Assembly (NCBI GenBank): GCA_023474345.1
Contig: JAMCXS010000032.1
Location: 1 to 64,000 of the forward strand
Reading direction: 5' to 3'
Source of the DNA: Acidobacteriota bacterium
GTDB lineage: Bacteria > Acidobacteriota > Terriglobia > UBA7540
DNA: 64,000 nucleotides
Part shown: one piece after another, positions 1 to 64,000 of the stretch
How the letters are laid out: every line of letters starts with the position of its first letter
How positions within the stretch are numbered: the stretch's first letter is position 1
Position numbers and translations under genes: made by a program
The notes under the pieces: generated by a model
What the model was told of the DNA's origin: nothing
What the model saw: only the letters and a program-made list of their open reading frames with translations
The model's database searches: none

Positions 1-2
1 CC

Positions 3-134
3 AACACGTTGAATCGCATTCTGTGGCACGAGATACGCGGCTGGCACACTCCGTATCCGCAGGTAAAGCACGGCGTTTTCGCGCCTTACGCCGTCAACAT
101 CTCGGACCAGGAAATCGAGGCAACGGCACACTGA
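3..134 (+). CDS. C-terminal end of a protein cut by the window edge
   Basis: An open frame runs from the left edge to a TGA at 132-134 and gives a 43-residue C-terminus containing LNRILWHEIRGWHTPYP. The tail resembles the C-terminal part of acidobacterial YncE/alkaline-phosphatase-type phosphoesterases, which often end with a Leu-Asn-x-x-Leu/Ile-Trp segment followed by a Thr-Pro-Tyr-Pro turn. That is a memory-based resemblance on very little sequence, so the family call is weak, but a real gene ending here is likely. It is followed by the roughly 300-bp region upstream of the hydrogenase operon. Confidence 0.45.
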   Translation, partial: NTLNRILWHEIRGWHTPYPQVKHGVFAPYAVNISDQEIEATAH

Positions 135-432
135 GGAAAGGTCCGGCCTGCTCGTGAAATTTGCCATCGTGCGTTATGTCGCTCGCGTTGAGGCATTGTG
201 CGGTGCTTTCAATGCACAAGTGGACTTTTCGCCGTGACATATTGCTCCCGCGACTTTCTTGATCGCGTGCAGGCCGGCAGTGACTGGTGCCCGGCGCTTC
301 GGTGACGACCGTCACTGCCTTCGAGAACTTCAAGATTTATCATGCAGTTTGTGGGGGAGCTTGCGGCTCCGATCGCGGCTTAGAAGAATTTTGCTCCGTT
401 CAGCATTATGATAGGGCCGAGAAAGGCGGGCT
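135..432. other. intergenic region upstream of the hydrogenase operon
   Basis: No credible gene is seen. The region holds the GTGAC/GTCAC palindrome at 302-315 and a looser inverted repeat (TTGTGC near 198 and GCACAA near 216). Short minus-strand ORFs here have no recognisable content. It probably contains the promoter and control sites of the hyd operon. Confidence 0.5.
301..316. promoter_or_regulatory. CRP/FNR-like palindrome upstream of hydB
   Basis: The sequence GTGA-CGACCG-TCAC (302-315) is a perfect inverted repeat, GTGAC-N4-GTCAC, lying 117 bp before the hydB start. It matches the GTGA-N6-TCAC core recognised by CRP/FNR-family regulators. The same core occurs upstream of nifJ (58945-58958) and of the lipoprotein gene at 7692. 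Binding by such a regulator is inferred. Confidence 0.45.
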
Positions 433-1608
433 GTGACAGAAATTGCTCTAACAGTCGGCACGCATTCGGTTCTGGAACGCGCCAGCCTTGACAAACTTTT
501 CGCAGCGTTAAGCAAACGAGGCTTTCGTCTGGTCGGCCCGACGGTGCGCGACGGGGCTATCGTCTACGACGAGCTTAAGTCGGCTGCTGATCTTCCGGTC
601 GGATGGACGGACGAACAAAAGGGCGGAACGTATCGCCTTAAAAGCCGCAACGATGGCGCTGTATTCGGCTACACCGCCGGACCTCACTCCTGGAAGAAAT
701 TCCTTCATCCTCCGGCCGTCCGCTTATGGCAGGCTGACCGTGCGGACGGGGCTTTTGAGATTAAGGAAGAGAAGCCTGACGCTCAAAAAACCGCATTCAT
801 TGGTGTCCGCTCATGTGATTTGCACGCCATCGCCGTCCAGGACAAGGTTTTCCTGAACGGACGCTATTTGGATCCTTATTATCAGGCAAGACGCGAAAAC
901 TCCTTCATTGCTGCCATCAACTGCAGCCAGGCCGGGGGAACGTGCTTTTGCGTTTCGATGGGCACCGGCCCCAAGGCGGCATCCGGCTTCGATCTTGCGC
1001 TAACCGAAATTCGCGAGCAGGAACGACACTACTTTGTGGCCGAAGTTGGGACAGAGCTCGGAGCCGAAATTTTAGCCGAGCTTCCGCACCGCGAAGTGGA
1101 AGGACACGAAAAAGCCGCCGCCGATGAAACGGTAGCAAAAACAGCCCAGGCAATGGGCCGCCAGATGGACACGACTAACATCAAGGAACTCCTTTACCAA
1201 AACTACGAGCATCCGCGGTGGGATCAGGTGGCTGGCCGCTGTCTGACCTGCGCCAACTGCACGATGGTTTGTCCCACCTGCTTCTGTACGACAGTAGAGG
1301 ATGTTACGGATTTGAAAGGCGAACACGCGGAACGGTGGCAAAAGTGGGACTCCTGCTTTACCAGGGATTTTTCCTATATCCACGGCGGCAGCATTCGGGC
1401 CACCCCGAAGACCCGCTACCGTCAATGGATGACGCACAAACTTGCGACATGGATCGACCAATTCGGAACATCGGGCTGTGTGGGCTGCGGGCGCTGTATT
1501 ACCTGGTGCCCTGTCGGCATCGATATCACAGAGGAAGTCAGGGCGATCCGGGAAGCACCCCAATCTCCAAAAGGCTCGCCCACGGGGGACAAACATGGAA
1601 ACACTTGA
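433..1608 (+). CDS. hydB: group 3b [NiFe] hydrogenase, beta subunit (4Fe-4S electron-transfer protein)
   Basis: This 391-residue iron-sulfur subunit passes electrons between the hydrogenase dimer and the flavin subunit of a cytoplasmic, NAD(P)-linked hydrogenase (sulfhydrogenase type, HydBGDA/HyhBGSL). Two ferredoxin-like cysteine clusters are visible in the C-terminal third: [16 protein letters not shown] around residue 269 and [12 protein letters not shown] around residue 352. The N-terminal two thirds match the HydB-specific region. The GTG start at 433 follows a purine-rich AAAGGCGGG. It is the first gene of a tight operon and overlaps the next gene by 14 nt. Confidence 0.93.
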
Positions 1609-2056
1609 ACGTATTTTGGCCGCGCATCCGTTTTTTAGCGGCATGGAGGAACGTTACATCCAACTGCTGGTCGGTTGTGCCAGCAACGTCCGCTTTGATG
1701 CCGGTCAATATATCTTCCGTGCCGAGGAAGAAGCCAATCTGTTTTACCTGATTCGCCAGGGCAAAGTGGCGCTGGAAGCGTTCGGTCCAGAGCGCGGCCC
1801 CATCGTCATTCTGACGCTCGAGCAAGGCGACGTCCTCGGCTGGTCCTGGCTTATTCCGCCGCATCGGTATAAGTTTGATGCGCGGGTAGTTGAATTCACT
1901 CGGGCTATTGCGCTCGACGGAACATGTCTGCGCAAGAAATCCGAGGAAAACCACGACTTGGGATACGAATTCATGAAACGGTTTTCTCAGTTGATGGCGC
2001 GGGCCTTGCAGGCCACGAGGTTACAGCTACTCAATGTTTACGAACTTAACCCCTGA
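1595..2056 (+). CDS. cyclic-nucleotide-binding-domain protein in the hydrogenase operon
   Basis: The protein has 153 residues and is essentially one cNMP-binding (CAP_ED) beta-barrel followed by a C-helix. It ends at [11 protein letters not shown], so the helix-turn-helix domain of CRP/FNR proteins is absent and it cannot be an ordinary CRP-type regulator. It starts at the ATG at 1595, inside the last codons of hydB, and ends 23 nt inside hydG, so it is translationally coupled to hydrogenase subunits. Single-domain proteins of this kind are seen in other bacterial 3b hydrogenase operons. An allosteric or sensory subunit is an inference. A longer frame begins at 1442, but its first 51 codons overlap hydB and are not needed. 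Confidence 0.85.
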
Positions 2057-2909
2057 AACAATGATGAGGACTGAGGGGGCTGGCCCGATGGTTCCCCGGC
2101 CGCACACCGTCCGGCGGGTGTGGCAGGAAACGCATGACACCTTCACGCTCGAACTGGCTCCAGCCGCAGGTGACGGTGCAGCCCCATCATCCTTTGCACC
2201 CGGCCAATTCAACATGCTCTACGCATTCGGAGTGGGAGAAGCCGCTATTTCCATCTCCGGCGATCCGGCACGGCCCGAAAGACTGGTCCACACGATCCGT
2301 GCGGTTGGCGCCACAACCAAAGCCCTGGCGAGGCTGAGGCGGGGAGACACCGTGGGCATTCGGGGTCCTTTCGGCAGCCAGTGGCCACTCGGCGAAGCAG
2401 CGGGGCGCGATATCGTTATCATTGCGGGTGGAATCGGCCTCGCGCCGCTGCGGCCCGTCGTATACCACGTCCTTCAAAACCGCCAGAACTACGGAAATGT
2501 GGTTTTGCTCTATGGGGCTCGGTCGCCCGGCGACCTTTTGTATGCGAAGGAACTTGAGCAATGGCGCGGCCGCTTCGATCTTGAGGTCCAGGTGGCGGTT
2601 GATCGCGCTCCGGCTACCTGGCGAGGAACGGTAGGCGTGGTCACGAATTTTATCCCGAGAGCAAGGTTTGACCCCTCGGAGGCTGTGGCCATGATTTGCG
2701 GTCCGGAAATTATGATGCGCTTCGCCGTGCAGGGAATCGAAGAGCTGGAAATGAAATCGGAAAGTATCTACATCTCCATGGAGCGCAATATGAAATGCGC
2801 CGTCGGTTTTTGCGGCCATTGCCAGTTTGGCCCGGCGTTCATCTGCAAAGACGGCCCCGTCTTTTCTTACGAGAGTGTTCGAGCACTGCTCAATATCCGA
2901 GGGATTTAG
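2034..2909 (+). CDS. hydG: group 3b [NiFe] hydrogenase, gamma subunit (FAD/NAD(P)-binding reductase)
   Basis: This 291-residue ferredoxin-NADP reductase-fold protein is the diaphorase module that reduces or oxidises NAD(P) for the hydrogenase. The N-terminal flavin barrel is followed by the nucleotide-binding segment [15 protein letters not shown]. The C-terminal segment [20 protein letters not shown] carries the four cysteines of a [2Fe-2S] cluster, as in dihydroorotate dehydrogenase PyrK and HydG. The ATG at 2034 overlaps the preceding gene; ATGs at 2061 or 2064 are also possible starts. It ends two bases before hydD. Confidence 0.93.
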
Positions 2910-2911
2910 CG

Positions 2912-3700
2912 TTGGCTAAGAAACAAAAACCCAAGCTTGCGGTCTGGAAGTTTGCCTCTTGCGACGGCTGCCAGTTGAGTCTGCTGGATTGTGAAGACCA
3001 ACTGCTTCCCCTCGTGGGCCAAATCGAAATTGCCAACTTTCCGGAAGCCTCGCGGGCGGTCGTCAAAGGCCCTTACGACCTGTCGCTGGTCGAGGGTTCC
3101 ATCAGCACGCCGCACGACGCTGAGCGTATCCATCAGGTGCGGCGCGCCTCGAAATTCCTGGTTGCGATCGGCGCCTGCGCCACTGCCGGGGGGATTCAAG
3201 CGCTGCGTAACTTTGTCGATGTTAAAGACTTTGTCTCCATCGTCTACGCCACGCCCGAATATATCGACACCCTGACGAAATCGACCCCCATCGCTGAACA
3301 TGTCAAAGTGGATTTCGAGCTGCGCGGCTGCCCCATCAACAAGGAACAGCTTGTGGAAGTAATCGGCGCCTTTTTGCAGGGCCGCAAGCCGAACGTGCGC
3401 CAGCACAGTGTTTGCATTGAGTGCAAGCGCCGGGGCAACATTTGCGTGATGGTGGCGCATGGAACTCCTTGCCTGGGGCCCGCCACGCATACCGGCTGCG
3501 GCGCCATTTGCCCGTCTTACGACCGCGGGTGTTACGGCTGCTATGGGCCGATGGAATCAGCAAATGCAGGCGGGCTAAGTCTCGTGTGGGAGGGTCTCGG
3601 CGCAAACCAGTCAGATCTGGTGCAAATCTACCGCACCTTTAACGCCTACGCCGAACCGTTTTACACGGAGAGCAGAATCCATGAAAGCAAAGAGCATTAA
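2912..3700 (+). CDS. hydD: group 3b [NiFe] hydrogenase, small (delta) subunit
   Basis: The small hydrogenase subunit carries the proximal Fe-S cluster(s) and relays electrons from the NiFe site. The N-terminal signature [14 protein letters not shown] supplies the first two proximal-cluster cysteines. Further cysteines (ELRGCP, then a C-terminal [12 protein letters not shown]...CLGP...CGAICP...CYGCYG region) bind additional clusters. The open frame extends upstream to 2696 but runs through hydG. The TTG at 2912 with GAGGG eight bases upstream gives a protein of 262 residues, the normal size for this family. No Tat signal is present, consistent with a cytoplasmic enzyme. It overlaps hydA by 20 nt. 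Confidence 0.92.
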
Positions 3701-4970
3701 GGTTGATTACCTGGCACGGGTGGAGGGCGAAGGCGGCTTGTACGTCAAGGTCAAAGGCCGCCAGGTGGTCGACGTCAAATTAAAGATTTTTGAGCCTCCC
3801 CGCTTTTTCGAGGCTTTCCTGCGCGGGCGCAGTTTCCGCGAAGCCCCGGATATTACCGCGCGCATCTGTGGCATCTGCCCAATTGCCTACCAGATGAGCG
3901 CCGCCCATGCCATGGAGAATGCCTTTGGCGTCAAGGTGGAAGGGCCGCTCCGGGCGCTTCGCCGCCTGATTTATTGCGGTGAATGGATTGAAAGCCACGC
4001 GCTGCATGTGTACATGCTTCATGCTCCGGACTTTCTGGGGTATGAAGATGCCATCCAGATGGCGAAAGATCATGGCGACGTGGTTCAGCAGGGGCTCAGC
4101 TTAAAAAAGACGGGAAATGAACTGGTGACCCTCGTAGGCGGCCGTGAAATCCACCCTATTAATGTGCGCGTGGGCGGCTTTTACAAAGTGCCCTCCAAGG
4201 GTGATCTGGCGCCGATTGCCGAAAAGCTGAAGCGGGCGCGTGATGCGGCGCTCGAAACCGTGCGATGGACCTCAAAGCTCCCCTTTCCGGAATTTGAACG
4301 CGACTATATGTTTGTGGCGTTGCGTCATCCGGATGAATACCCTTTCAACGAAGGGCGTATTGTTTCGAACAAGGGACTGGACATTGCCATCCAGGATTAC
4401 GAAAGACATTTTGCCGAGGAACACGTTCAATATTCGCACGCTTTGCACTCCATTGTCCGAGGCGAGGGCCCGTATTTTGTGGGGCCCATGGCACGCTACA
4501 GCCTGAACTTCGACCGACTCTCTCCGCTGGCGCAAGAGGCGGCCCGCGAGGCGGGACTTGGTCCGGTTTGCCGTAACCCATTTCAAAGCATTGTCGTGAG
4601 AAGCGTTGAGACGCTCTATGCCTGCGACGAGGCGTTGCGCATCATCGAGGAGTATGCAATGCCTGAGGCGCCGGCGGTCGAGGTCCAGCCTCGCGCGGGC
4701 AACGGATTTGGGTGCACGGAAGCTCCCCGAGGCGCGCTCTATCATCGTTACCGCCTGGACGACCATGGCATCATTCTGGATGCGAAAATCGTCCCCCCCA
4801 CCTCACAGAATCAGAAAACCATCGAGCAGGATCTCTGGGAGTTCGTCCCGAAACACTTTGACCTTCCCTCCGACAAGCTGCGCTGGCAGTGCGAGCAGGC
4901 CATCCGCAATTACGACCCTTGTATTTCCTGTTCAACGCACTTTTTAAAGTTAAAAATCGAGCGGGAATAG
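3681..4970 (+). CDS. hydA: group 3b [NiFe] hydrogenase, large (alpha) catalytic subunit
   Basis: The catalytic subunit (429 residues) binds the NiFe(CN)2CO centre that makes or consumes H2. Both nickel-ligand motifs are intact: RICGICP near residue 61 (L1) and DPCISCSTH near residue 412 (L2). The 17 residues after the L2 motif match the short C-terminal peptide removed by a maturation protease, whose gene follows 115 bp downstream. Together with HydBGD this defines a group 3b bidirectional NADPH-linked hydrogenase, which may also reduce sulfur. Confidence 0.95.
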
Positions 4971-4984
4971 CGCGCTGCGCGGAG

Positions 4985-5062
4985 TTTACCCTGAGATCCT
5001 TCGCTCTGTTCAGGCCTGTTCGCAAGCGGAGGACGAACGGGCTGGGAATGACGGGCAGCCTT
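4985..5062. repeat. dispersed 'GATCCTTCGCT' intergenic repeat
   Basis: The hydA-protease spacer contains GAGATCCTTCGCTCTG followed by a diverged complementary arm (AAGCGGAGGACGAACGGG, then GGGAATGACGG). A related element with the core AGATCCTTCGCTCCGCTC lies at 54033-54165. These look like degenerate copies of an intergenic palindromic repeat. This copy lies inside the hyd operon. Confidence 0.45.
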
Positions 5063-5085
5063 TTTAGGCAGTCAATGAGCGAGCT

Positions 5086-5553
5086 ATGGCAAATCTTCCT
5101 GCAGGTTCAGTGCTGGTGATTGGCATCGGCAACGCCTATCGCTCGGACGATGCTGTCGGTCTTGTGGTTGTGCGTCGGCTCAAGGAACAGACGCAAGGCT
5201 CTGTCCAGATTCTCGAACACGGTGGCGAAGGGGCTGACCTGATGGAGAGCTGGCGGGATGCGCGCGCAGTGATCCTCGTGGATGCCGCGCACTCAGGAGC
5301 CAGGCCGGGAACGATCCACCGCATCGACTGCCGTCATCAGCCGCTTCCACATAGCATGTTCGGAGACTCCACTCACGCCTTCGGCGTGGCTGAAGCTGTC
5401 GAGCTCAGCAGAGTGCTCGGCCGGCTTCCTCCGCGATTGGTTATGTTCGGCATAGAGGGGGAAAGCTACAAGCTCGGAACAGAACTTTCCCCGGCTGTTC
5501 GGCTGGCGATGTCCCAGGTTGTGGACACCGTACTCGAGGAAATCAATAAATAG
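5086..5553 (+). CDS. hydrogenase maturation protease (HyaD/HycI/HoxW family)
   Basis: This 155-residue endopeptidase is expected to cleave the C-terminal peptide of HydA after nickel insertion, locking the NiFe site. The N-terminal family motif VIGIGNAYRSDDAVG includes the conserved Asp, and the later acidic and His residues (VDAAHSG, DSTHAFGVAEA) fit the nickel-sensing site. The ATG at 5086 gives the normal family length. Its position directly behind hydA supports a dedicated function. A short inverted repeat (GTCCC-ttgc-GGGAC) follows the stop codon but has no T-tract. Confidence 0.92.
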   Translation: MANLPAGSVLVIGIGNAYRSDDAVGLVVVRRLKEQTQGSVQILEHGGEGADLMESWRDARAVILVDAAHSGARPGTIHRIDCRHQPLPHSMFGDSTHAFGVAEAVELSRVLGRLPPRLVMFGIEGESYKLGTELSPAVRLAMSQVVDTVLEEINK

Positions 5554-5598
5554 TCCCTTGCGGGACGAGGCCACAGACGATCCCCGCCAACGAAATTT

Positions 5599-6264
5599 TC
5601 ATCCTCTTTGCTGCGTGGGAGTTAGCTGCGGGACAGGATTGCTCACGTGCTCCTTGGAAACCTCTTCAGGTTCCGGGGAGGGCGCCGCGCGGTGGCTTTC
5701 CTGATAGGTATGCACAACGCGGTGTACCACCGTGAGGTTTGAAAGCACCACGATTACCCATAGCACCGGCGCCATGCGGTCGAAAAGGGCTCCGATAATG
5801 ATCAGCACCACGCGTTCCGCGCGTTCCAGGAATCCGACCTTGCAGGAAGGGATCAGATTCTCAGCGCGTGCCCGGCTGTAACTGGTCATCACAGAACCGA
5901 TCATGGCGGCCGCCACCAGGGTGACATAGGCAAAGCGGTTGATCCGGCCATAATAAATCAATAAGCCCACCAGAAGGATCAAGTCGGAATAGCGGTCGAG
6001 AACGGAATCGAAAAATCCCCCGAAGGGCGTCACCCGGCGCGTCTTGCGAGCCACCGGCCCGTCAGTCAGGTCAAAAATGCCGCCCACAATGATCGTCACC
6101 CCCGCCCAGCGGAAGTAGCCGTAAGCAAACAAATAGGCCGCCACCAGATTGATGGTAAAGCCTATGAAGGTCAGTACGTTGGGGTTGACGCCCATTTTCG
6201 CAAATGCTCGGACGATCGCGTCGTAAGCGTACCAGCAGGTCTTGCCAATCTGTCGGGTAATCAT
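5599..6264 (-). CDS. CDP-alcohol phosphatidyltransferase family membrane enzyme
   Basis: This 221-residue integral membrane protein belongs to the phosphatidylglycerophosphate / phosphatidylinositol-phosphate synthase superfamily. The catalytic motif D-x2-DG-x2-AR-x8-G-x3-D-x3-D is complete (DLTDGPVARK ... FGGFFDSVLD). It transfers a phosphatidyl group from CDP-diacylglycerol (or a related CDP-alcohol) to an alcohol acceptor. The acceptor cannot be read from the sequence. Several hydrophobic segments and a charged Pro-rich C-terminal tail are visible. It is transcribed convergently with the hydrogenase operon. Confidence 0.9.
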   Translation of the reverse strand: MITRQIGKTCWYAYDAIVRAFAKMGVNPNVLTFIGFTINLVAAYLFAYGYFRWAGVTIIVGGIFDLTDGPVARKTRRVTPFGGFFDSVLDRYSDLILLVGLLIYYGRINRFAYVTLVAAAMIGSVMTSYSRARAENLIPSCKVGFLERAERVVLIIIGALFDRMAPVLWVIVVLSNLTVVHRVVHTYQESHRAAPSPEPEEVSKEHVSNPVPQLTPTQQRG

Positions 6265-6451
6265 CGTTTCATTTCAGGAGTTCGCGCGGCCAGGGCAATC
6301 AAGCTCCTGGTGGGCTTGGGGCACAGATTACACTCACCGCCCTCTGCTCGTCGCTACTCGCAAATAACCATGTGCTGCAACGTATCTTATCTGAAACTCC
6401 CCCTCTCTGCAACCCAACGGTGCAAAGGGGTGCGCGGCATAGAAGTGAGAG

Positions 6452-6790
6452 TCAGGCTGCATGGCGGGTCTCCCAGTAGTCCTCGAAGCGACGGTTCAGG
6501 TGGCAGCAGCGAAGGGCGAGGATGGCGTTGGCTCCCCGCGCGGTCCAGAACATGCCGAACCGCTTGACGCGGGAAGCGGTCACGGTTTTGCAGCCGGCCT
6601 CGATGACGCCGGAGCCGACGAACAGGTGCTGGCGGCGGAACTTGGGGTAGCGCATGCGCTCTGCCTTTTTCTCGGAGTAGTCTGCTTCGGTGCGGACGGT
6701 CTTTGCCACCTCCGGGTCATCCGAGGCAATGGCGCGTAACCGGCTGACCAGCTTTTCGATTTTCCCCTGGTCCAGCAGGCGCTCTTGTTT
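6452..6790 (-). mobile_element. 3' remnant of an ISKra4-like transposase gene
   Basis: The minus-strand reading frame ends with a transposase C-terminus: ERMRYPKFRRQHLFVGSGVI, then EAGCKTVTASRVKRFGMFW, then NAILALRCCHLN. This matches the C-terminal region of ISKra4-type transposases, where an invariant Glu follows GSGV. Homology appears to stop near 6790; further upstream the same DNA reads as exosortase on the opposite strand. Only about the last 110 residues remain, and no second terminal inverted repeat was found, so the element is dead. Confidence 0.75.
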
Positions 6791-7198
6791 GGCCTTGCAG
6801 GTGTGCCGGTATTTCGCGAGAGTTTCCGCTTTGTGTTGCCGAACCCGAGCATAGAGATCGCTACCGAACGCAGTGGAATCCACCCGACCATGGCGCTCCT
6901 GATCGTCACGCTGCTCGCCGGACGCCTGTTCTTACGATCTAAACTGAAAAGAGCACTGCTGGTCCTGATCGCCCTTCCCGTTGTCTGTGTCACCAACAGC
7001 ATCCGCATCTCCGCGCTGACCATGCTCGCGATCTATGTCAATAAGAGCTTCCTCTACGGCAGGCTCCATCATGAGGGTGGATTTCTGTTTCTTGGGCTTG
7101 CCCTGGCCATTATGGCCGGCGTGCTTTATCTGATGGGCTTACGCCGGAAAAAACCAGAGGTGTGCGCACCTGCGTCTTCATCGCCGGCTGCAAGGTAA
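6785..7198 (+). pseudogene. truncated exosortase (EpsH family) remnant
   Basis: The reading frame matches the C-terminal half of exosortases: GVPVFRESFRFVLPNPSIEI, then SGIHPTMALLIVTLLAG, VTNSIRISALTMLAIYV and LHHEGGFLFL. Exosortases are transpeptidase-like membrane enzymes that process PEP-CTERM proteins, using Cys, Arg and His. The Arg (NSIRI) and His (LHHEGG) positions remain. The Cys expected just before SGI is Arg (TERSGI, codon CGC instead of TGC). The N-terminal membrane helices are missing because the frame is cut by the transposase remnant on the opposite strand. Two to three helices remain. It is non-functional as an exosortase. Confidence 0.75.
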
Positions 7199-7691
7199 AT
7201 ACACGGAGCGCCCGCAATGTCACCCGACGTCGCCCTCAGCCTTGAGAAAGGAGCCCTTGGCGCTTTCCTGCCCGGAGGTTTCAGACCGAGCGATTTCGCT
7301 CGCCGTTTAAAAACACGATCTGATTTTGTGCCATTCTCGCTGCTCACCCTCCCATTCGCTGCCTTTCCAACCCCCCTGCAGCGTTTCCTTCGTTCCTGCC
7401 TAGAGCTGCCCGCGTTTCCTTTTTTCCCGCCTTCCTCAGCAACCCGCCAGGTTTCCCCTTCATTTGACCGCTGCCTTGTATGTGACTCACATCATAGTAA
7501 GCTGTGATCGCCATCACGGTGATGGACGGGTTAGAATGTAAAACTGCCTGCGCGCCGCATTTGCTGCTCAGGCCTTTCACCACAAGGACGGGGATTGTGG
7601 AAATAGAAGGCGAACATAGCTCGCTCAACGCACAAACCTTTTGGCGGTGCAGGCTCAATCCAAAAGCCGCGGGGGGACAGAAAGTGAGAGA
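7199..7691. other. intergenic region upstream of the ASH-domain lipoprotein
   Basis: The stretch holds short ORFs with no recognisable product and no visible repeat-family member. Its notable content is two neighbouring palindromes at 7480-7518, described separately. Confidence 0.5.
7480..7518. promoter_or_regulatory. paired palindromes, CRP/FNR-like
   Basis: Two inverted repeats lie eleven bases apart: ATGTGA-C-TCACAT (7480-7492, perfect) and TGTGAT-CGCC-ATCACG (7503-7518, core GTGA-N6-TCAC). The second has the same core as the sites upstream of hydB and nifJ. They lie about 170-210 bp upstream of the lipoprotein start at 7692. Use as operators is inferred. Confidence 0.4.
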
Positions 7692-8816
7692 ATGCCTGTG
7701 CAGGTATCAAGAAACCCGCGTGCGAATAGGTGCGCAAACTTCTTTTCTTCTGGACGTGTCCTGGCTAGAGTTGGGCTCGCGTTGCTTCTCGTAAGCTCGT
7801 TTCTCGCGTTGTCTTGTGGGGGAAACGGTTTGGGCAGTACACCCAGCACTTCCGTCTCAAACGGGCTTTCAGCAACCCCATCCACCGTTGATTTCGGCGA
7901 CGTGAACGTCGGGGACAACAGCGCCCTGGCAGCGATCGTCGCGAACCACGGAACGGGCAGCGCCACCATTTCAAGCGTGGTGGCAGAAGGGAAAGGCTTT
8001 ACGGTCACCAGTCCGAAAGTGCCATACACACTGGCGGCCGGGCAAACCGTCAACATAGGAACCAGCTTTTCTCCGTCCTCGGCGGGCACTGCCGATGGGA
8101 CTATTCTGGTCACGGCCTCGTTCGATCAGCAATTATCGTCGGCGAGGCAGCCAACCAGCTTAAAAATCAATCTCCATGGAAACGGTGTTACTCCCACCCT
8201 GGTCGCGACTCCGACAAGTGTGAATTTTGGTGATGTTGGCGTGGGATCAACCGGCACGGCACAGGTTCAGCTTTCCTTGTCACTGCCGAAATCAGGGAAG
8301 TCATCGAGCGCCAGCGTCACAATATCGGCCGCCAGCATATCCGGAAGCGGATTCAGCATCCCGAACTCTCCTTTTCCCATCACCCTTGTCGGGAGCGAGA
8401 CCGCCAGCTTTTCAGTGGAGTTCGCTCCGCAGGCGGCAGGGACCGCGTCGGGAAGCGTTTCACTCCAAAGCAACGCCTCAGATTCTGTGGACACCGTGGC
8501 ATTGAGCGGCAATGGTGTTACGACGGCGCACAGCGTCGCGCTGGCCTGGGACGCACCAGCTTCTGTGAGCGGATCAACGCTTGATGGCTATGACATCTAT
8601 CGCGGGGATGCCTCGGCCTCCTCATGCTCCGGTGTCACTTTTTCCCAGGTAGGGTCCACGTCGGGCGCTTCCGCGACCACGTTCACGGATAAGAATGTCC
8701 TGGGTGGCCACACGTATTGCTACCAGGTGACGACGGTGGCAACTAACACGGCCACATCCACAACCAGTGAGAGCTCGCCATCAAATGTTGCGCAGGCTAC
8801 CGTTCCATCGCCCTGA
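7692..8816 (+). CDS. lipoprotein with choice-of-anchor D (ASH) repeats and a fibronectin III domain
   Basis: From the ATG at 7692 the protein has 374 residues. An N-terminal hydrophobic stretch ends in a lipobox, LALSCGG, so it should be lipidated and anchored after export. Two tandem ASH/HYDIN-like beta-sandwich repeats follow (each contains VDFGDVNVG or VNFGDVGVG and later a FSPSSAG/FAPQAAG turn). The C-terminal domain reads SVALAWDAP...DGYDIYRG...YCYQVTTV, a fibronectin type III fold. Such proteins are frequent in Acidobacteria and are presumed to act in surface adhesion or as scaffolds. The frame extends to 7641, but the Met at 7692 fits a signal peptide better. Confidence 0.85.
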   Translation: MPVQVSRNPRANRCANFFSSGRVLARVGLALLLVSSFLALSCGGNGLGSTPSTSVSNGLSATPSTVDFGDVNVGDNSALAAIVANHGTGSATISSVVAEGKGFTVTSPKVPYTLAAGQTVNIGTSFSPSSAGTADGTILVTASFDQQLSSARQPTSLKINLHGNGVTPTLVATPTSVNFGDVGVGSTGTAQVQLSLSLPKSGKSSSASVTISAASISGSGFSIPNSPFPITLVGSETASFSVEFAPQAAGTASGSVSLQSNASDSVDTVALSGNGVTTAHSVALAWDAPASVSGSTLDGYDIYRGDASASSCSGVTFSQVGSTSGASATTFTDKNVLGGHTYCYQVTTVATNTATSTTSESSPSNVAQATVPSP

Positions 8817-9018
8817 GCGTTGGCCGCCGCGCGGCAAAGACATGGCATCATGACGCGCATCGAAAAACCGGTGCTCGCCTCATCCGGCAATCCGGCAAGG
8901 AGGACGGACTGAAACAACCGCGCCGTCCCCTGCGCCTGTCTTTCTGGCACGGAGATCGTGCTGCTCATCAGAATATGCAGGGAATCGGGCTTCGGAACTC
9001 TTCAGATAGGCAACCTGA

Positions 9019-9642
9019 TCATTGGCTGTGATCCTGGTTTAAAGCTTCAATCATGCGCTTAAAGGCCACCGCTCCTGGATCGTCTTTGCCGATGCTCTTC
9101 TCGGCAAAAATCCGCGCGCGGCCCTGGCGGGCAGGTTGGCCGCGGAATCGGTCGAGGCATTCGGCAACCGCCCGGTCCGCCGCCGCCGCAAGCGCCGCAG
9201 GCTCCGCGAGTCCGTCAGTCGCCGCGCGCGCTGCGTCAAGTGCGTCAAGCACCGTTTTGTCGCCAAGCTCGCCGCCACTGCGCTGAGCCATCGCCTGCAG
9301 GGCATTGCCCAGCAGCGAGGACACCTCCGACCACGCCACTTCCGTCCGGCCCTTAGTGGCTTTGGCGGCGCTCATCAGCCCCGTCGCCAGCAGCGTGCCG
9401 TAAGTCGATCCCGAAAGCTTGGTAAAAGCCTGCGCGCATTTCAGCAGGGCCATCCCCACGTCGTCGGGCAGGCGAGGCAACTCGGCCTCGACGGCGCGCG
9501 CTCCGCGCACAAGGCTCACTCCCAAATCGCCATCGCCAAGCTGGGCGTCGAGCAGGTTCAATTCATCCGCAGATGCTTCGAGTTTCTTGATGATGCGTCC
9601 GAGCGCGTCGCGCAATGTAACAGTCGTAAACGTTGTAGGCAT
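9019..9642 (-). CDS. dhaL: dihydroxyacetone kinase, ADP/ATP-binding subunit DhaL
   Basis: This 207-residue all-helical subunit binds the nucleotide and phosphorylates dihydroxyacetone bound to DhaK. The metal-coordinating loop DAQLGDGDLGVSL is intact, as is the Gly/Ser-rich segment KLSGSTYGTLLATGLM. The ATG at 9642 lies two bases from the dhaK stop, so the two genes form one unit. No PTS component DhaM is present in the window, so it could be either ATP- or PTS-dependent. Confidence 0.92.
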   Translation of the reverse strand: MPTTFTTVTLRDALGRIIKKLEASADELNLLDAQLGDGDLGVSLVRGARAVEAELPRLPDDVGMALLKCAQAFTKLSGSTYGTLLATGLMSAAKATKGRTEVAWSEVSSLLGNALQAMAQRSGGELGDKTVLDALDAARAATDGLAEPAALAAAADRAVAECLDRFRGQPARQGRARIFAEKSIGKDDPGAVAFKRMIEALNQDHSQ

Positions 9643-9643
9643 T

Positions 9644-10642
9644 TCATATCCTCAGGTAAGGGCAATCACACGGAGCCTTCAGCAGGGCTTCGAGCTCCTC
9701 ATCCAGTTTGCAAAAAGTCAGTGACATGCCGGCCATCTCCATGGAAGTTGCATAGCGGCCCACCAGCGGCATGACGATCTCGACACCCAAATCAGAGAGC
9801 TTTCGCGCCACGTAGCGATAAACAATGTAAAGCTCTTCCGGCGGTGTCGCACCCAGGCTGTTAACCAACACGGAAACGCGGTCTCCGGGCTTCAAGGGCA
9901 TATCGGCAAGCAGGTACCCAAGCATTTCCTCCACGATGGCATCGGCAGGTTTCAAGGGACCGCGGCGCACTCCCGGCTCGCCGTGAATCCCCATGCCGAT
10001 TTCCATTTCCGTTTCGCTGATTTCAAACGTCGGGCGTCCTGCCGCCGGAACCGTGCAGGGCGTGAGCGCAACGCCCACTGACCGGCAGGCGTCCGCGGCC
10101 TTCTCGGCGAGGGCGGTCACCTCTTCGAGCGTTGCGAATTGGTCTGCCTTGGCTCCGGCCAGCTTGTAAGCGTACACCAGGCCGGCGACGCCCCGCCGCT
10201 TCGAGCGCTCGGCCGGTGGGGCGCTCGCGACGTCGTCGGCCACCCGGACGGTGGTCGTCCGAATGTCTTCCATCTCAACCATTTCTCCGGCCATATCGAA
10301 ATTCATTTTGTCGCCGCCGTAGTTCCCGTAAAGGCGCAGGACTCCCGCGCCCCCGTGCGCGGCGCGGATGGCCTCCGTCACCTGATCCACTCCAGGCGAG
10401 GAGAACACGTCGCCAATCGCGCACGCATCCAGCAAGCCTTTGCCCACGTACCCGGTAAAGACCGGCAGATGTCCGGACCCGCCGCCGGAGACAATTCCGA
10501 CTTTGCCTTGGATTGGTCCTTCGGCCCGGACGATTACCCGGCCTTCCGGCCCAAGACGTCTGTAATAGTGCGGATGCGCCAGGCACAGCCCTTCCAGCAT
10601 TTCGTCAACGTAAGCGCCAGGCTCATTGAGGATTTTCTTCAT
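9644..10642 (-). CDS. dhaK: dihydroxyacetone kinase, substrate-binding subunit DhaK
   Basis: This 332-residue subunit binds dihydroxyacetone covalently through a histidine. That His is visible in MGIHGEPGV, and the glycine-rich loop GIVSGGGSGHLPVFTGYVG is intact. The product, dihydroxyacetone phosphate, enters glycolysis. The open frame allows a TTG at 10654, but the ATG at 10642 has GGAG seven bases upstream. It is the first gene of the dhaKL pair and lies downstream of a roughly 600-bp gap facing the subtilase gene. Confidence 0.93.
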   Translation of the reverse strand: MKKILNEPGAYVDEMLEGLCLAHPHYYRRLGPEGRVIVRAEGPIQGKVGIVSGGGSGHLPVFTGYVGKGLLDACAIGDVFSSPGVDQVTEAIRAAHGGAGVLRLYGNYGGDKMNFDMAGEMVEMEDIRTTTVRVADDVASAPPAERSKRRGVAGLVYAYKLAGAKADQFATLEEVTALAEKAADACRSVGVALTPCTVPAAGRPTFEISETEMEIGMGIHGEPGVRRGPLKPADAIVEEMLGYLLADMPLKPGDRVSVLVNSLGATPPEELYIVYRYVARKLSDLGVEIVMPLVGRYATSMEMAGMSLTFCKLDEELEALLKAPCDCPYLRI

Positions 10643-11052
10643 CGGTTTCTCCAAAACAGAATTTCGATCTTCAGCCGCCCGCCCGGGGGGAATTCACTTC
10701 CGGTTCGACCCGCCACTCCACCCGGTACCTCGGACCGTACATTATATCCCTGATATGCGTGCTTGGAATGCCCCTGCTGCTGCGTCGGGCTTCCTGCCGC
10801 GCAGACTCTCTCTCATCGCTTTCATGCGCAGGTTAGAGCCGTCGGCGGAAAGCGTGGATTTGCATTGACTACAGCCAGTTGAGCGCGGCGGCGAAGTTGC
10901 TGTGACCGGCATCACGCCTCCGTGTGACTCTTTCGAGAACGGCGCCCCCTACCGCATTGATCCGGCCACGATTCTCACGGGACAAGACAGAGATTGCGGT
11001 CATCCTCACATCTCATGGCAGCATCCCTCCCGTTGGCTCCATATTCATGGCG
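10643..11052. other. intergenic region between dhaK and the subtilase gene
   Basis: Only short ORFs without recognisable content are present. The dhaKL promoter should lie here, but I see no convincing -35/-10 pair, operator or repeat. Confidence 0.4.
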
Positions 11053-12243
11053 TCAACGCGATCTGGCTTTCTGGGCCAGTTCGAGCGTGCGCAGAAAGTT
11101 GATCCGGCCATAGCCGGTTTTTTCATTGAAGCCCGCCGCGCCGATGGGATCCGCTCCCTGCTCGATCAGATGAATGACCTCTGCGGCCTTCAGATCCGGA
11201 CGGATTGTGCGAACAAGGGCTGCGAGTGCGGCCACCTGCGGCGCCGCGCAAGAGGTGGCGCCCCAGGGTTGAACCTCGTAGGGGCCTTGGTACGGGAGTT
11301 TCATCGCGCCCATGGGCGTCCCGCTCCAGTTGTAATACGCTTCCTCGTGGGGCACCGCAACAACGATGTCTTGGACGGGCGCAACGACACTCAGCCGGGG
11401 TCCGTAGTCGGAGCCTTGCGTGATTTCCATGCCTTTGACCTTAACTGTCATCGTCCAGCGCTTGTCAGCGAGCGTAGACGCACCGGCAATCAACACAAAG
11501 CTGGAGTCCCCGGGATAATCCGTTACCCTTTGGTTGTTGTTACCTGCGCCCAGAACGATCAGCACGTCTTTTTGTTTTGCGTAGCTGAAGGCGGCCTGGA
11601 GCCGCGCTATGGCCGACGGGTCCGACTTCATCAAGGCCAAGTCGAGGAAGGCGCTAAAGTTGATCACGCGTACGCCATGGTCGGCAAGGTAACGTATCCC
11701 CTCGGCTGCCGTGCCGGAAACGTAATCAAGCCACGTCTTGTTGAATGCCTGTAACTCGGCCCGGTGAGCGGCCAAGTCTTTTTGGAAGTCCGCCATGGTC
11801 GCCTTAGGATTTTTTGCGAAAAATTGCCTTTGAAGCAGAAGCAGCCTGTGCATTGGCATTCCCATGGAGGCAGTCAGGATAGTGCAGTCCGGAGCTTCGC
11901 CCCACATCCCGTCTTCGCCGGTCCGCCGACGTGCAGCGATAATGCTGGACACCAAGGTCCCATGGCCATCCATCACAAAGAAATCAGTATGGTATTCGCC
12001 GGGAGCGAACCAGCCTGGCTTCAAATTGGCATGGAGCGCCGGATGGAAAAAATCGAAACCTGAGTCAATAACACCGACCTTACAATTGGGCCCACCTCGA
12101 GTGATTTTCCACGCCTGCTCGACTTTCATGAGTTTGAAGTAAGGCTCCTGGCGAGCGGCAAAAGTGGATGGCGTCTGGGCACCGGCAAACATCGACCCAA
12201 CCGGCATCAGGAGAATGCAAGCTAGAAGAATTCTCGTACGCAT
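11053..12243 (-). CDS. secreted subtilisin-family (S8) serine protease
   Basis: The protein has 396 residues with an N-terminal signal peptide (RILLACILLMPVGSMFAGAQ). The catalytic triad is visible in order: Asp in VGVIDSGFDFFHP, His in DGHGTLVSSI, and Ser in GATSCAAPQVAAL; the oxyanion Asn is in LGAGNNNQ. The Ser motif reads ATSCAAP rather than the usual GTSMAAP but keeps the catalytic Ser. The ATG at 12243 has AGGAGG eight bases upstream and is preferred over the in-frame GTG at 12267. It is probably an extracellular or periplasmic protease; the substrate is unknown. Confidence 0.9.
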   Translation of the reverse strand: MRTRILLACILLMPVGSMFAGAQTPSTFAARQEPYFKLMKVEQAWKITRGGPNCKVGVIDSGFDFFHPALHANLKPGWFAPGEYHTDFFVMDGHGTLVSSIIAARRRTGEDGMWGEAPDCTILTASMGMPMHRLLLLQRQFFAKNPKATMADFQKDLAAHRAELQAFNKTWLDYVSGTAAEGIRYLADHGVRVINFSAFLDLALMKSDPSAIARLQAAFSYAKQKDVLIVLGAGNNNQRVTDYPGDSSFVLIAGASTLADKRWTMTVKVKGMEITQGSDYGPRLSVVAPVQDIVVAVPHEEAYYNWSGTPMGAMKLPYQGPYEVQPWGATSCAAPQVAALAALVRTIRPDLKAAEVIHLIEQGADPIGAAGFNEKTGYGRINFLRTLELAQKARSR

Positions 12244-12291
12244 GGCTACAAACCTCCTCATACTCACAGTTCCAAGTCATCGTGCCCGATT

Positions 12292-13254
12292 TCAGTGGCG
12301 AAAGAACACCAGCAGCAGGATTAGCCCGCCGAACCAGACACCGAACGCAACTGCGAAGCCGGGGGCCATCAGCCTGGCGGGGCGGAAGGGCGTGGACCAA
12401 CTGCCCACGGGCAGCAGGTCGCGCCCCATGGCGGTCAGGCGCCGCTCCCCGCGGACAATGGTTACCGCCATGTAGAGCCAAATCGCTGAAGTGATGCCAA
12501 TCATCAGCCAGCGTGGCCAAGCGTTTGCGCTGGCCACGTGCCAGCCGTGCAGTAGCGCATAGCCTCCAAGAAGGACGATGAAGAACCACCGGGAACTATC
12601 CTGCACATGCAGCCAGTACCGGCGTTGCGCTTTCATCCACCGGTGATGTTCCTCGGGCCGGTCGGCGGGGAGCGGAAAACTGCTACGGGCAACCACGACC
12701 TTGAACGGCAGCAGGCCAAGAATAAGGTATGTGAACACCACGGGCACGTTCCAATGAATCCGCGCGTCCCCGTTGGTGAGAAGCAGAGCCCAACTCAACG
12801 CGGTTATCACGGCGATGAGCGCCTCCACACGCCAAGAGATGTAATCGCTGAGCCTCCGCGTTTCGAGCGGGACCGCGACACTCGAGTGGACGGGCGGGTT
12901 CGCTCCGAGCGTCGCACGCGTGTAATAAGTGAACCCTTGGAGAGTGGCCGTGTGCAGGACTGCGGTGCCGCCGGCCCAAACCGGAAAAAGATACCAACGG
13001 CCTGAAGCGAAGATGGCCAGCACTGCAAGTGCCAGGATCGAGTCCGTTGCGAGCACAACCGTGTGGTACCGCCTCAGCCACTGGATTCCCTCGCCTTCGT
13101 AAAACCCAGGCGAGACCTTGACCCCCAGGAAGAATCCGGGGCCGTGCTTCAGCGGCTCATCCCAGAATCGCCGCTTGAAAGTAACGGCAAGGAAAATGAC
13201 AATCGCGATTGTGCAAAAGAGGAGTAACCACTCGCCCGAAGTATGCGCGCTCAT
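12292..13254 (-). CDS. multi-pass membrane protein coupled to a GntR regulator (DUF1648/DUF5808-like)
   Basis: This 320-residue protein has about seven to eight hydrophobic helices. The region FFLGVKVSPGFYE...LLRRY-like (residues about 40-65) resembles the DUF5808/DUF1648 membrane proteins found beside YtrA-type regulators. The function is unknown; such proteins are often linked to cell-envelope stress. Its ATG overlaps the GntR stop codon by four bases, so the two are co-translated from the promoter at about 13650. Confidence 0.75.
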   Translation of the reverse strand: MSAHTSGEWLLLFCTIAIVIFLAVTFKRRFWDEPLKHGPGFFLGVKVSPGFYEGEGIQWLRRYHTVVLATDSILALAVLAIFASGRWYLFPVWAGGTAVLHTATLQGFTYYTRATLGANPPVHSSVAVPLETRRLSDYISWRVEALIAVITALSWALLLTNGDARIHWNVPVVFTYLILGLLPFKVVVARSSFPLPADRPEEHHRWMKAQRRYWLHVQDSSRWFFIVLLGGYALLHGWHVASANAWPRWLMIGITSAIWLYMAVTIVRGERRLTAMGRDLLPVGSWSTPFRPARLMAPGFAVAFGVWFGGLILLLVFFRH

Positions 13255-13637
13255 CGGGAGTCTCCTTTCTGGCGAATCAATTCGAGCTCCTGCCGCACCG
13301 CGGCGATGATCTCCCGGTCGTTCCGCCCGCCCAGGATCAACTGGGTCAGAGCGGTACGCAGCGGCTTGCGAAGCGCTTCCTCCTCCACACCGCGTGCGAG
13401 CCGGGATGATACGACTGCGCCAGCTCCATGGCGCACTCGAAGAAAGCCTTCCTCCTGCAACTGGCGATAGGCGACGGCGATGGTGTTGAGATTCACGCTA
13501 AGGTCGTTGGCCACCTGCCGGACCGATGGTAGAGTCATGCCCTCGCGGAGTTCGCCGCTGGCAATCAGCGCCTTCACGCCGTCAACGATCTGCTGGTACA
13601 GGGGACGTTTGTCGTTGGCATCAATTGTCAGAAACAT
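13251..13637 (-). CDS. YtrA-type GntR family transcriptional regulator
   Basis: The protein has 128 residues: a GntR winged helix-turn-helix (YQQIVDGVKALIASGELREG...LPSVRQVANDLSVNLNTIAVAY) followed by a short two-helix C-terminal part. This is the YtrA subfamily, which lacks a large effector domain. It is the first gene of a two-gene operon with a membrane protein. An inverted repeat 18 bp upstream of the start (13655-13675) is the likely site of autoregulation. Confidence 0.9.
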   Translation of the reverse strand: MFLTIDANDKRPLYQQIVDGVKALIASGELREGMTLPSVRQVANDLSVNLNTIAVAYRQLQEEGFLRVRHGAGAVVSSRLARGVEEEALRKPLRTALTQLILGGRNDREIIAAVRQELELIRQKGDSR

Positions 13638-13654
13638 GACAATCTCTCTGTCTA

Positions 13655-13675
13655 GTGTATGTATACTCCATACAC
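13655..13675 (-). promoter_or_regulatory. candidate YtrA-type operator
   Basis: GTGTAT-N9-ATACAC is a perfect inverted repeat, with an internal GTATAC. It closely resembles the AGTGTA-N(x)-TACACT operators of YtrA-type GntR proteins and lies immediately upstream of the gntR ATG at 13637, where it would overlap the core promoter. Confidence 0.6.
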
Positions 13676-13713
13676 ATCTGCGTTGTCAAGGGAGAATTTT
13701 TTGCGCGGGTGGC

Positions 13714-13878
13714 GCCGTGAGAGAAGGCGCCGCCGCGGATTCCGAAGATACGCTCAGCTTTGCGGCCCGGACTGGCGTGCGACCGATGATCGGAAAATAT
13801 CCGCTCGAACGGGTGAACGAAGCCTACGAGCGCGTGATGAGCGACAAGGCGGGGTTCCGCGTTGTTTTGGTAATGTAG
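13714..13878 (+). pseudogene. C-terminal relic of a zinc-type alcohol dehydrogenase
   Basis: About 54 codons read SEDTLSFAARTGVRPMIGKY then PLERVNEAYERVMSDKAGF then RVVLVM and a stop. This is the classic C-terminal segment of medium-chain, zinc-dependent NAD(P) alcohol dehydrogenases. The catalytic and nucleotide-binding domains are missing; upstream DNA in this frame belongs to the gntR region on the other strand. It is a leftover of a deleted gene. Confidence 0.7.
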
Positions 13879-13915
13879 TTTTTTGGGTTGGGCTGCGCGT
13901 GCGGCGGGCGCGCGG

Positions 13916-14518
13916 CTATCCGATCTGAACGATTTCCCGCATGCCCGGAGCGCCGATGCGGACCGACTGCTTAAACTCTTCCAGCATGCTTTCCTCCAGC
14001 CGAACTTCGGTGGGGCGGCTGGCGAGGCTCATAGTGTCGATTTTCTCCTGCAGCTTCAAAAGGCCGTAGAAAAGGTTTTCCGGGCGCGGCGGGCAGCCGA
14101 CGACGTAAACATCGACGGGAACAATCTTGTCCACTCCCTGCAGCACCGCATAGGTGTTAAACGGCCCGCCCGCATTCGCGCAGGCTCCCATGGAAATGCA
14201 CCACTTCGGTTCCGGCATCTGTTCCCAGATCCGCGTGATGACAGGAGCCATTTTCAAGGCCACGGTGCCGGCAACGATCATCAGATCGGCCTGCCGCGGA
14301 CTCGGACGGAATACCTCCGCGCCATAGCGCGCAATGTCAAAGCGCGAAGTCGTGGAGGCGATCATCTCAATGGCACAGCACGCCAGGCCAAAAGTCAGCG
14401 GCCACAAGGCCGACTTCCGCGCCCAATTAAAGACGTAATCGACCGTCGAAATGACGAAGCTCTTTTCGTGCGAGTTCCTGAAATTTCCGCCCGCCCCACT
14501 ATTGATTGAGTTTCCCAT
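13916..14518 (-). CDS. nuoB: NADH-quinone oxidoreductase subunit B, standing alone
   Basis: NuoB carries the N2 [4Fe-4S] cluster, the last electron carrier before quinone in respiratory complex I. All four cluster ligands are present: the CC pair in [10 protein letters not shown], Cys in [10 protein letters not shown] and Cys in [10 protein letters not shown]. The ATG at 14518 gives 200 residues, with a short C-terminal extension after the conserved core; the frame itself extends to 14635. No other nuo gene flanks it, although nuoB normally sits in an operon with nuoA and nuoC. The sequence looks intact, so it may assemble with subunits encoded elsewhere. Confidence 0.9.
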
Positions 14519-14817
14519 ACAACCAGACTCCGCGAACAAATTGTAACCCCCTATTATACGCCTGTTTCCCCTCGATTCCCCTGGAAAGCAAAATAACCCG
14601 TCCAAACCTGCTGCCTGGCAGAAAGCACCCGCCAATGTTCCGCTAACCTTGTAATCCTTACCAGCCGCAGCGAATTTATTCCTGCCGGCCGTTAAAGGAT
14701 TCCTGCGGCCGTTTTAAATTATTGTTCCTGGGACGGATAACCAAGGTGCATTGTTCGAAGGGAATGGCAATGTTCTTGCCGTAGTGGGAAGAAAGCAACG
14801 ATAGGAGGGTAACTTCT

Positions 14818-15483
14818 ATGAAACGCATCGGAAGAGTCATAGTTCTATCTAGCGGGGCGTTTTTCCTTCTGTGGGCGGTGGCTTGGGCGCAACAGATGCC
14901 CAGACCTGGAGCCGAATCTACTCCGGCACCAAACCCGGCGAAGCGAATCAAAATGAAGAAGTGGCACGGCAAGCTGGTGGACGCTAAATGCATGGTAAAG
15001 GCTATAAACAGCGCGGCTGCCACCGAGTCATCACATGTCGGTCGAGACTTTCCTCACTTTGCGGGCAGCTCATTCCAGCAGGGTCGGTACCCTGGCGGTG
15101 GAGTTCAGCAGCCGACAACGCCCAACGGCCCGCAGACCGGGCCTTATCCCGGCCAGCCAGAGCCCAACGGGCCTATGCAGCCGCCGGGATTGAATACACC
15201 TACGGGCCCGACCGAAACGACCCGAATGAGGCGGGCTGCCGTGATTGACCACGCCGTCAAGATGTGCCCGGCGACGAAGTCCACTTCAAAGTTCGGCCTC
15301 GCTTTGGGTGATGGCCGGGTCATCAAGTTCGGGGAGAACGGTGACAGCAAGGCCAGCCATGCCATTGAAGAGGCCCAGTTGAAGCCTGGCAAGCCTGTGA
15401 AAGCGATCGTGAAAGGCGCTAAGCTGCATGGCGGTGGGTTGCAGGTGACGTCCGTGGAAATCAAGGGCAAGCACAAGAAGTAG
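14818..15483 (+). CDS. secreted protein of unknown function, Pro/Gly-rich centre
   Basis: This 221-residue protein has a signal peptide (VIVLSSGAFFLLWAVAWAQ). After it comes a basic segment KKWHGKLVDAKCM, a low-complexity Pro/Gly/Asn/Gln tract (residues about 80-135), then a conserved-looking C-terminal domain (HAVKMCPATKSTSKFGLALG...KPVKAIVKGA). Two cysteines (LVDAKCM and VKMCPA) could form a disulfide. Small secreted proteins with a 'G-x-LVDA-x-C' motif are common in Acidobacteria, but I know of no assigned function. GATAGGAGGGTAACTTCT precedes the ATG, a good ribosome binding site. Confidence 0.8.
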   Translation: MKRIGRVIVLSSGAFFLLWAVAWAQQMPRPGAESTPAPNPAKRIKMKKWHGKLVDAKCMVKAINSAAATESSHVGRDFPHFAGSSFQQGRYPGGGVQQPTTPNGPQTGPYPGQPEPNGPMQPPGLNTPTGPTETTRMRRAAVIDHAVKMCPATKSTSKFGLALGDGRVIKFGENGDSKASHAIEEAQLKPGKPVKAIVKGAKLHGGGLQVTSVEIKGKHKK

Positions 15484-15553
15484 TCGCTAACTCCAAGGCT
15501 TCTTGATTGCTGATGTGCCGGCAGACTTCGGACCACAGGAAGTGTCGGCGCTT

Positions 15554-17359
15554 TCAAGGGGCAGGCGGGCTGTTGCCACGGGCAGAGGCCGTTGAGTGGC
15601 ATCTCTCGCGGACGCGAGCCGCGGCAGCGGTTTCGCCTGCCGCCTCAAGCGCGTGTGCTTCCGCGCCGCAGGCTTGCCAGTAATCGGGGGCGATTTCGCG
15701 AGCCGCGTGAAACTCCCGGGCGGCTTCCCTGTACTTACCGAGCTTCATCCAGCAGGTCCCCAGGTAAAAAAGTCCGCCGAGGTCCTGCGGGTTTGCCTTG
15801 ACGGATTCCGCAAAATACCCTGAGGCCCTGGCGTAGTCGCCTTGCGCAAAGTAAACCGCGCCCAAAGCATCGAGCGCCTGGTAACTGTTCGGCGCTACGC
15901 GCAGCACTTTTTCAAAGTCCTTGATCGCCTCTTTCCGATGGCCTCTGCGCAGGGCGATACGCCCGAGCGCCAGATAATAATCGTGGTCAAGCCCGAGCGG
16001 CCAGGAGCTTTCCTGGTTCAATCGTTTGGCGGTTTTGTATTCTTTGAGCGCGCCCGCCAGGTCGCCATGCTCATATTCCAGCACCACGCCTCGCTCCATG
16101 TGGAGCAGAGCGGCGTTTGGCGACTGCTTGAGCGAATAATTCATCAGCGCATCGTTATCGCGCCAATGCGGAATCGTGCGGATGGTCTCCGCCGCGTAAA
16201 GCAGCATAACCACGCCTAAGCCCGAACCGAGCAGCGGAGCCCACTTCATCCGGGGGACGCGCCGGGGAAGCCAATCGAACAGCAGGAAGGTAAGCGCCAG
16301 GCAAGGCCCGATCGAAGGAAAATACAAGAAGCGATCCGCCAGGCGGGGAAAACTGAGCTGGCGAATGTCGAGAACGGGCAGGAGCGCCACGGGCCACCAG
16401 GCGATCAGGAACGCCAGGCGCGGTTCACGCTTCCGAAGCCAGAGCGAACCGAAAACGACCAGCAGCGTGAGCCACGGCCAGGGCGAACGCAGGCTGGGAC
16501 CAAGGTAAAACACCCGGAAGACGTTCAGATGCGCCGGCCAAACCAGGATGCGCGTGTCCTGCCCCAGCAGGCCAACCGCCGCACCGACCACCCTCGCGGA
16601 AATGTCCCAAAAGTGATTCGTCTCGCTCAAATAGCCGAGCGCCGCATGCCGGACCACTCCATAAACGACTACCGCCGTCACATAAGGCGACCAACGCAGC
16701 GCACGGCGGCCCCAGCTTTCCGGCGTCCCCAGAAAGAACCAGTATGCGAGAAGCAGAAACGGAAAACTGAGGGCCATCTCCTTGAAAAACAGCGCAACCA
16801 GGAAAGCGAGAACCGCCAGCGCGTGATCCTTCACGCGATTTGCCGGATTCCGCTCGGCGCGAAGGAAGAACAAGAAAGCCAGAAGCGTGAAAAATCCAAA
16901 GCCCACGTCCGGAAGCGCGGAAATCCATGCCACCGCTTCCACATGGACGGGGTGAAGCGCCCAAAGCAGCGCGCCCGCGAGCGCCACAAGCTCATTTCCG
17001 ATCAACTCGCGCCCCAGCCGGTAGACCAGCCAAGCCGAAGCGGCGTACAGCAGCAGATTCAGCAGGTGAAACGCGGCCGGGTTCGGCCCACCGATTCGAT
17101 AAAGAATCCAATAGCAGACAAATTGCAGCGGGCGGTAGAAATTGGTTCCGGCGCCTTGAAACGACCAAACCGAGCCGGTAAAAATCCGCTTCCACAGGTG
17201 GGGATTCAGAACGAAAGGATTCTGCAGAATCTGCGGGCCGTCATCGTACACAAAACCGTTTGAAAGCGCATCCGCAAAAACGAGAAAGGTAACGATTACT
17301 AATAGCGCGCCCGCCAGCAGGCGATACTTCCCGATTCGCCTGTTCAACTCATCGAACAA
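15554..17359 (-). CDS. membrane glycosyltransferase-like protein with C-terminal TPR repeats
   Basis: The protein has 601 residues. The first about 400 form some ten membrane helices of the PMT/TMTC type; the loop after helix 1 contains FVYDDGPQI, matching the acidic catalytic pair of GT-C fold mannosyltransferases. The last about 190 residues are tandem tetratricopeptide repeats (ALKEYKTAKRLN, YYLALGRIALRRGHRKEAIK, YQALDALGAVYFAQGDYARA). Lipid-linked sugar transfer is inferred from the fold. The start is a TTG at 17359 with GGGAG eight bases upstream. Confidence 0.85.
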   Translation of the reverse strand: MFDELNRRIGKYRLLAGALLVIVTFLVFADALSNGFVYDDGPQILQNPFVLNPHLWKRIFTGSVWSFQGAGTNFYRPLQFVCYWILYRIGGPNPAAFHLLNLLLYAASAWLVYRLGRELIGNELVALAGALLWALHPVHVEAVAWISALPDVGFGFFTLLAFLFFLRAERNPANRVKDHALAVLAFLVALFFKEMALSFPFLLLAYWFFLGTPESWGRRALRWSPYVTAVVVYGVVRHAALGYLSETNHFWDISARVVGAAVGLLGQDTRILVWPAHLNVFRVFYLGPSLRSPWPWLTLLVVFGSLWLRKREPRLAFLIAWWPVALLPVLDIRQLSFPRLADRFLYFPSIGPCLALTFLLFDWLPRRVPRMKWAPLLGSGLGVVMLLYAAETIRTIPHWRDNDALMNYSLKQSPNAALLHMERGVVLEYEHGDLAGALKEYKTAKRLNQESSWPLGLDHDYYLALGRIALRRGHRKEAIKDFEKVLRVAPNSYQALDALGAVYFAQGDYARASGYFAESVKANPQDLGGLFYLGTCWMKLGKYREAAREFHAAREIAPDYWQACGAEAHALEAAGETAAAARVRERCHSTASARGNSPPAP

Positions 17360-17425
17360 AGGAAAACTCCCGCCGAGGCTTTGACCGAAGGTACCGACGC
17401 GGACAGGCCGCCGGCGTTACGAGGC

Positions 17426-18124
17426 TCACGAAGCCGTCTTGATTCCACAAACGAGCAACGCACCAAGCTCCCGGAATTTCCGGATCTCCTCTGCGTCGCG
17501 GAACCACTCGCCCGTGTAAACTTCGGGCGCCGGCGTGGGGTCCGGGATGAGGCGGTGCCGGACGTCAGCAAATCCTGCCTGGCGGAACAGCTCCGCCCAC
17601 TCCGCGGCGGAAAGCAGATGCATCCAGACCTTCGCCACCGATCCCCATTGGTGGGAATGGGGATTATCCCGGTAATAGTTGATAAGAATCCAGGCGGAGC
17701 CATGCGGGGCAAGAACACGGAAGATTTCCCTGACGCTCAGGCCGGGGTCGGGCCAATAATAAGCCGATTCAATCGAAATCAGTTTGTTGAAAGCGGCGTC
17801 CCGGCAAGGAATCTTATCGGCAGCGCCCTCTAAAAAACTGAGGTTCGGATATCCGGCGCTCGCGGCACGCGCCCGGCGCACCATTTCTGCAGAGAGATCG
17901 ATTCCCACCACCCGGCCCTGCCGCGCCCGGCGCGCCAGCCGGCGGCAGAGCCACCCGCTGCCACATCCCAGGTCGAGAATGGTGTCCTGCGGCTCCGCCC
18001 GCATCAGGTCAAGCACCGGAAGGGCAATGGGAAGATGATGGTCTTCCATCTCTTCGCCGCGGCCAGCCTCGGCCCATCGGTTGAACTCGTTGCGGATTTT
18101 AAGGTCAGTCGTGATGTCGATCAT
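17426..18124 (-). CDS. class I SAM-dependent methyltransferase
   Basis: This 232-residue protein has the SAM-binding motif I TILDLGCGSGWLCRRLA and motif II/III positions typical of UbiE-like methyltransferases (VVGIDLSAEMV, PCRDAAFNKLISIESAYYW). The substrate is not predictable. Its 5' end and upstream 40 bp are partly duplicated at 19112-19196 in a vestigial copy (see that entry). Confidence 0.88.
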   Translation of the reverse strand: MIDITTDLKIRNEFNRWAEAGRGEEMEDHHLPIALPVLDLMRAEPQDTILDLGCGSGWLCRRLARRARQGRVVGIDLSAEMVRRARAASAGYPNLSFLEGAADKIPCRDAAFNKLISIESAYYWPDPGLSVREIFRVLAPHGSAWILINYYRDNPHSHQWGSVAKVWMHLLSAAEWAELFRQAGFADVRHRLIPDPTPAPEVYTGEWFRDAEEIRKFRELGALLVCGIKTAS

Positions 18125-18292
18125 GATCCCCCATCGCCATTTCCAGATTATGTCACGAAATAGTGCCGCTCACACCTCATGGTGCTGGAAGCGGACGAGG
18201 AATCCGCTTTCCGGCTCAGGCATCTAATTCAGTAGGCGTTAGCCTAGGCAGTCGTATGCCAAAAGCCGACGCCGGAAGGGAGGGCATAAACC

Positions 18293-18886
18293 ATGCAAAG
18301 ATTATGGAAGGCTGGGTTGATTGCCCTTTTGGCGATTCTAATCCTGGTTCCCGGAGGTTTTGCACACGCATTTGACCGCGCCGAGGGGTTTGAACGGTCT
18401 GATGACGATTTCCATGTTTTTATAGGTCCTGACTTTTATCCTGGATTTTATGGGTTAGGCGGATGGGGCTGGTTTAACCCGTGGTACGGAGGCGTGTGGA
18501 ATAACCCGTGGTATGGGGGATGGTATAGCCCGTGGTACGATCAGGCGTGGCACAATTCACATCACTCCCGGCGTCCCCGCAGCGGCGACGTCAAGATCAT
18601 AACCAAACGGAAGCACGCCTCAGTTTACGTCGATGGCGGCTATGTGGGCCGCGCTGGCAGGGTCAATAAGCTCCCGCTGTCGCCTGGTTCGCACATGATC
18701 CAACTGCGCACTTCCTCAGGACGGACGTTTTACCAGAAGCGGGTTTACGTTGTCCCGGGCAAGACGATTAAACTTCATGCCAAATATTCTCGCCATCTGT
18801 CGCGTGCCGAACCCGCTTATGGCTATGCGGCTCCGGCGGTCCCGCGTGTGCGCGGACGCTCAAAAGCGCCTGGAGGAAATGGCTAG
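18293..18886 (+). CDS. secreted PEGA-domain protein with a Trp/Tyr/Gly-rich tract
   Basis: This 197-residue protein has an N-terminal signal peptide (ALLAILILVPGGFAHAF). Residues about 60-85 are an aromatic tract with repeated NPWYGG units. A PEGA domain follows (ITKRKHASVYVDGGYVGRAG ... LPLSPGSHMIQLR), a beta-fold found in bacterial surface proteins. The C-terminus is basic and Pro-rich. Similar W/Y/G-rich exported PEGA proteins are widespread in Acidobacteria; the function is unknown. Confidence 0.82.
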   Translation: MQRLWKAGLIALLAILILVPGGFAHAFDRAEGFERSDDDFHVFIGPDFYPGFYGLGGWGWFNPWYGGVWNNPWYGGWYSPWYDQAWHNSHHSRRPRSGDVKIITKRKHASVYVDGGYVGRAGRVNKLPLSPGSHMIQLRTSSGRTFYQKRVYVVPGKTIKLHAKYSRHLSRAEPAYGYAAPAVPRVRGRSKAPGGNG

Positions 18887-19462
18887 CTCCAGGCAATACG
18901 GAGGGTAGCGGCGCAGTTTGTTGCAGCGCCACAGAGTGAGTTCCGAGAACGAAAAGGTCGAAGCGACTATGTTCATCGGCACAAGAGAGGAAGAATGTAC
19001 GTACCCAACGGAGTCTTAATTCTGGGCCCGTGCAAGGGGCCCGTCCATTGCGCCGCCCACAATTTGTAAGATTCTTCAGCCGCTTCTCTCCCCGCCCCCG
19101 GCTCCTCTTCACTAGTTGAACTCATCCGAAATCTTAAAGCTGGCGGTGACGTTTGCCATCGTCACTCCTTGCCATTTCCAGGCTCCGTGACGAAATGTCG
19201 TCAATCCCATCCGCACTTCCGGGAACTGGAATCCACCGCAGCCGCTTTTTGCTACCCAAGTCAAGCAGCCCTATGGAATACTGTTAGCCTGTTTTGTTGG
19301 GCATCTCAGGTCGAAGAGAAAAGGCAGTTGTGAACGAAGCAAGGGGGCGACCATCTCCGCACCCGATCTGGTGCAGACGCAAATTTCATGGCAGATTGAC
19401 CGCCGCTGATTCAGCCTGCCGTCGATCGGCCTTCGCAGCACACCTAAAAGGGAAGAACGTCT
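18887..19462. other. intergenic region with a vestigial methyltransferase 5' end
   Basis: Apart from the relic at 19112-19196 nothing gene-like is seen. GGGCCCGTGCAAGGGGCCC near 19024 forms a strong hairpin without a clear T-tract. Confidence 0.45.
19112..19196 (-). pseudogene. vestigial copy of the methyltransferase gene start
   Basis: On the minus strand, ATG at 19159 opens a 15-codon frame, MANVTASFKISDEFN, followed by TAG TGA. It aligns with the first 15 residues of the methyltransferase at 18124 (MIDITTDLKIRNEFN). The DNA upstream of both starts also matches (TTTCGT-ACGGAGCCTGGAAATGGC versus TTTCGTGACATAATCTGGAAATGGC), and weak similarity continues past the stop (GAGG...GGGGCGGGGAGAG). 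This is best read as a degenerate, truncated duplicate. Confidence 0.55.
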
Positions 19463-20338
19463 ATGCGATGGATTTATGTCGTAATTCTGGCGGCAGTTCA
19501 AGGCCTGACCGAACTCCTGCCCGTTTCGAGCTCCGCTCACGTGATCGTCACCGCGGAATTGCTCCATGAAAACATGTCCACGCCGGCCAACGCCTTGCTG
19601 CTGGTCATGCTGCATACCGGCACGATGTTCGCGGTTATCGTCTATTTCTGGCAGCAGTGGGTTGACACCTTCTTTTCCTCATGGGCGGCCTTCTACCGCT
19701 TTGCGCGCATGGTCTTTGTGGCTTCGTTCCTCAGCGGCGTAGTGGCGGTTCCCCTGATCCTTCTGGTCGAGCACGTTCTCAGCCACGGAAATCACCACGC
19801 CGTGATTGAGGCTTTGTTTCACAAACTCAACTGGATCGCTCCGGCGCTGGCGGCCGCCGGCCTCCTGATCCTGTGGGCGGGCTTGCGTGAGGCGCGAAAC
19901 CCTGCCGCCAGGTCGAATGCGGAACCTCGCAGCGTCGGCTGGCGTCATGCCATCGTGATGGGCATTATCCAGGGCTTTGCAATTCCTTTTCGCGGTTTCT
20001 CGCGTTCCGGGTCAACGATTTCCGCCGGGCTGCTTGCTGACGGCGACCGCATGCCAATCGAGTCTTTCAGCTTCGCCATGGTCGTGGCCATCACGCCCTT
20101 GGCGATCGCCCGCGAACTCTACAGGTTGATCCGTGCCGACGCTCTTGCCGGAATTCACCTGAATCTGGCCACGGCGCTGGCTCCGAGCGCGCTGGGCATG
20201 GTTTGCGCCTTCTTCGCCGGCCTGCTGGCGCTCAAATGGCTGTCACGCTGGCTGGAACAGGGGCGCTGGTATCTGTTTGGAATTTATTGCCTGGCGGCTT
20301 CCATCGCCGTCGAGGTGCTCTACTTGCACGGATGGTAA
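19463..20338 (+). CDS. uppP: undecaprenyl-diphosphatase UppP (BacA)
   Basis: This 291-residue integral membrane phosphatase regenerates the undecaprenyl phosphate lipid carrier for peptidoglycan and surface polysaccharide synthesis. Both signature regions are present: AAVQGLTELLPVSSSAH (the E-rich motif) and FRGFSRSGSTISAGLL (catalytic Arg/Ser loop). About eight membrane helices are seen. GGGAAG precedes the ATG at 19463. Over-expression gives bacitracin resistance in other bacteria. Confidence 0.95.
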   Translation: MRWIYVVILAAVQGLTELLPVSSSAHVIVTAELLHENMSTPANALLLVMLHTGTMFAVIVYFWQQWVDTFFSSWAAFYRFARMVFVASFLSGVVAVPLILLVEHVLSHGNHHAVIEALFHKLNWIAPALAAAGLLILWAGLREARNPAARSNAEPRSVGWRHAIVMGIIQGFAIPFRGFSRSGSTISAGLLADGDRMPIESFSFAMVVAITPLAIARELYRLIRADALAGIHLNLATALAPSALGMVCAFFAGLLALKWLSRWLEQGRWYLFGIYCLAASIAVEVLYLHGW

Positions 20339-20636
20339 ATATTGCCTACAATAACCCCCGCAATAGCTGAGGCTGCCCTCGCAATTGGCCCTATCCGGGC
20401 TTACCGCAGGGTTCGCCGCCGTTTCAGAGAAAAACAGGCCGCGAAATTCCCAGAATTCCGCCGGCATCCAACCAATGCTCAGAGGCGCGGGAATTGAGAG
20501 CAAGCGGTGCGTTTGTCGTTGGTGGTATCATGAAATGTGAGTCAAGAGGCGAGAAAGCCCTTCGCGCCGCGGGAATCCGAAGCAGGCCCAGATCCCCCTT
20601 GAAAAATCCCAAGATGAGTTGAGTTTCGGCCAAGTC

Positions 20637-21365
20637 ATGATCAAAACCATAGGAGCGTGCAAAAGCTCACTGGCGAGAGCAACGCGAGAAATTCGGAGCT
20701 TCAAAACGTTTGCTTTTGCCGCCGTATCTGATTTTCAAAGCACCGCTTCCATTGCTCCCAGCTCGCGCCACCTTGCCTGCGCCATGCTGGAAGGCCTCCC
20801 CATAGCGAGCGCCCGCACCGTGGTTGAACTCGGGGCGGGCACAGGAGCGATCACCCGGGTGCTGCTCGAGAAGCTTCCCCGCCATGCGACCCTCCTGGCG
20901 TTTGAAATCAACCCGGAACTGGTTAATTGCATGAAGGAGAGTTTTTCTGACCCGCGGCTGGTGTTGCTGAACACCGGCGCCGAGAACCTTGGTCATGAAT
21001 TGCGCCGTCGCGGCTATCGCCGAGTGGATGCGGTGGTATCGTCTTTGTCGCTGCGCTTCATGCCCGATGATCGCCAGCGGATTCTCCTGGAAACCCTCGA
21101 CCCCTTTATGGATGAAAGAAGCGTATTTACGCAGTACCAGTACGTCTACGGCCTGCGTTTCGAGAACGGGAAGGCCCAGCGGCATTCCTCTTTGCCCTTC
21201 CTGAGCCAGTATTTTGATTCCATCCAGTGCCGGACCATCTGGCGCAATTTGCCGCCTGCCCGGGTTTTTACCTGCCTGCGGAAGGTTCACCAGTCACGCC
21301 GGCTCCCTGTCGTCGCTGACCGCAATCCCCGTAAACGAGGGTCTCTGGCCCGCGAACACGCCTGA
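20637..21365 (+). CDS. phospholipid/rRNA-type N-methyltransferase (PmtA-like)
   Basis: This protein of about 242 residues has the SAM-binding motif TVVELGAGTGAITRVLLEKL and the downstream VVSSLSLRFMPDDRQRILLE segment, which match soluble phosphatidylethanolamine N-methyltransferases and related KsgA-fold enzymes. The N-terminal segment IRSFKTFAFAAVSDFQSTAS (phospholipid methyltransferases often have 'F-x-x-F' here) supports a lipid substrate. The frame begins at a TTG (20619), but the ATG at 20637 is the likelier start. The last about 30 residues are rich in Arg and may be poorly conserved. Confidence 0.78.
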   Translation: MIKTIGACKSSLARATREIRSFKTFAFAAVSDFQSTASIAPSSRHLACAMLEGLPIASARTVVELGAGTGAITRVLLEKLPRHATLLAFEINPELVNCMKESFSDPRLVLLNTGAENLGHELRRRGYRRVDAVVSSLSLRFMPDDRQRILLETLDPFMDERSVFTQYQYVYGLRFENGKAQRHSSLPFLSQYFDSIQCRTIWRNLPPARVFTCLRKVHQSRRLPVVADRNPRKRGSLAREHA

Positions 21366-21452
21366 GGCTTTCCGCTCACGCAGCTTCAGCGCCAGCAGCA
21401 CAAACGGTTTGGTAAGGAGTTTGAGGCGAGCGGGCGCTCGGAGTGATTCGAT

Positions 21453-21704
21453 CTATGATTTTGAGGCGACCGTCGGCTTCACGTTCTGAATGATGACCTT
21501 AGGATCAGCGGGAGGCGCCGGGACCGGCAAGCCGCGTTCACGGAGAAGTGCAATGTGCTCTTCCATTCCCCACCGGGCCTTATAAAGGCAATCTTCAATT
21601 GAGTTGCCAACCCCCGTAAAGCCCTCCAGGTCAGGGGAGTAAAACCCGAAGAAATTGGGATCTTCAGTTGCTTCGATTGTGAGTGAGTATTGCAGGTTAA
21701 TCAT
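21453..21704 (-). CDS. hicB: HicB-type antitoxin
   Basis: This 83-residue partial-RNase-H-fold antitoxin reads YSLTIEATEDPNFFGFYSPD then LEGFTGVGNSIEDCLYKA. It begins at the ATG at 21704, two bases after the hicA stop; the longer frame to 21752 lies inside hicA. In type II HicAB systems HicB masks the HicA ribonuclease and often represses the operon. No DNA-binding C-terminal domain is obvious; the tail ends VKPTVASKS. Confidence 0.88.
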   Translation of the reverse strand: MINLQYSLTIEATEDPNFFGFYSPDLEGFTGVGNSIEDCLYKARWGMEEHIALLRERGLPVPAPPADPKVIIQNVKPTVASKS

Positions 21705-21706
21705 GG

Positions 21707-21901
21707 TTACTTCCGGTCCCTGATTCCAGCAGCCTTCAGAATAGCATGACAAGTCCCGTCGGGCACCTCTTTCGAACCATGAAAATCTATTCGAATCAAC
21801 CGAGGTACTCCCGGCTTCGCGTAATAACGGATCGAGCCTTTTTCCTTCACTAGCCTGAATCCCTCATTTTCCATCAGGCGCACGAGTTCGCTGAACTTCA
21901 T
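21707..21901 (-). CDS. hicA: HicA-type mRNA interferase toxin
   Basis: This 64-residue double-stranded-RNA-binding-fold toxin has the family signature intact: the helix 1 region KFSELVRLMENEGFRLVKEK, the catalytic-His region RIDFHGSKEVPDGT, then HAILKAAGI. HicA cleaves mRNA when free of HicB. Its ATG overlaps the stop codon of the upstream gene (21898-21901, ATGA), so all three genes form one transcript. Confidence 0.9.
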   Translation of the reverse strand: MKFSELVRLMENEGFRLVKEKGSIRYYAKPGVPRLIRIDFHGSKEVPDGTCHAILKAAGIRDRK

Positions 21902-22446
21902 TTGACTGTTCCGTCGCCGTTCGCAGGCGTAATTGCTATCGCAAGTTGAAGTAATTTATCATCAAAGAAAGGTCGAGGTCGAAAATAGCTCCGCGGCGAA
22001 GGATAAAACCTAGAAACTAGCTCCACTGTTTTTCTCGGGGAATACCCGAAGAATGTAGAAAGCGCAACGCCTTGACACACACCTCCTCTTTCCACAAGCT
22101 CTGCAAGCATCCTTAATTGAGATGGCCAATTCTTCACCTTGTTCGCATCGGCTCCTTGGACGAAGCATTTCATCTCAAAAACGACTCTTCCATCTTTGCC
22201 TCCTACAGACAAATCGGCTTTCTGTCGAGTGCCCGGATAGTAATATACAAAACGGATGGTCTCAAACTCCGCACGGCTGGCTAACATTTGCGCAAGTTCA
22301 ACTTGAAACCACGATTCGAAAGCGACTCCAACAGAGCACACCATCTTGCCCGAGCGGGAACTCGCCACGTGGTTGACGAAATCGAGCGCAAGAGACTTTG
22401 CAGCTATAGCATCTGCTGAGAGTGTGGGGAAGTGTAGACAGCGCAA
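21898..22446 (-). CDS. possible PD-(D/E)XK nuclease-like protein upstream of hicAB
   Basis: This protein has up to 182 residues. The segment RQKADLSVGGKDGRVVFEMK has the Asp...Glu-x-Lys pattern of PD-(D/E)XK nucleases, preceded by an acidic helix (ESWFQVELAQMLA). The C-terminal part is unassigned. No exact family is recognised. The frame's first codon is TTG at 22446; an ATG at 22344 (MVCSVGVAFESW) is also plausible. It overlaps hicA by four bases, so it is translated with the toxin-antitoxin pair. A defence or nucleic-acid role is an inference from motif and context. Confidence 0.6.
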   Translation of the reverse strand: MRCLHFPTLSADAIAAKSLALDFVNHVASSRSGKMVCSVGVAFESWFQVELAQMLASRAEFETIRFVYYYPGTRQKADLSVGGKDGRVVFEMKCFVQGADANKVKNWPSQLRMLAELVERGGVCQGVALSTFFGYSPRKTVELVSRFYPSPRSYFRPRPFFDDKLLQLAIAITPANGDGTVK

Positions 22447-22472
22447 TCCGCGTCCCGGTTACCCGCTGCCCG

Positions 22473-23900
<1,428 letters not shown>

Positions 23901-24050
23901 TTAGTTTACTGCCCCCTCCCGACGCCTTCAACCTCACCCCCTCGCCGCCTCAGGGGTGGCTCGACCGTGCCGCCCTGGTTCGGAAACTTCAGGAACAGGC
24001 TGCACAGCTCCAATTTCGACAAAAGCGTGGAGACAATCCGGGGGAGGACC

Positions 24051-24500
24051 TCACTGAACGCGTGTAGGGCCGGAAGGCGGAGTTTCAGACGGACCACTGT
24101 CGATACGTTTCCGTCCGGCAAAGCCTTCTTCGAGCCCGTGCCAGTACTCGATCCTGCTCTCGCCGAGCTTCCAGCACAGATAAGCCTCCTGCCCGTCGAT
24201 CATGCAGGGGAAATCCACCAAACCCTCATCGAGGTCCTTAACCACACAACCAGTCTGCTGAATTTGCGCAAGGCTTTCAACAATTTTGGCGGACATCTCA
24301 TCGCGTTCCGACTTTTTCTTAAGCAAGTCGGCGTAAGGAGGAAACGATCCCCCCAGCACCATAATCCGCGATGCCGCATTGGTGAGATCTCCTTGCAAAG
24401 CATCGATGGTTTGCTTTTGGGATTGAGCCCGCTTGAGAGATTCTTCAATCAGGGGGAGGAGCTGCTCAGCTTCCTCACGGCTAAAATACTTGTTTGTCAT
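24051..24500 (-). CDS. DUF2203 family protein
   Basis: This 149-residue protein has an N-terminal helical hairpin (YFSREEAEQLLPLIEESLKR) and the conserved C-terminal block VVKDLDEGLVDFPCMIDGQE then YLCWKLGESRIEYWHGLEEG, diagnostic of DUF2203. The function is unknown. The ATG at 24500 matches the usual family start; the frame extends to 24572. Confidence 0.88.
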   Translation of the reverse strand: MTNKYFSREEAEQLLPLIEESLKRAQSQKQTIDALQGDLTNAASRIMVLGGSFPPYADLLKKKSERDEMSAKIVESLAQIQQTGCVVKDLDEGLVDFPCMIDGQEAYLCWKLGESRIEYWHGLEEGFAGRKRIDSGPSETPPSGPTRVQ

Positions 24501-24619
24501 AGGGCCGCTTTCCACACTTACGTCGCCTCGATCAGCGATCGTTCTCTTCCGATTATCTCCTTGCTCCCCCATCTCCAGACCCTTTGGAAGCTCAAAGACA
24601 ATTCAAATCTGAGCGGGCT

Positions 24620-25735
24620 TTACACAATCTCCAACATTCGGTCCAGGGCCACACGCGCCCAGCGCCGGGTCTCATCTTCCACCCGAACGCGGTTCACCAC
24701 CTGGCCTTCCACCAGGCTTTCCAGCGTCCAGCACAAGTGCTGCGGTGAAATGCGGTACATCGTGCTGCACAGACATCCGCAATCATCCAGCGAAATCACG
24801 GTTCGGTCGGGATTCTCTTTGGCCAGCCGCTTCACCAGGTGAATCTCCGTTCCAATCGCCCATTGGCTCCCTGGGCTGCCTTCGGTCACTCGCTTGATGA
24901 TGAACTCCGTAGATCCCACGTCATCCGCCAATTGGCAAACGTCCCAGCGGCATTCCGGATGCGCGATCACGCGAATGCCCGGGTGGTTCTCTCGTACCTT
25001 TTTTACGTGTTGAGGCAGGAAGCGTTGATGGACCGAGCAATTCCCTTTCCACAGAATCACCCGCGCCCGCCGGATCGCTTCTTCGCTCAACCCGCCCATT
25101 TCCTGGTGCGGATCCCACACGACCATCTCATCGAGCGGAATGCCCATGCGATAACCCGTGTTCCGTCCCAGGTGCTCGTCGGGGATAAACAGCCCTTTCT
25201 CCCCGCGCGAGAAGGCCCAGGCCATGACTTTCTGCGCGTTGGAGGACGTGCAAACCGCCCCGCCGTTCCGGCCCACGAAGGCCTTGATCACCGCCGTGGA
25301 ATTGATGTACGTGACGGGGACCACGGTCGAATCCGAAACGCCGGCAATTTCCTCCCAGCAGACTTCCACCTGATCGCCGTCGGCCATATCCGCCATCGAG
25401 CATCCCGCGTTCAAGTCCGGCAGCACCACCAACTGATGCTCATCCCGCAGGATGTCCGCGCTTTCCGCCATGAAGTGGACGCCGCAGAACACGATATACT
25501 CGGCCTCCTTGCGGCTCGCCGCCAGCCGGGATAGCTTCAGCGAATCCCCGCGAAAATCCGCGAACTTGACGACCTCGTCGCGCTGGTAGTGGTGGCCCAG
25601 GATCACCACCCGGGAGCCCAGCTTCGCCTTAGCCTGTTGGATGCGCTCATCCAACTCCGCGTCGGACAATTCCACATAACGGTCAGGCAAATAATTCAAC
25701 GTGCTTGTTATTGTTCCCATACTGACATCACCCAT
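24620..25735 (-). CDS. nadA: quinolinate synthase NadA
   Basis: NadA condenses iminoaspartate with dihydroxyacetone phosphate to quinolinate for NAD synthesis, using a [4Fe-4S] cluster. Conserved regions include VVILGHHYQRDEVVKFAD, CGVHFMAESADIL, the Cys-containing LNAGCSMADM, AHPECRWDVC and DDCGCLCSTMYR. From the ATG at 25735 it has 371 residues; the ATG at 25720 is an alternative. The upstream frame (to 25909) is translated repeat DNA, not protein. No nadB or nadC is in the window. Confidence 0.95.
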   Translation of the reverse strand: MGDVSMGTITSTLNYLPDRYVELSDAELDERIQQAKAKLGSRVVILGHHYQRDEVVKFADFRGDSLKLSRLAASRKEAEYIVFCGVHFMAESADILRDEHQLVVLPDLNAGCSMADMADGDQVEVCWEEIAGVSDSTVVPVTYINSTAVIKAFVGRNGGAVCTSSNAQKVMAWAFSRGEKGLFIPDEHLGRNTGYRMGIPLDEMVVWDPHQEMGGLSEEAIRRARVILWKGNCSVHQRFLPQHVKKVRENHPGIRVIAHPECRWDVCQLADDVGSTEFIIKRVTEGSPGSQWAIGTEIHLVKRLAKENPDRTVISLDDCGCLCSTMYRISPQHLCWTLESLVEGQVVNRVRVEDETRRWARVALDRMLEIV

Positions 25736-25830
25736 TCTCAAAATTATTCTATCATTCCGCGCCTGTTCTGCGTGCGCCCGCCAGGAGGACCGAAGCCGCC
25801 ACGGCCGCCCCATTACAGTGACCACCCCGG

Positions 25831-25930
25831 CTGTAGCGCCGTCTCCACCGGCGGTTTTCGGCGCTCGGTCGAGCGCCGCTACACAAAAGGACGTCACTAT
25901 ATTTTGCAATCCTCAATACTTGTTCATCGA
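25831..25930. repeat. dispersed palindromic repeat upstream of nadA (extended form)
   Basis: The core CTGTAGCGCCGTCTCCACCG ... GAGCGCCGCTACA (25831-25883) is followed by an extension containing ACGTCACTATATTTTGCAAT and CCTCAATA. The same extension follows the repeat at 48128-48222, showing that the longer form is a real unit and not just a hairpin. Confidence 0.7.
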
Positions 25931-25947
25931 ACTTATGACTCAGGAGC

Positions 25948-26934
25948 CTAACCCCCGATATAAACCATCGTCCGCGAAGGCTGCACGAAGTCCGGTTCGT
26001 TGATCCGGTGGCCGGGCTCCTTATGGTAAACAAGGCGTTCGATATATTTCTGAACCTCGGCGTCGCTCGCCCCGCTCCGCATCACACGCCCCACGTTATG
26101 CTCGGCCAGTGAAAACAGGCAGGTCCGAAGCTTGCCATCGGCGGTGACGCGAATTCGGCTGCACTGCCCGCAAAATGGCATCGACACCGGTGCAACAATG
26201 CCGATTTCGCCCTTACCGTCCGCAAAACCGAACCGCAGCGCAGTCTCGCTCGCTTCGTGGCGTGGAAGCTCGACCAGCGGGAAAACAGGATCAATAGCGC
26301 CGAAGATTTCCTCCGCAGTCACCACGCGCGCGCGGTTCCAGGCGTGGTCCGCGTCGAGCGGCATGAACTCGATAAACCGCACGACCAGGTTCTTTTCCCG
26401 CGCCAGCTTCGCAAACCCCAGAATTTCACCTTCGTTGAATCCCCGCACCAGCACCACGTTGATTTTCACCGGGCCAAGCCCCGCCTCCAGCGCGGCGTCC
26501 ACTCCCCTCAGCACGCGCTCAAAGGAACCGGGAGTCCGCGAAATGGCCGCGAATTTCTCCGGGCGGGCGGAATCCATGCTGACGTTCACGCGCCGCACCC
26601 CGGCTCGAGCCATCTCCCCGGCCTTTTCCGTCAGCAGGTAGCCGTTCGTGGTCACGGCCAAGTCGTTGATCCCCTCGATTTCACTCAGCCGCGCCAGAAA
26701 ATCGATGATCCCGTCCCGCAGCAGGGGTTCGCCGCCCGTCACGCGGATCTTGCGAATCCCCAGGCCCGCCATAATGCGCGCCAGCCGCAGGAACTCCTCC
26801 CACGTCAGCAGATTGTGGTGCGGCGAGTAGTTCCTGGGATCGGCGGACTTGCAGTAAACGCACCGGAAGTTGCACCGGTCCGTTACAGATATCCTCAGGT
26901 CGTGAATGTCGCGGCCGTAGCTATCCTGTAGCAT
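25948..26934 (-). CDS. moaA: GTP 3',8-cyclase MoaA (molybdenum cofactor synthesis)
   Basis: MoaA is a radical SAM enzyme that, with MoaC, converts GTP to cyclic pyranopterin monophosphate. The N-terminal radical SAM cluster CNFRCVYCK, the C-terminal substrate-binding cluster (CGQCSRIRVTADGKLRTC) and the essential terminal Gly-Gly (MVYIGG) are all present. The ATG at 26934 gives 328 residues. A Moco riboswitch and intrinsic terminator lie directly upstream (27008-27150), so expression should fall when the cofactor is abundant. Confidence 0.96.
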   Translation of the reverse strand: MLQDSYGRDIHDLRISVTDRCNFRCVYCKSADPRNYSPHHNLLTWEEFLRLARIMAGLGIRKIRVTGGEPLLRDGIIDFLARLSEIEGINDLAVTTNGYLLTEKAGEMARAGVRRVNVSMDSARPEKFAAISRTPGSFERVLRGVDAALEAGLGPVKINVVLVRGFNEGEILGFAKLAREKNLVVRFIEFMPLDADHAWNRARVVTAEEIFGAIDPVFPLVELPRHEASETALRFGFADGKGEIGIVAPVSMPFCGQCSRIRVTADGKLRTCLFSLAEHNVGRVMRSGASDAEVQKYIERLVYHKEPGHRINEPDFVQPSRTMVYIGG

Positions 26935-27007
26935 AACCTTGCGCTGCCCTTGCCACGCAGCGGCAGATAAAAACATCCTTCCTGGTGCGCTTGCCCCAAA
27001 TGAAGCC

Positions 27008-27042
27008 AAAAATAAAAACGCCTACCCGTATCCGGCGTAGGC
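27008..27042 (-). terminator. riboswitch-linked intrinsic terminator upstream of moaA
   Basis: On the minus strand GCCTAC ... GTAGGC (27042-27020) forms a hairpin with an extended CCG/CGG inner stem, followed by GTTTTTATTTTT. The loop strand ATACGGG (27031-27025) is perfectly complementary to CCCGTAT (27065-27059) in the aptamer, giving an antiterminator alternative. Confidence 0.75.
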
Positions 27043-27047
27043 CTGTC

Positions 27048-27150
27048 CCCCTTTCCAAATACGGGAGGCACTCGGATTTCTCCGCGCACCCTGTCGGCCC
27101 ACGGGGCATGGGTTGTTAGATGATCCTTTAGCTCCCGAAGGCTCGGAGAA
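27048..27150 (-). ncRNA. Moco (molybdenum cofactor) riboswitch
   Basis: Read on the minus strand, the leader has the conserved blocks of the Moco RNA motif: CAACAACCC...GTGGGCCGACAGGG, GGAGAAATCC, then CCTCCCGTATTTGGAAAGG. The last block matches the E. coli moaA leader (CCTCCCGTATCTGGAAAGG) almost exactly. It lies upstream of moaA and is followed by a terminator, the usual off-switch arrangement. The boundaries are approximate. Confidence 0.82.
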
Positions 27151-27492
27151 CAAGTTTATCGTACCGCAACCCCCAGGCCCGGAGCAAGACAAACGGCTTC
27201 TATAGCGGCGGTGTCCTCACCGCCACCTTCCCGTCTCCCTGGTTGTAGCGGCAGTGTCCTCACCGCCGCTACATCAAGCATTCCGCCGTTATAGACGCCG
27301 CCACGCTGCTTCCGCGTTCCGATCACACTTGACCCATCCGCCCGGCGTACTACAAGCTTTGATAGAAGGGGCCTCAATCGCTCCTTGGGCTCCGGAGACG
27401 TGCGGGGGCGAGTTTGCCCGGCCGTTGAATCGACAGCAGGTCCTAAACCTTCATTCGAGGCCGCACATCAAAACTGATAAGCGAGAAACGCC
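27151..27492. other. intergenic region between the moaA leader and an unknown gene
   Basis: It holds the repeat copies at 27201-27273 and probably the moaA promoter. A TACGAT hexamer near 27160 on the minus strand could be its -10 box. No gene is seen. Confidence 0.45.
27201..27273. repeat. dispersed palindromic repeat, two partial copies
   Basis: TATAGCGGCGGTGTCCTCACCGCC is followed 20 bp later by TGTAGCGGCAGTGTCCTCAC and CGCCGCTACA. Each copy is a nested hairpin (GGCGGTG...CACCGCC). Confidence 0.75.
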
Positions 27493-28164
27493 ATGTGGCT
27501 CCTGGACAGGTTTTCCAATCCTCTTTGGTACAAGGCTTCGAGGCTCGACAAAAAGCGGCGGCGGATTGTGGCCACCGCCTTGTGCTCGTACGATTTCTTC
27601 CGCGAGCAAGCGGAGAAGAAACTGGTGGGGCCCGCCGTAGCGTTCCTCAAGGAAAACCCTGCCAGAGCCGATGGGTTGCCCGCTGGCTTAAACAAGCGCC
27701 TTGTGGATGAAGCGCTTCTCGGACTGCTGCGTTGCTGCCGCCATCTGCCTTCCGACCCCGGGCGCCGGCTGCCGCCCCAGAGCGTCGCTGCCTTACCGGA
27801 ACTTTGGGCGACTTTTGTTTTGGCCGATATGAATCAATCCCTGCAAATTACCGAGATTGGCGCTTTAGACCAGGTGCCCTACTCGCAAGACCCCGACGAA
27901 GCTCGCGCGCAGGTTTTGGCCCGATGGGCGGAAATTCTGGGCGTAGCCGGCCCGGAGTTTGCGGATCAAGTGAACGCCCACGGTTTTGCTGAAGCTTGGG
28001 ATTGGTTCGCAGGCATGTATATCGCGGATACCCTGGAGGGCATGGCCATCATTCCAGACAAAATGCTCTTCGCCCAGGCCCGGCGCGTCTCGGCCGCGGC
28101 TTCTCCGCCCCGTACAAGGCTGATTGAGCAATTCATCGCCCGAACCGCGTCCGCGCCTCTGTAG
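27493..28164 (+). CDS. protein of unknown function whose stop codon lies in a dispersed repeat
   Basis: This 223-residue soluble, largely helical protein matches no family that I recognise. Visible features are a Trp-rich N-terminus (MWLLDRFSNPLWYKASRLDK), a basic helix, and a later segment EAWDWFAGMYIADTLEGMAI. It has no signal peptide or metal motif. The stop TAG (28162-28164) is the TAG of the TGTAGCGG start of a dispersed repeat, so the last few residues (ASAPL) may have been set by the insertion. Coding potential looks reasonable, but the function is unknown. Confidence 0.6.
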   Translation: MWLLDRFSNPLWYKASRLDKKRRRIVATALCSYDFFREQAEKKLVGPAVAFLKENPARADGLPAGLNKRLVDEALLGLLRCCRHLPSDPGRRLPPQSVAALPELWATFVLADMNQSLQITEIGALDQVPYSQDPDEARAQVLARWAEILGVAGPEFADQVNAHGFAEAWDWFAGMYIADTLEGMAIIPDKMLFAQARRVSAAASPPRTRLIEQFIARTASAPL

Positions 28165-28330
28165 CGGCGGTGTCCTCACCGCCGCCGATGGCGCCTCGAA
28201 ACTGCTTGTCCCTGTAGCGTCGAGCTCTGCTCGACGATGCTGTAGCGGCGACGTGCCGTCGCCGTCCGGCGATCACAGATCGCCGCTACAGTACCGCGCC
28301 TGCGGAGACGCCCAGCGGGGCGTCTCTACA
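28160..28330. repeat. cluster of dispersed palindromic repeats
   Basis: Three adjacent units are seen: TGTAGCGGCGGTGTCCTCAC with CGCCGCCG; CTGTAGCGTCGAGCTCTGCT with CGACGATG; and TGTAGCGGCGACGTGCCGTC ... GATCGCCGCTACA. A different hairpin, GAGACGCCC-agcg-GGGCGTCTC, ends the cluster. The block CGATCACAGATCGCCGCTACA-type end is shared with clusters at 32088-32265 and 34768-35042. Confidence 0.8.
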
Positions 28331-28382
28331 AACCAAAAGCAGCGCGCCGCTTCCGTTTGAAGAGCCCCCGGTCACGAAAGCC

Positions 28383-31300
28383 TTAACTGTGGCTTAAACG
28401 TACTGGAACACGCATGGCGGGCAGATTGGTGCCTTCGATGATCAGCGTGCCCTGGATAGCGCCGGTAAATGCCGCGGGTGTCCGGAAGTCCACCGTCACG
28501 CGTTTCTTTTCATCCGGAAGGAGGTCGAAGTAGTTGTCGCCATACATTACGACGTGGGGTTGGTGGTGTGAATCTTCCCACTCTATTCGTAACCGCACCA
28601 GCCGGGCATAGCGCTCGCCGTTCGCAATCTTCACGGCAAAAGCGCCCGTGTTGCCCTTAAGCGCCGTGTCGATTTTAGCCGGTGACACTTTCACTTTTGC
28701 CAAAGGCTGTTCCTTCAGCAACTGCATAAGCGGCTTGTTGCCGGGCGTGAGCGCCGCATAACGATACTCCGGATTCTGACCCAGCGCCTCCATCAGCATC
28801 TGTCCATAGAGCGCGAACCAAACCGGCTCCAGGTCCGGGCGAGTTGGTGTGAATCCCATGAAAGCCACGGTGCGGCCCTTGCCGTAGTGGCCGGCCGCCA
28901 GCAGCGGCCAGTCGCGGAATTTCATGATGACCTGGCTGCCTTCCTTCGGCTGAGCCTCGTTGAAATCCCGAATGCCTGTTTCTTTCAGTCCCGCATCTGT
29001 CCAGCCCCGCGCGAACACGCGCACGTCCTTGCTGGAATTGAGCAGATTCAGATCGTCACGGCCTTGGCGAACCTCCACGGGAAGCACCTCCGCCAGCTTC
29101 GTGAAATCGAGGCACGCCCCGACGCCGTCGCCGCCATGAAAGCTCCTGGTGCCGCCGGTGTGAATAAAGCTTACTCCCTGGCGAACGGCCCCTGCCAGGC
29201 CCTCGGCCATGTCGTCATCGAGCACCTTCCACAAGGCCTCGAACGCCGCCAGCCAGACAACCTCGTACTTTTGGGCCAAATTTTCCGGCTGTCGCAATTC
29301 CGCGAAGCGGTCCAGGCGGTCTTCATTGATCTCATCTACATCCACTCCCAATCCGCGCAAGTGGGCGGCAATCGGCTTTGCATACCTCTTGATCCCTATC
29401 AGAAGGAGGCGGCACTGCCGGTCGAGCTTGGGCACACCCTCAAGAAACGACACGGAAGGCCTGGGGACTGTCTTGAGGTAAATTGTGGTGTCGGCAGTCA
29501 GATTCCCGCCCCGCTGGCGTGCTGTCGCACGCAGGGCGAACACCTGCGCGCCTTTGACCTCCGGCACCGTCCAGTTCATGACGCCGACTGTTCTGCTCTC
29601 ATCAGCGCCTACCGTGGTCGGAATGGAACGGGAATAGACCTGCCGGCCGGTCAGTTCGTACACCTCGCAGTGGAGGTCCAGGGGAATTTCAAACCGGTGA
29701 TCGTTCACGACCCATACCGGGATGTGCAAGTGTTCTCCTGCCGGTTGCGGTTCGAGTTCATCTTTGATGGCGAGGCTCACGGCCAGCGGCGCCATAGCGC
29801 GCTTGAAGGCGTAATAAGCGATCGTGGGCACCTGGTCGAAATCGAGGAATCCTCCGTATAGGCCGGGCGCGTGATCTTTATATTCCCACCAGCGGATGCC
29901 TTGAATGGGATTGTATTTTTTCCGGCGCATGGCGTCCGTGGCGTATCGCATGATGAACGCCTGATAGAGCTGCGAGGCCTCAACCATTTCCTGAGGGGAC
30001 CGCCAGTCGCTGTCCACCATCTTCTGTGGCCAAAACAACATGCTGTGGAACGAAGGGACCGTCCCCAGAGGGCCAATGTAACCGTAAGCGTTGATATCGA
30101 TCGGCAGATAATACCAGGCGGCCTCCCGCGGATTCTGATCCGACCATAGCTCACGCGGCGAGAGCATCTTTTCCAGATTCCCGTACGATGGCATCGAATC
30201 GCTGCCGTACTCGGAAACAAACGCGGGCTCAAAATCAAAGAAGTCCTGATAACTTCCACTCTCCGTCACGCCTGCTTCCGCCGCCGACCACAGATGTTCC
30301 TCGGCAAAGTCGCAATAGCTGGGCTGGTAAATTTCTCCGGGGTCCAATTGCTCCACCACGCGCTCCATGCCGTCGTAAAGAGGGCCGTAGTACTTCGACC
30401 ATCGAGTCCATCGCGACTCCGCGAACGGTGCCCAGATTATGATCGACGGATGGTTCCGAAGCTCACGCACCTCGTTGCTTCCTTGCTCGAAGAACATCTT
30501 CATAAATGGCTTGCGGCGCGGGGAGGCCGGATCTATCGCGTAAAGCGGGCCGGGCTGGTTAAAGGGCATCTGGATAAACACCATGATGCCGAGTTCGTCA
30601 CAGAGTTCGTAAAAGCTGGGTTTTTCCACCACCGTGTGGTTCACAATAAAATTAGCGTTGGCGGCGCGGAGCAGGCGAAGATCGGTTTCGTAGCTGGTGT
30701 GAGTGTTCTGCGAAAGGTAATAATGCCCCATCGGATACCACGCGCCCTTCATAAGCACGTGCTTGCCGTTCAGCCAATAGCTCTGGTCGATTTTCCGGGC
30801 TACGGTCCGGATGCCAAAAACCGTTTCGCGACGGTCCTCGATTCGCCCTGCTGCCCCGGAGAGCTTCGCGAAAAGTTTATAAAGGTTTGGCAAGCCCAGG
30901 TCCCAGCTCCACCAAAGCTTGGCATCGTGGACGGTGGTCTCCACCTTGAATTCATTGGCGCCGGCTGCCAGGTTGAGCGTCTGCGGCGGCACGTGCTGGG
31001 CGTTGCCGGTAAAGTTTGCCGGGCGCAATTCCATTTCCAGCGTTCGGTGGACTTCCCCTGTTTCGTTGTTGAAAATTTTCCCGGAGATCTCGATCGTCGC
31101 GCTGCCGTCGGCGTTAAGCGATTTGGTGCTGACGAAAACATCCTCGATGCTCTGCGGGGGAGAGATGATCAGCTTCACATCGCGCACTAAGCCCAGGGTA
31201 AGAATGGCGTTGCCACCCGCGGGAATCTGGTTCCAGCAAAAGCTGAACTCATGCGGAAGCTCCGGGAAATTAGTGCTGTTTGTGCCCGGCCACACCAGGC

Positions 31301-31931
31301 AAAAGCTTCCCTTCATATATTCCGCCAGCCCCATGTCTTTAGGAAGCCAGGGACAAGTCACTTTCACCGCCAGCAGGTTCTCAGCTCCCGGCTTCACTCT
31401 TCGCGTGATGTCATAGGAGAAACTCATGTAGACGCCCGTGTGGTCGCCCAGCTTATCACCGTTCAGCCAAACCGATGCGAAGTAATCCACTCCCTCAAAG
31501 ACCAGAAGGACTCTTTGCCCCGCCGCGTCCGCCGGAACCGTAAAGCGCTTCCGGTACCACCACTCGCTTTTGTTGACCAGCGCCAGTTGCCTGGTCTGCC
31601 GGTAGAGGTCCATTCCCTTAAGGCCCAGCGTCAGTTGGACTTCAGCCGGGACCGGAACAACCTTGAAAACCTCTTCGTCAAACCCGGCTTCGAACGCTTT
31701 GCGCTCTTCTCCCGTGCCCATGGGAAACGATCCCAATTTCCAGTCGGCGCCGCTCAACAGGATTTCTTTTGTGGGCCTCGGGTCGCGCGCCCGGTCTGGC
31801 CGGGCATTCGGCGCGGCTGCGGACGCCGGCATCCCTATGGCCGCAACCACCGGCTCGCCGGCACGAACCATGCCGGTCGCACCCAGAAGCGCGAGAAATT
31901 TTCGGCGGGACACATCCCAAATCCTTTGCAT
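28383..31931 (-). CDS. Tat-exported glycoside hydrolase family 2 enzyme
   Basis: The protein has 1182 residues and starts with a twin-arginine leader (SRRKFLALLGATGM). GH2 modules follow: the sugar-binding beta-sandwich (WWYRKRFTVP, VWLNGDKLGDHTGVY), an immunoglobulin-like domain, then a TIM barrel. The likely acid/base Glu lies in NHPSIIIWAPFAESRW and the nucleophile Glu in FVSEYGSDSMPS, as in beta-mannosidase and exo-glucosaminidase-like GH2 enzymes. Residues about 830-1080 resemble a glutamine-amidotransferase-like (ThuA/GATase) domain (RLLLIGIKRYAKPI, SFIHTGGTRSFHGGDG). The exact sugar is unknown. It probably works in the periplasm on plant or microbial polysaccharide. Confidence 0.85.
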   Translation of the reverse strand: MQRIWDVSRRKFLALLGATGMVRAGEPVVAAIGMPASAAAPNARPDRARDPRPTKEILLSGADWKLGSFPMGTGEERKAFEAGFDEEVFKVVPVPAEVQLTLGLKGMDLYRQTRQLALVNKSEWWYRKRFTVPADAAGQRVLLVFEGVDYFASVWLNGDKLGDHTGVYMSFSYDITRRVKPGAENLLAVKVTCPWLPKDMGLAEYMKGSFCLVWPGTNSTNFPELPHEFSFCWNQIPAGGNAILTLGLVRDVKLIISPPQSIEDVFVSTKSLNADGSATIEISGKIFNNETGEVHRTLEMELRPANFTGNAQHVPPQTLNLAAGANEFKVETTVHDAKLWWSWDLGLPNLYKLFAKLSGAAGRIEDRRETVFGIRTVARKIDQSYWLNGKHVLMKGAWYPMGHYYLSQNTHTSYETDLRLLRAANANFIVNHTVVEKPSFYELCDELGIMVFIQMPFNQPGPLYAIDPASPRRKPFMKMFFEQGSNEVRELRNHPSIIIWAPFAESRWTRWSKYYGPLYDGMERVVEQLDPGEIYQPSYCDFAEEHLWSAAEAGVTESGSYQDFFDFEPAFVSEYGSDSMPSYGNLEKMLSPRELWSDQNPREAAWYYLPIDINAYGYIGPLGTVPSFHSMLFWPQKMVDSDWRSPQEMVEASQLYQAFIMRYATDAMRRKKYNPIQGIRWWEYKDHAPGLYGGFLDFDQVPTIAYYAFKRAMAPLAVSLAIKDELEPQPAGEHLHIPVWVVNDHRFEIPLDLHCEVYELTGRQVYSRSIPTTVGADESRTVGVMNWTVPEVKGAQVFALRATARQRGGNLTADTTIYLKTVPRPSVSFLEGVPKLDRQCRLLLIGIKRYAKPIAAHLRGLGVDVDEINEDRLDRFAELRQPENLAQKYEVVWLAAFEALWKVLDDDMAEGLAGAVRQGVSFIHTGGTRSFHGGDGVGACLDFTKLAEVLPVEVRQGRDDLNLLNSSKDVRVFARGWTDAGLKETGIRDFNEAQPKEGSQVIMKFRDWPLLAAGHYGKGRTVAFMGFTPTRPDLEPVWFALYGQMLMEALGQNPEYRYAALTPGNKPLMQLLKEQPLAKVKVSPAKIDTALKGNTGAFAVKIANGERYARLVRLRIEWEDSHHQPHVVMYGDNYFDLLPDEKKRVTVDFRTPAAFTGAIQGTLIIEGTNLPAMRVPVRLSHS

Positions 31932-32087
31932 GCAATTACCTCTCGTTCCCCAAAAGCCCTGCAGGCCAGAACTCGGCGCAAATAAATCAACTTCTCGCTA
32001 TGCAGCCGGATTTGAACCCCGATACACGCTCCTGGCCGGGGCATCACCCCGCTTGTACTGTACCATACGTTATCTTCCTGAGCGCGT

Positions 32088-32265
32088 GGGTTCGCGAAAT
32101 CCTGTCGCGTCGAAACTGCTTGTCCCGGTCTGTTCCTGTAGCGTCGAGCTATGCTCGACGATATTGTAGCGGCAGTGTCCCCACCGCCGCCGTCCGGCGA
32201 TCACAGATCGCCGCTACAGTGCCCCACCCACATGGGCTGTAGCCGTGTCCCCACCGCCGCCAATG
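32088..32265. repeat. cluster of dispersed palindromic repeats
   Basis: It begins GGGTTCGCGAAATCCTGTCG, shared with the cluster at 34768. It then has CTGTAGCGTCGAGCTATGCT with CGACGATA, TGTAGCGGCAGTGTCCCCAC with CGCCGCC, GGCGATCACAGATCGCCG with CTACA, and a final CTGTAGCCGTGTCCCCACCG. The order of units is the same as at 34768-35005, so whole composite arrays appear to be copied. Confidence 0.8.
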
Positions 32266-32329
32266 GCATCCCTGTAACGCTACCCCGCTCAAAAAAGCGC
32301 CTTATGGAGGAGCAGGCGCCAAAGGCATG

Positions 32330-32355
32330 GTACTAAAGTACTAGAACTAAAGTTC
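32330..32355. promoter_or_regulatory. tandem 12-bp palindromes upstream of tadE
   Basis: GTACT-AA-AGTAC (32330-32341) and GAACT-AA-AGTTC (32344-32355) are separated by TA, giving two palindromes with a 14-bp period. TTGACA follows at 32357. They look like a regulator-binding pair, but a matching -10 box at the correct spacing is not clear. Confidence 0.4.
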
Positions 32356-32469
32356 CTTGACAAAACCAAGGCACTGGAACAAAAGTGTATTTAAGTTTTA
32401 GTTAATGTATCTTGGGACAATGGGGAGGGGACAGAAGCGTCGAGCGCTTCTGGAACAGGAGGTAAAAAC

Positions 32470-33105
32470 ATGTTCACCCTGACCCCAATTGGAATAAACG
32501 AAAGAGCCTTCCGTTTGCCCCGCAACCCCCTGCATTTGACTTTTTACCCCCGGATTCCTGACGCTCTGCGCAAGCCGCGCAGAATTCTCTGGGGCACCGA
32601 AGCCGCGGAACTCCTCGAATTTGGTCTGGCGCTTCCGGTGATTCTGGTCATGCTATTGGGAATCCTGGACTTTGCAAACGCTTACCACATGAAGCAGAAG
32701 CTTGCCAACGCCGCCCGCGAGGGGGCGAGGCTCGGGGCGTCCGAACCGTGGGTTGACGGCGACACATCCAGCCCACAGTCTGTTCAAGCCATCTACGACG
32801 ACGTAGTGACATACCTGCAAGACGCCCGCGTCGACACCTCTTTTATCGGCACGACCATGAATTACGACACCGCAACCTGTACGGCGACGTACTATTCAAG
32901 CGGCGCTTACGGGCTGAAGATCGAGAGGAATGTTCAGCTGGTCAGCGGTGGCTCACCATTCATGGCAACCCGGGTGACTCTGTCTTATCCCTTCCATTGG
33001 ACCTATGGCTTTGACCACATCATTAGGTTGATGATTCCCTTGACAAGCGTTGCCGACACCATCGACATCACAACAGATGCCATGATGCGGAATCTCAGCC
33101 TCTGA
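32470..33105 (+). CDS. TadE-like pseudopilin
   Basis: This 211-residue protein has a TadE domain: the hydrophobic helix AAELLEFGLALPVILVMLLG with the conserved Glu (AAELLE) near residues 50-70, followed by an extracytoplasmic part. TadE/TadF-type minor pilins belong to Flp (tight adherence) pilus systems. A strong ribosome binding site (AGGAGGTAAAAAC) precedes the ATG at 32470. No prepilin peptidase, ATPase or secretin gene is nearby. Confidence 0.85.
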   Translation: MFTLTPIGINERAFRLPRNPLHLTFYPRIPDALRKPRRILWGTEAAELLEFGLALPVILVMLLGILDFANAYHMKQKLANAAREGARLGASEPWVDGDTSSPQSVQAIYDDVVTYLQDARVDTSFIGTTMNYDTATCTATYYSSGAYGLKIERNVQLVSGGSPFMATRVTLSYPFHWTYGFDHIIRLMIPLTSVADTIDITTDAMMRNLSL

Positions 33106-33154
33106 AGCGTATAGCACACCCCGCAAGCGCGGTTTCGACATGAGGAGGGCTGCG

Positions 33155-34612
33155 ATGCAGAACCGGAATCTTTCGGCTGACGAAAGTCGGATGGTTATAA
33201 AAGCAGGCAAACGTTCGATTGCAGGATGCTCCGGCGAACGGGGGATCAGCATTGTAATCGTCGCCGTATCGATGGTTTTTATTCTCGGAATGGCGGGGCT
33301 GGCGATAGACCTGGCGGCGCTATATGTCGCGCGTAGCCAGGCGCAACGCGCGGCCGACGCCGCGGCGCTGGCGGGCGCCCAGGCTTTTGTTCTGGACAAC
33401 TGCGTTACGGGCGATGGCAGCAACCTGTCCATGGCATGCACAACGCTTGCCCGGCAGACCGCGCAAACAGTCGCAGATCAAAACCTGATCGCCGGGGTGA
33501 GCCCCAACCTCAAGCTGGATACTGACATCACTTTCCCCAACCAGACCACCACCGACCCTCAGATCCACGTTGTCGCAGGGCGCGGCACCTATGACAACTC
33601 CGACCATGGAAACGCCCTGCCCACTTTTTTCGTTAAAATCTTCGGCATCGACACAGCCAGCGTTTCCGCTTCTGCCACTGCCGAGGCTTTTAATCCCTCC
33701 GGCACATCGGGGACTATGGGGACCACCTGCCTCAAGCCGTGGATGTTCCCTAACTGCGACCAGTTCAATACGACCGTTGATCCCAATTATCAATATTGCC
33801 AGCCGGGCGTCGGGCCTTTCATCATTCCGATCGGACAGAACGAATATAAAGTCGCTCGCCCTGTAAACTATCCGGATGGGGCGATTGGAGAGCCGTACGT
33901 GATCAGGCCCGGGTCTCCCGGCAGTGCCGCGGCGCCCGGGCAGTACTACATCTCCTACCTGCCATCGAGCGACTCGATTCCATCGTCGTGCCCAAACTGC
34001 GCCAAAAACCCGCCCTCGTGGGGAGGCAACGGCAGCGGCGCCTTATACGAGGCCAATATCGAATGCTGCAACGACAGCCCCATCTACTGCGGCGAAACCC
34101 TCAAGCTTGATACCTCTCTCCAATCCACTTCCGGCGCCAAAGCCGGACCAACCACCGACGGAGTCGAGTGCCTGATCAACCAAAACACCGGCAGTTCCAA
34201 TTGCGGACAGGATTACATCGACGGCATTTCCACAAGCCCCTGCGACGACCCTCCAAGTCAAAATGCCGCCGACTTACCCCCTTTGCCGCAAATTCCTCCC
34301 AGCATCGTGTCGGGGGTTAACGATCGTTATTGGCCCAGCGACACCGCAGGCATTACCAACTCGTCTTCGGTCGTTGTGGCTCCTATCTTTGACGGAATTA
34401 TAGCCAGCGGCCAGAATACGGTTCAGGTAGCGGGCTTTGTCCAACTTTTCCTTCGAGATGTGTATGTTCCCGGAAACCCCAAAGGCACGGTCTTCGCGTA
34501 TGTTCTCAACATTTCAGCCTGCGGTGGCGGCGGGAGCGGCGACTCAGCCAGTTCACAACCGCCTACTGCCGCCGCCAGTTCTGTCATTCCTGTACGGCTG
34601 ATTCATCAATAG
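33155..34612 (+). CDS. TadG-like pilus-associated protein
   Basis: From the ATG at 33155, with GAGGAGG seven bases upstream, the protein has 485 residues. The N-terminal membrane helix and TadG-type motif are visible (ERGISIVIVAVSMVFILGMA, then GLAIDLAALYVARSQAQRAA, then DAAALAGAQAFV). The long Cys-, Pro- and Ser-rich extracytoplasmic domain has many Cys pairs (CPNCAK, IECCNDSPIYC), suggesting disulfides outside the cell. It lies 50 bp behind tadE in one operon. The frame has an alternative start at 33140. Confidence 0.82.
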   Translation: MQNRNLSADESRMVIKAGKRSIAGCSGERGISIVIVAVSMVFILGMAGLAIDLAALYVARSQAQRAADAAALAGAQAFVLDNCVTGDGSNLSMACTTLARQTAQTVADQNLIAGVSPNLKLDTDITFPNQTTTDPQIHVVAGRGTYDNSDHGNALPTFFVKIFGIDTASVSASATAEAFNPSGTSGTMGTTCLKPWMFPNCDQFNTTVDPNYQYCQPGVGPFIIPIGQNEYKVARPVNYPDGAIGEPYVIRPGSPGSAAAPGQYYISYLPSSDSIPSSCPNCAKNPPSWGGNGSGALYEANIECCNDSPIYCGETLKLDTSLQSTSGAKAGPTTDGVECLINQNTGSSNCGQDYIDGISTSPCDDPPSQNAADLPPLPQIPPSIVSGVNDRYWPSDTAGITNSSSVVVAPIFDGIIASGQNTVQVAGFVQLFLRDVYVPGNPKGTVFAYVLNISACGGGGSGDSASSQPPTAAASSVIPVRLIHQ

Positions 34613-35137
34613 GTCGAAACCTGAGGGGAGCGCTTTGCGGCCCTAAGAACCTGTCGCCCGGCGAGATCGCAACCGCCGGATGTTTTCCCCTTCCTGTTTA
34701 TGGTTGAACCGTTCCGCCGAGTGGCAACCAGGCAGGCTTTATATGTCGTGGGGTCGTAAAACACCTGGGTTCGCGAAAGGCTGTGGCGTCGAACTGCGCT
34801 CGACGACGCTGTAGCGGCGACGTGCCGTCGCCGTCCGGCGATCACAGATCGCCGCTCCAGTACCCACCCCACATGAACTGTAGCGGCCGTGTCCCTACCG
34901 CCGCCAATGACGTTCCCAAATTTGCCTGTCCCGGTCTGTTCCTGTAGCATCGAGCTATGCTCGACGATGCCGCCCCCCGGCGATCACAGATCGCCGCTAC
35001 AGTGCCCGTCGGAGAGACGTTCCGCTGGAACGTCTCGCATGAGGAGAAGTGTAACCGCCGATCAGATAAATGTTGTTCTCTGTGCTGCTCTGTGGTAACT
35101 ATTTTGAGCACGGTCCTTGATAGGCAGGTCAAAATTC
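34613..35137. other. intergenic repeat-rich region upstream of the restriction-modification gene
   Basis: Most of this gap is filled by the repeat cluster at 34768-35042. No gene is seen. Confidence 0.6.
34768..35042. repeat. largest cluster of dispersed palindromic repeats
   Basis: The composite array has the unit order GGGTTCGCGAAAGGCTGTGG; CGTCGAACTGCGCTCGACGA; CTGTAGCGGCGACGTGCCGT ... GATCGCCGCTCCA; ACTGTAGCGGCCGTGTCCCT; CTGTAGCATCGAGCTATGCT with CGACGATG; GGCGATCACAGATCGCCG with CTACA; and the hairpin GAGACGTTC-cgct-GGAACGTCTC at the right end. It is the same architecture as 32088-32265. Confidence 0.82.
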
Positions 35138-38100
35138 GTGGCTTCGTACCCGGTTGAAACATATCGCCGTCAAATTCAAAAAGAACTTCAGGCCGGAAAC
35201 GCAACTGAGCACACCCACCGTCCGGCGCTCAAGGCGCTGATTGAAGCTCTTGTGCCGGGAGTCATGGCAACAAACGAGCCAAGGCGGGTTGAATGCGGCG
35301 CGCCTGATTATGTAATTTCCCGCAAGTCTCCGCACGGCCCCGTTACGTTAGGCCACATCGAGTGCAAGGATGTGGGCGCGGACCTCAACAAATGGGAGCG
35401 GGAAGAACAACTGAAGCGGTATCTTTCGGACCTGCCCAATCGAAACCTCATCCTGACGGACTATCTCGAATTCCGCTGGTACGTGGGTGGAGAATTCCGC
35501 CGGACGGCCCGCCTTGCCCGTGTCTCCAATGGGCACAAGTTAACCCCGGAAAAGGACGGGGGCGAATCCGTCACGGAATTACTCACCGCCTTTCTCTCCC
35601 GCGAAGCGGAACAGATAACCGACCCCAAGACGCTTGCTCTTCGGATGGCCCGGCTAACGCACTTCATCCGGGACATGATTATTTCCGCCTTCGAAAACAA
35701 GTCGGCTTCGGCCACTCTCCGCGACTTGCACGGGGCTTTTGAGAAGGCGCTAATTCCCGATCTGCCCATTGCGCAATTTGCGGATATGTTCGCTCAGACT
35801 CTCGCCTATGGTCTGTTCGCCGCTCGCGTGAATCATCACGGGCCAAGGGGTTCATTCAAGCGATTAGGCGCGGCATCGGAAATTCCAAAAACCAATCCCT
35901 TTTTGCGTCAACTCTTTGACACTATCACGGGCACGGCGCTGGATGATGAGCCTTACGCGGGATTCGTAGATGACCTGGCGCAACTCTTGGCCGATGCGGA
36001 AATGGACGCCGTGCTCGCCGATTTCGGCAAGCGGACAGCCCGGCAAGACCCGGTGGTCCACTTTTACGAAACTTTTCTTGCGGCTTATGACCCGAAACTC
36101 CGCGAAGCGCGCGGCGTCTATTACACGCCGGAGCCGGTGGTTTCTTACCTTGTGCGGTCGGTCGATTACATTCTGAAGACCCGCTTCGGATGCGCCAAAG
36201 GGCTTGCAGACACGGCCACGATTGAATACGAACGAGAGGACGATTCTGTAGCGGCGATGTCCTCATCGCCGTCCAGCGGTCGGAGACCGCCGCTACAAAA
36301 GGCTACGTCTCCGCGTGTTTTGATTCTTGACCCCGCGTGCGGGACCGGAACGTTTCTTTACTCAGTGATAGACCACATCCGACACGAATTCATGCGCCAA
36401 GGAAACGCCGGCATGTGGTCCGGCTACGTGCGGAATCATTTGTTGCCTCGCATCTTCGGTTTTGAATTATTGATGGCTCCCTATGCCGTGGCGCACTTCA
36501 AATTGGGGATGCAGCTCGCCGGGCATGACCTGACACCCGCCCAGCAGGAGAAGTGGGCTTACGATTTTTCCGGGGATGAGCGCTTGGGAGTGTATCTCAC
36601 CAACACGTTGGAAGAGGCCGAGCGGAGAGCCGAAACCCTTTTCGGCCCCTTGCGCGTCATTACGCAGGAGGCTAACGCGGCCTCAAAAATCAAAAGAGAT
36701 TTGCCGATTCTCGCAGTCATTGGCAACCCGCCTTATTCCGGGCATTCCGCCAACCGCAGTTGGGAAATCAAAAAGGGGAAAAGGGTTCCCACTTTCATCG
36801 GGAATCTGATTCTGGATTACTACAAGGTTGACGGCCAGCCTCTTGGCGAGAGAAATCCTAAGTGGCTTCAGGATGATTACGTGAAGTTCATCCGCTGGGG
36901 CCAGTGGCGCATCGAGCAGTCCGGCGCGGGGGTGCTGGCTTTCATTACGAATCACGGCTACCTGGACAACCCGACCTTTCGCGGGATGCGGCAATCGCTG
37001 ATGAACGCCTTCACGGAAATTTATGCGCTGAACCTTCATGGAAATTCTAAGAAGAAGGAAAAGTGTCCCGATGGCTCACCGGATGAAAACGTTTTCGATA
37101 TTCAACAGGGCGTGACATTGGGAATCTTCATTAAAGAACGGGACAAAGCAGGCCCGGCTAAAGTGTTTCATGCTGACCTTTGGGGACTGCGCGAAGATAA
37201 ATATAAATACCTCTTCGAGTATGACATCGAAGCAACCCAATGGACCGAACTCTCCCCATGTTCACCGGGCTACCTCTTCATCCCGCAAGAGAAGGGCTTG
37301 AGAGCCGAGTATGACGCCGGATGGAAGATCACCGACATAATGCCGATCAACTCTCTTGGCATCGCCACGGCCCGCGATTCCCTTGCGGTGCAAATGTCCA
37401 AGGCAGAGATGCTAAGAGTAGCGCGGGACTTCACGGCCCTTCCGGCGGAAGAGGCAAGGGGAAGATATGGGCTCGGGGATGACGTTCGGGATTGGAAGGT
37501 TTCGTTAGCCCAAGCGGACTTGCGCGAGCACGGCATCCGAGGCTCGGACATCAAGGAAATCCTGTATCGCCCATTCGATGCTCGATTCACTTACTACACG
37601 GGCAAGACGAGGGGTTTTCATTGTATGCCCCGCCGTGAGGTGATGGCGCACATACTCGCCGGGAAAAACGTTGGCCTTTGCACGACCCGCTCTACAGAAA
37701 TCGAGCGCGGATGGGAGCATGTACTTTGCTCGCGTGGCCTCATCCAGCTCCACACGGTTTCACTCAAGGAAGTGAACTATCTTTTCCCCCTGTACCTTTA
37801 CAGTTCCGATTCTTCCGAACAAGGGCAGAGAAAATTATCGGAGTCAGCACCGGACTTCGATGGGATGCGGCCTAACCTTGAGCAGAAGTTCGCCGCCGAC
37901 TTGACAAAGCGGTTGGGCCTCGGTTTTACCGGGGACGGCACAGGTGATCTGAAAAAGACCTTCGGGCCGGAAGATGTTTTCAATTACATTTACGCCGTCT
38001 TTCATTCGCCCACCTACCGGAGCCGCTACGCGGAATTTCTCAAGAGCGATTTCCCGCGCGTGCCGCTTACTTCGGACGTGAAGCTATTCCGCACGCTTTG

Positions 38101-38548
38101 CGTCTTGGGCGCTGACCTTGTCGCGTTGCACTTGCTCGAATCGCCCATGCTCCTAAATCCAATTGCCCGGTACCCCGTCAAGGGCTCAAACGTTACTGAG
38201 AAGGGCTTCCCGAAGTATGTTGCACCCGCAGAGCCGGAGCCGGGAACGGGAAAGCCCGTGAAGGAAGGGCGTATATACATCAATCGTGGCACGGGCGTCC
38301 CGCCCGTCGGAGATCGTGGGCAAGATGCCCATGCTACGGGCCAATACTTTGAAGGTGTCCCGCCCGAAGTTTGGCAATTCCACATCGGCGGGTACCAGGT
38401 TTGTGAAAAGTGGCTGAAGGACCGCCGGGGCCGAACGCTGACCTACGATGACCAGATGCATTATTGCAAAGTCGTGACGGCCATCAATGAAACCATCCGC
38501 CTGATGGCGGAAATCGACGCGGCCATCCCCAAATGGCCAATTGTGTGA
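35138..38548 (+). CDS. single-chain restriction-modification enzyme (type ISP/IIG-like, N6-adenine methylase)
   Basis: From the GTG at 35138 the protein has 1136 residues; a TTG at 35117 is in frame. An N-terminal PD-(D/E)XK-like nuclease domain contains GAPDYVI...LGHIECKDVG (Asp/Glu-x-Lys). A helical linker is followed by a gamma-class N6-adenine methyltransferase: motif I DPACGTGTFL near residue 398 and motif IV NPPYSG near residue 530. The C-terminus is a target-recognition and type ISP C-terminal region (QYFEGVPPEVW, FHIGGYQVCEKWLKDRRG). No DEAD helicase domain is seen between nuclease and methylase. Two dispersed repeats sit inside the gene in frame (36247-36297 and 38284-38337). Confidence 0.85.
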   Translation: MASYPVETYRRQIQKELQAGNATEHTHRPALKALIEALVPGVMATNEPRRVECGAPDYVISRKSPHGPVTLGHIECKDVGADLNKWEREEQLKRYLSDLPNRNLILTDYLEFRWYVGGEFRRTARLARVSNGHKLTPEKDGGESVTELLTAFLSREAEQITDPKTLALRMARLTHFIRDMIISAFENKSASATLRDLHGAFEKALIPDLPIAQFADMFAQTLAYGLFAARVNHHGPRGSFKRLGAASEIPKTNPFLRQLFDTITGTALDDEPYAGFVDDLAQLLADAEMDAVLADFGKRTARQDPVVHFYETFLAAYDPKLREARGVYYTPEPVVSYLVRSVDYILKTRFGCAKGLADTATIEYEREDDSVAAMSSSPSSGRRPPLQKATSPRVLILDPACGTGTFLYSVIDHIRHEFMRQGNAGMWSGYVRNHLLPRIFGFELLMAPYAVAHFKLGMQLAGHDLTPAQQEKWAYDFSGDERLGVYLTNTLEEAERRAETLFGPLRVITQEANAASKIKRDLPILAVIGNPPYSGHSANRSWEIKKGKRVPTFIGNLILDYYKVDGQPLGERNPKWLQDDYVKFIRWGQWRIEQSGAGVLAFITNHGYLDNPTFRGMRQSLMNAFTEIYALNLHGNSKKKEKCPDGSPDENVFDIQQGVTLGIFIKERDKAGPAKVFHADLWGLREDKYKYLFEYDIEATQWTELSPCSPGYLFIPQEKGLRAEYDAGWKITDIMPINSLGIATARDSLAVQMSKAEMLRVARDFTALPAEEARGRYGLGDDVRDWKVSLAQADLREHGIRGSDIKEILYRPFDARFTYYTGKTRGFHCMPRREVMAHILAGKNVGLCTTRSTEIERGWEHVLCSRGLIQLHTVSLKEVNYLFPLYLYSSDSSEQGQRKLSESAPDFDGMRPNLEQKFAADLTKRLGLGFTGDGTGDLKKTFGPEDVFNYIYAVFHSPTYRSRYAEFLKSDFPRVPLTSDVKLFRTLCVLGADLVALHLLESPMLLNPIARYPVKGSNVTEKGFPKYVAPAEPEPGTGKPVKEGRIYINRGTGVPPVGDRGQDAHATGQYFEGVPPEVWQFHIGGYQVCEKWLKDRRGRTLTYDDQMHYCKVVTAINETIRLMAEIDAAIPKWPIV
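36247..36297 (+). repeat. dispersed palindromic repeat inserted in frame in the methylase gene
   Basis: The 51-bp unit TGTAGCGGCGATGTCCTCAT ... GACCGCCGCTACA has exactly 17 codons and reads VAAMSSSPSSGRRPPLQ between EDDS and KATSPRV, just before methylase motif I. It is the same family as the intergenic units. The length keeps the frame open. Confidence 0.85.
38284..38337 (+). repeat. second dispersed repeat (GTGVPPVG/GQDAHAT type) in frame in the same gene
   Basis: The 54-bp unit CGTGGCACGGGCGTCCCGCC ... CCCATGCTACG reads RGTGVPPVGDRGQDAHAT between YIN and GQYFEGVPPEVW. A peptide of the form GTGVPPVG-x-GQDAHAT is a known product of an interspersed repeat found in several bacterial phyla. 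The flanks match the uninterrupted type ISP C-terminus. Confidence 0.75.
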
Positions 38549-39203
38549 GCAGTTGTCGGCGGTGGAGACACCGCCGCTACAGGTTGTAACCAGCCGCGAA
38601 ACGAAAGCAGATCGGGAATTACAAATTGCGAATTAAAGGCGGCAGCCGGATTTCCCCCGCTAAGGCCTTGTAACGCCGCGCGAAACCAAACGGAATGGAA
38701 GTCTTTCAGATCTGCAATTTCAAATTTCAAATTACTGAAGACTGTAGCCGGTTGCGAAGGACAAGCCGTTCAGGAATTTTGAATTAAGCCGGCATCGGCG
38801 GTTGGCGCATTTCTAGTCGCGGGCTTTCCCCATTTAGAGAACCCACCGCCAGGAACGCTCGGACTACGCCTGCCGTCTGAATCAACTGCCACGACCGGTT
38901 AACCGCACGCGGACGCCAAACCCCCGCAACTCAGAACCCGAAATTCATAATGGTCGTCATCAGGCCGCACGCAGATGATGAGACAGCCTGAAAGACGTGG
39001 AGCCTACATTAATTGCCATCCAGAGGCCCCTTTTACCCCCGAAATGGGACGCATGGGATTTTGAGCCCGAAAAACTCGAATTTATAAGTCATGTAATATC
39101 AATAAGTTACAAAATCGCAAGGGCATATAATTCGAAAAAATGCAGAATTGCGCGCCATTCTGGCACACCGGGTAACAATTGCACGCTCGCCCAAAACCGC
39201 CCC
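38549..39203. other. intergenic region with a short repeat and degenerate tandem units
   Basis: A short repeat copy, GTCGGCGGTGGAGACACCGC with CGCTACAG, lies at 38555-38582. Behind it three loosely similar units begin near 38585, 38670 and 38742, each with (T/C)TGTA-CC...GCGAA and AT-rich AATTTCAAATT-type ends. From 39000 on the DNA is AT-rich with no gene. Confidence 0.5.
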
Positions 39204-39243
39204 AAAAATGAAGGCCGCCTCCGATCTTCCGGCGACGGCCTTC
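39204..39243 (-). terminator. intrinsic terminator of the radical SAM gene
   Basis: On the minus strand GAAGGCCG ... CGGCCTTC (39243-39210) forms an 8-bp stem with a GC-rich inner part, followed by ATTTTT. It lies 25 bp after the stop codon of the gene at 39268-41349. Confidence 0.75.
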
Positions 39244-39267
39244 GGTCTCAGCTTTATGGGTGGATGA

Positions 39268-41349
39268 TTAAACAGGGACCTTCTCTTCTTCGGTTCGGGG
39301 CTTGGCGCTCCCAATCTGCACCAGCTCCGTCTTGGGCTTTTTGAGTACCAGCTCCTCATAAAGCTGCCGAGCCTGCTTGGTCTCCCAATCGGCCTTGCGG
39401 CGGGCCCGTTCTTCTTCGGCTGCGGTCATGGGAATATCGTGCTCGCGCGCGCGGACCCGGGAGGCGTCCGCAGCGTTGATGGTAAGGGAGTGCTTGTAGT
39501 TTTCGAGCGGGACCTCTTTTCCGCGGGCGTAGATTTCATGCTTGCCGTGCGTCTTGTACCATTCGGCCACAGTGGCGTTCTTGTACATGTTCTCGATGAT
39601 CTGCCGCCAGCCGATGCCCGTATTGTACGCGCAGAAGGAAACCTCACCCAGTTGCGTGCCGTAAGGGATAATGCACATCTCGGTGCGCCGGAAGTCGTAG
39701 TTGAACAGATCCTGGAACCACATGCCGGCGATGAACAGGAAGTTCCAGGGGTCCGAGCGGCGCTTTAAGGTGTCATTAAGCGTGCGCTCAGGGCTGGAAG
39801 CGCCGTAATGCTTGTCGGCCCGCTTTTCGCCGGTCAGGGCGAACGACTTGTCAAACTTCCTCAGGATGTCGATCAGGGCCAGGCTGGGCGGCGCGCCAAA
39901 TGGATTGTAGTTCTTGAGCAGCGCCAAGGCCATCATGAGGTTCGAAAGCCACCTGCCGCGGCCCGCGTCCGTGATCTTCTGCATGTCTCTGACCAGGCCC
40001 GGAATGCTCAGAAATTGCGGAACCGGCGCCCATTCCCCGTTTTCCTTATTGATCATCAACGCGGTCCCAACTCCGCAATTGGGGTGGCAACTGCAGCTCA
40101 CCTGCCCCCATTCGGCTTCCGGACCGTGCACCAGGTCGGCGAAGTCAGCGAACGAACTCATCAGGGAGAGCGGGAACCAGTCGCGGGTCGGCTCGGTGAT
40201 GCCGAGCTGCTTTTTCACGTCCGCCGCCATGTGCGAGAGCGTGTAGCGCTGGCGCATGCGGCGCTCCGGAGTAACGTCTTCATCGCGCCCCGTGAACGAA
40301 ACCGGCTGGAAGGCGATGAAGGCAATCTTCTTGGGATTCTCGCGGGCGAAGTTGATGATCGGACCAACCTGGTCGTTGTTGACGCCGTTCACCAGCGTGG
40401 TCACCAGGATGATCTCGATGCCCGCTTCATGCATGTTGTCAATGGCCTTCAGCTTGACGTCGAACAGGTTGCCGACCTTGCGATGGCTGTTAGCGTCGTT
40501 GCCGATACCATCGAACTGCAGGTAGGCGTAACGGAGCCCCGCTTCAAAAGCCTGGCGGCAAAACTCTTTGCTTTTGGCGAACTCGATACCGTTGGTGGCC
40601 GCCTGCACGCTGTTAAACCCGAGCTTGCGGGCGTAACGAATGGCATCGATAAAGTACGGCGACATCGTGGGCTCGCCGCCGGAAAACTGCACGGACATCT
40701 GCCGCCGCGGCTTGATTTTTGTCGCGTTGTCCAGGATCTCCTTAATGTCTTCCCAGCTCAGCTCATGTACAAAACCCACCTGATTCGCGTCCATGAAGCA
40801 CGGATCGCACATCATGTTACAGCGGTTGGTCAGGTCCACCGTCAGTACAGAGCCCCGCCCGTGCCGAACAGTGCTTGAGCCGTGATTGTGCAGCGTCTCG
40901 TCATTGTGCGACCGGATGTCGCGCCCGGGGAAATTCTTCTCGATCCACTTCAGGAAGTTTACGTCGATCGCCATGATGTCTTCGAAATGGCCGTGAATCG
41001 GGCAATCCTTGACCATCCAGACTTGGCCGTCACGCTCGATGATTTGGGCCTTGATCTCGCCCACCTTTTCCGTCAAAAGCGACTTCCAATCCTGGTCCCC
41101 GCGCATAATTCTTGCGCGAGCTTCCTTCACGCAGCCCGGACAAAGCGAATCCGTCTCGCGCGGCCACCCCAGCCGCGGCTTGCTCTTCTGCCAGGATTTC
41201 AACATAGGTTTGTCCGACCACTTCGGTGTAAAGGCCGGCCTGGGATTGTATTTGTTGAAAAACTGGATGGAATTGAAAACTACGCCGGCGGTCCCGGTGA
41301 CCGCACGGTCGAAATATTTCATGACCCGCTGACCTCGAATACGTGGCAT
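39268..41349 (-). CDS. radical SAM protein related to MJ0619/Tes (tetraether lipid synthase type)
   Basis: The protein has 693 residues. A radical SAM cluster motif CNMMCDPC follows TVDLTNR near residue 180, with the SAM-binding FSGGEPTMSP downstream. The N-terminus has extra metal-site cysteines (SLCPGC and DCPIHGHFED) and the C-terminal half has SCSCHPNCGVGTAL and further Cys, the layout of the MJ0619/Tes family that joins lipid tails in archaea. Homologues in Acidobacteria have been proposed to make membrane-spanning or branched GDGT lipids. The first 30 residues include hydrophobic segments and basic residues. GAGAGGGG lies ten bases before the ATG at 41349. The lipid role is inferred; another radical SAM reaction remains possible. 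Confidence 0.78.
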   Translation of the reverse strand: MPRIRGQRVMKYFDRAVTGTAGVVFNSIQFFNKYNPRPAFTPKWSDKPMLKSWQKSKPRLGWPRETDSLCPGCVKEARARIMRGDQDWKSLLTEKVGEIKAQIIERDGQVWMVKDCPIHGHFEDIMAIDVNFLKWIEKNFPGRDIRSHNDETLHNHGSSTVRHGRGSVLTVDLTNRCNMMCDPCFMDANQVGFVHELSWEDIKEILDNATKIKPRRQMSVQFSGGEPTMSPYFIDAIRYARKLGFNSVQAATNGIEFAKSKEFCRQAFEAGLRYAYLQFDGIGNDANSHRKVGNLFDVKLKAIDNMHEAGIEIILVTTLVNGVNNDQVGPIINFARENPKKIAFIAFQPVSFTGRDEDVTPERRMRQRYTLSHMAADVKKQLGITEPTRDWFPLSLMSSFADFADLVHGPEAEWGQVSCSCHPNCGVGTALMINKENGEWAPVPQFLSIPGLVRDMQKITDAGRGRWLSNLMMALALLKNYNPFGAPPSLALIDILRKFDKSFALTGEKRADKHYGASSPERTLNDTLKRRSDPWNFLFIAGMWFQDLFNYDFRRTEMCIIPYGTQLGEVSFCAYNTGIGWRQIIENMYKNATVAEWYKTHGKHEIYARGKEVPLENYKHSLTINAADASRVRAREHDIPMTAAEEERARRKADWETKQARQLYEELVLKKPKTELVQIGSAKPRTEEEKVPV

Positions 41350-41911
41350 AGTTCAATACCCCTCTCGGTTGGAATAAGCTGCCGCCGGCCTCGGATGGCT
41401 CGTGCGGCGCTCTCACACCCTGCGATGTTTCCCGGTCACGAATTGATCAGCGGTGACTCGGAACAACTCCCGCAAAAGACTAACTATCAAGCGAGGCATA
41501 AAGACCAAACCCTTTACTCCTTGGACTCAGTTCCCGTCCAAGTTGCCCCGTCAGATTAGCCGCTTCGGAAACCCTATGCTGGGGATTATGCTAAATCCCC
41601 TCTGCCATCTGCGCTTCCATACACACGACTGACAGCATGGATTTTAGAGGCTAGGTACCCGGGACAATAAGCAGTTTCTGCCGAACGGCTCATATAAGGG
41701 GTTAGACGGCTACAAAAGCGATGTGAATGGAAAGTGCCAATCTCCTTGAAATTCAATATGTTGGGATCAAATTGCGTTGGAAGTGCATTCGGATCGAACA
41801 ACTCGCGAAGCCACCAGAAAAACGCCGGCACTTTCCATTTCTGCTTGCGGCACCTCAACTGGTTTCTCTGAATAACATCTTAGGTTTCATCCCGCGCGTT
41901 ATGATAAACAG
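41350..41911. other. intergenic region between the radical SAM gene and queG
   Basis: No gene or repeat-family member is seen. It holds a perfect 13-bp inverted repeat, AATGGAAAGTGCC at 41726-41738 and GGCACTTTCCATT at 41827-41839, enclosing 88 bp. The promoters of both flanking divergent genes must lie here. Confidence 0.5.
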
Positions 41912-43249
41912 ATGTTGAAGCTCAACCTGCTCATAAAACAAAAGGCGCTAGAGGCCGGCTTTGACATGGTGGGGATCGCACCGGTCGGAGTCTGGAAGGA
42001 TTTGGACTTTGCGCGCCGGTGGGTCGAGCAGGGTTATGGCGGAGAGATGCACTATCTCCAAAACCCGAAGCGCGATGACCCGCGGCAGGTTCTTCCTTCC
42101 GCTCAATCCGTGGTTTGTGTTGGCCTGATTTATAACGCACCGCTCCCGTACTCAACCGAGGTCGCTGAGAAGGCCGCAATTGCTTCGGTCCATCCTGGGG
42201 TGAGCCAACGACCTCAATTTGCACAAGATCATTTGGAAGCGTTGACGCACGGCTGGATTTCCCGGTACGGCTGGGGGCAGGATTATCATGAAATCCTTCG
42301 CGCGAAACTGGAAGAATTAAGAAAGGCTATTGAAAGTGTGGCTTCCGGCGCGGAAACGCGCGTTTATGTGGATACCGGGCCGGTGGTCGAGCGCGCCTTT
42401 GCCCGCCACTCCGGCATTGGCTGGATGGGCAAGAACACCTGCCTGATTAACCAAACCAAAGGATCGTGGTTTTTCCTGGGGGTGCTCCTGACCAATCTGC
42501 AACTGGACCCCGACCTTCCGGCTGCCGATCGCTGCGGGTCCTGCACGCGCTGCCTGGATGCCTGTCCCACCGGAGCGCTGGTCAAACCTTATGTGATGGA
42601 TGCCTCCCGCTGCATTGCCTACTTCACCATCGAATTGAAGGACACCATTCCGGAAGAGTATCGGCCCGCCATCGGCTCTAACGTCTTTGGCTGTGACATC
42701 TGCCAGGATGTCTGCCCGTGGAACCAAAGAAAGGAAATCCAGGAATCAGGAATTCGACAGCCACAAGCGACAGATAATGGCCAGAGAAAGGGATTCGGAC
42801 GCGCTAATGCAGCGACAACAGACTTGCCAGCCTTCCAGCCGCTCGATGTAACGTTTCCGGCTTCTGTTGCCGGGCAATTGCCCTCCGTTCACGCTTCTCT
42901 CCCGAATGCGGCAGGGGTTGCTCAAGGCAAGGTAGATGACAGCTCAACCAGGACTGAGAACCCTACCTTCTCGCTCTTCAACCCTCCGCTCGAAGCTCTG
43001 GCCGAATTGGGCGAGGACGACTTCCGCCGCGCTTTTGCGCGCTCGCCCATCAAGCGCGCGAAATATCGTGGCTGGCTGCGCAACCTCTGCGTGGTGATGG
43101 GCAATTCCGGCAATCATCAGTTCATTCCTAAACTTAAAGAACTGGCGCGCCACGACGATCCCATCGTCCGCGAGCACGCTGAGTGGGCCATCAAGCAACT
43201 TGAGGTGACGGGTGCCCCGGAGGCGCCCGACCAAATCCAGGAGCTTTGA
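41912..43249 (+). CDS. queG: epoxyqueuosine reductase QueG
   Basis: QueG is a cobalamin- and [4Fe-4S]-dependent enzyme that reduces epoxyqueuosine to queuosine in tRNA. The two clusters are CGSCTRCLDACPTGAL and CDICQDVCPWNQ, and the B12/active-site region reads VDTGPVVERAFARHSGIGWM. C-terminal HEAT-like repeats follow (LCVVMGNSGNHQFIPKLKEL). The protein has 445 residues, longer than usual. A stretch of about 80 residues between CPWNQRK and NPPLEALAELG is Ser/Ala/Thr-rich where most family members have about 20, and a smaller insert lies after PYSTEV. The ATG at 41912 is the normal start. Confidence 0.94.
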   Translation: MLKLNLLIKQKALEAGFDMVGIAPVGVWKDLDFARRWVEQGYGGEMHYLQNPKRDDPRQVLPSAQSVVCVGLIYNAPLPYSTEVAEKAAIASVHPGVSQRPQFAQDHLEALTHGWISRYGWGQDYHEILRAKLEELRKAIESVASGAETRVYVDTGPVVERAFARHSGIGWMGKNTCLINQTKGSWFFLGVLLTNLQLDPDLPAADRCGSCTRCLDACPTGALVKPYVMDASRCIAYFTIELKDTIPEEYRPAIGSNVFGCDICQDVCPWNQRKEIQESGIRQPQATDNGQRKGFGRANAATTDLPAFQPLDVTFPASVAGQLPSVHASLPNAAGVAQGKVDDSSTRTENPTFSLFNPPLEALAELGEDDFRRAFARSPIKRAKYRGWLRNLCVVMGNSGNHQFIPKLKELARHDDPIVREHAEWAIKQLEVTGAPEAPDQIQEL

Positions 43250-43316
43250 TAATCGCGATGGCAAGAGGGGCAAGCGCTAAGTATACTGGGCCTAAAGAAA
43301 TTGTCTGAGGTGGTGC

Positions 43317-44546
43317 ATGGGTGCGCGTGGCCGACGGGCAATCGCCAGAAAAGCAGGTACCATAATCTGCTCCTGGCTGGTGTTGCCCGGTCTTGTCCTG
43401 GGCCAAGGCATGAAAGCCCGATTCTTCACTCCAAAGCACACTTATCTCGTGGGCGAACCCATCTTCGTCACTTATGAGTTCATCAACAACGGCCAAAATC
43501 CCGTATGGGTTGACACTAGATTCGGCGACCCTTGCTTTGGGCCATACCCTCTCACGGTTGAGGGCGCCAGCAGAGCACACGAATGGGAAACCGCCCTCAA
43601 CTGCGCTCCCACCGGAAACGGCGGTTCTTGCCTCTCTACCAACGTAGAAATCAAGCCGGGCCAAGCGCATTCGGGACGTATCTTTGTCAACCACTACTAC
43701 CAACTGGACCAGCCGGGCACGTACGAGATCAGAATCGACCGAGAGGTTCCCGTCCTTCTTCATCCCATTCCGTCCGCCCCAGCCTCGACAGTTGAAGTGA
43801 TGGGCGTTCTTGATATTCGGATTGTGCCGGGAACCGAAGATCAACTCAAAGGGGCTTTTCAGCCCGTGTTGAAGGACCTCAATAGTACGAACTCTGAGAT
43901 AAGATGGCAGGCCGTGCAGGCCGTTACGAAATTGGCTCAGCCGTTCCTTCAGCAAGCTATTCTCAACCTCAGCAAGAAACCGAATGACGTTTGGGCTGCA
44001 ATTGAGGGACTTTATAAACTCAATACGCCTCAAGACCGCGAACGGCTGGCGCAACTGGCTGAGCACGGCGAGACGAATGCTACCCGTGAGCGGGCGATGC
44101 GGGCACTGGCCGCTCTGGGCGACAAGCACTACCTGCCGCTCTTTTACCGCCTGGCGCGCAGCCTGAAAGGTTATGAGAAAGGCGTCGCAATCGAGAGCGC
44201 AGGCCTGCTGGGAGGTAGCCAGGCTGTCCCGTTTCTCTCATCGTTCGTCGGTAGCCACGACCCTGCCGTGCGAATGGCTGCCATTCGCGGCCTGGCGGGT
44301 ACAGCCAGCCGCAGCGCCCTGGTTCCGCTGATTCTCCAAATCCGCGACCGCGACCCCAGCGTGCGCGAAGTCGCAGGTGCCGCACTGGTCCAACTTACTC
44401 ACCTCTCAACCTCAAGCAATTTCTGGGCGCCTGTACCCAATCCCGCTCTTACTTTCCAGAAATGGCACGACTGGTGGTTGGTGAACGGCTTCCGCGCCCC
44501 GATCTACGGCCCCAATGACTGTGCCGAGCCCAAACCGCTGAACTAA
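43317..44546 (+). CDS. exported HEAT-repeat protein
   Basis: This 409-residue protein begins with a basic segment and hydrophobic signal (TIICSWLVLPGLVLGQ). A beta-rich domain (residues about 35-165; AKHTYLVGEPIFVTYEF-like) is followed by HEAT/PBS-lyase-type helical repeats (ERAMRALAALGDKHYLPLFY, AIESAGLLGGSQAVPFLSSF, VRMAAIRGLAGTASRSALVP). It probably acts as a protein-binding scaffold outside the cytoplasm. Its role is not known. It is followed by marR in the same direction. Confidence 0.78.
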   Translation: MGARGRRAIARKAGTIICSWLVLPGLVLGQGMKARFFTPKHTYLVGEPIFVTYEFINNGQNPVWVDTRFGDPCFGPYPLTVEGASRAHEWETALNCAPTGNGGSCLSTNVEIKPGQAHSGRIFVNHYYQLDQPGTYEIRIDREVPVLLHPIPSAPASTVEVMGVLDIRIVPGTEDQLKGAFQPVLKDLNSTNSEIRWQAVQAVTKLAQPFLQQAILNLSKKPNDVWAAIEGLYKLNTPQDRERLAQLAEHGETNATRERAMRALAALGDKHYLPLFYRLARSLKGYEKGVAIESAGLLGGSQAVPFLSSFVGSHDPAVRMAAIRGLAGTASRSALVPLILQIRDRDPSVREVAGAALVQLTHLSTSSNFWAPVPNPALTFQKWHDWWLVNGFRAPIYGPNDCAEPKPLN

Positions 44547-44589
44547 CAATACAAAAAAATGCCGCGGGGCCGCAGCAGCACTATCCCAC

Positions 44590-44618
44590 TTGACAATAGT
44601 CGTTATAACGAATATATT
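44590..44618 (+). promoter_or_regulatory. sigma-70 promoter of marR with an embedded palindromic operator
   Basis: TTGACA (44590-44595), a 17-bp spacer and TATATT (44613-44618) form a near-consensus promoter. The spacer contains the perfect palindrome TCGTTATAACGA (44600-44611), within a 20-bp imperfect palindrome. Transcription would begin at about 44625, which is the GTG chosen as the marR start. Confidence 0.75.
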
Positions 44619-44624
44619 GAAATC

Positions 44625-45095
44625 GTGACCAAGCAGCTCCAGGCCGAGATCAAGCAGAAGGCGCCATTCGCGTGCCTCGAAGAGGAAGTTTATCTCAATG
44701 TGCTGCGGACGGGGGATGCGCTTGCTCAAAACGTCGAAAACCTGCTCCGGGCATCGGGCCTTTCGGGAACTCAGTACAACGTTTTGCGGATTCTGCGCGG
44801 TGCGGGCCCCGGCGGGCTCACGTGCGGCGAGACGAGCGAGCGCATGGTGACGCACGATCCCGATATCACCCGCCTGCTTGACCGGCTGGAGAAACGAAAG
44901 CTCATCACGCGCTCGCGGGACACCCGCGACCGCCGTGTGGTCACGGCGCGGATCACCCGGCAGGGACTCCAGCTCCTCGGCGGGCTGGACAAGCCGCTGG
45001 TCGAACTCCACCGCAGCCTTTTCCGCCACATGACGCAGCGGGATCTCAAGAAGCTTTCCTCGCTGCTCGAAAGAGTCCGTGCGCGGGACGCGTGA
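44625..45095 (+). CDS. MarR family transcriptional regulator
   Basis: The winged-helix MarR fold is clear (LRASGLSGTQYNVLRILRGA, GETSERMVTHDPDITRLLDR, LEKRKLITRSRDTRDRRVV). The frame is open from 44559, but a consensus promoter occupies 44590-44618. The GTG at 44625 lies where transcription should start, giving a leaderless mRNA and a 156-residue protein. The palindrome in its own promoter implies autorepression, and a related half-palindrome upstream of yceI (45111-45127) suggests a shared operator. The signal it senses is unknown. Confidence 0.82.
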   Translation: MTKQLQAEIKQKAPFACLEEEVYLNVLRTGDALAQNVENLLRASGLSGTQYNVLRILRGAGPGGLTCGETSERMVTHDPDITRLLDRLEKRKLITRSRDTRDRRVVTARITRQGLQLLGGLDKPLVELHRSLFRHMTQRDLKKLSSLLERVRARDA

Positions 45096-45110
45096 TTTTT
45101 TTGCCGATAT

Positions 45111-45127
45111 ATATGTTATGACGATAT
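45111..45127. promoter_or_regulatory. imperfect copy of the MarR operator upstream of yceI
   Basis: ATATGTTATGACGATAT (45111-45127) shares GTTAT-ACGA-TAT with the perfect palindrome in the marR promoter. It lies 38 bp upstream of the yceI start, where a repressor would cover the promoter. Confidence 0.5.
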
Positions 45128-45164
45128 TCGTTTAGATAGATATTAAGCCAAAGGAGGCATACTT

Positions 45165-45752
45165 ATGGCACAGATTCAGCAAGGTCCGGCCGCGCAGCCG
45201 GGAATCATCACCTGGAATATTGATCCCGCGCATTCGAACGCGCAGTTTACCGTCCGGCACCTGATGATCTCGAATGTTAAAGGCGAGTTTACGCGGGTCA
45301 GCGGGCGGGTCTTATTTGATCCGAGCAAGCCCGAAAGCCTTTCAGCGGAAGCTACCATCGATGTCAACACGATTAACACCCGCGAACCCGATCGCGACAA
45401 TCACCTGAAGAGCCCCGACTTCTTCGACGTCGCCAAATACCCGACCCTGACCTTTAAATCCAAGCGCGCGGAAAAGGAACCGAACGGACTGAAGGTAACG
45501 GGGGATCTGACCATCCACGGGGTCACACGCGAGGTCACGCTGGACGTCGAAGGTCCAACTCCGCCGATGAAAGATCCCTGGGGCTTCACCCGCGTTGGCG
45601 CATCAGCCACCACCAGAATCAATCGCAAGGATTTCGGGCTCGTCTGGAATCAGGCGCTCGAAACCGGCGGAGTGCTGGTAGGCGATGACGTCCGAATCAC
45701 CCTGGATGTGGAACTTATGGCTGAGCAACCCATCGCCGGCGGGAAGAATTAA
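45165..45752 (+). CDS. YceI family lipid-binding protein
   Basis: This 195-residue lipocalin-like beta-barrel reads WNIDPAHSNAQFTVRHLMIS, then NVKGEFTRVSGRV, and later GDLTIHGVTREVTLDV. YceI proteins bind long polyisoprenoids. This one lacks an obvious signal peptide, so it is probably cytoplasmic. AAAGGAGG precedes the ATG at 45165. The upstream MarR-type operator suggests control by the neighbouring regulator. Confidence 0.9.
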   Translation: MAQIQQGPAAQPGIITWNIDPAHSNAQFTVRHLMISNVKGEFTRVSGRVLFDPSKPESLSAEATIDVNTINTREPDRDNHLKSPDFFDVAKYPTLTFKSKRAEKEPNGLKVTGDLTIHGVTREVTLDVEGPTPPMKDPWGFTRVGASATTRINRKDFGLVWNQALETGGVLVGDDVRITLDVELMAEQPIAGGKN

Positions 45753-45869
45753 TCGCCAACCCCGAAGGGAATGGACCGAGCGGGACCGATTACCAAAGGG
45801 AGCGCGTCAGCGTGCAGGGTACAGGCTATTCTTTGTTTATCGCCTGTAACCCGCACACAGTTGTTGCGC

Positions 45870-46664
45870 TTATTTTCCAGTGGTGAACCGTCGTTCGATT
45901 GCCGCCCAATCGACGACGTTCCACCAGGCGGCAATGTATTCAGGCCGCCGATTCTGATACTTCAGGTAATAAGCGTGTTCCCAGACGTCCAGCCCCATCA
46001 CCGGGAACTTGCCCTCCATCAGGGGACTGTCCTGGTTGGCAGTGGAGTAGATGTCCAGCTTGCCGGATTTGTCCCTGACGAGCCACGCCCAGCCGGAACC
46101 GAAGCGGCCGGCTGCCGCGGCGCTGAACTTTTCCTTGAATTGCTCAAAGCCGCCGAAAGTGCCCCTGATGGCTTCCGCCAGCTTGCCGGTCGGCTGCCCA
46201 CCCTTCTTCGGTCCCATAATCGTCCAGAACATGGCATGGTTGACGTGGCCGCCGCCGTTGTTGCGAACGGTGGTCCGGATATTTTCCGGAACGATCGCAC
46301 AGTTGTTGGCAAGTAATTCCTCCACGGTCTTACCGGCCAGGTGGGGCGCCGATTCAAGCGCTTTGTTCAGGTTGTTTACATAAGCACCGTGGTGTTTGTC
46401 ATGGTGGATTTGCATTGTCATCTGGTCGATGTAGGGTTCCAACGCATCGCTTGCGTATGGCAGAGGAGGAACGGCAAAAGGCGTTGTGCCTCCTTTGGCA
46501 ATCCTTTTGCTGCCAGGTTTGGCGACTACTAGAAAAACGGTCGCGCCGCCGCCCGCAAGCTTGAAGAAATCGCGGCGACCGAGTTTTAAGGGACCGACGG
46601 GTGGCCCCAGGATTTCGTAACGACCGGGTTCGATACTAGGTTTCGGAATTCGCCCTTTGTTCAT
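45870..46664 (-). CDS. superoxide dismutase (Fe/Mn) fused to a Tat leader from an oxidoreductase
   Basis: The protein has 264 residues. From about residue 55 it is an Fe/Mn superoxide dismutase with all four metal ligands (first His in [11 protein letters not shown], His in NHAMFW, and Asp and His in DVWEHAYY). The first about 50 residues ([15 protein letters not shown], then [15 protein letters not shown]) are not SOD. They match the N-terminus of the large subunit of isoquinoline-1-oxidoreductase-type molybdenum enzymes, with a twin-arginine motif. There is no clear cleavage site, so it may stay anchored. It overlaps a decayed ferredoxin gene by four bases, as large and small subunits do in such operons. 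Its 3' two thirds are almost identical to the SOD at 47036. Confidence 0.85.
45871..46380. repeat. near-identical duplication, copy 1 (with 47037-47546)
   Basis: The segment aligns without gaps to 47037-47546 (constant offset 1166). I count about six mismatches in the first 490 bp, while the 5' parts of the two genes beyond it differ strongly. The flank after both stop codons also shows similarity (TACAGGCT...GTAACCCGC). This pattern fits gene duplication with later conversion or a recent partial duplication. Confidence 0.85.
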
Positions 46665-46933
46665 GTGTGCGACTCCTTTATGGCCGCTGCGGCGCGCCGA
46701 ACCCCTTCAATGATGCGCAAACAGCCCCCGCAACAGCCGAAATTGCCTTGCGTAAACTCCCGGATGTTTTTTGCCTGGGTCAGGAGCACGGTGCACGCAC
46801 GCCTTTCTCCCGATCCGTATTGGGTTCCAATCAGATTGAGCTGGTCGCGAAGGACGCTGATTAGGCGGGATTCTTCGTTAGCATCCATAGCCCGGTGCTT
46901 CCCGTTCACGCGGAGTTCGGTGACTCTGGACAT
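46661..46933 (-). pseudogene. decayed [2Fe-2S] small subunit of an isoquinoline-oxidoreductase-type enzyme
   Basis: The frame reads MSRVTELRVNGKHRAMDANE, SVLRDQLNLIGTQYGSGE, then RRACTVLL, the start of an IorA/CoxS-type ferredoxin. The cluster motif should be YGCGxGxCGAC but is YGSGERRAC, and most of the middle is gone. It then resumes with the family C-terminus ([28 protein letters not shown]) where the usual NLCRCG is altered. Most Fe-S ligands are lost, so it cannot bind its clusters normally. It is a relic, although the frame is open. Confidence 0.75.
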
Positions 46934-47035
46934 GACGGCAAAGACCAACCTTCGGGTGGATGAGACAAATCATGGAGACGCGCAGGTTACAGGCTGATTC
47001 TTTAATGCCCGTAACCCGCGCACGGTTTCTTGAGC

Positions 47036-47686
47036 CTATTTTCCAGCGGTGAACCGTCGTTCGATTGCCGCCCAATCGACGACGTTCCACCAGGCGGCAA
47101 TGTATTCAGGCCGCCGATTCTGATACTTCAGGTAATAAGCGTGTTCCCAGACGTCCAGCCCCATCACCGGGAACTTGCCCTCCATCAGGGGACTGTCCTG
47201 GTTGGCAGTGGAGTAGATGTCCAGCTTGCCGGATTTGTCCCTGACGAGCCACGCCCAGCCGGAACCGAAGCGGCCGGCTGCCGCGGCGCTGAACTTTTCC
47301 TTGAATTGCTCAAAGCCGCCGAAAGTGCCCCTGATGGCTTCCGCCAGCTTGCCGGTCGGCTGCCCACCCTTCTTCGGTCCCATAATCGTCCAGAACATGG
47401 CATGGTTGACGTGGCCGCCGCCGTTGTTGCGAACGGCGGTCCGGATATTTTCCGGAACGATCGCACAGTTGTTGGCCAGCAATTCCTCCACGGTCTTACC
47501 GGCCAGGTGGGGCGCCGATTCAAGCGCCTTGTTCAGATTGTTTACGTATCCCCCATGGTGTTTGCCATGGTGAATCTCCATGGTTAGCTTGTCGATGTAC
47601 GGCTCCAAAGCATCTGCCGCATACGGCAGAGCAGGAAGAGAAAACGGCATTACGCCTCCTTTTGCAGTAGCAGGTGAAGTTCCCAT
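47036..47686 (-). CDS. superoxide dismutase (Fe/Mn)
   Basis: This protein of about 216 residues is a cytoplasmic Fe/Mn superoxide dismutase that disproportionates superoxide. The ligands are in [17 protein letters not shown] and DVWEHAYY. The ATG at 47686 has AGGAGGGAATT upstream, an excellent ribosome binding site; the frame extends to 47731. The start [20 protein letters not shown] is the ordinary SOD beginning; the copy at 46664 joins its leader just before the corresponding AKGG. Metal preference (Fe or Mn) cannot be told from the sequence. Confidence 0.94.
47037..47546. repeat. near-identical duplication, copy 2 (with 45871-46380)
   Basis: This is the second copy of the SOD 3' region described at 45871-46380. 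Beyond 47546 the two genes differ in most positions, including the metal-site His region (KHHGGYV here, KHHGAYV there). Confidence 0.85.
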
Positions 47687-48252
47687 AATTCCCTCCTTTT
47701 TTGTACACAAGCGTTTTCGGGCAGCCTCCAAGGAACAAAAGCCGCCTTCTAAGTGCCGTCAGTCACCCGGCACGGGAGAAGTAAAATTGCTCCCTTTACT
47801 GTCCAGCCAGAGACTCACCCCTCAGGCCGGACAACATGGCTCCTCGCCCAAGAAAACAATCGTCGTGGTTCTTTGCCCCACTTTCCCCTCTATTTTTACA
47901 GTCTATCACAGGCGCGGGAGATCGGATAAAAGGCGGTCGGCCGCTGGAGGTTTGCTTTTATATTCTTATTGTACCCGGCAGGAAATCCTGCTACGTCTGG
48001 GACTCGGACTTGACGCCAAACAAGCCCGCCCAGCGAGGGCAACGCTGGTTTTTCCAACACCAGCGAGCAAGGTGGAAAGGTGAACTCGCTTCGTTGGGTT
48101 TACTTCAGGAAGCAATGACGCCCCCGGAGCTTTAGCGCTGGCATCCCCACCGCCGGGCTTCAGCGCCGGGGACAGTGCCGCTACAGGAAAGAACGTCACG
48201 ATATTTTGCAATCCTCGATAATTTCTTCTGGAGATGCACAAATAGCCGCCGC
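47687..48252. other. intergenic region upstream of the SOD gene
   Basis: It contains the promoter of the SOD gene and the extended repeat at 48128-48222. The short ORFs here have no recognisable product. Confidence 0.5.
48128..48222. repeat. dispersed palindromic repeat, extended form
   Basis: TTTAGCGCTGGCATCCCCAC ... GACAGTGCCGCTACA is followed by GAACGTCACGATATTTTGCA and ATCCTCGATAA, the same 3' extension seen at 25884-25930. Confidence 0.75.
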
Positions 48253-49509
48253 CTACTTTTTAGGGGCGGGCTTATTTGATTGTGGTTGGGTGCTATCAGG
48301 AGCGACCGAAAGAATTCGGCTAGTCGACCTGAATTGTTTGTAGTCCGTATACCTGATGATTTCACGAATGTGGACGGGGCCCGAGGAAAAATAAAGTGTG
48401 TCATCCGCCTTCGTGAAAGTCGGGAACCAGTACTTTCCATCAATCTGCTGACGCCAAGTCGTAAATTCCGGGAAAAGATTTTCACCATGCTTCGTCTTCA
48501 ACTCAGGGACGTTCCGGCCTTGAGCCTTGACGATTTGCAGATCGCGGTCGTCGACCCAGACAACTCCTTTGAAATATTGATGTCCCTTCTTGATCTCCTT
48601 CGGACGCACGGAAAAAACATAGGCCGTGATGTAATCAACCCTGACGTGCCCCAGGTATTGAATATCGTATTCGGGAAGTTCCGGCGTGGTGAGGACAAAA
48701 GGCTGAATACTGCGAAGCGCATTAAGATCCTGCTCCGTAACCATAATGCGTTTCAGAGTTGGAACGGGCGCGTACGTCACGCGTTCGATCCGCTTTCCCT
48801 GGTCGTTGAACAGGATGTCCCAGTCCTGTTCCCAGACGCCGTCAATCTGTCCGTCGGTATTAATTGTCTCCACCTTATTAAGCTGGTGGTAGGTGTAGTT
48901 GTCCCTGGCTGCTTTAAATTGTGCCTCTTTGGCGGCGAAGGCCTGAATGATTTGCTGGATCCGTTCTGGGCTGGGATTGCTCAATTCCAGAGTTGATACG
49001 GGCTTGGCAGCCTTGGCTGCAGGAGACCCGATGATCGGGGTGGAGTTTTGGGGACCCGAGCCGGAACCGCTTGTCGTTGCCGGAGAATTAGCGACAGGAG
49101 TGCTCGGGAGGGACGTGACCTGCGGCCCTGAACCCAAACCCGGCAACTGCGGACCCATTTGTGACGGGACACCGGAAGGCGGCGATGGCGATTGACTGGA
49201 CGGGCTTGAGCTTTGCGCTGCTTGCTGGCGGTTGCTCTTCACGATCGCGTCGATCAGCGCACTTGTGGCGCCTAGCTTATGAAATTTGTCAATCAGCTCC
49301 GGAGTCAATTGGAAATCCACGCCCCGTTGCTCGACCAGAGCAACCATCTTCTGCTCAGAAGCGCCGCCGATCAGCAACAGCGTAATGTCGTCTTTGCTTA
49401 ATGGCGGCGCGGCGGACACTACAGGCGCCGAAACCACAATCAGCACCAGCACAAGGATTGCTGATCTGAGATAGGTCACAAAGCTACGTATTTCCTGCCT
49501 GCCGTCCAT
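48253..49509 (-). CDS. exported LolA-like / outer-membrane lipoprotein-sorting family protein
   Basis: This 418-residue protein has a signal peptide (AILVLVLIVVSAPVVSA). An N-terminal helical domain (LSKDDITLLLIGGASEQKMV ... KLGATSALIDAIVKS) is followed by a Ser/Pro/Gly linker. The C-terminal half is beta-rich (YDIQYLGHVRVDYITAYVFS, VWVDDRDLQIVKAQG, DGKYWFPTFTKADDTLYFSS), the pattern of LolA/outer-membrane lipoprotein-sorting proteins. Such proteins occur repeatedly in Acidobacteria. A role in lipid or lipoprotein handling is inferred. Confidence 0.78.
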   Translation of the reverse strand: MDGRQEIRSFVTYLRSAILVLVLIVVSAPVVSAAPPLSKDDITLLLIGGASEQKMVALVEQRGVDFQLTPELIDKFHKLGATSALIDAIVKSNRQQAAQSSSPSSQSPSPPSGVPSQMGPQLPGLGSGPQVTSLPSTPVANSPATTSGSGSGPQNSTPIIGSPAAKAAKPVSTLELSNPSPERIQQIIQAFAAKEAQFKAARDNYTYHQLNKVETINTDGQIDGVWEQDWDILFNDQGKRIERVTYAPVPTLKRIMVTEQDLNALRSIQPFVLTTPELPEYDIQYLGHVRVDYITAYVFSVRPKEIKKGHQYFKGVVWVDDRDLQIVKAQGRNVPELKTKHGENLFPEFTTWRQQIDGKYWFPTFTKADDTLYFSSGPVHIREIIRYTDYKQFRSTSRILSVAPDSTQPQSNKPAPKK

Positions 49510-50171
49510 GTTTAACTGGGACCTTCCCCCCGTGGCTCTACCGTTCTCCTACTTAGGATAGAGGCTAACTACGGGCGGAAAGTTGCTTCGGGTCTGAAAA
49601 ACAGGACTGAATCCGCCAACTCAGCGGGCTCTCCGCCGGTTCTTCAAGCGACATTGGCGAAGCTTCCGAGGGTTCCGCTTGGGCTTCGAAATTAGAAAAC
49701 TTCCAGTTGCGACCCGCTGAACCTTCCATTCCCCGACCGGCGCGCTCCCTTTCTCTTTATCCACCTTGTTTCAGAGCCTCCTTTTATTCTCGAAGTGCTT
49801 CTTGAGATTGATTATACACGAGGGAAGCTTCGCTTGCCCAAAGCTCAAAAATACCACGCGCGTACCATAATCCGCAGTCGGCACTTGTCTTTTGACTTCC
49901 GCATATCAGGAAGCCTCTTTGCAGAATTCTTTTCATTGTCCGATATGTTACACTGGCGCTTTACCGAAGCAATTAATTTCGCTGCGACACGTTGGGCCGA
50001 ATCCGCCGAAGGTGCCGGTTCCGGCCCGGGAATTCAATTTTGAGCCCGAGCGAGACCCCCGGCCGAATGCGGAATATATGGGACTGCAAAGCCACGGTGA
50101 GAAGGACGTTGAGTGCTTTAAGGAAGTTGCGGTGCAATCATTAAGATAAATTCAAACCACAGGAGGCTGGC
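49510..50171. other. intergenic region without recognised features
   Basis: Over 600 bp with only short, unrecognised ORFs. The promoters of the two divergent flanking genes should lie here. No repeat-family member is seen. Confidence 0.4.
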
Positions 50172-51104
50172 ATGGCGGACAAAGTTACCCGGAGGCGTTT
50201 GTTACAGAACGCGGGAACGGCCGCCCTTATAGGGGCGGGGCTTGGATTGCCCCGCCAAATTGCGGCTTTTCCCAGCGAAACTGGTTCTGGGACCGCGGAG
50301 TCCAAGGCCAGACTTTTTCCGGGCGTCTGCGCCTATTCTTACGGAAGGTACCTGAAAAGCGGCCAAATGACGATGCAGGATTTCATCCTCAAAGCCGTGG
50401 AGCTGGGCTCGACGGGCGCGGACATGACGGTTTATTGGTTCAAATCCACAGATCCTGCTTACCTTGATGACCTGCGGCACGAGGCTTTCAAGAATGGTGT
50501 ACCGTTTTCCGGAGTTGCGTGCCACGCCAGTATGGTCCAGGGTGACCGGGCCAAGCGGGCCCAAGTCCTCGCGGACATCAAGAAATGGGTCGATGTTACT
50601 AACGAGCTGGGAGCCTCGCACCTGCGGATCTTCGCCGGCAAACTTCCTGCCGGCGCAACGCTTGGGCAGGGCATCAACTGGGTCGTGGAAACCATGAAGC
50701 CCGCCTGTGATTACTCGGGCAAGAAAGGCATCACACTCGGAATTGAAGACCACGATGGCATCACGCAGCAGGCGAGCGTGTGTCTGGAAATTATGCACCG
50801 GGTCGATTCGCCTTATGCGGGGATCAATCTCGACATCACGAACTTTGTTCCAACCCCGTCCGAAGATGCCTATGCTCAAATTCAAGCGTGCGTTCCTTAT
50901 GCCACCCATGCGCACATTCGCGACCACTTTGCGCACGGCGAGCCTGTTGACATGGATCGTGTGTGGCGGCTGTTTGCGGAGGGCGGGTACAAGGGTTTCA
51001 TGTCTGTTGAGTACGAACCTCGACACGGCGAAGACCCCATGACGGGCGTCCCAAAACTCATGAATAAGGTCAAAGCGCTCTGCCGAAAATATTCGACCGC
51101 GTAG
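50172..51104 (+). CDS. Tat-exported sugar phosphate isomerase/epimerase-like protein
   Basis: The protein has 310 residues. A twin-arginine leader (TRRRLLQNAGTAALIGAGLG) is followed by a xylose-isomerase-like TIM barrel with typical metal-site acids (GIEDHDGITQQ, GINLDITNF, FMSVEYEPRHGEDP). Such exported isomerases are often linked to sugar-derivative breakdown in Acidobacteria and Planctomycetes. The substrate is unknown. CAGGAGG lies eight bases before the ATG at 50172. Confidence 0.86.
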   Translation: MADKVTRRRLLQNAGTAALIGAGLGLPRQIAAFPSETGSGTAESKARLFPGVCAYSYGRYLKSGQMTMQDFILKAVELGSTGADMTVYWFKSTDPAYLDDLRHEAFKNGVPFSGVACHASMVQGDRAKRAQVLADIKKWVDVTNELGASHLRIFAGKLPAGATLGQGINWVVETMKPACDYSGKKGITLGIEDHDGITQQASVCLEIMHRVDSPYAGINLDITNFVPTPSEDAYAQIQACVPYATHAHIRDHFAHGEPVDMDRVWRLFAEGGYKGFMSVEYEPRHGEDPMTGVPKLMNKVKALCRKYSTA

Positions 51105-51498
51105 GGGCTTGTACGGCAGGCAATTGGCACTCTGTTGAAAATCCGGGACGGGGTTGCTGGCATGAGCGGTGTCAGTAACCCTCTGCCTTGTGCGAGACCC
51201 CGAACCAGGCCACGTCTCTAGCTCCGGTTTTTCAATTTAAGCTGCCGGTTTACTCAGCGATGTGATTTGCATGGCAGCACAGCGACCGCCGCACAATCGG
51301 TTTATACGCATCGAAAGATTTGCTGCTCGCAGCCGCTGGTCATAGCGAATTGCCCCGTACACTTTGCGGCGACAGTGCGGCTCTGGGCATCAATATTGGG
51401 CTGACCTCATCTACCATCCTGTTCCTGCCCGGGGGCTCACAGGAAGCAATAATTGAAAATCCGAAGAACCTTGGCTATATTCGCCAAGGAGGGTAAAG
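51105..51498. other. intergenic region without recognised features
   Basis: No gene, repeat copy or terminator with a convincing T-tract is seen. Confidence 0.4.
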
Positions 51499-51720
51499 AT
51501 GCCAATTTTTGAGTACCAGTGTCAGGATTGCGGGGCGCAATTCGAGAAAATATCATATGCGTCGGATGTAAAGATCCTTTGCAAGAACTGCTCAAGCCCC
51601 CGCGTTCGAAAGCTGCTGTCGGTGTTTGCTGTTTCCGGAGCTTCGCGGGAGGAGCTCCCACCTGAGTCCGGTCCATGCGCCACCTGCGGAGCTTTCCGCC
51701 GTGGGATGTGTGGAGAATAA
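51499..51720 (+). CDS. FmdB-type zinc ribbon protein
   Basis: This 73-residue protein has the FmdB zinc ribbon MPIFEYQCQDCGAQFEKISY with the second Cys pair LCKNCSS; a further CATC/GMCGE pair lies near the C-terminus. FmdB proteins are presumed regulatory or scaffold proteins. AAGGAGGG precedes the ATG at 51499. Confidence 0.88.
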   Translation: MPIFEYQCQDCGAQFEKISYASDVKILCKNCSSPRVRKLLSVFAVSGASREELPPESGPCATCGAFRRGMCGE

Positions 51721-51962
51721 GGCAAAACGGTCGCGCCACTCTCCTGCACGGATTTCCCCATCGGGGTTGCCATTCCATTCCGGTGTTCCAAAGACAGGTC
51801 CGGCGCCGTTTGCTACAAACAAGCTTACCGGCCGCTTCTGTCAGATTGCAAGTGCATTCGCCGGTACCGCGCTCTTCGAGATGAAGCGCCTGCCTTTGGC
51901 GGATCGCATAGCCGATAGCGCTTTTGCCGGAGAGAGCCAGGCCAAGCTTGTTGGAGAGTCCG

Positions 51963-52826
51963 ATGCTGAAGCCCGAGCTACGACTGCTCGAGGAAAACCG
52001 GGAGTTCAAGCAATGTGAACGCATTCAGCGTGTGGTCTGGGGCAGCCAGAGCATTTCTGCCGAGGTAATGGCTCTCACGCAAAAATACGGAGGCGTGGTG
52101 CTCGGAGCCTTCGTTAAAGGGAGGCTTGTGGGTTTCATCTATGCCTTCTTGGCCCGCCGCAACGGAAAGATTATTCACTGGTCACATCTGATGGCACTGA
52201 CGCCAAAATTCCGCGACCAGGGCCTGGGGCTTCATTTGAAACTCGCCCACCGGGACCTTGCGCTTCAGCAGGGAATCAGCTCGATTTGTTGGACCTATGA
52301 TCCGTTGCAAAGTCGAAACGCCAGCCTTAACCTCGCCAAGCTGGGTGCCCGCGTTGAAGAGTATGTCGTAGATTGCTACGGCCGTTTTCCCAGCATCATT
52401 GAGGGTGGGCTCCCAAGCGACAGGTTCGTCATGAATTGGCGAATTCGAACGCGGGAGGTCGAAAAGCGCCTCAGTGGCAAAAAGGCAGGCGCCGTGTACC
52501 CCTTGCCACCAAGAATCAACATGACAGTGATTAACGCCCAGGGCTTCTTAGAGAACCGGAAGATCGACCTCGATCATCGCGAGCCGCGTTTGCTGGTCGA
52601 GATCCCTCCCGATGCCGACCTGATGCGGAGGAAGACCTTGGCGCTTGCTAAACGCTGGCGGCTGGAAACGCGGAAAATTTTCTTGCGATACCTTGCGGAA
52701 AGCTACCAGGTCGAGGATTTCGTCGCCGTCAACGAGAGTGGGCGTAAACGTTATTATTACGTCCTTCGGCGGCATGCAAGCCGCCGATCGACACCTCCAG
52801 AACGTGGTATAGGTCAAAAGTTATAA
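51963..52826 (+). CDS. GNAT family acetyltransferase (COG3375-like)
   Basis: From the ATG at 51963 the protein has about 287 residues. The GNAT core is visible (VVLGAFVKGRLVGFIYAFLA, SHLMALTPKFRDQGLGLHLK with the acetyl-CoA loop, DPLQSRNASLNLAKLGARVE). A C-terminal extension of about 100 residues is basic. This matches uncharacterised COG3375 acetyltransferases. The acyl acceptor is unknown. The frame itself opens at 51924. Confidence 0.82.
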   Translation: MLKPELRLLEENREFKQCERIQRVVWGSQSISAEVMALTQKYGGVVLGAFVKGRLVGFIYAFLARRNGKIIHWSHLMALTPKFRDQGLGLHLKLAHRDLALQQGISSICWTYDPLQSRNASLNLAKLGARVEEYVVDCYGRFPSIIEGGLPSDRFVMNWRIRTREVEKRLSGKKAGAVYPLPPRINMTVINAQGFLENRKIDLDHREPRLLVEIPPDADLMRRKTLALAKRWRLETRKIFLRYLAESYQVEDFVAVNESGRKRYYYVLRRHASRRSTPPERGIGQKL

Positions 52827-52855
52827 CCGGACAATTGATTCGGAAGAGGAAACAT

Positions 52856-53401
52856 ATGGCTTCTCACGAAACAAAGCAACAGAAAGACGCTCAGGGATTC
52901 CGCCTCCATGTCATGCGTCATGGAATTGCGGTCGCGCGCGGCAGCGCTGGCTTTCCCGACGACGCCGAGCGCCCTTTAACTCCCGAGGGCAAAGTGAAAA
53001 TGAAGGCCATCGCAAGAGGCCTGCTGCATCTGGGAGTTCGTGTTGACTCCATCATCACCAGCCCCCTCGTGCGAGCTCGAGAAACGGCAGAAATCGTTGC
53101 CCAGGCTTATGGCCATGACGTTTCGCTGGAGTTCGCAGACGATTTAAAGCCGGGCGGATCTCTTGAGATGTTGGTGAGCCACTTGGCCAGGCACCTGGAT
53201 CGCCGCAGCATCCTGGTGGTTGGACACGAACCCGACCTCAGCGTAGGCGTGGCAAAGTTGATCGGGGCGAGCCCCAAGGCAAATTTCCAATTTAAAAAGG
53301 GTGGATGCTGCCGGATCGACTTTGAAGACTTTCCGCCTCATTTTCCTGGAAAGCTGCAGTGGTGGCTAACACCCCGGGTGTTACGAAAAATAAAGTTATG
53401 A
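52856..53401 (+). CDS. sixA: phosphohistidine phosphatase SixA-like protein
   Basis: This 181-residue histidine phosphatase has the catalytic RHG motif (LHVMRHGIAVARGS), the second His region VVGHEPDLSVGVA, and the SixA core IITSPLVRARETAEIV. SixA dephosphorylates phosphohistidine on Hpt domains in E. coli. GGAAGAGG precedes the ATG at 52856. Confidence 0.85.
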   Translation: MASHETKQQKDAQGFRLHVMRHGIAVARGSAGFPDDAERPLTPEGKVKMKAIARGLLHLGVRVDSIITSPLVRARETAEIVAQAYGHDVSLEFADDLKPGGSLEMLVSHLARHLDRRSILVVGHEPDLSVGVAKLIGASPKANFQFKKGGCCRIDFEDFPPHFPGKLQWWLTPRVLRKIKL

Positions 53402-53474
53402 TGGCTTGCCGCCTTTTGCGCTCGCGGTCTTGCTTTCCATCAACAGCGTGCGGTTTCCTCGTCCCAATCTTTCT

Positions 53475-53969
53475 CTACTTTGGCGCCTGCGCGTTGGATT
53501 TCTCCGGCTTCTTGCCTTCGACAGAGCGCAAAAAGTTAACCAAATCCCAAACCGTGTTTGGCTTCAATCGATTGGCCTCGCTGGGCATGTCGCCCAAGCC
53601 CGCGTTGATCATGGCATAGAGTTCTCCATCGGTACGCTTTGCCAACGTGTCCGGCTTGGTAAAATCGGGCGTGCTGAGATGCATCACCGCTACCAAATCC
53701 CCTTTCCCGTCGCCGGTCTTCCCGTGGCACATGGCGCATTGGGTAAGGTACACTGATTTCCCTTTCTCCACCGACTCTTCGGTGAACTTTATAGGATTCT
53801 TGCGTGCCTTGTCCTCCGCTGAAATGACAAACTCGTGTACCGGTGGCGTCGTAGCAGGAGCAGCAGCCTGTGCTGGCTCTTTGGCTTGTTGTGGTTTCTT
53901 TTCTTGTGCGCGGGAAAAACCCAATGTGAGGAAAAGGAGGCAAACACCACCTGCGAGGATAGTGCGCAT
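53475..53969 (-). CDS. exported class I cytochrome c
   Basis: The protein has 164 residues, with a signal peptide (RTILAGGVCLLFLTLGFSRA). The haem motif CAMCHGK and the later Met ligand in GLGDMPSEAN define a small monohaem cytochrome c. An Ala/Pro linker separates the leader from the haem domain. GAGAGGTG precedes the ATG at 53969; the frame continues to a GTG at 53993. It probably transfers electrons in the periplasm. It is convergent with sixA. Confidence 0.9.
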   Translation of the reverse strand: MRTILAGGVCLLFLTLGFSRAQEKKPQQAKEPAQAAAPATTPPVHEFVISAEDKARKNPIKFTEESVEKGKSVYLTQCAMCHGKTGDGKGDLVAVMHLSTPDFTKPDTLAKRTDGELYAMINAGLGDMPSEANRLKPNTVWDLVNFLRSVEGKKPEKSNAQAPK

Positions 53970-54032
53970 GACTGGCCACCTCTCTTTCAGCACCCATTTC
54001 TCTGCTCTACAGGTTGCTGAAAACAGGCTTGG

Positions 54033-54165
54033 AGCCGGTCATTCTGAGCGAAGCGAGGAACCCCACTTCTTCCTTTGGGATGCAACAGGCAGATCCTTCA
54101 CGAAGTTTTCCCTGGGCGTACCGTACAGATCCTTCGCTCCGCTCGGGATGATACGCGAAGGGCTC
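54033..54165. repeat. dispersed intergenic repeat with 'GATCCTTCGCT' core
   Basis: GTCATTCTGAGCGAAGCGAG and CAGATCCTTCGCTCCGCTCG lie in opposite orientation about 70 bp apart. Together they can form a long stem. A diverged relative is at 4985-5062. Confidence 0.55.
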
Positions 54166-54264
54166 AGCATGAGGGCCTCAATATCTTCCGCAACCTGCAA
54201 AGCCTTCTGAAACCGGGCTGCAGATCCCGAACACCAATCAAATCTTTCAGCACAACTTCGCTCT

Positions 54265-55302
54265 TTACTCCCCGTTGGTCATTCCCATTCGCCAGGGACC
54301 GAAGGTTCGCAGCGTATAGGAACTAAGCACTCGCATGTAGTTAGCCCGCTCGAAGGCCGCGGGATTTGCAACCGACTCGAGCGCCAGGCTACCCTGCATT
54401 TGCCGGATTGAGGCATATTCATGCTCTTCCATCCAGTCAAGCAGGTCGGCGCGCACGCCGGCGAGATGGCTGATCCCGTTCCGGAGCAGCGCGGAGGTCA
54501 TCATGGCCACTTTCGCTCCGGCCATCATTGACTTGAGCACGTCTTCAGCCGTGTGAACCCCGCCTGTAACCGCCAAATCGGCGTTTAATTGGCCATAAAG
54601 AATGGCCACCCAGTGCAGCCGCAACAGAAGCTCGTGGGAACTGCTCAGGGATACCGTCGGCAACACTTCCAGGTTTTCCAGATCAAAATCCGGCTGGTAA
54701 AACCGGTTGAAGAGAACCAGCGCATTTGCTCCGGCTTGGTCGAGACGGCGCGCAAAATTGGCCATCGCACTGAAGTACGGACCCAGCTTGACGGCAACCG
54801 GAATCCGAAGATTGCTCTTCACCCGGGCGACCAGGTCGCAATACCTTTGCTCGATCTCGGAAGCGGCAATGCTCGGATCGGCCGCCAGGAAATAGACGTT
54901 TAGCTCGAGCGCTGAAGCTCCGGCCTGTTCGATCTTTTGTGCGTAGTCGAGCCAGCCGCCGGGGGAAACTCCGTTTAAGCTGGCAATCACCGGAATGCGC
55001 ACTGCTCCCTTGGCCTGCCGGATGAGTTCCAGGTAGCCCTCGGGGCCACGATTGTACCGGGACATGTCCGGCAAGTAGGTCAGCGATTCCGCAAAACTTT
55101 CCGTGCCTTCGGAAAGATAATGGTGCAGTTCCTCGCTTTCGCGCGTCACTTGCTCCTCGAACAGCGAATGGAGAACCACCGCTGCCGCTCCCGAATCTTC
55201 CATTTGCCGAAGGTTGCCAAGATCTTCCGACAAGGGTGAAGGAGAAACCACGAGCGGGTTCTTCAGTTCAAGCCCCAGGTAAGTTGTTGTGAGATCCGTC
55301 AT
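54265..55302 (-). CDS. dihydroorotate dehydrogenase-like protein
   Basis: This 345-residue TIM-barrel flavoprotein of the DHOD family reads [20 protein letters not shown], then [12 protein letters not shown], then [20 protein letters not shown] and later [20 protein letters not shown]. It starts at the ATG overlapping the nifJ stop (ATGA, 55299-55302). Co-transcription with pyruvate:ferredoxin oxidoreductase recurs in other bacteria, so the substrate may not be dihydroorotate. Confidence 0.88.
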
Positions 55303-58300
55303 CTTTTCTCTTCTTTTCCAGCAACGGCTGCAGGCGCTCCCGCCGCCCATTTCTCATACAGCTCCCAACGGCTTCGGACGTCTTCCTGGGCCAATTGCAG
55401 AGCCCGTTTGGCAGCTTCCGGCTGAGCATGGGCGAGCATGGTATAACGCGTTTCATTATAAGCATATTTCTCGAGAGGAATCGAGGGCGCTCTGGAATCG
55501 AGCTGGAGCGGATTCTTTCCTTCCTTAGTCAGTTCAGGGTTGTAACGAAATAATGGCCAGTAGCCGGACTGCACCGCAGCTTTCTGCTGGTCCAATCCAT
55601 GAACCATATCGAAACCATGCGCAATGCAGTGACCGTAGGCAATGATCAGCGAAGGTCCGTCGTAGGCCTCGGCCTCCAGGAAAGCCTTGACGGTGTGCAT
55701 ATCACTGCCGCCCATGGCCACATGCGCCACGTAGACGTTGCTATAAGTCATCGCCATCATGGCCAGATCTTTTTTGGCAGTTTCTTTGCCGCCCGCCGCA
55801 AATTTGGCCACCGCGCCGCGCGGCGTCGCTTTGGACATCTGGCCGCCGGTGTTCGAATAAACCTCAGTATCGAGCACCAGAACATTGACATTCTTGCCCG
55901 AGGCCAGGACATGATCGAGACCACCGTAACCGATGTCGTATGCCCAGCCATCTCCTCCAACAATCCACACGCTCTTTTTCACCAGCGCATCGGCGACACT
56001 GAGCAGACGACGGGCTTCCGCGGTATTCAACCCCTGGAGCTTTTCCTTCAGCGTTTGGACCCGCCCACGTTGTTCGTGGATGCCCGGCTCCGAGGATTGG
56101 TCCGCCGACAAGATCTGTTCGACTAATTCATCACCGACCAGCGAGGAAAACTGGCGGAGCAGATAACGGGCATAATCAGCTTGCTTATCAAGCGCCAACC
56201 GCATGCCAAGCCCGAATTCCGCATTGTCTTCAAAAAGCGAGTTGGACCACGCCGGACCAAGTCCCTGCCGGTTTATGGTGTAAGGCGTGGTTGGCAGATT
56301 GCCACCGTAAATTGAGGAACACCCCGTCGCGTTTGCAATCAGGCAGCGGTCTCCAAACAGTTGCGTCATCAGCTTGACGTAAGGTGTTTCTCCGCAACCA
56401 GCGCATGCTCCGGAGAATTCGAACAGGGGCTCCAGCAATTGCACGTCTTTCACCTGACTGTGGCTCAATACCCCGCGGTCCATCTCAGGCAATTGCAGGA
56501 AGAAATTCCAGTTTACCCGTTCCTGTTCCCGCAAGGGCGGCTGGGCTTCCATATTAATGGCTCGGTGCCGTGGTTCGCTCTTGCTCTTCACCGGGCAAAT
56601 CTCAACGCACAGGGCGCAACCCGTGCAGTCTTCCGGCGCGACCGCCAGGGTGTACCGCAACTGCTTGAAATCCTTCCATCGCGCCGGAGAGGATTTGAAG
56701 GTGGCAGGCGCATTTTCCAGCCACCTTGGGTCATAAAGCTTTGCCCGGATCACCGAATGGGGGCAAACCAGAACACACTTGCCGCACTGAATGCACAGCT
56801 CGTCGTCCCATACTGGTATTTCAAGGGCGATATTTCTCTTCTCCCACATTGCCGTTGCTGAGGGGAAGGTGCCGTCGGGCGAAAACGCGCTGACCGGCAG
56901 TGCGTCACCCTCCCCAGCGATGATCATGGAGGTCACGTTCCGCACAAACTCCGGAGCCTCAGGCGGCACGGGCGGCTGAATGTCAAAACTGCTTGACACC
57001 GCTTCCTTCGCGGGGACTTCAAACAGGAAATCCAAGGCCCGGTCAACCGCCGCATAATTCTTGGCAACGATGGCCTCACCCCGCTTGCCGTACGTCTTCT
57101 TAATCGACTGCTTGATCGCCGCAATGGCCTCATCACGTGGAAGCACGCCACTTAGCGCGAAAAAGCAGGTCTGCATGATGGTGTTGATCCGCCCTCCCAT
57201 GCCCGTCTCGTGGGCAACTTTGACGGCATCGATTACGAAAAACCGCAATTTCTTCCGAATGATGTGGTCTTGGGTCGTGCGGGGAATGTGTTCCCAAATC
57301 TCATCGGGGCCATAAGGAGAGTTCAGCAGGAAGGTAGATCCCGGTTCGGCCGCTTTCAGGACGTCGAAGCGCTCCAGAAAGGCAAATTGGTGACAGGCCA
57401 CAAAGTTTGCACGGTCGATCAGATATGTAGAATGGATATGTTTTGGCCCGAACCGCAAATGGGAAACGGTTACCGCGCCCGCCTTCTTCGAGTCATAAAC
57501 AAAATAGCCTTGAGCGTAATTCTCCGTATCCTCGCCGATGATCTTGATGGAATTCTTGTTGGCGCCCACGGTGCCGTCGGAACCCAAGCCGTAGAAAATT
57601 CCGCGCACCGTCTTCGGATCCTCGGTCGAAAAACTCGGATCATAATCCAGGCTGGTGTGGGAGACGTCGTCGTGAATCCCCACGGTAAAATGCGTTCGCG
57701 GGTTCGGCTTCAACATCTCGTCGAAAACGCCCTTAACCATCGCCGGGGTGAATTCCTTGGAAGAAAGTCCATAGCGGCCGCCGATCACGCGCGGCGCCGC
57801 GGGGAAAGAAACCGGTTCGGAAGCCCCGGCGTTTTCAGTCAGTGCCGCCACAACGTCCAGATAGAGCGGCTCGCCGATGCTTCCTGCTTCCTTCGTGCGG
57901 TCGAGTGCCGCGATCGTTTTCACAGTCCGGGGCAGAGCAGCAAGGAAGTGTTCCACAGAAAAAGGTCTGTGGAGCCGAACCTTGATGAGTCCGACCTTTT
58001 CGCCCTTTTCGGCAAGGTATTCCACCGCCTCCTGCGCGGCCTCCGCTCCTGAGCCCATCATCACGATCACGCGTTCCGCATCGGGCGCTCCAACGTAATC
58101 GAACAAGTGATAAGACCGCCCCACAATTTGCGCAAACCGGTCCATCACATTTTGTACGATGGTTGGACATGCCAGATAATAGGGGTTAACCGCCTCCTGC
58201 GCCTGGAAAAAGACATCGGGATTTTGCGCGGTGCCCCGCACAAAAGGATGATCCGGTGAGAGAGCTCGCGCGCGGTGGGCGCGTACCGAGTCCTCGTCGA

Positions 58301-58880
58301 TCAATGCTCTGGCATCCTCCGCCGTGACCTCATTGACCTTTGAAACTTCGTGCGAGGTGCGAAATCCATCGAAAAAGTGGAGAAAGGGAACCCGAGATTC
58401 CAGCGATGCCGCGTGGGAGACCAACCCCAAGTCCATCGCTTCCTGAACGGTATTTGCGGCAATCAAGGCAAAACCCGTGGCCCGGGTGGCCATCACGTCG
58501 CTATGGTCACCGAAAATGGACAACGCGTGGGTTGCCACGGTCCGAGCCGCTACGTGCAGGACGGTGGGAGTTAACTCGCCCGCGATCTTATACATATTGG
58601 GAATCATCAGGAGAAGGCCCTGAGAAGAAGTAAATGTCGTACCCAGAGAACCGGCTTGCACAGCCCCGTGCAATGCTCCGGACGCCCCGCCTTCGCTCTG
58701 CATCTCCATGACTTTCGGAATCGCACCCCAAATGTTGGGCCTGCCTTCCACAGCCCACTGATCCGACAACTCGCCCATGGGAGATGAGGGGGTGATCGGA
58801 TATATGGCAATGACCTCACTGACCAGATAGGCCGTAAGAGCCGTTGCTTCATTACCGTCAATTGTTATTTTTCTTGCCAT
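55299..58880 (-). CDS. nifJ: pyruvate:ferredoxin (flavodoxin) oxidoreductase
   Basis: This 1193-residue single-chain PFOR oxidatively decarboxylates pyruvate to acetyl-CoA and CO2 and reduces ferredoxin or flavodoxin. Domains in order: the pyruvate-binding N-terminus ([17 protein letters not shown]), a linker, two ferredoxin-like clusters ([15 protein letters not shown] near residue 690 and [13 protein letters not shown] near 745), then the TPP-binding domain ([20 protein letters not shown]). It uses an oxygen-sensitive reaction, which fits low-oxygen metabolism. GGAGAGG precedes the ATG at 58880, and a CRP/FNR-like site lies 64 bp upstream. Confidence 0.97.
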
Positions 58881-58943
58881 TAACCTCTCCGTGCGTTTGA
58901 TCTGCCTGTCTACTCAAGGCTATGGCAGGGATGCCATACCCGC

Positions 58944-58959
58944 AGTGATCTACGTCACA
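58944..58959. promoter_or_regulatory. CRP/FNR-like palindrome between nifJ and the CHAD gene
   Basis: AGTGATCTACGTCACA has GTGA-N6-TCAC, the same core as the site upstream of hydB. It is 64 bp upstream of nifJ and 246 bp upstream of the proposed CHAD start. Confidence 0.5.
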
Positions 58960-59205
58960 CGCGCCTCTTTGCACAACCTGGTGGCCGGCATCCAAAATAC
59001 GTTATGCAGGGCAGTAGATTTTAAGAATCCCCATCGCATCCAACCCGAATCAACGGCATTGTGGTCGCTCCCTTTTGCCGGTAGACTGTTTTTATCGAGA
59101 CTGAGGAAACAGCCGGTTTCGGGGTTCCTTGCTTCAGGGCAAGGAGCCGTAAAGGGTTTCACCCTTGCGGCAGCGCCAAAATGGCTCTTAGACGAAGCAA
59201 TCCTT

Positions 59206-60318
59206 ATGCTTGACTCGAACACCTCCACGCACCGGGCCGCGCCGGCCGGTTCGCTCTCGGAGCCCGGCAGCGGCCGAGCCGCCGATTCGAACGGCGACGC
59301 GACTCACACCGGGCAAGCCCCCAGCCGAAAAGGCAAACATCCCACAAGCGGCGCCGTTCCTGCGGAGTGGGCTCGGGTGTGTGACCTTGCCATGAAGCAA
59401 TTGGACCGTTGCGTTTCCCTTGAACCGAAAGTCTTGCAGGGCGACGATCCGAACGCGGTTCACGATTTGCGGGTTGCAACGCGCCGTCTGCAACAGGTAC
59501 TCGACTTGATGTTTCCTTCGCCGCGCCCGCGGGAAATCCGCAAGCTGCGCCGGCGGCTGAAACGTTGCCGAAGCGCACTTTCGGAGGTGCGCAATTGCGA
59601 TGTGTTGCTCGATCGCGTTGATTCAGCGCTTGCCCGCAAAAGGACGGCCCGGCGAGAAGCCAGAAGCGCCATCCGGGACTATCTGGTCGCGCGCCGCTCG
59701 GCAAAATTCGAAAAAGCGTTGCCGAGGCTTACGGGAGTCAATCTCGCCGACCTTTACGTGCGCATGAAGGATTGCCTGTTAGGGCGCGACGCGGCTATTT
59801 CAGACGGCGAAGGCGCGGATCGGCATCCTAACGCCGGAATTCCGACCGATGGCCAGTTCCACTCACGCATTGGAGAAAATCTGAAGGCCGTCTGGGAAGC
59901 TCTTGAAGACCAGATCGCTCAATCCCAGCGCCAGCCGGAGGCTGCCGCTTTCCATCGTGTGCGGATCGCGGCCAAACGCATGCGGTACCTGGCGGAGGTC
60001 ATTCATGCTTTCGGCGTCCAGGGCAGCCCGGAAGTCTTGATTTGGCTTCGAAGCCTCCAGAAGCACCTTGGGCATTGGCACGATTTGGTTGTGTTTGAGG
60101 AAACAGTTATTGAAATGCTGGCTGACCCTGACTTCCTGCGGGATCACCTGGAATTAGCTATCGATATTGAAAGGCTGATCCTGAAGAATCGAAAATTGAG
60201 GACGAAGTTTGAGGGTAGATATTTAGAAGCCATCGCAGATCAGGCTGATCTCCTTAGAGCGAAGGGCTGGGTCAGGCGAATCATTGCAACTCCATCCGCT
60301 GTATTTGCCCATTCCTGA
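59206..60318 (+). CDS. CHAD domain protein (polyphosphate-binding type)
   Basis: From the ATG at 59206 the protein has 370 residues. The CHAD domain has its paired basic His motifs, VHDLRVATRRLQQVL near residue 85 and FHRVRIAAKRMRYLAEVIHA near 245, in a long helical fold. CHAD proteins bind polyphosphate granules or lie beside triphosphate-tunnel enzymes. The frame is open from 58891, but the region upstream of 59206 has no protein-like pattern and includes the nifJ operator. The ribosome binding site is weak. It converges with the kinase genes at 60328-61787. Confidence 0.82.
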   Translation: MLDSNTSTHRAAPAGSLSEPGSGRAADSNGDATHTGQAPSRKGKHPTSGAVPAEWARVCDLAMKQLDRCVSLEPKVLQGDDPNAVHDLRVATRRLQQVLDLMFPSPRPREIRKLRRRLKRCRSALSEVRNCDVLLDRVDSALARKRTARREARSAIRDYLVARRSAKFEKALPRLTGVNLADLYVRMKDCLLGRDAAISDGEGADRHPNAGIPTDGQFHSRIGENLKAVWEALEDQIAQSQRQPEAAAFHRVRIAAKRMRYLAEVIHAFGVQGSPEVLIWLRSLQKHLGHWHDLVVFEETVIEMLADPDFLRDHLELAIDIERLILKNRKLRTKFEGRYLEAIADQADLLRAKGWVRRIIATPSAVFAHS

Positions 60319-60327
60319 GCGGCATTT

Positions 60328-61107
60328 TCAGGTTCCCGACCCGTTCTTGCCCGCAGCAGGCGATACCTGGACGTTCTCATGCTCCGGGAGCACTTGGCTT
60401 GGAAGGGGTTCCGTCGCCGCCTGTTCTTTATCTGCCAAAACGTGCGAGATTCCCGCCCGCAGTTCCTCAAAGACAGCAGGAATACTCTGGCTGGCGTCAA
60501 TCACTTCAAAGTGGTACTCCTCAGCTAGATTGTCAAACTGCGCCAGGAGCGTTGTCTGATACTTCCGGAAACTCTCGTACATGTCTTCGCTCGGATGCAG
60601 GTCCATGCCGGATTCCCAATAATCAAACCCCGTGGAAAACACCACGCGCGGGATGAGATCATCTACGCCGATGCGAAGGTAGAACACCGCATCCGGTATT
60701 AGCGCAAACCTGTAAACGTTGCGAATCCATGCCGGCTCAATTCCGCGAATGACCGCCCTCGCCATCAATGAATAAATATACCGATCGGTCAGGACCACAA
60801 ACCCCGCGCGCAATGCCGGAATAATTTCGTTTTCCAGCCGGTCCGCAAAGTCGGTGGCGTAAAAGAGGTTCAAAGTGACCCGGCCGAGCGTGTGGCCTTG
60901 CTTGGCTTGCTTGATGCCCCGGGAAACCAGCTTCGAGCGCGTCATGCCGGTGTCCACAACCGCGCGGCCTCCTTGTTCAAGCCACGGCTTGAGAAGGCGG
61001 ATCTGCGTCGAGCGTCCCACCCCGTCGGTGCCTTCGATAACAATCAGCTTGCCCGGGAGGTTGTCCAGGTGCATGCCCGGCAAAACCACGCCATATGTTT
61101 CTCTCAC
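60328..61107 (-). CDS. thymidylate kinase-like protein, second of a tandem pair
   Basis: This 259-residue P-loop kinase of the dTMP kinase superfamily has the Walker A LIVIEGTDGVGRSTQIRLLK (Arg-Ser in place of the usual Lys-Ser) and the DRYIYS motif. Downstream segments differ from ordinary Tmk, so the true substrate may differ. The GTG at 61107 overlaps the stop of the upstream kinase gene (GTGA). The last 35 residues are a Pro/Glu/Ala-rich tail. Confidence 0.8.
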   Translation of the reverse strand: MRETYGVVLPGMHLDNLPGKLIVIEGTDGVGRSTQIRLLKPWLEQGGRAVVDTGMTRSKLVSRGIKQAKQGHTLGRVTLNLFYATDFADRLENEIIPALRAGFVVLTDRYIYSLMARAVIRGIEPAWIRNVYRFALIPDAVFYLRIGVDDLIPRVVFSTGFDYWESGMDLHPSEDMYESFRKYQTTLLAQFDNLAEEYHFEVIDASQSIPAVFEELRAGISHVLADKEQAATEPLPSQVLPEHENVQVSPAAGKNGSGT

Positions 61108-61787
61108 GGCGCCACCCTTAATCGCTTGGCTTGGGCCAGCTTCGCTTTCACCAGTTGCCTCATCTGGGCCTGCTGTTCCTCGATGGGCCGCGTGGCATCC
61201 ACTACGGTCAGGTCAAACTCCGGAACCATCTTTTCGTATTCCTCGAGAATCCGTCCCTGGAAGATTTCAAAGCTCTCCGCAGGATCTCCGCTCAGGTCAA
61301 GGTCCATCCCCGCCTCATAAAACTTAAAGCCGCTGCGCCCGTTAAGCAGCCGATTCATGGCCACAGCCAAGGGAACGCGGAAATAGAACGCCACGGTGGG
61401 CTTAACGGCAAAAGCGTAAAGCTCCCTCACCCATTTCGGGTCCATCCCGCGCACGACATCCCGGGCAAAGGCGGTGTAAATGTAACGGTCGCACAGAACC
61501 ACCGCGCCCGCTTTCAACAGGGGAATAATATTGTGTTCCATCCGGTCGGCAAAATCCGTGGAGTGAATCAGGCAGAAGGTCGCCGGAGTAAGCATCTTCT
61601 TTTTCTTGCCGCGCCTCGTCGTATCCCGCACCAGCGGGGAAGAGTTCCATTCACTGAAGACAGTCCCATACCCCTCGGCACGTAACCATTGATGGAGCAG
61701 GCTCAGTTGCGTAGACTTGCCGGAACCATCAATCCCCTCGACAACAAAAAGCTTCCCTGGAAAACGATGCTCACCGTAGCGCTTCAC
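61104..61787 (-). CDS. thymidylate kinase-like protein, first of a tandem pair
   Basis: This 227-residue P-loop kinase has the complete Walker A LFVVEGIDGSGKSTQLSLLH and the DRYIYTAFARD motif. It shares the layout of its downstream neighbour, including TDFADR and EAGMDLDLS/ESGMDLHPS, so the two are paralogues. Classical Tmk makes dTDP; the K-rich loop GKKKKMLTPATF and the pairing suggest another nucleotide or phosphate substrate. GTG start at 61787 with AAGGGG upstream. Confidence 0.82.
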   Translation of the reverse strand: MKRYGEHRFPGKLFVVEGIDGSGKSTQLSLLHQWLRAEGYGTVFSEWNSSPLVRDTTRRGKKKKMLTPATFCLIHSTDFADRMEHNIIPLLKAGAVVLCDRYIYTAFARDVVRGMDPKWVRELYAFAVKPTVAFYFRVPLAVAMNRLLNGRSGFKFYEAGMDLDLSGDPAESFEIFQGRILEEYEKMVPEFDLTVVDATRPIEEQQAQMRQLVKAKLAQAKRLRVAP

Positions 61788-62147
61788 GGGAGAACCCCTT
61801 GAACTTAAAGAAGATACGAGGACGCTCTTAACTATAACACATCAAGACTCGGCCTCAAAACTGCCCCCGCGGCTGGTCGCCAGTACACAGATCGCAGCGC
61901 TGTCCTTGGCGGCTTGAAGGGAGGACGCTCGCCAAGTACGGGACATTGCCGATACCCGTCGATCAGAGCCCTGGCCCCGCTCATCGAGCGATCCGAGCCG
62001 GGGTCTCGCCGACTTCGATAGCATCACGGAGCATTCTGACCGTAAACTGGAAAGTTGATGGGGCGAAAACAGCTAATCTTGAATGGGAACTCATTTTTTT
62101 CGCATGTCTTTTGAGCTAGTCCTAAAATTCCCCGGAGGTGACAAAAC
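61788..62147. other. intergenic region between the kinase pair and the mechanosensitive channel
   Basis: No gene is seen. A GC-rich inverted repeat (CCCCGCTC ... GAGCCGGGG near 61976-62001) lies in the middle. Promoters for both flanking divergent units are expected. Confidence 0.4.
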
Positions 62148-63245
62148 ATGAGCCATTTCTTTAAAGATTGGCATGCTTGGGCAATTTCGGGCGGAATCCT
62201 GGTTGGGGCGTTGATCGCCACCTACGTCATCTACAAGCTCGTGTTTGGGTTCGCGCAGCGGTTTGCTGAACGGGAAGGCAGCGTTATTGACAAATCGCTG
62301 GTCCGGCACTTGCGTGCGCCAGCCAAGTTGATCATTCCACTGCTTGTCTACTTTGCGGTGCTGCCCGCCACAACCCTTCCACGGAGCCTCTCAAGAGTGC
62401 TCCAACACATTCTTGGTCTGGGAATGATTGCTACGGCGGCCTGGGTTTTCATCGTCCTGATCGACGTCTTTGAGGATGTGGCTGCGGATAGGTACAAAAT
62501 CGGAATTCAAGATGACCTGAGGGCTCGAAAGATTCGAACGCAGATTCATGTTCTTCGGCGGACGGCCATGGTTATCGTGATCTTCATCGCTCTTTCGGTC
62601 ATGCTGATGACCTTTCCCAGCATTCGGCAGTTTGGCGTAAGCCTGTTTGCCTCAGCGGGGATCGCCGGACTGGTAATCGGCATGGCCGCGCGGCCCACGC
62701 TTTCCAACTTAGTCGCCGGGGTTCAGATTGCCTTGACGGAGCCCATCCGCCTGGAAGATGTGGTGATCGTCGAAGGTGAATGGGGATGGATCGAGGAAAT
62801 CACCACAACCTATGTCGTAGTACGCATTTGGGACTTGCGCAGGCTGGTTGTTCCGATTTCTTATTTCGTCGAGAACCCCTTCCAGAATTGGACGCGGGAC
62901 ACGGCTGACCTTTTAGGGACCGTCTTTATCTATACCGATTACACGGTTCGCGTGGAAGAGGTTCGGCAAGAGTTGCACCGCATCCTGAAAACTACCAACC
63001 TGTGGGACGGAAAGGTTTGGGGCCTGCAAGTCACCAACGCCAATGAGCACACCATGGAGTTGCGAGCGTTGATGAGCGCTTCGGACTCTCCAAAGTCCTG
63101 GGATTTACGCTGCTACGTTCGAGAGAACCTGGTTGCTTTCCTCCAGCAACACTACCCCCAAAGCCTGCCCAAAACCCGCGTCGAAATGGAGAGTGTGAAC
63201 CCTGCGCCGGCTCTGCGCCCCTCGGCGCCGGTCCCTGCAACTTAA
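62148..63245 (+). CDS. small-conductance mechanosensitive channel (MscS family)
   Basis: The protein has 365 residues. An N-terminal membrane region of several helices is followed by the pore helix and MscS signature (SLFASAGIAGLVIGMAARPT, LSNLVAGVQIALTEPIRLED) and the cytoplasmic beta domain (VEGEWGWIEEITTTYVVVRI). It should open under membrane tension during osmotic down-shock. GGAGGTG precedes the ATG at 62148. Confidence 0.93.
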   Translation: MSHFFKDWHAWAISGGILVGALIATYVIYKLVFGFAQRFAEREGSVIDKSLVRHLRAPAKLIIPLLVYFAVLPATTLPRSLSRVLQHILGLGMIATAAWVFIVLIDVFEDVAADRYKIGIQDDLRARKIRTQIHVLRRTAMVIVIFIALSVMLMTFPSIRQFGVSLFASAGIAGLVIGMAARPTLSNLVAGVQIALTEPIRLEDVVIVEGEWGWIEEITTTYVVVRIWDLRRLVVPISYFVENPFQNWTRDTADLLGTVFIYTDYTVRVEEVRQELHRILKTTNLWDGKVWGLQVTNANEHTMELRALMSASDSPKSWDLRCYVRENLVAFLQQHYPQSLPKTRVEMESVNPAPALRPSAPVPAT

Positions 63246-63304
63246 GCTTCCGGCCCCGGGCGATCGGGGGGCGGTGCGGAGGATAATGCGGATGGCCCGC
63301 TCCG

Positions 63305-64000
63305 TTACTGAAATGCGTGCTGCAGTGCGGTGACAATGGAGGCGGTTTCGGACGGCATCAGCGAGGCGGCAACAAAATTATAGGTCTTGCCGGAATTCAG
63401 GATGATGTGGAAAGTACCCGTATTAATACTGAAGAGGAGATTGGGGGCAATTTCCCTGATATCGCCCCGCCCGGCGACAAAAACATCCTTTCCGCCTTCC
63501 TGGTAAGTCAGTTTGCCACCCGAGAGGATCAGTTCGCCTTTCGGCTTGTTGGGATTTTGAAAAATGCTGATCGCGTCTCCCAGGTTAATCACGCTAAAGC
63601 GTTGGGTCGCCGCGGGAGTCGTAGCCCCCGTGGCTGCCGTCTGGTCATTGCTCTTGGACTTGCTTGAGCTTCCTGCGCTGACTTCAAAACCGGCCTCAAC
63701 TTCGCTCTCGTCAGGATTCACAACGAAGAGGCTGGTCTCCCCCGTTGGGGCATCCGGAGCGACCTCAATCTGAGCCACCAACCGCGTTGATTTCTTGAAC
63801 TCCGTCCCAAGGACACGTATCCCAGGATTCCCAAAGGCGACTTTTGCGCCTTTGGCAAATCTCTTACCCGTCACCTTGATGTTCACCTTGCTGCCGGGCG
63901 AAACATGGGCGGGATCAATTGCTGAGATTTCGGGCGCCTTCGCTCCGGAGGAGGATGACGCTACAGGGCTGGCCGGGCTCAAAACGATGGCAAAGCTGCT
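63305..64000 (-). CDS. exported IPT/TIG-domain protein, cut by the window edge
   Basis: The frame stays open to the right edge, so the start lies outside. An apparent signal sequence (SSFAIVLSPASPVA) leads into an IPT/TIG immunoglobulin-like domain (ISAIDPAHVSPGSKVNIKVT, VAFGNPGIRVLGTEFKKSTR, LVVN-like turn). After a Ser/Ala/Thr linker comes a second, beta-rich domain (FSVINLGDAISIFQNPNKPK, GELILSGGKLTYQEGGKDVF) that I do not recognise. It is probably a surface or periplasmic protein. Confidence 0.8.
   Translation of the reverse strand, partial: SSFAIVLSPASPVASSSSGAKAPEISAIDPAHVSPGSKVNIKVTGKRFAKGAKVAFGNPGIRVLGTEFKKSTRLVAQIEVAPDAPTGETSLFVVNPDESEVEAGFEVSAGSSSKSKSNDQTAATGATTPAATQRFSVINLGDAISIFQNPNKPKGELILSGGKLTYQEGGKDVFVAGRGDIREIAPNLLFSINTGTFHIILNSGKTYNFVAASLMPSETASIVTALQHAFQ

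Follow-up and report, generated by a model that had tools for sequence, protein, structure and literature searches.

REP dimers in frame at linker sites of a predicted DrdV-like restriction-methylation enzyme, with recurrence at the same linkers in homologues from several phyla

A single restriction-methylation gene carries two repetitive extragenic palindrome-type (REP) dimers in frame, and GTAG-tagged REPs recur at the same four linkers in homologues from other phyla. REPs are non-autonomous palindromes, thought to be mobilised by REP-associated tyrosine transposases (RAYTs). We think it probable that a working enzyme has repeatedly kept REP insertions in loops that tolerate them, independently across phyla. 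The observations in support are the identity of the segments as REPs, their in-frame position, homologues that are repeat-free or differently filled, recurrence at the same sites, a higher density than in neighbouring genes, low dN/dS, and placement in loops.

The gene, its product and the two inserts

The gene lies in a 64,000-nucleotide stretch of Acidobacteriota DNA, here called the window, which holds the following features.

34811..35000, no strand assigned: intergenic GTAG REP cluster upstream of the enzyme gene, of the same palindrome group as insert 1
35117..38548, plus strand: gene of a putative single-chain type IIG/IIL-like restriction-methylation enzyme, 1143 codons (open reading frame, Pfam, PADLOC, structure model and fold matches)
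36247..36297, plus strand: insert 1 (site 1), family 1 head-to-head GTAG REP dimer, residues ~378-394, adjoining methylase motif I
37119..37173, plus strand: site 3, residues ~668-686, empty here; REP-filled in homologues L003, L007, L021, L030, L037, L039 and L040
37922..37969, plus strand: site 4, residues ~936-951, empty here; REP-filled in L001, L009, L021, L032 and L040
38284..38337, plus strand: insert 2 (site 2), family 2 head-to-head GTGG/GTAG REP dimer, read as GTGVPPVGDRGQDAHAT, residues ~1057-1074
38557..38580, minus strand: intergenic GTAG REP unit directly downstream of the enzyme stop codon

The frame is free of stops for 1143 codons from a TTG at 35117, or for 1136 from the alternative GTG start at 35138 adopted in an earlier, sequence-only reading of this DNA, which had rightly described it as open for over 1100 codons. 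In Pfam its product matches Type_ISP_C (E=9.6e-87) and N6_Mtase, and in PADLOC the type IIG enzyme PDLC03610 (residues 15-1134, E=6.6e-279); PD...ExK nuclease residues (D64, E82, K84), motif I and NPPY were located by inspection. Nuclease, N6-adenine methylase and target recognition domain (TRD) all lie on one chain, the layout of type IIG/IIL enzymes. An AlphaFold2 model built on an alignment of 47 homologues (mean pLDDT 86.6) most resembles, among solved structures, DrdV (7LO5, E=4e-44) and then LlaBIII (4XQK). DrdV (type IIL) and LlaBIII/LlaGI (type ISP) give the best structural agreement along most of the chain and share its three domains, at ~20% identity to each. However, LlaBIII has ~1500 residues against 1143 here, and type ISP enzymes possess an SF2 helicase domain between nuclease and methylase, where a Pfam search of our protein found no helicase family. 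Because the helicase domain is absent, sequence and model together favour a IIG/IIL enzyme resembling DrdV over a true type ISP enzyme. The genes directly flanking it are TadE/TadG-like and radical SAM.

Both repeats lie where the sequence-only reading had put them. Insert 1, TGTAGCGGCG...CGCCGCTACA, occupies exactly 36247-36297, directly ahead of motif I (LILDPACGTG), and consists of GTAGCGGCGATGTCCTCATCGCCG followed by the complement of GTAGCGGCGGTCTCCGACCGCTG. Insert 2 comprises two hairpins, with GTGG and GTAG at their ends, and encodes the peptide GTGVPPVG...GQDAHAT. Members of the GTAG REP superfamily are stem-loops (stem 5-13 bp, loop 2-20) that carry a GTAG tag, or a GYAG/GTGG variant of it, at one end (PMC3733652); such tags and stem-loops are present in both halves of insert 1 and in insert 2, and the head-to-head arrangement was detected by script in the former and by inspection in the latter. 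By these sequence features the inserts can be assigned to two families within one GTAG REP superfamily, both in frame, and not to two unrelated kinds of repeat as first described.

The inserts lengthen the protein less than their own size. Aligned with homologues that lack them, the site 1 stretch measures 129 nt against 99 nt in the repeat-free L003, L004 and L005 (+30 nt), and the site 2 stretch 114 nt against 87 nt in the repeat-free L002, L004, L005 and L006 (+27 nt). The net gain is therefore ~10 and ~9 codons, not the 17 and 18 originally proposed, and part of the old linker must have been replaced or lost. In the model both peptides form low-confidence coil between strands (pLDDT ~56 and ~47); site 3 is a hairpin loop and site 4 an inter-helix coil. 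At the site 1 position the corresponding link of DrdV is very short.

Dispersal of the two repeat families

Family 1 is dispersed: its GTAGCGG/GTAGCGT palindromes are scattered over many contigs of the genome, and in the window the TGTAGCGGC motif has 30 matches (at most one mismatch) against 13.8 +/- 3.9 expected, with none of 100 shuffles as high. In the window and at 30 further loci of the genome, which together give a sample of the family 1 copies, we counted ~49 GTAG clusters. The one in the enzyme gene alone lies inside a long credible open reading frame; two others overlap stop-to-stop frames (192 and 238 aa long) with no Pfam match. For family 1, then, the view that the repeats are dispersed and otherwise intergenic holds. 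For family 2 it needs revision, as the window has a single copy of the element's second half, with no other in the rest of the genome (75% complete), and the intergenic copies, at low copy number, are in other genomes. Separately, whole REP clusters appear to have been duplicated as units elsewhere in the genome (L178, 1927-2051 and 2362-2486; L184, 61-241 and 3292-3402), and the window contains 300-nt direct repeats, 99% identical and 1166 bp apart, at 45861-46160 and 47027-47326.

The single-copy second-half stem raises the question of whether insert 2 came in together with the gene, transferred horizontally from a host rich in this repeat, as a trace of an earlier host. This is possible, if doubtful. 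The protein's best relatives are spread over several phyla, and in YP1.bin18 both copies of family 2 lie within the enzyme gene. However, first-half stems also lie between genes in YP1.bin18 and in RH2_MAG17b, and G226, from the window's own phylum, has a whole intergenic dimer whose two stems match those of insert 2. Nor was a genome rich in family 2, an abundant donor, found among 396 members of the phylum and 18 homologue hosts by exact pattern search. The idea that family 2 is wholly foreign is weakened by these intergenic copies elsewhere, one of them in the same phylum.

Recurrence and enrichment at four linkers

Across the 64 homologue loci fetched, sites 1 and 2 are length-variable linkers, among the most variable junctions of the family; most are repeat-free and others hold different repeats, which bears out the suggestion that this gene tolerates insertions at linker sites or gains peptide segments from repeats. 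At site 1, short plain linkers are found in L003 to L006, and GTAG dimers or units with other stems in L001, L002 and L007. Site 2 has no repeat in L002, L004, L005 and L006; it is filled by family 2 in L003, by a GTAGCGCC dimer in L061, and by a GTCATTGCGAG-type repeat in the Chloroflexi L021 and L063, the latter repeat being absent from L040. In L001 it holds a compound insert (5066-5180), in which a GTAG unit comes first and another palindrome, encoding GHPLPEGEGRGEGE, comes after it. The cleanest filled/empty comparison is between L018 and L024, whose DNA is ~90% identical: a 63-nt GTAG-dimer stretch is missing in L024, leaving a near-empty site at which a few edge bases differ.

To quantify recurrence we counted GTAG units (GTAG tag, stem of at least 7 bp, loop of 2-8) in 71 homologous stretches (203 kb), excluding the window gene, with 239 neighbouring open reading frames of at least 250 aa (333 kb) as control. 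The homologous stretches contain 39 units (19 per 100 kb) against 4.8 expected by synonymous-codon shuffling, whereas the neighbours contain 8 (2.4 per 100 kb) against 7.55. Head-to-head dimers are found in 12 of 71 homologous stretches and 1 of 239 neighbours (Fisher p=1e-7), and in none of the 31 control frames of at least 700 aa. Four linkers, at residues 366-397, 668-686, 936-951 and 1030-1077, hold 32 of the 39 units, the repeat class having been picked after the first alignments were viewed and the site boundaries drawn from the same data as the counts. Some loci share a genome (L001, L002 and L032; L007 and L061), and counted by genome the convincing dimers come from ~8; the AT-rich, off-site dimer of L042 is probably due to chance. 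Perfect hairpins of any kind (stem at least 10) showed no enrichment (30 against 44, p=0.64), and this count was replaced by one using the published GTAG definition. CGTC-tagged units, considered as a further class, looked like chance. The one neighbouring frame with a GTAG dimer, L023 4245-5882 (546 aa, no Pfam match), has a stem close to that of family 1.

These counts bear on whether the segments are simply native protein whose likeness to repeats comes from chance or composition, an extremely improbable reading. Both do lie within a stop-free frame. However, family 1 palindromes are scattered through the genome, the excess of units persists over synonymous shuffling, and the homologues already contradict such an origin: the same residues at both positions in other phyla, named in the sequence-only reading as the mark of native sequence, were not found, most homologues being repeat-free and others carrying unrelated repeats. 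Only the site 2 family is shared by L003, which has a second family 2 copy in frame at another linker, site 3; the residues are therefore not native.

The TRD (residues ~690-930, window ~37185-37910) has been swapped between proteins that are otherwise 85-95% identical, such as L021/L063 and L018/L024. Since sites 3 and 4 bracket this domain, REPs could serve as recombination junctions for exchanging it, with carriers favoured. L021 and L063, otherwise similar enzymes, are 93% identical in the methylase region and 45% in the TRD, and L021 and L040 have related repeats on both sides of it. However, identity stays high beyond the repeats and breaks ~25 residues inside them, and pairs free of repeats, such as L011/L019, have also exchanged the TRD between the same linkers; REPs are therefore not established as junctions. 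Sites 1 and 2, moreover, do not flank the TRD. We regard such a role as very unlikely, and the REPs at sites 3 and 4 probably occupy natural linkers.

A further alternative is that the hairpins are kept for a benefit, for instance slowing ribosomes at domain boundaries or limiting expression of a potentially self-toxic enzyme. Unit density is 19 per 100 kb in the enzyme genes against 11 per 100 kb in the rest of the same loci, which is mostly intergenic, an excess that plain tolerance does not obviously predict and that counts against our preferred explanation. Both site 2 stems are also unchanged between the window gene and L003, while the backbone synonymous sites differ at ~58%; separate recent insertions may equally account for identical stems, however, and most homologues have no repeat at all. 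We consider a benefit improbable. There is similarly little likelihood that the enzyme family is a preferred REP sink in which selfish repeats were time and again taken up as linkers between domains and convergently domesticated at four positions across phyla, the DNA or mRNA hairpins aiding the enzyme, for example by pacing translation of a self-toxic protein.

We favour instead survival in tolerant loops. GTAG-tagged REPs would have entered the window gene more than once, and the survivors would be those insertions that kept the frame and fell within one of the four loops of the enzyme family; the enzyme would have remained under purifying selection, with each REP translated as ~15-20 filler residues. 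Backbone dN/dS is ~0.07-0.19 for the window gene with L001-L003, for L018/L024, and for L021, L040 and L063, a Chloroflexi trio in which every member is decorated. These low values and the predicted loop placement fit filler peptides in a working enzyme: the REP-derived peptide may be neutral, and the decorated enzyme presumably cleaves and methylates. The same process may have run separately in other phyla, using each host's own REP family; in the genome of L021 the site 3/4 repeat matches 23 times, against 0 for a control pattern, with both strands counted and some palindromes counted twice.

Insertion may have been carried out by a RAYT. The window's genome has Y1_Tnp genes, one of which (G000:C22:89383-89682, L127) has a PDHWH motif, is bracketed by inverted GTAGCGCAGAGTCT GTAG palindromes, and is likely a REP-transposase unit. 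The bracketing stem is unlike that of family 1, which counts against our explanation; we therefore only infer a link between Y1_Tnp and the insertions.

Relation to known in-frame palindromes and significance

In-frame REPs are already known. The intragenic GTAG/CGTC REPs of Di Nocera et al. (2013) share with the window inserts the GTAG tag, short stem-loops, head-to-head dimers and in-frame genic position; they are often in DNA-processing genes, including DNA-repair genes, and in two Xanthomonas species a REP lies at nearly the same place in recB (PMC3733652). The main text of that paper contains no match to "restriction" or "methyl". The present case differs in concerning one enzyme family, four fixed linkers and several phyla. 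Palindromes inserted in frame within functional genes had been reported long before as Rickettsia palindromic elements (RPE; Ogata et al., 2000, 2002, cited in PMC10969869). RPE are ~150 bp long and encode a conserved peptide, with several families in one genus, whereas the window inserts are GTAG dimers of 51 and 54 bp, of a different sequence class and in another phylum: they work like RPE insertions but are not RPE. In the main texts of mostly open-access literature we found no report of REPs in restriction genes or in the present enzyme family, nor of recurrence across phyla at fixed linkers in one defence-enzyme family.

For annotation, peptides of the GTGVPPV/GQDAHAT or VAAIYDRR type should be read as repeat-derived. 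The sites also show where DrdV-like enzymes can take up 10-40 extra residues in loops, which is of use in engineering. In-frame REPs have so far been recorded gene by gene, and neutral survival is hard to separate from use. Four recurrent loops, filled by different REP families in several phyla, provide a natural series of replicates that allows activity, expression and translation to be compared between enzymes with empty and with filled sites.

What the first reader, a model, noticed from the sequence alone, without database searches (positions are those of the whole stretch)
39268..41349. Tes/MJ0619-like radical SAM enzyme, candidate for membrane-spanning lipid synthesis
The 693-residue protein has one canonical radical SAM cluster plus N- and C-terminal metal-site cysteines (SLCPGC, DCPIHGHFED, SCSCHPNCGVG), the layout of archaeal tetraether synthase. 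It lacks the CPxNCGxC-like block usually found just before the radical SAM motif; that region reads SHNDETLHNHG instead. Acidobacteria are suspected producers of branched GDGTs and iso-diabolic acid, so this gene is a specific candidate, and the altered Cys pattern could mean a different cluster count or reaction.
Basis: partly seen in the sequence, partly recalled or inferred. Interest (0 to 1): 0.62.

Follow-up and report, generated by a model that had tools for sequence, protein, structure and literature searches.

The report
Acidobacterial Tes-like lipid-coupling enzyme candidate
The gene encodes a bacterial cousin of the archaeal enzyme that welds lipid tails into membrane-spanning lipids; it is a strong but unproven candidate for the enzyme that makes iso-diabolic acid, a major membrane lipid of Acidobacteria whose maker is not known.

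Summary
The minus-strand gene 39268-41349 encodes a 693-residue radical SAM protein whose closest solved relative is archaeal tetraether synthase Tes (7TOL/7TOM). It keeps the rubredoxin site, the SAM cluster and the catalytic C-cluster set (three Cys, Met439, Tyr459 equivalents). It lacks all three cysteines of the N-terminal [Fe4S4] cluster. That loss marks a clade: 64 of 64 clade A+B homologs lack them, 20 of 20 acidobacterial Tes-proper ("D") proteins keep them. A+B form one branch inside bacterial Tes and this protein scores below the curated Tes cut-off (315.6 of 450 bits).

Best reading: a Tes-type lipid-tail coupling enzyme making iso-diabolic acid. Support: Edaphobacter modestus DSM 18101 makes 30.4% iso-diabolic acid; clade A is its only detectable Tes-family gene. 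Clade A lies beside ether-lipid-type ester reductase genes in three genomes and co-occurs with an undescribed radical SAM gene, "rSAM2" (86 of 112 against 4 of 185).

Against: no activity shown; Mss not testable; the window's genome (75% complete) shows no rSAM2 or reductase. Zeng 2022 already proposed bacterial Tes homologs for branched GDGTs; the cluster-lacking subfamily and its partners seem new.

The parts
39268..41349 (-). Whole gene, 693 aa plus stop: Tes-like radical SAM protein (clade A)
41143..41349 (-). N-terminal extension (residues 1-69) with a long predicted helix (2-32) and the conserved FTPKWSDKPLLKS-like stretch; true start perhaps at residue 10
40993..41142 (-). Rubredoxin-like site C70-x2-C73 ... 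C116-x2-H119
   Evidence: Mj ligands from PMC9433317 passages
40879..40911 (-). Stretch SHNDETLHNHG (147-157) standing where Tes has the [Fe4S4]N cysteines C73, C77, C80; H156 kept in 64 of 64 A+B
40798..40821 (-). Radical SAM cluster motif C177-x3-C181-x2-C184
40285..40311 (-). FQPVSFTGR (347-355), SAM-binding loop equal to Mj Q268/S271/R275
   Evidence: PMC9433317 passages
40072..40098 (-). SCSCHPNCG (418-426): C425 aligns with Mj C338; C419 and C421 are extra cysteines kept in 64 of 64 A+B
39721..39723 (-). M543, equal to the labile cluster ligand Met439 of Tes
39631..39675 (-). C559 ... Y563 ... C573, equal to Mj C455, Tyr459, C470 of the C-terminal cluster domain
39271..39543 (-). C-terminal extension (603-693); clade D has at most 28 residues here

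Best explanation
The protein is a Tes-family radical SAM enzyme that joins the terminal carbons of two iso-C15 acyl chains, most likely of ester-linked phospholipids, to give iso-diabolic acid membrane-spanning lipids. By homology the SAM cluster makes a 5'-deoxyadenosyl radical that takes H from a terminal methyl group; the alkyl radical is parked on a sulfur of the C-terminal [Fe4S4] cluster; a second radical attacks it and the C-C bond forms. The N-terminal auxiliary cluster of Tes has been lost, once, in the ancestor of the clade. The predicted metal content is two [Fe4S4] plus one rubredoxin-type iron, against three plus one in Tes. Shown here: homology, fold, the conserved and lost residues, the clade, the genomic associations. 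Inferred: substrate, product and mechanism. Not shown: any activity.
For: Closest solved relative is Tes (Z 21.9, 428 residues aligned, next family MoaA 12.8). Rubredoxin, RS, Q268/S271/R275, Met439 and three C-cluster Cys equivalents are kept in all 64 A+B sequences, Tyr459 in 63 of 64 (numbering). The reaction of Tes and the conservation of Met439 and Tyr459 come from PMC9433317 passages. E. modestus DSM 18101 (G303) has one Tes-family gene at E<=1e-18, no PF09989, and 30.4% iso-diabolic acid in the same strain (PMC11354219 table); E. lichenicola has the same gene set in another strain (M8UP22) and its type strain has 11.8%. C. validum, identified here because G096:C2 is 1,000,103 bp as published, has clade A and iso-diabolic acid as a primary fatty acid. 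All 33 'same class' genomes in the phylum sample carry it, and groups SD1 and SD3 make iso-diabolic acid (PMC13274423 passages). Clade A lies directly beside a two-gene PlsA/Ger-type pair in G325 and G395 and in the same cluster in G362; a clade D Tes in G203 has a related pair next to it.
Against: No activity has been shown for any bacterial Tes homolog in the papers I saw. Clade A scores below the Tes cut-off. Its neighbours are mostly housekeeping genes in the loci I compared, and in this window none that I looked at is lipid-related. The window's genome shows neither PF09989 nor rSAM2, though it is 75% complete. Mss could not be looked for: I had no Mss sequence, and T. maritima, an Mss organism, does not ring with the Tes model at E<=1e-18. 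C. validum has two further Tes-like genes. The model has pLDDT under 50 at 149-168, 173-177 and 553-559, so the metal sites were not tested structurally.
Confidence: 0.66

Rival explanations
1. Another enzyme (an Mss homolog, or rSAM2) joins the fatty acid tails in Acidobacteria and clade A does a later or different lipid step such as cross-bridging or modification.
For: Mss is the bacterial enzyme credited with this step (PMC13274423 passages) and its homologs were reported in 11 of 97 acidobacterial MAGs (PMC11868695 passages). rSAM2 is almost as universal as clade A in the window's class (32 of 33).
Against: The catalytic C-cluster set of Tes is complete in clade A; rSAM2 shows only general radical SAM similarity.
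Confidence: 0.14
2. The canonical Tes of Acidobacteria (clade D) is the membrane-spanning lipid synthase and clade A is an accessory or diverged paralog.
For: D scores above the Tes cut-off (575-584 bits), adjoins clade A in G265, G371 and G390 and tracks a PlsA/Ger-like protein (34 of 35 against 2 of 66).
Against: No D-level match in any of the 12 named SD1 genomes searched and D in only 3 of 30 f2 genomes, a group rich in iso-diabolic acid; clade A residues show no sign of decay.
Confidence: 0.09
3. A pterin methyltransferase (HMPTM), as MJ0619 was once described, or another non-lipid reaction.
For: Pfam HMPTM zinc ribbon hit.
Against: Lloyd et al. could not corroborate the earlier proposal and found two lipids in the pocket (PMC9433317 passages); clade A lies in lipid-type gene clusters in three genomes.
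Confidence: 0.06

Closest known systems
Archaeal tetraether synthase Tes / GDGT-MAS (MJ0619; PDB 7TOL, 7TOM; NCBIfam NF045702)
   Same: Fold, rubredoxin site, radical SAM cluster, C-terminal cluster ligands, Met439, Tyr459, SAM-binding loop
   Different: No [Fe4S4]N cysteines; two extra cysteines at 419 and 421; N- and C-terminal extensions; below the curated cut-off; bacterial, so a fatty-acyl rather than phytanyl substrate is expected
Bacterial Tes homologs of Zeng et al. 2022 (PMC8941075), incl. Edaphobacter aggregans (32%), Koribacter (42%), Solibacter (40%)
   Same: Same family; the E. aggregans homolog is probably a member of clade A, by its low identity and because the related Edaphobacter genomes searched have only this clade (inference)
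   Different: The passages I read do not separate the cluster-lacking clade from Tes proper; I did not see the supplementary alignments
Mss, membrane-spanning lipid synthase of Thermotogota and Bacillota
   Same: Same kind of proposed product (diabolic acids); reported to share Tes architecture (PMC13274423 passages)
   Different: Sequence not available here; not compared
TrsS (NF045646) and other MJ0619-like radical SAM proteins
   Same: Related N-terminal half and radical SAM core (219.9 bits)
   Different: Far below its cut-off of 490; best match covers residues 90-383 only

Membership tests
Tes (tetraether lipid synthase) | Curated whole-protein cut-off of NF045702 (450 bits) | tested here: not met
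   315.6 bits; clade D genes reach 575-584
Tes (tetraether lipid synthase) | [Fe4S4]N ligands C73, C77, C80 | tested here: not met
   Absent in this protein and in 64 of 64 A+B; present in 20 of 20 D
Tes (tetraether lipid synthase) | Radical SAM CX3CX2C | tested here: met
   C177, C181, C184
Tes (tetraether lipid synthase) | Rubredoxin-type site Cx2C...Cx2H | tested here: met
   C70, C73, C116, H119; 64 of 64
Tes (tetraether lipid synthase) | C-terminal cluster: three Cys plus Met439, and Tyr459 | tested here: met
   C425, C559, C573, M543, Y563; which Mj cysteines bind the cluster is inferred from conservation
Tes (tetraether lipid synthase) | Overall fold | tested here: met
   7TOM Z 21.9, rmsd 3.8, 428 aligned; cluster loops of low confidence
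Tes (tetraether lipid synthase) | Couples two sp3 lipid tail carbons | not testable with these tools
   Needs biochemistry
Mss | Sequence relation to Mss | not tested
   No Mss sequence could be obtained
TrsS (NF045646) | Curated cut-off 490 bits | tested here: not met
   219.9 bits
HMPTM zinc ribbon (PF23545) | Domain above gathering score 27 | tested here: met
   53.2 bits, residues 63-126; the domain covers the rubredoxin site shared with Tes and does not show pterin activity

The most novel reading that the evidence does not exclude
Clade A is one half of a two-protein coupling system: having lost its own N-terminal auxiliary cluster, it works with the separate radical SAM protein rSAM2, which supplies or recycles electrons or does a second step, to make iso-diabolic acid. 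[quoted passage not shown]
Probability: 0.2. Interest if true: 0.78.

Novelty: new variant of a known kind. Interest (0 to 1): 0.63.

Why it matters
Branched GDGTs and iso-diabolic acid are the basis of widely used soil and lake temperature and pH proxies, yet the acidobacterial gene that makes them is not known. A single gene, present in nearly all genomes of the producing groups examined and alone of its family in an isolate with 30% iso-diabolic acid, makes the question testable by one deletion. Loss of a whole iron-sulfur cluster while the catalytic set stays would also show what the auxiliary [Fe4S4]N cluster of Tes is, and is not, needed for; Lloyd et al. write that the roles of the remaining metallocofactors are not clear (PMC9433317 passage).

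Tried and rejected
Reading the gene on the plus strand failed. A conserved operon around clade A in general: none found; neighbours are QueG, MutY, an RlpA-like protein and a HIT-like protein (RlpA and HIT names recalled from sequence and domain). Testing Solibacter usitatus, which makes branched GDGTs but no detectable iso-diabolic acid (PMC10087280 passages): no genome of its size and contiguity was among the 237 of its family, so the telling case could not be checked. Mss: no sequence available. HpnH as the identity of rSAM2: rejected, no DUF3463 hit and no HpnH model among its NCBIfam hits (that HpnH carries that domain is recalled). Occurrence of clade A outside Acidobacteriota: not tested, because only the best 80 of 582 relatives were returned. 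No structural conclusion is drawn on the replaced HxHG stretch, whose confidence is under 50.

Associations rest on genomes that share ancestry; the Fisher values are not corrected for that. 'Type I' of PF09989 was defined after seeing the scores; the undivided test is 35 of 35 clade D genomes with PF09989 against 25 of 66 others. D presence includes fragments, and clade A presence in the phylum set includes fragments at 60% identity or more. Outside Bryobacteraceae the D-reductase link fails in family f5 (G100, G018, G002 have D and no PF09989), and G257 has a type-I-like protein with no D seen.

Full report
What is there. The gene lies on the minus strand, 41349 down to 39268, 693 codons. 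Pfam finds Radical_SAM (173-335) and the HMPTM zinc ribbon (63-126). The best NCBIfam model is Tes, 315.6 bits against a cut-off of 450, then TrsS, 219.9 against 490. Among solved structures M. jannaschii Tes (7TOL) leads at 4.1e-64; the next, MoaA, is at 3e-8. An AlphaFold2 model from 51 sequences (pLDDT 73.6, pTM 0.81) matches 7TOM with Z 21.9 over 428 residues; MoaA follows with 12.8. The cluster loops have low confidence, so the model does not test the metal sites.

Metal sites. The Tes paper (PMC9433317, passages) gives the ligands: rubredoxin C9, C12, C33, H36; [Fe4S4]N C73, C77, C80 and a histidine; RS cluster CX3CX2C; C-terminal cluster with labile Met439; Tyr459 strictly conserved in archaea. 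Read off the alignment, these numbers fall on the expected letters with an offset of 20. I aligned 84 homologs from acidobacterial genomes with MjTes. They fall into 47 clade A, 17 clade B and 20 clade D by score to the window protein. All 20 D have the CPxxCGxC block; none of the 64 A+B has it. All 64 keep the rubredoxin ligands, RS cysteines, Q268, S271, R275, Met439 and the three C-cluster cysteines; 63 keep Tyr459. All 64 have cysteines at both 419 and 421 (7 and 12 of 20 D have one there), and a histidine at 156 where all D have cysteine (the exact alignment of this short stretch is uncertain).

Tree. In a quick maximum-likelihood tree of 84 rows A+B (with one degenerate paralog) form one side of a branch with support 100 and a long stem (1.84), inside the bacterial Tes group, next to D proteins of families f5 and f52; MjTes lies outside the bacterial set except for two D rows, L105 and L106. 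The program warns of long branches, so the exact sister is unsure. Clade B and D labels are score classes, not clean clades: two B rows (L044, L104) fall with A.

Distribution. In 297 genomes of the phylum 166 have a family match at E<=1e-40; 112 of these are clade A by identity of 60% or more, fragments included (list and count). The 33 listed genomes of the window's class all match; genomes without a match are listed in order of kinship and begin with another class. Two equal named genomes by coordinates: Granulicella rosea (G202) and Edaphobacter lichenicola (G163). A scan of named genomes returned the best 80 of 582 relatives: 78 are labelled as Acidobacteria or genera of them and two are labelled Rhodanobacteraceae, probably mis-binned. 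In Bryobacteraceae 214 of 237 genomes match at E<=1e-60.

Link to lipids, by strain. PMC11354219 (passages) gives iso-diabolic acid as 30.4% of fatty acids in E. modestus DSM 18101, 11.8% in E. lichenicola DSM 104462 and 26.4% in E. aggregans, with no glycerol ethers detected. The genome of E. modestus DSM 18101 (L120, G303) has one Tes-family match at E<=1e-18, clade A. Of the 12 named SD1 genomes, 9 have only clade A at that level; G299 has two further weak pieces, G307 one further weak match (67.8 bits), G308 (Acidicapsa dinghuensis) a paralog that has lost the C-cluster cysteines. None of the 12 has PF09989. Chloracidobacterium validum, recognised by its 1,000,103-bp second chromosome, has clade A and iso-diabolic acid, but also two other Tes-like genes. 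Against over-reading: the Mss enzyme was not testable, since T. maritima does not ring with the Tes model at this threshold.

Link to lipids, by neighbourhood. In G395 (L206) one strand carries, in order, a 553-aa protein, a 1187-aa protein with two BadF/BcrA domain stretches and PF09989, clade A, and a 361-aa radical SAM protein ('rSAM2'); G325 (L205) has the same order, G362 (L207) the same genes with clade A reversed. Two PF01869 domains are what PMC13274423 (passages) uses to mark glycerol ester reductase Ger. A clade D Tes in G203 (L094) has a related pair beside it. rSAM2 is found in 90 of 297 phylum genomes; 86 of these have clade A, and 0 of 54 genomes with only other family members have it. 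It adjoins clade A within 0.5 kb on the same strand in G267, G242, G132, G259 and G009 (coordinates), and is next to it in L160. It is not always there: 26 of 112 clade A genomes lack a match, the window's genome included. In 101 Bryobacteraceae 92 have rSAM2; of the 9 without, 6 also lack clade A, against 9 of 92 (p 0.0003). Its function is unknown; database hits are only general radical SAM. That one radical SAM enzyme can pass electrons to another was shown in vitro for unrelated enzymes (PMC10470005, passages); nothing shows it here.

Two lines of synthesis? In the same 101 genomes clade D goes with PF09989 in 35 of 35, against 25 of 66 without D; with the larger-scoring type alone 34 of 35 against 2 of 66. 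Clade A shows no such tie (28 of 86 against 8 of 15, p 0.15). This suggests D plus reductase for ether lipids and clade A for ester-bound iso-diabolic acid. It is a pattern, not proof, and it does not hold in family f5; and clade A itself sits beside a reductase of the other type in three genomes, so it may also serve ether lipids there.

Known or new. Zeng et al. 2022 (PMC8941075, passages) counted 456 bacterial Tes homologs, named E. aggregans, Koribacter and Solibacter, and proposed them for branched GDGTs; Halamka et al. (PMC10087280, passages) proposed them for S. usitatus; PMC11868695 (passages) notes that their activity has not been confirmed. My searches (open-licence papers only, no supplements, no preprints) showed no paper that describes the cluster-lacking clade, rSAM2 or the clade A-reductase cluster. 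The protein is filed as a Tes-like variant, not as Tes: two tested Tes features are not met.

Noticed in passing
window 45870-46664 (-) and 47036-47731 (-): Two superoxide-dismutase-like genes with nearly identical C-terminal parts close together, a recent duplication or conversion (name recalled from the sequence).
   Followed up: no
L067, L194, L195; L068, L069: Clade A and a canonical Tes (clade D) gene stand in tandem in G265, G371 and G390 and a few kb apart in G121 and G073.
   Followed up: partly
101 Bryobacteraceae genomes: Clade D Tes co-occurs almost perfectly with a roughly 1020-1080-aa PF09989/PF01869 protein, a candidate ether-lipid gene set.
   Followed up: partly
L206:5375-6460 (-), L207:10424-11563 (-): Undescribed 360-380-aa radical SAM family (rSAM2) that tracks clade A and in several lineages adjoins it.
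   Followed up: partly
L101:6221-10041: Clade B gene preceded by an Rrf2 regulator and a PHP-domain protein; a related PHP gene also precedes clade D in L087, L088 and L090.
   Followed up: partly
L187:1736-3625 (-): Acidicapsa dinghuensis paralog that keeps the radical SAM motif but has lost the C-cluster cysteines, perhaps with another role.
   Followed up: no
L114, L123: Records labelled Rhodanobacteraceae carry clade A genes 87-89% identical to that of an Acidobacteriaceae genome; probably mis-binned contigs.
   Followed up: no
G000: The window's clade A protein is closest (75%) to genomes outside its stated class (f44, f65, f8) and only about 64% to its class mates (f2), which hints at transfer or at an unsure placement of this assembly.
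   Followed up: no
L188, L189, L190: Chloracidobacterium-type genomes carry two further Tes-like radical SAM genes that keep the [Fe4S4]N cysteines.
   Followed up: no
window 41912-43249 (+): A QueG-like gene stands divergently next to clade A, as in seven of the other loci compared.
   Followed up: partly
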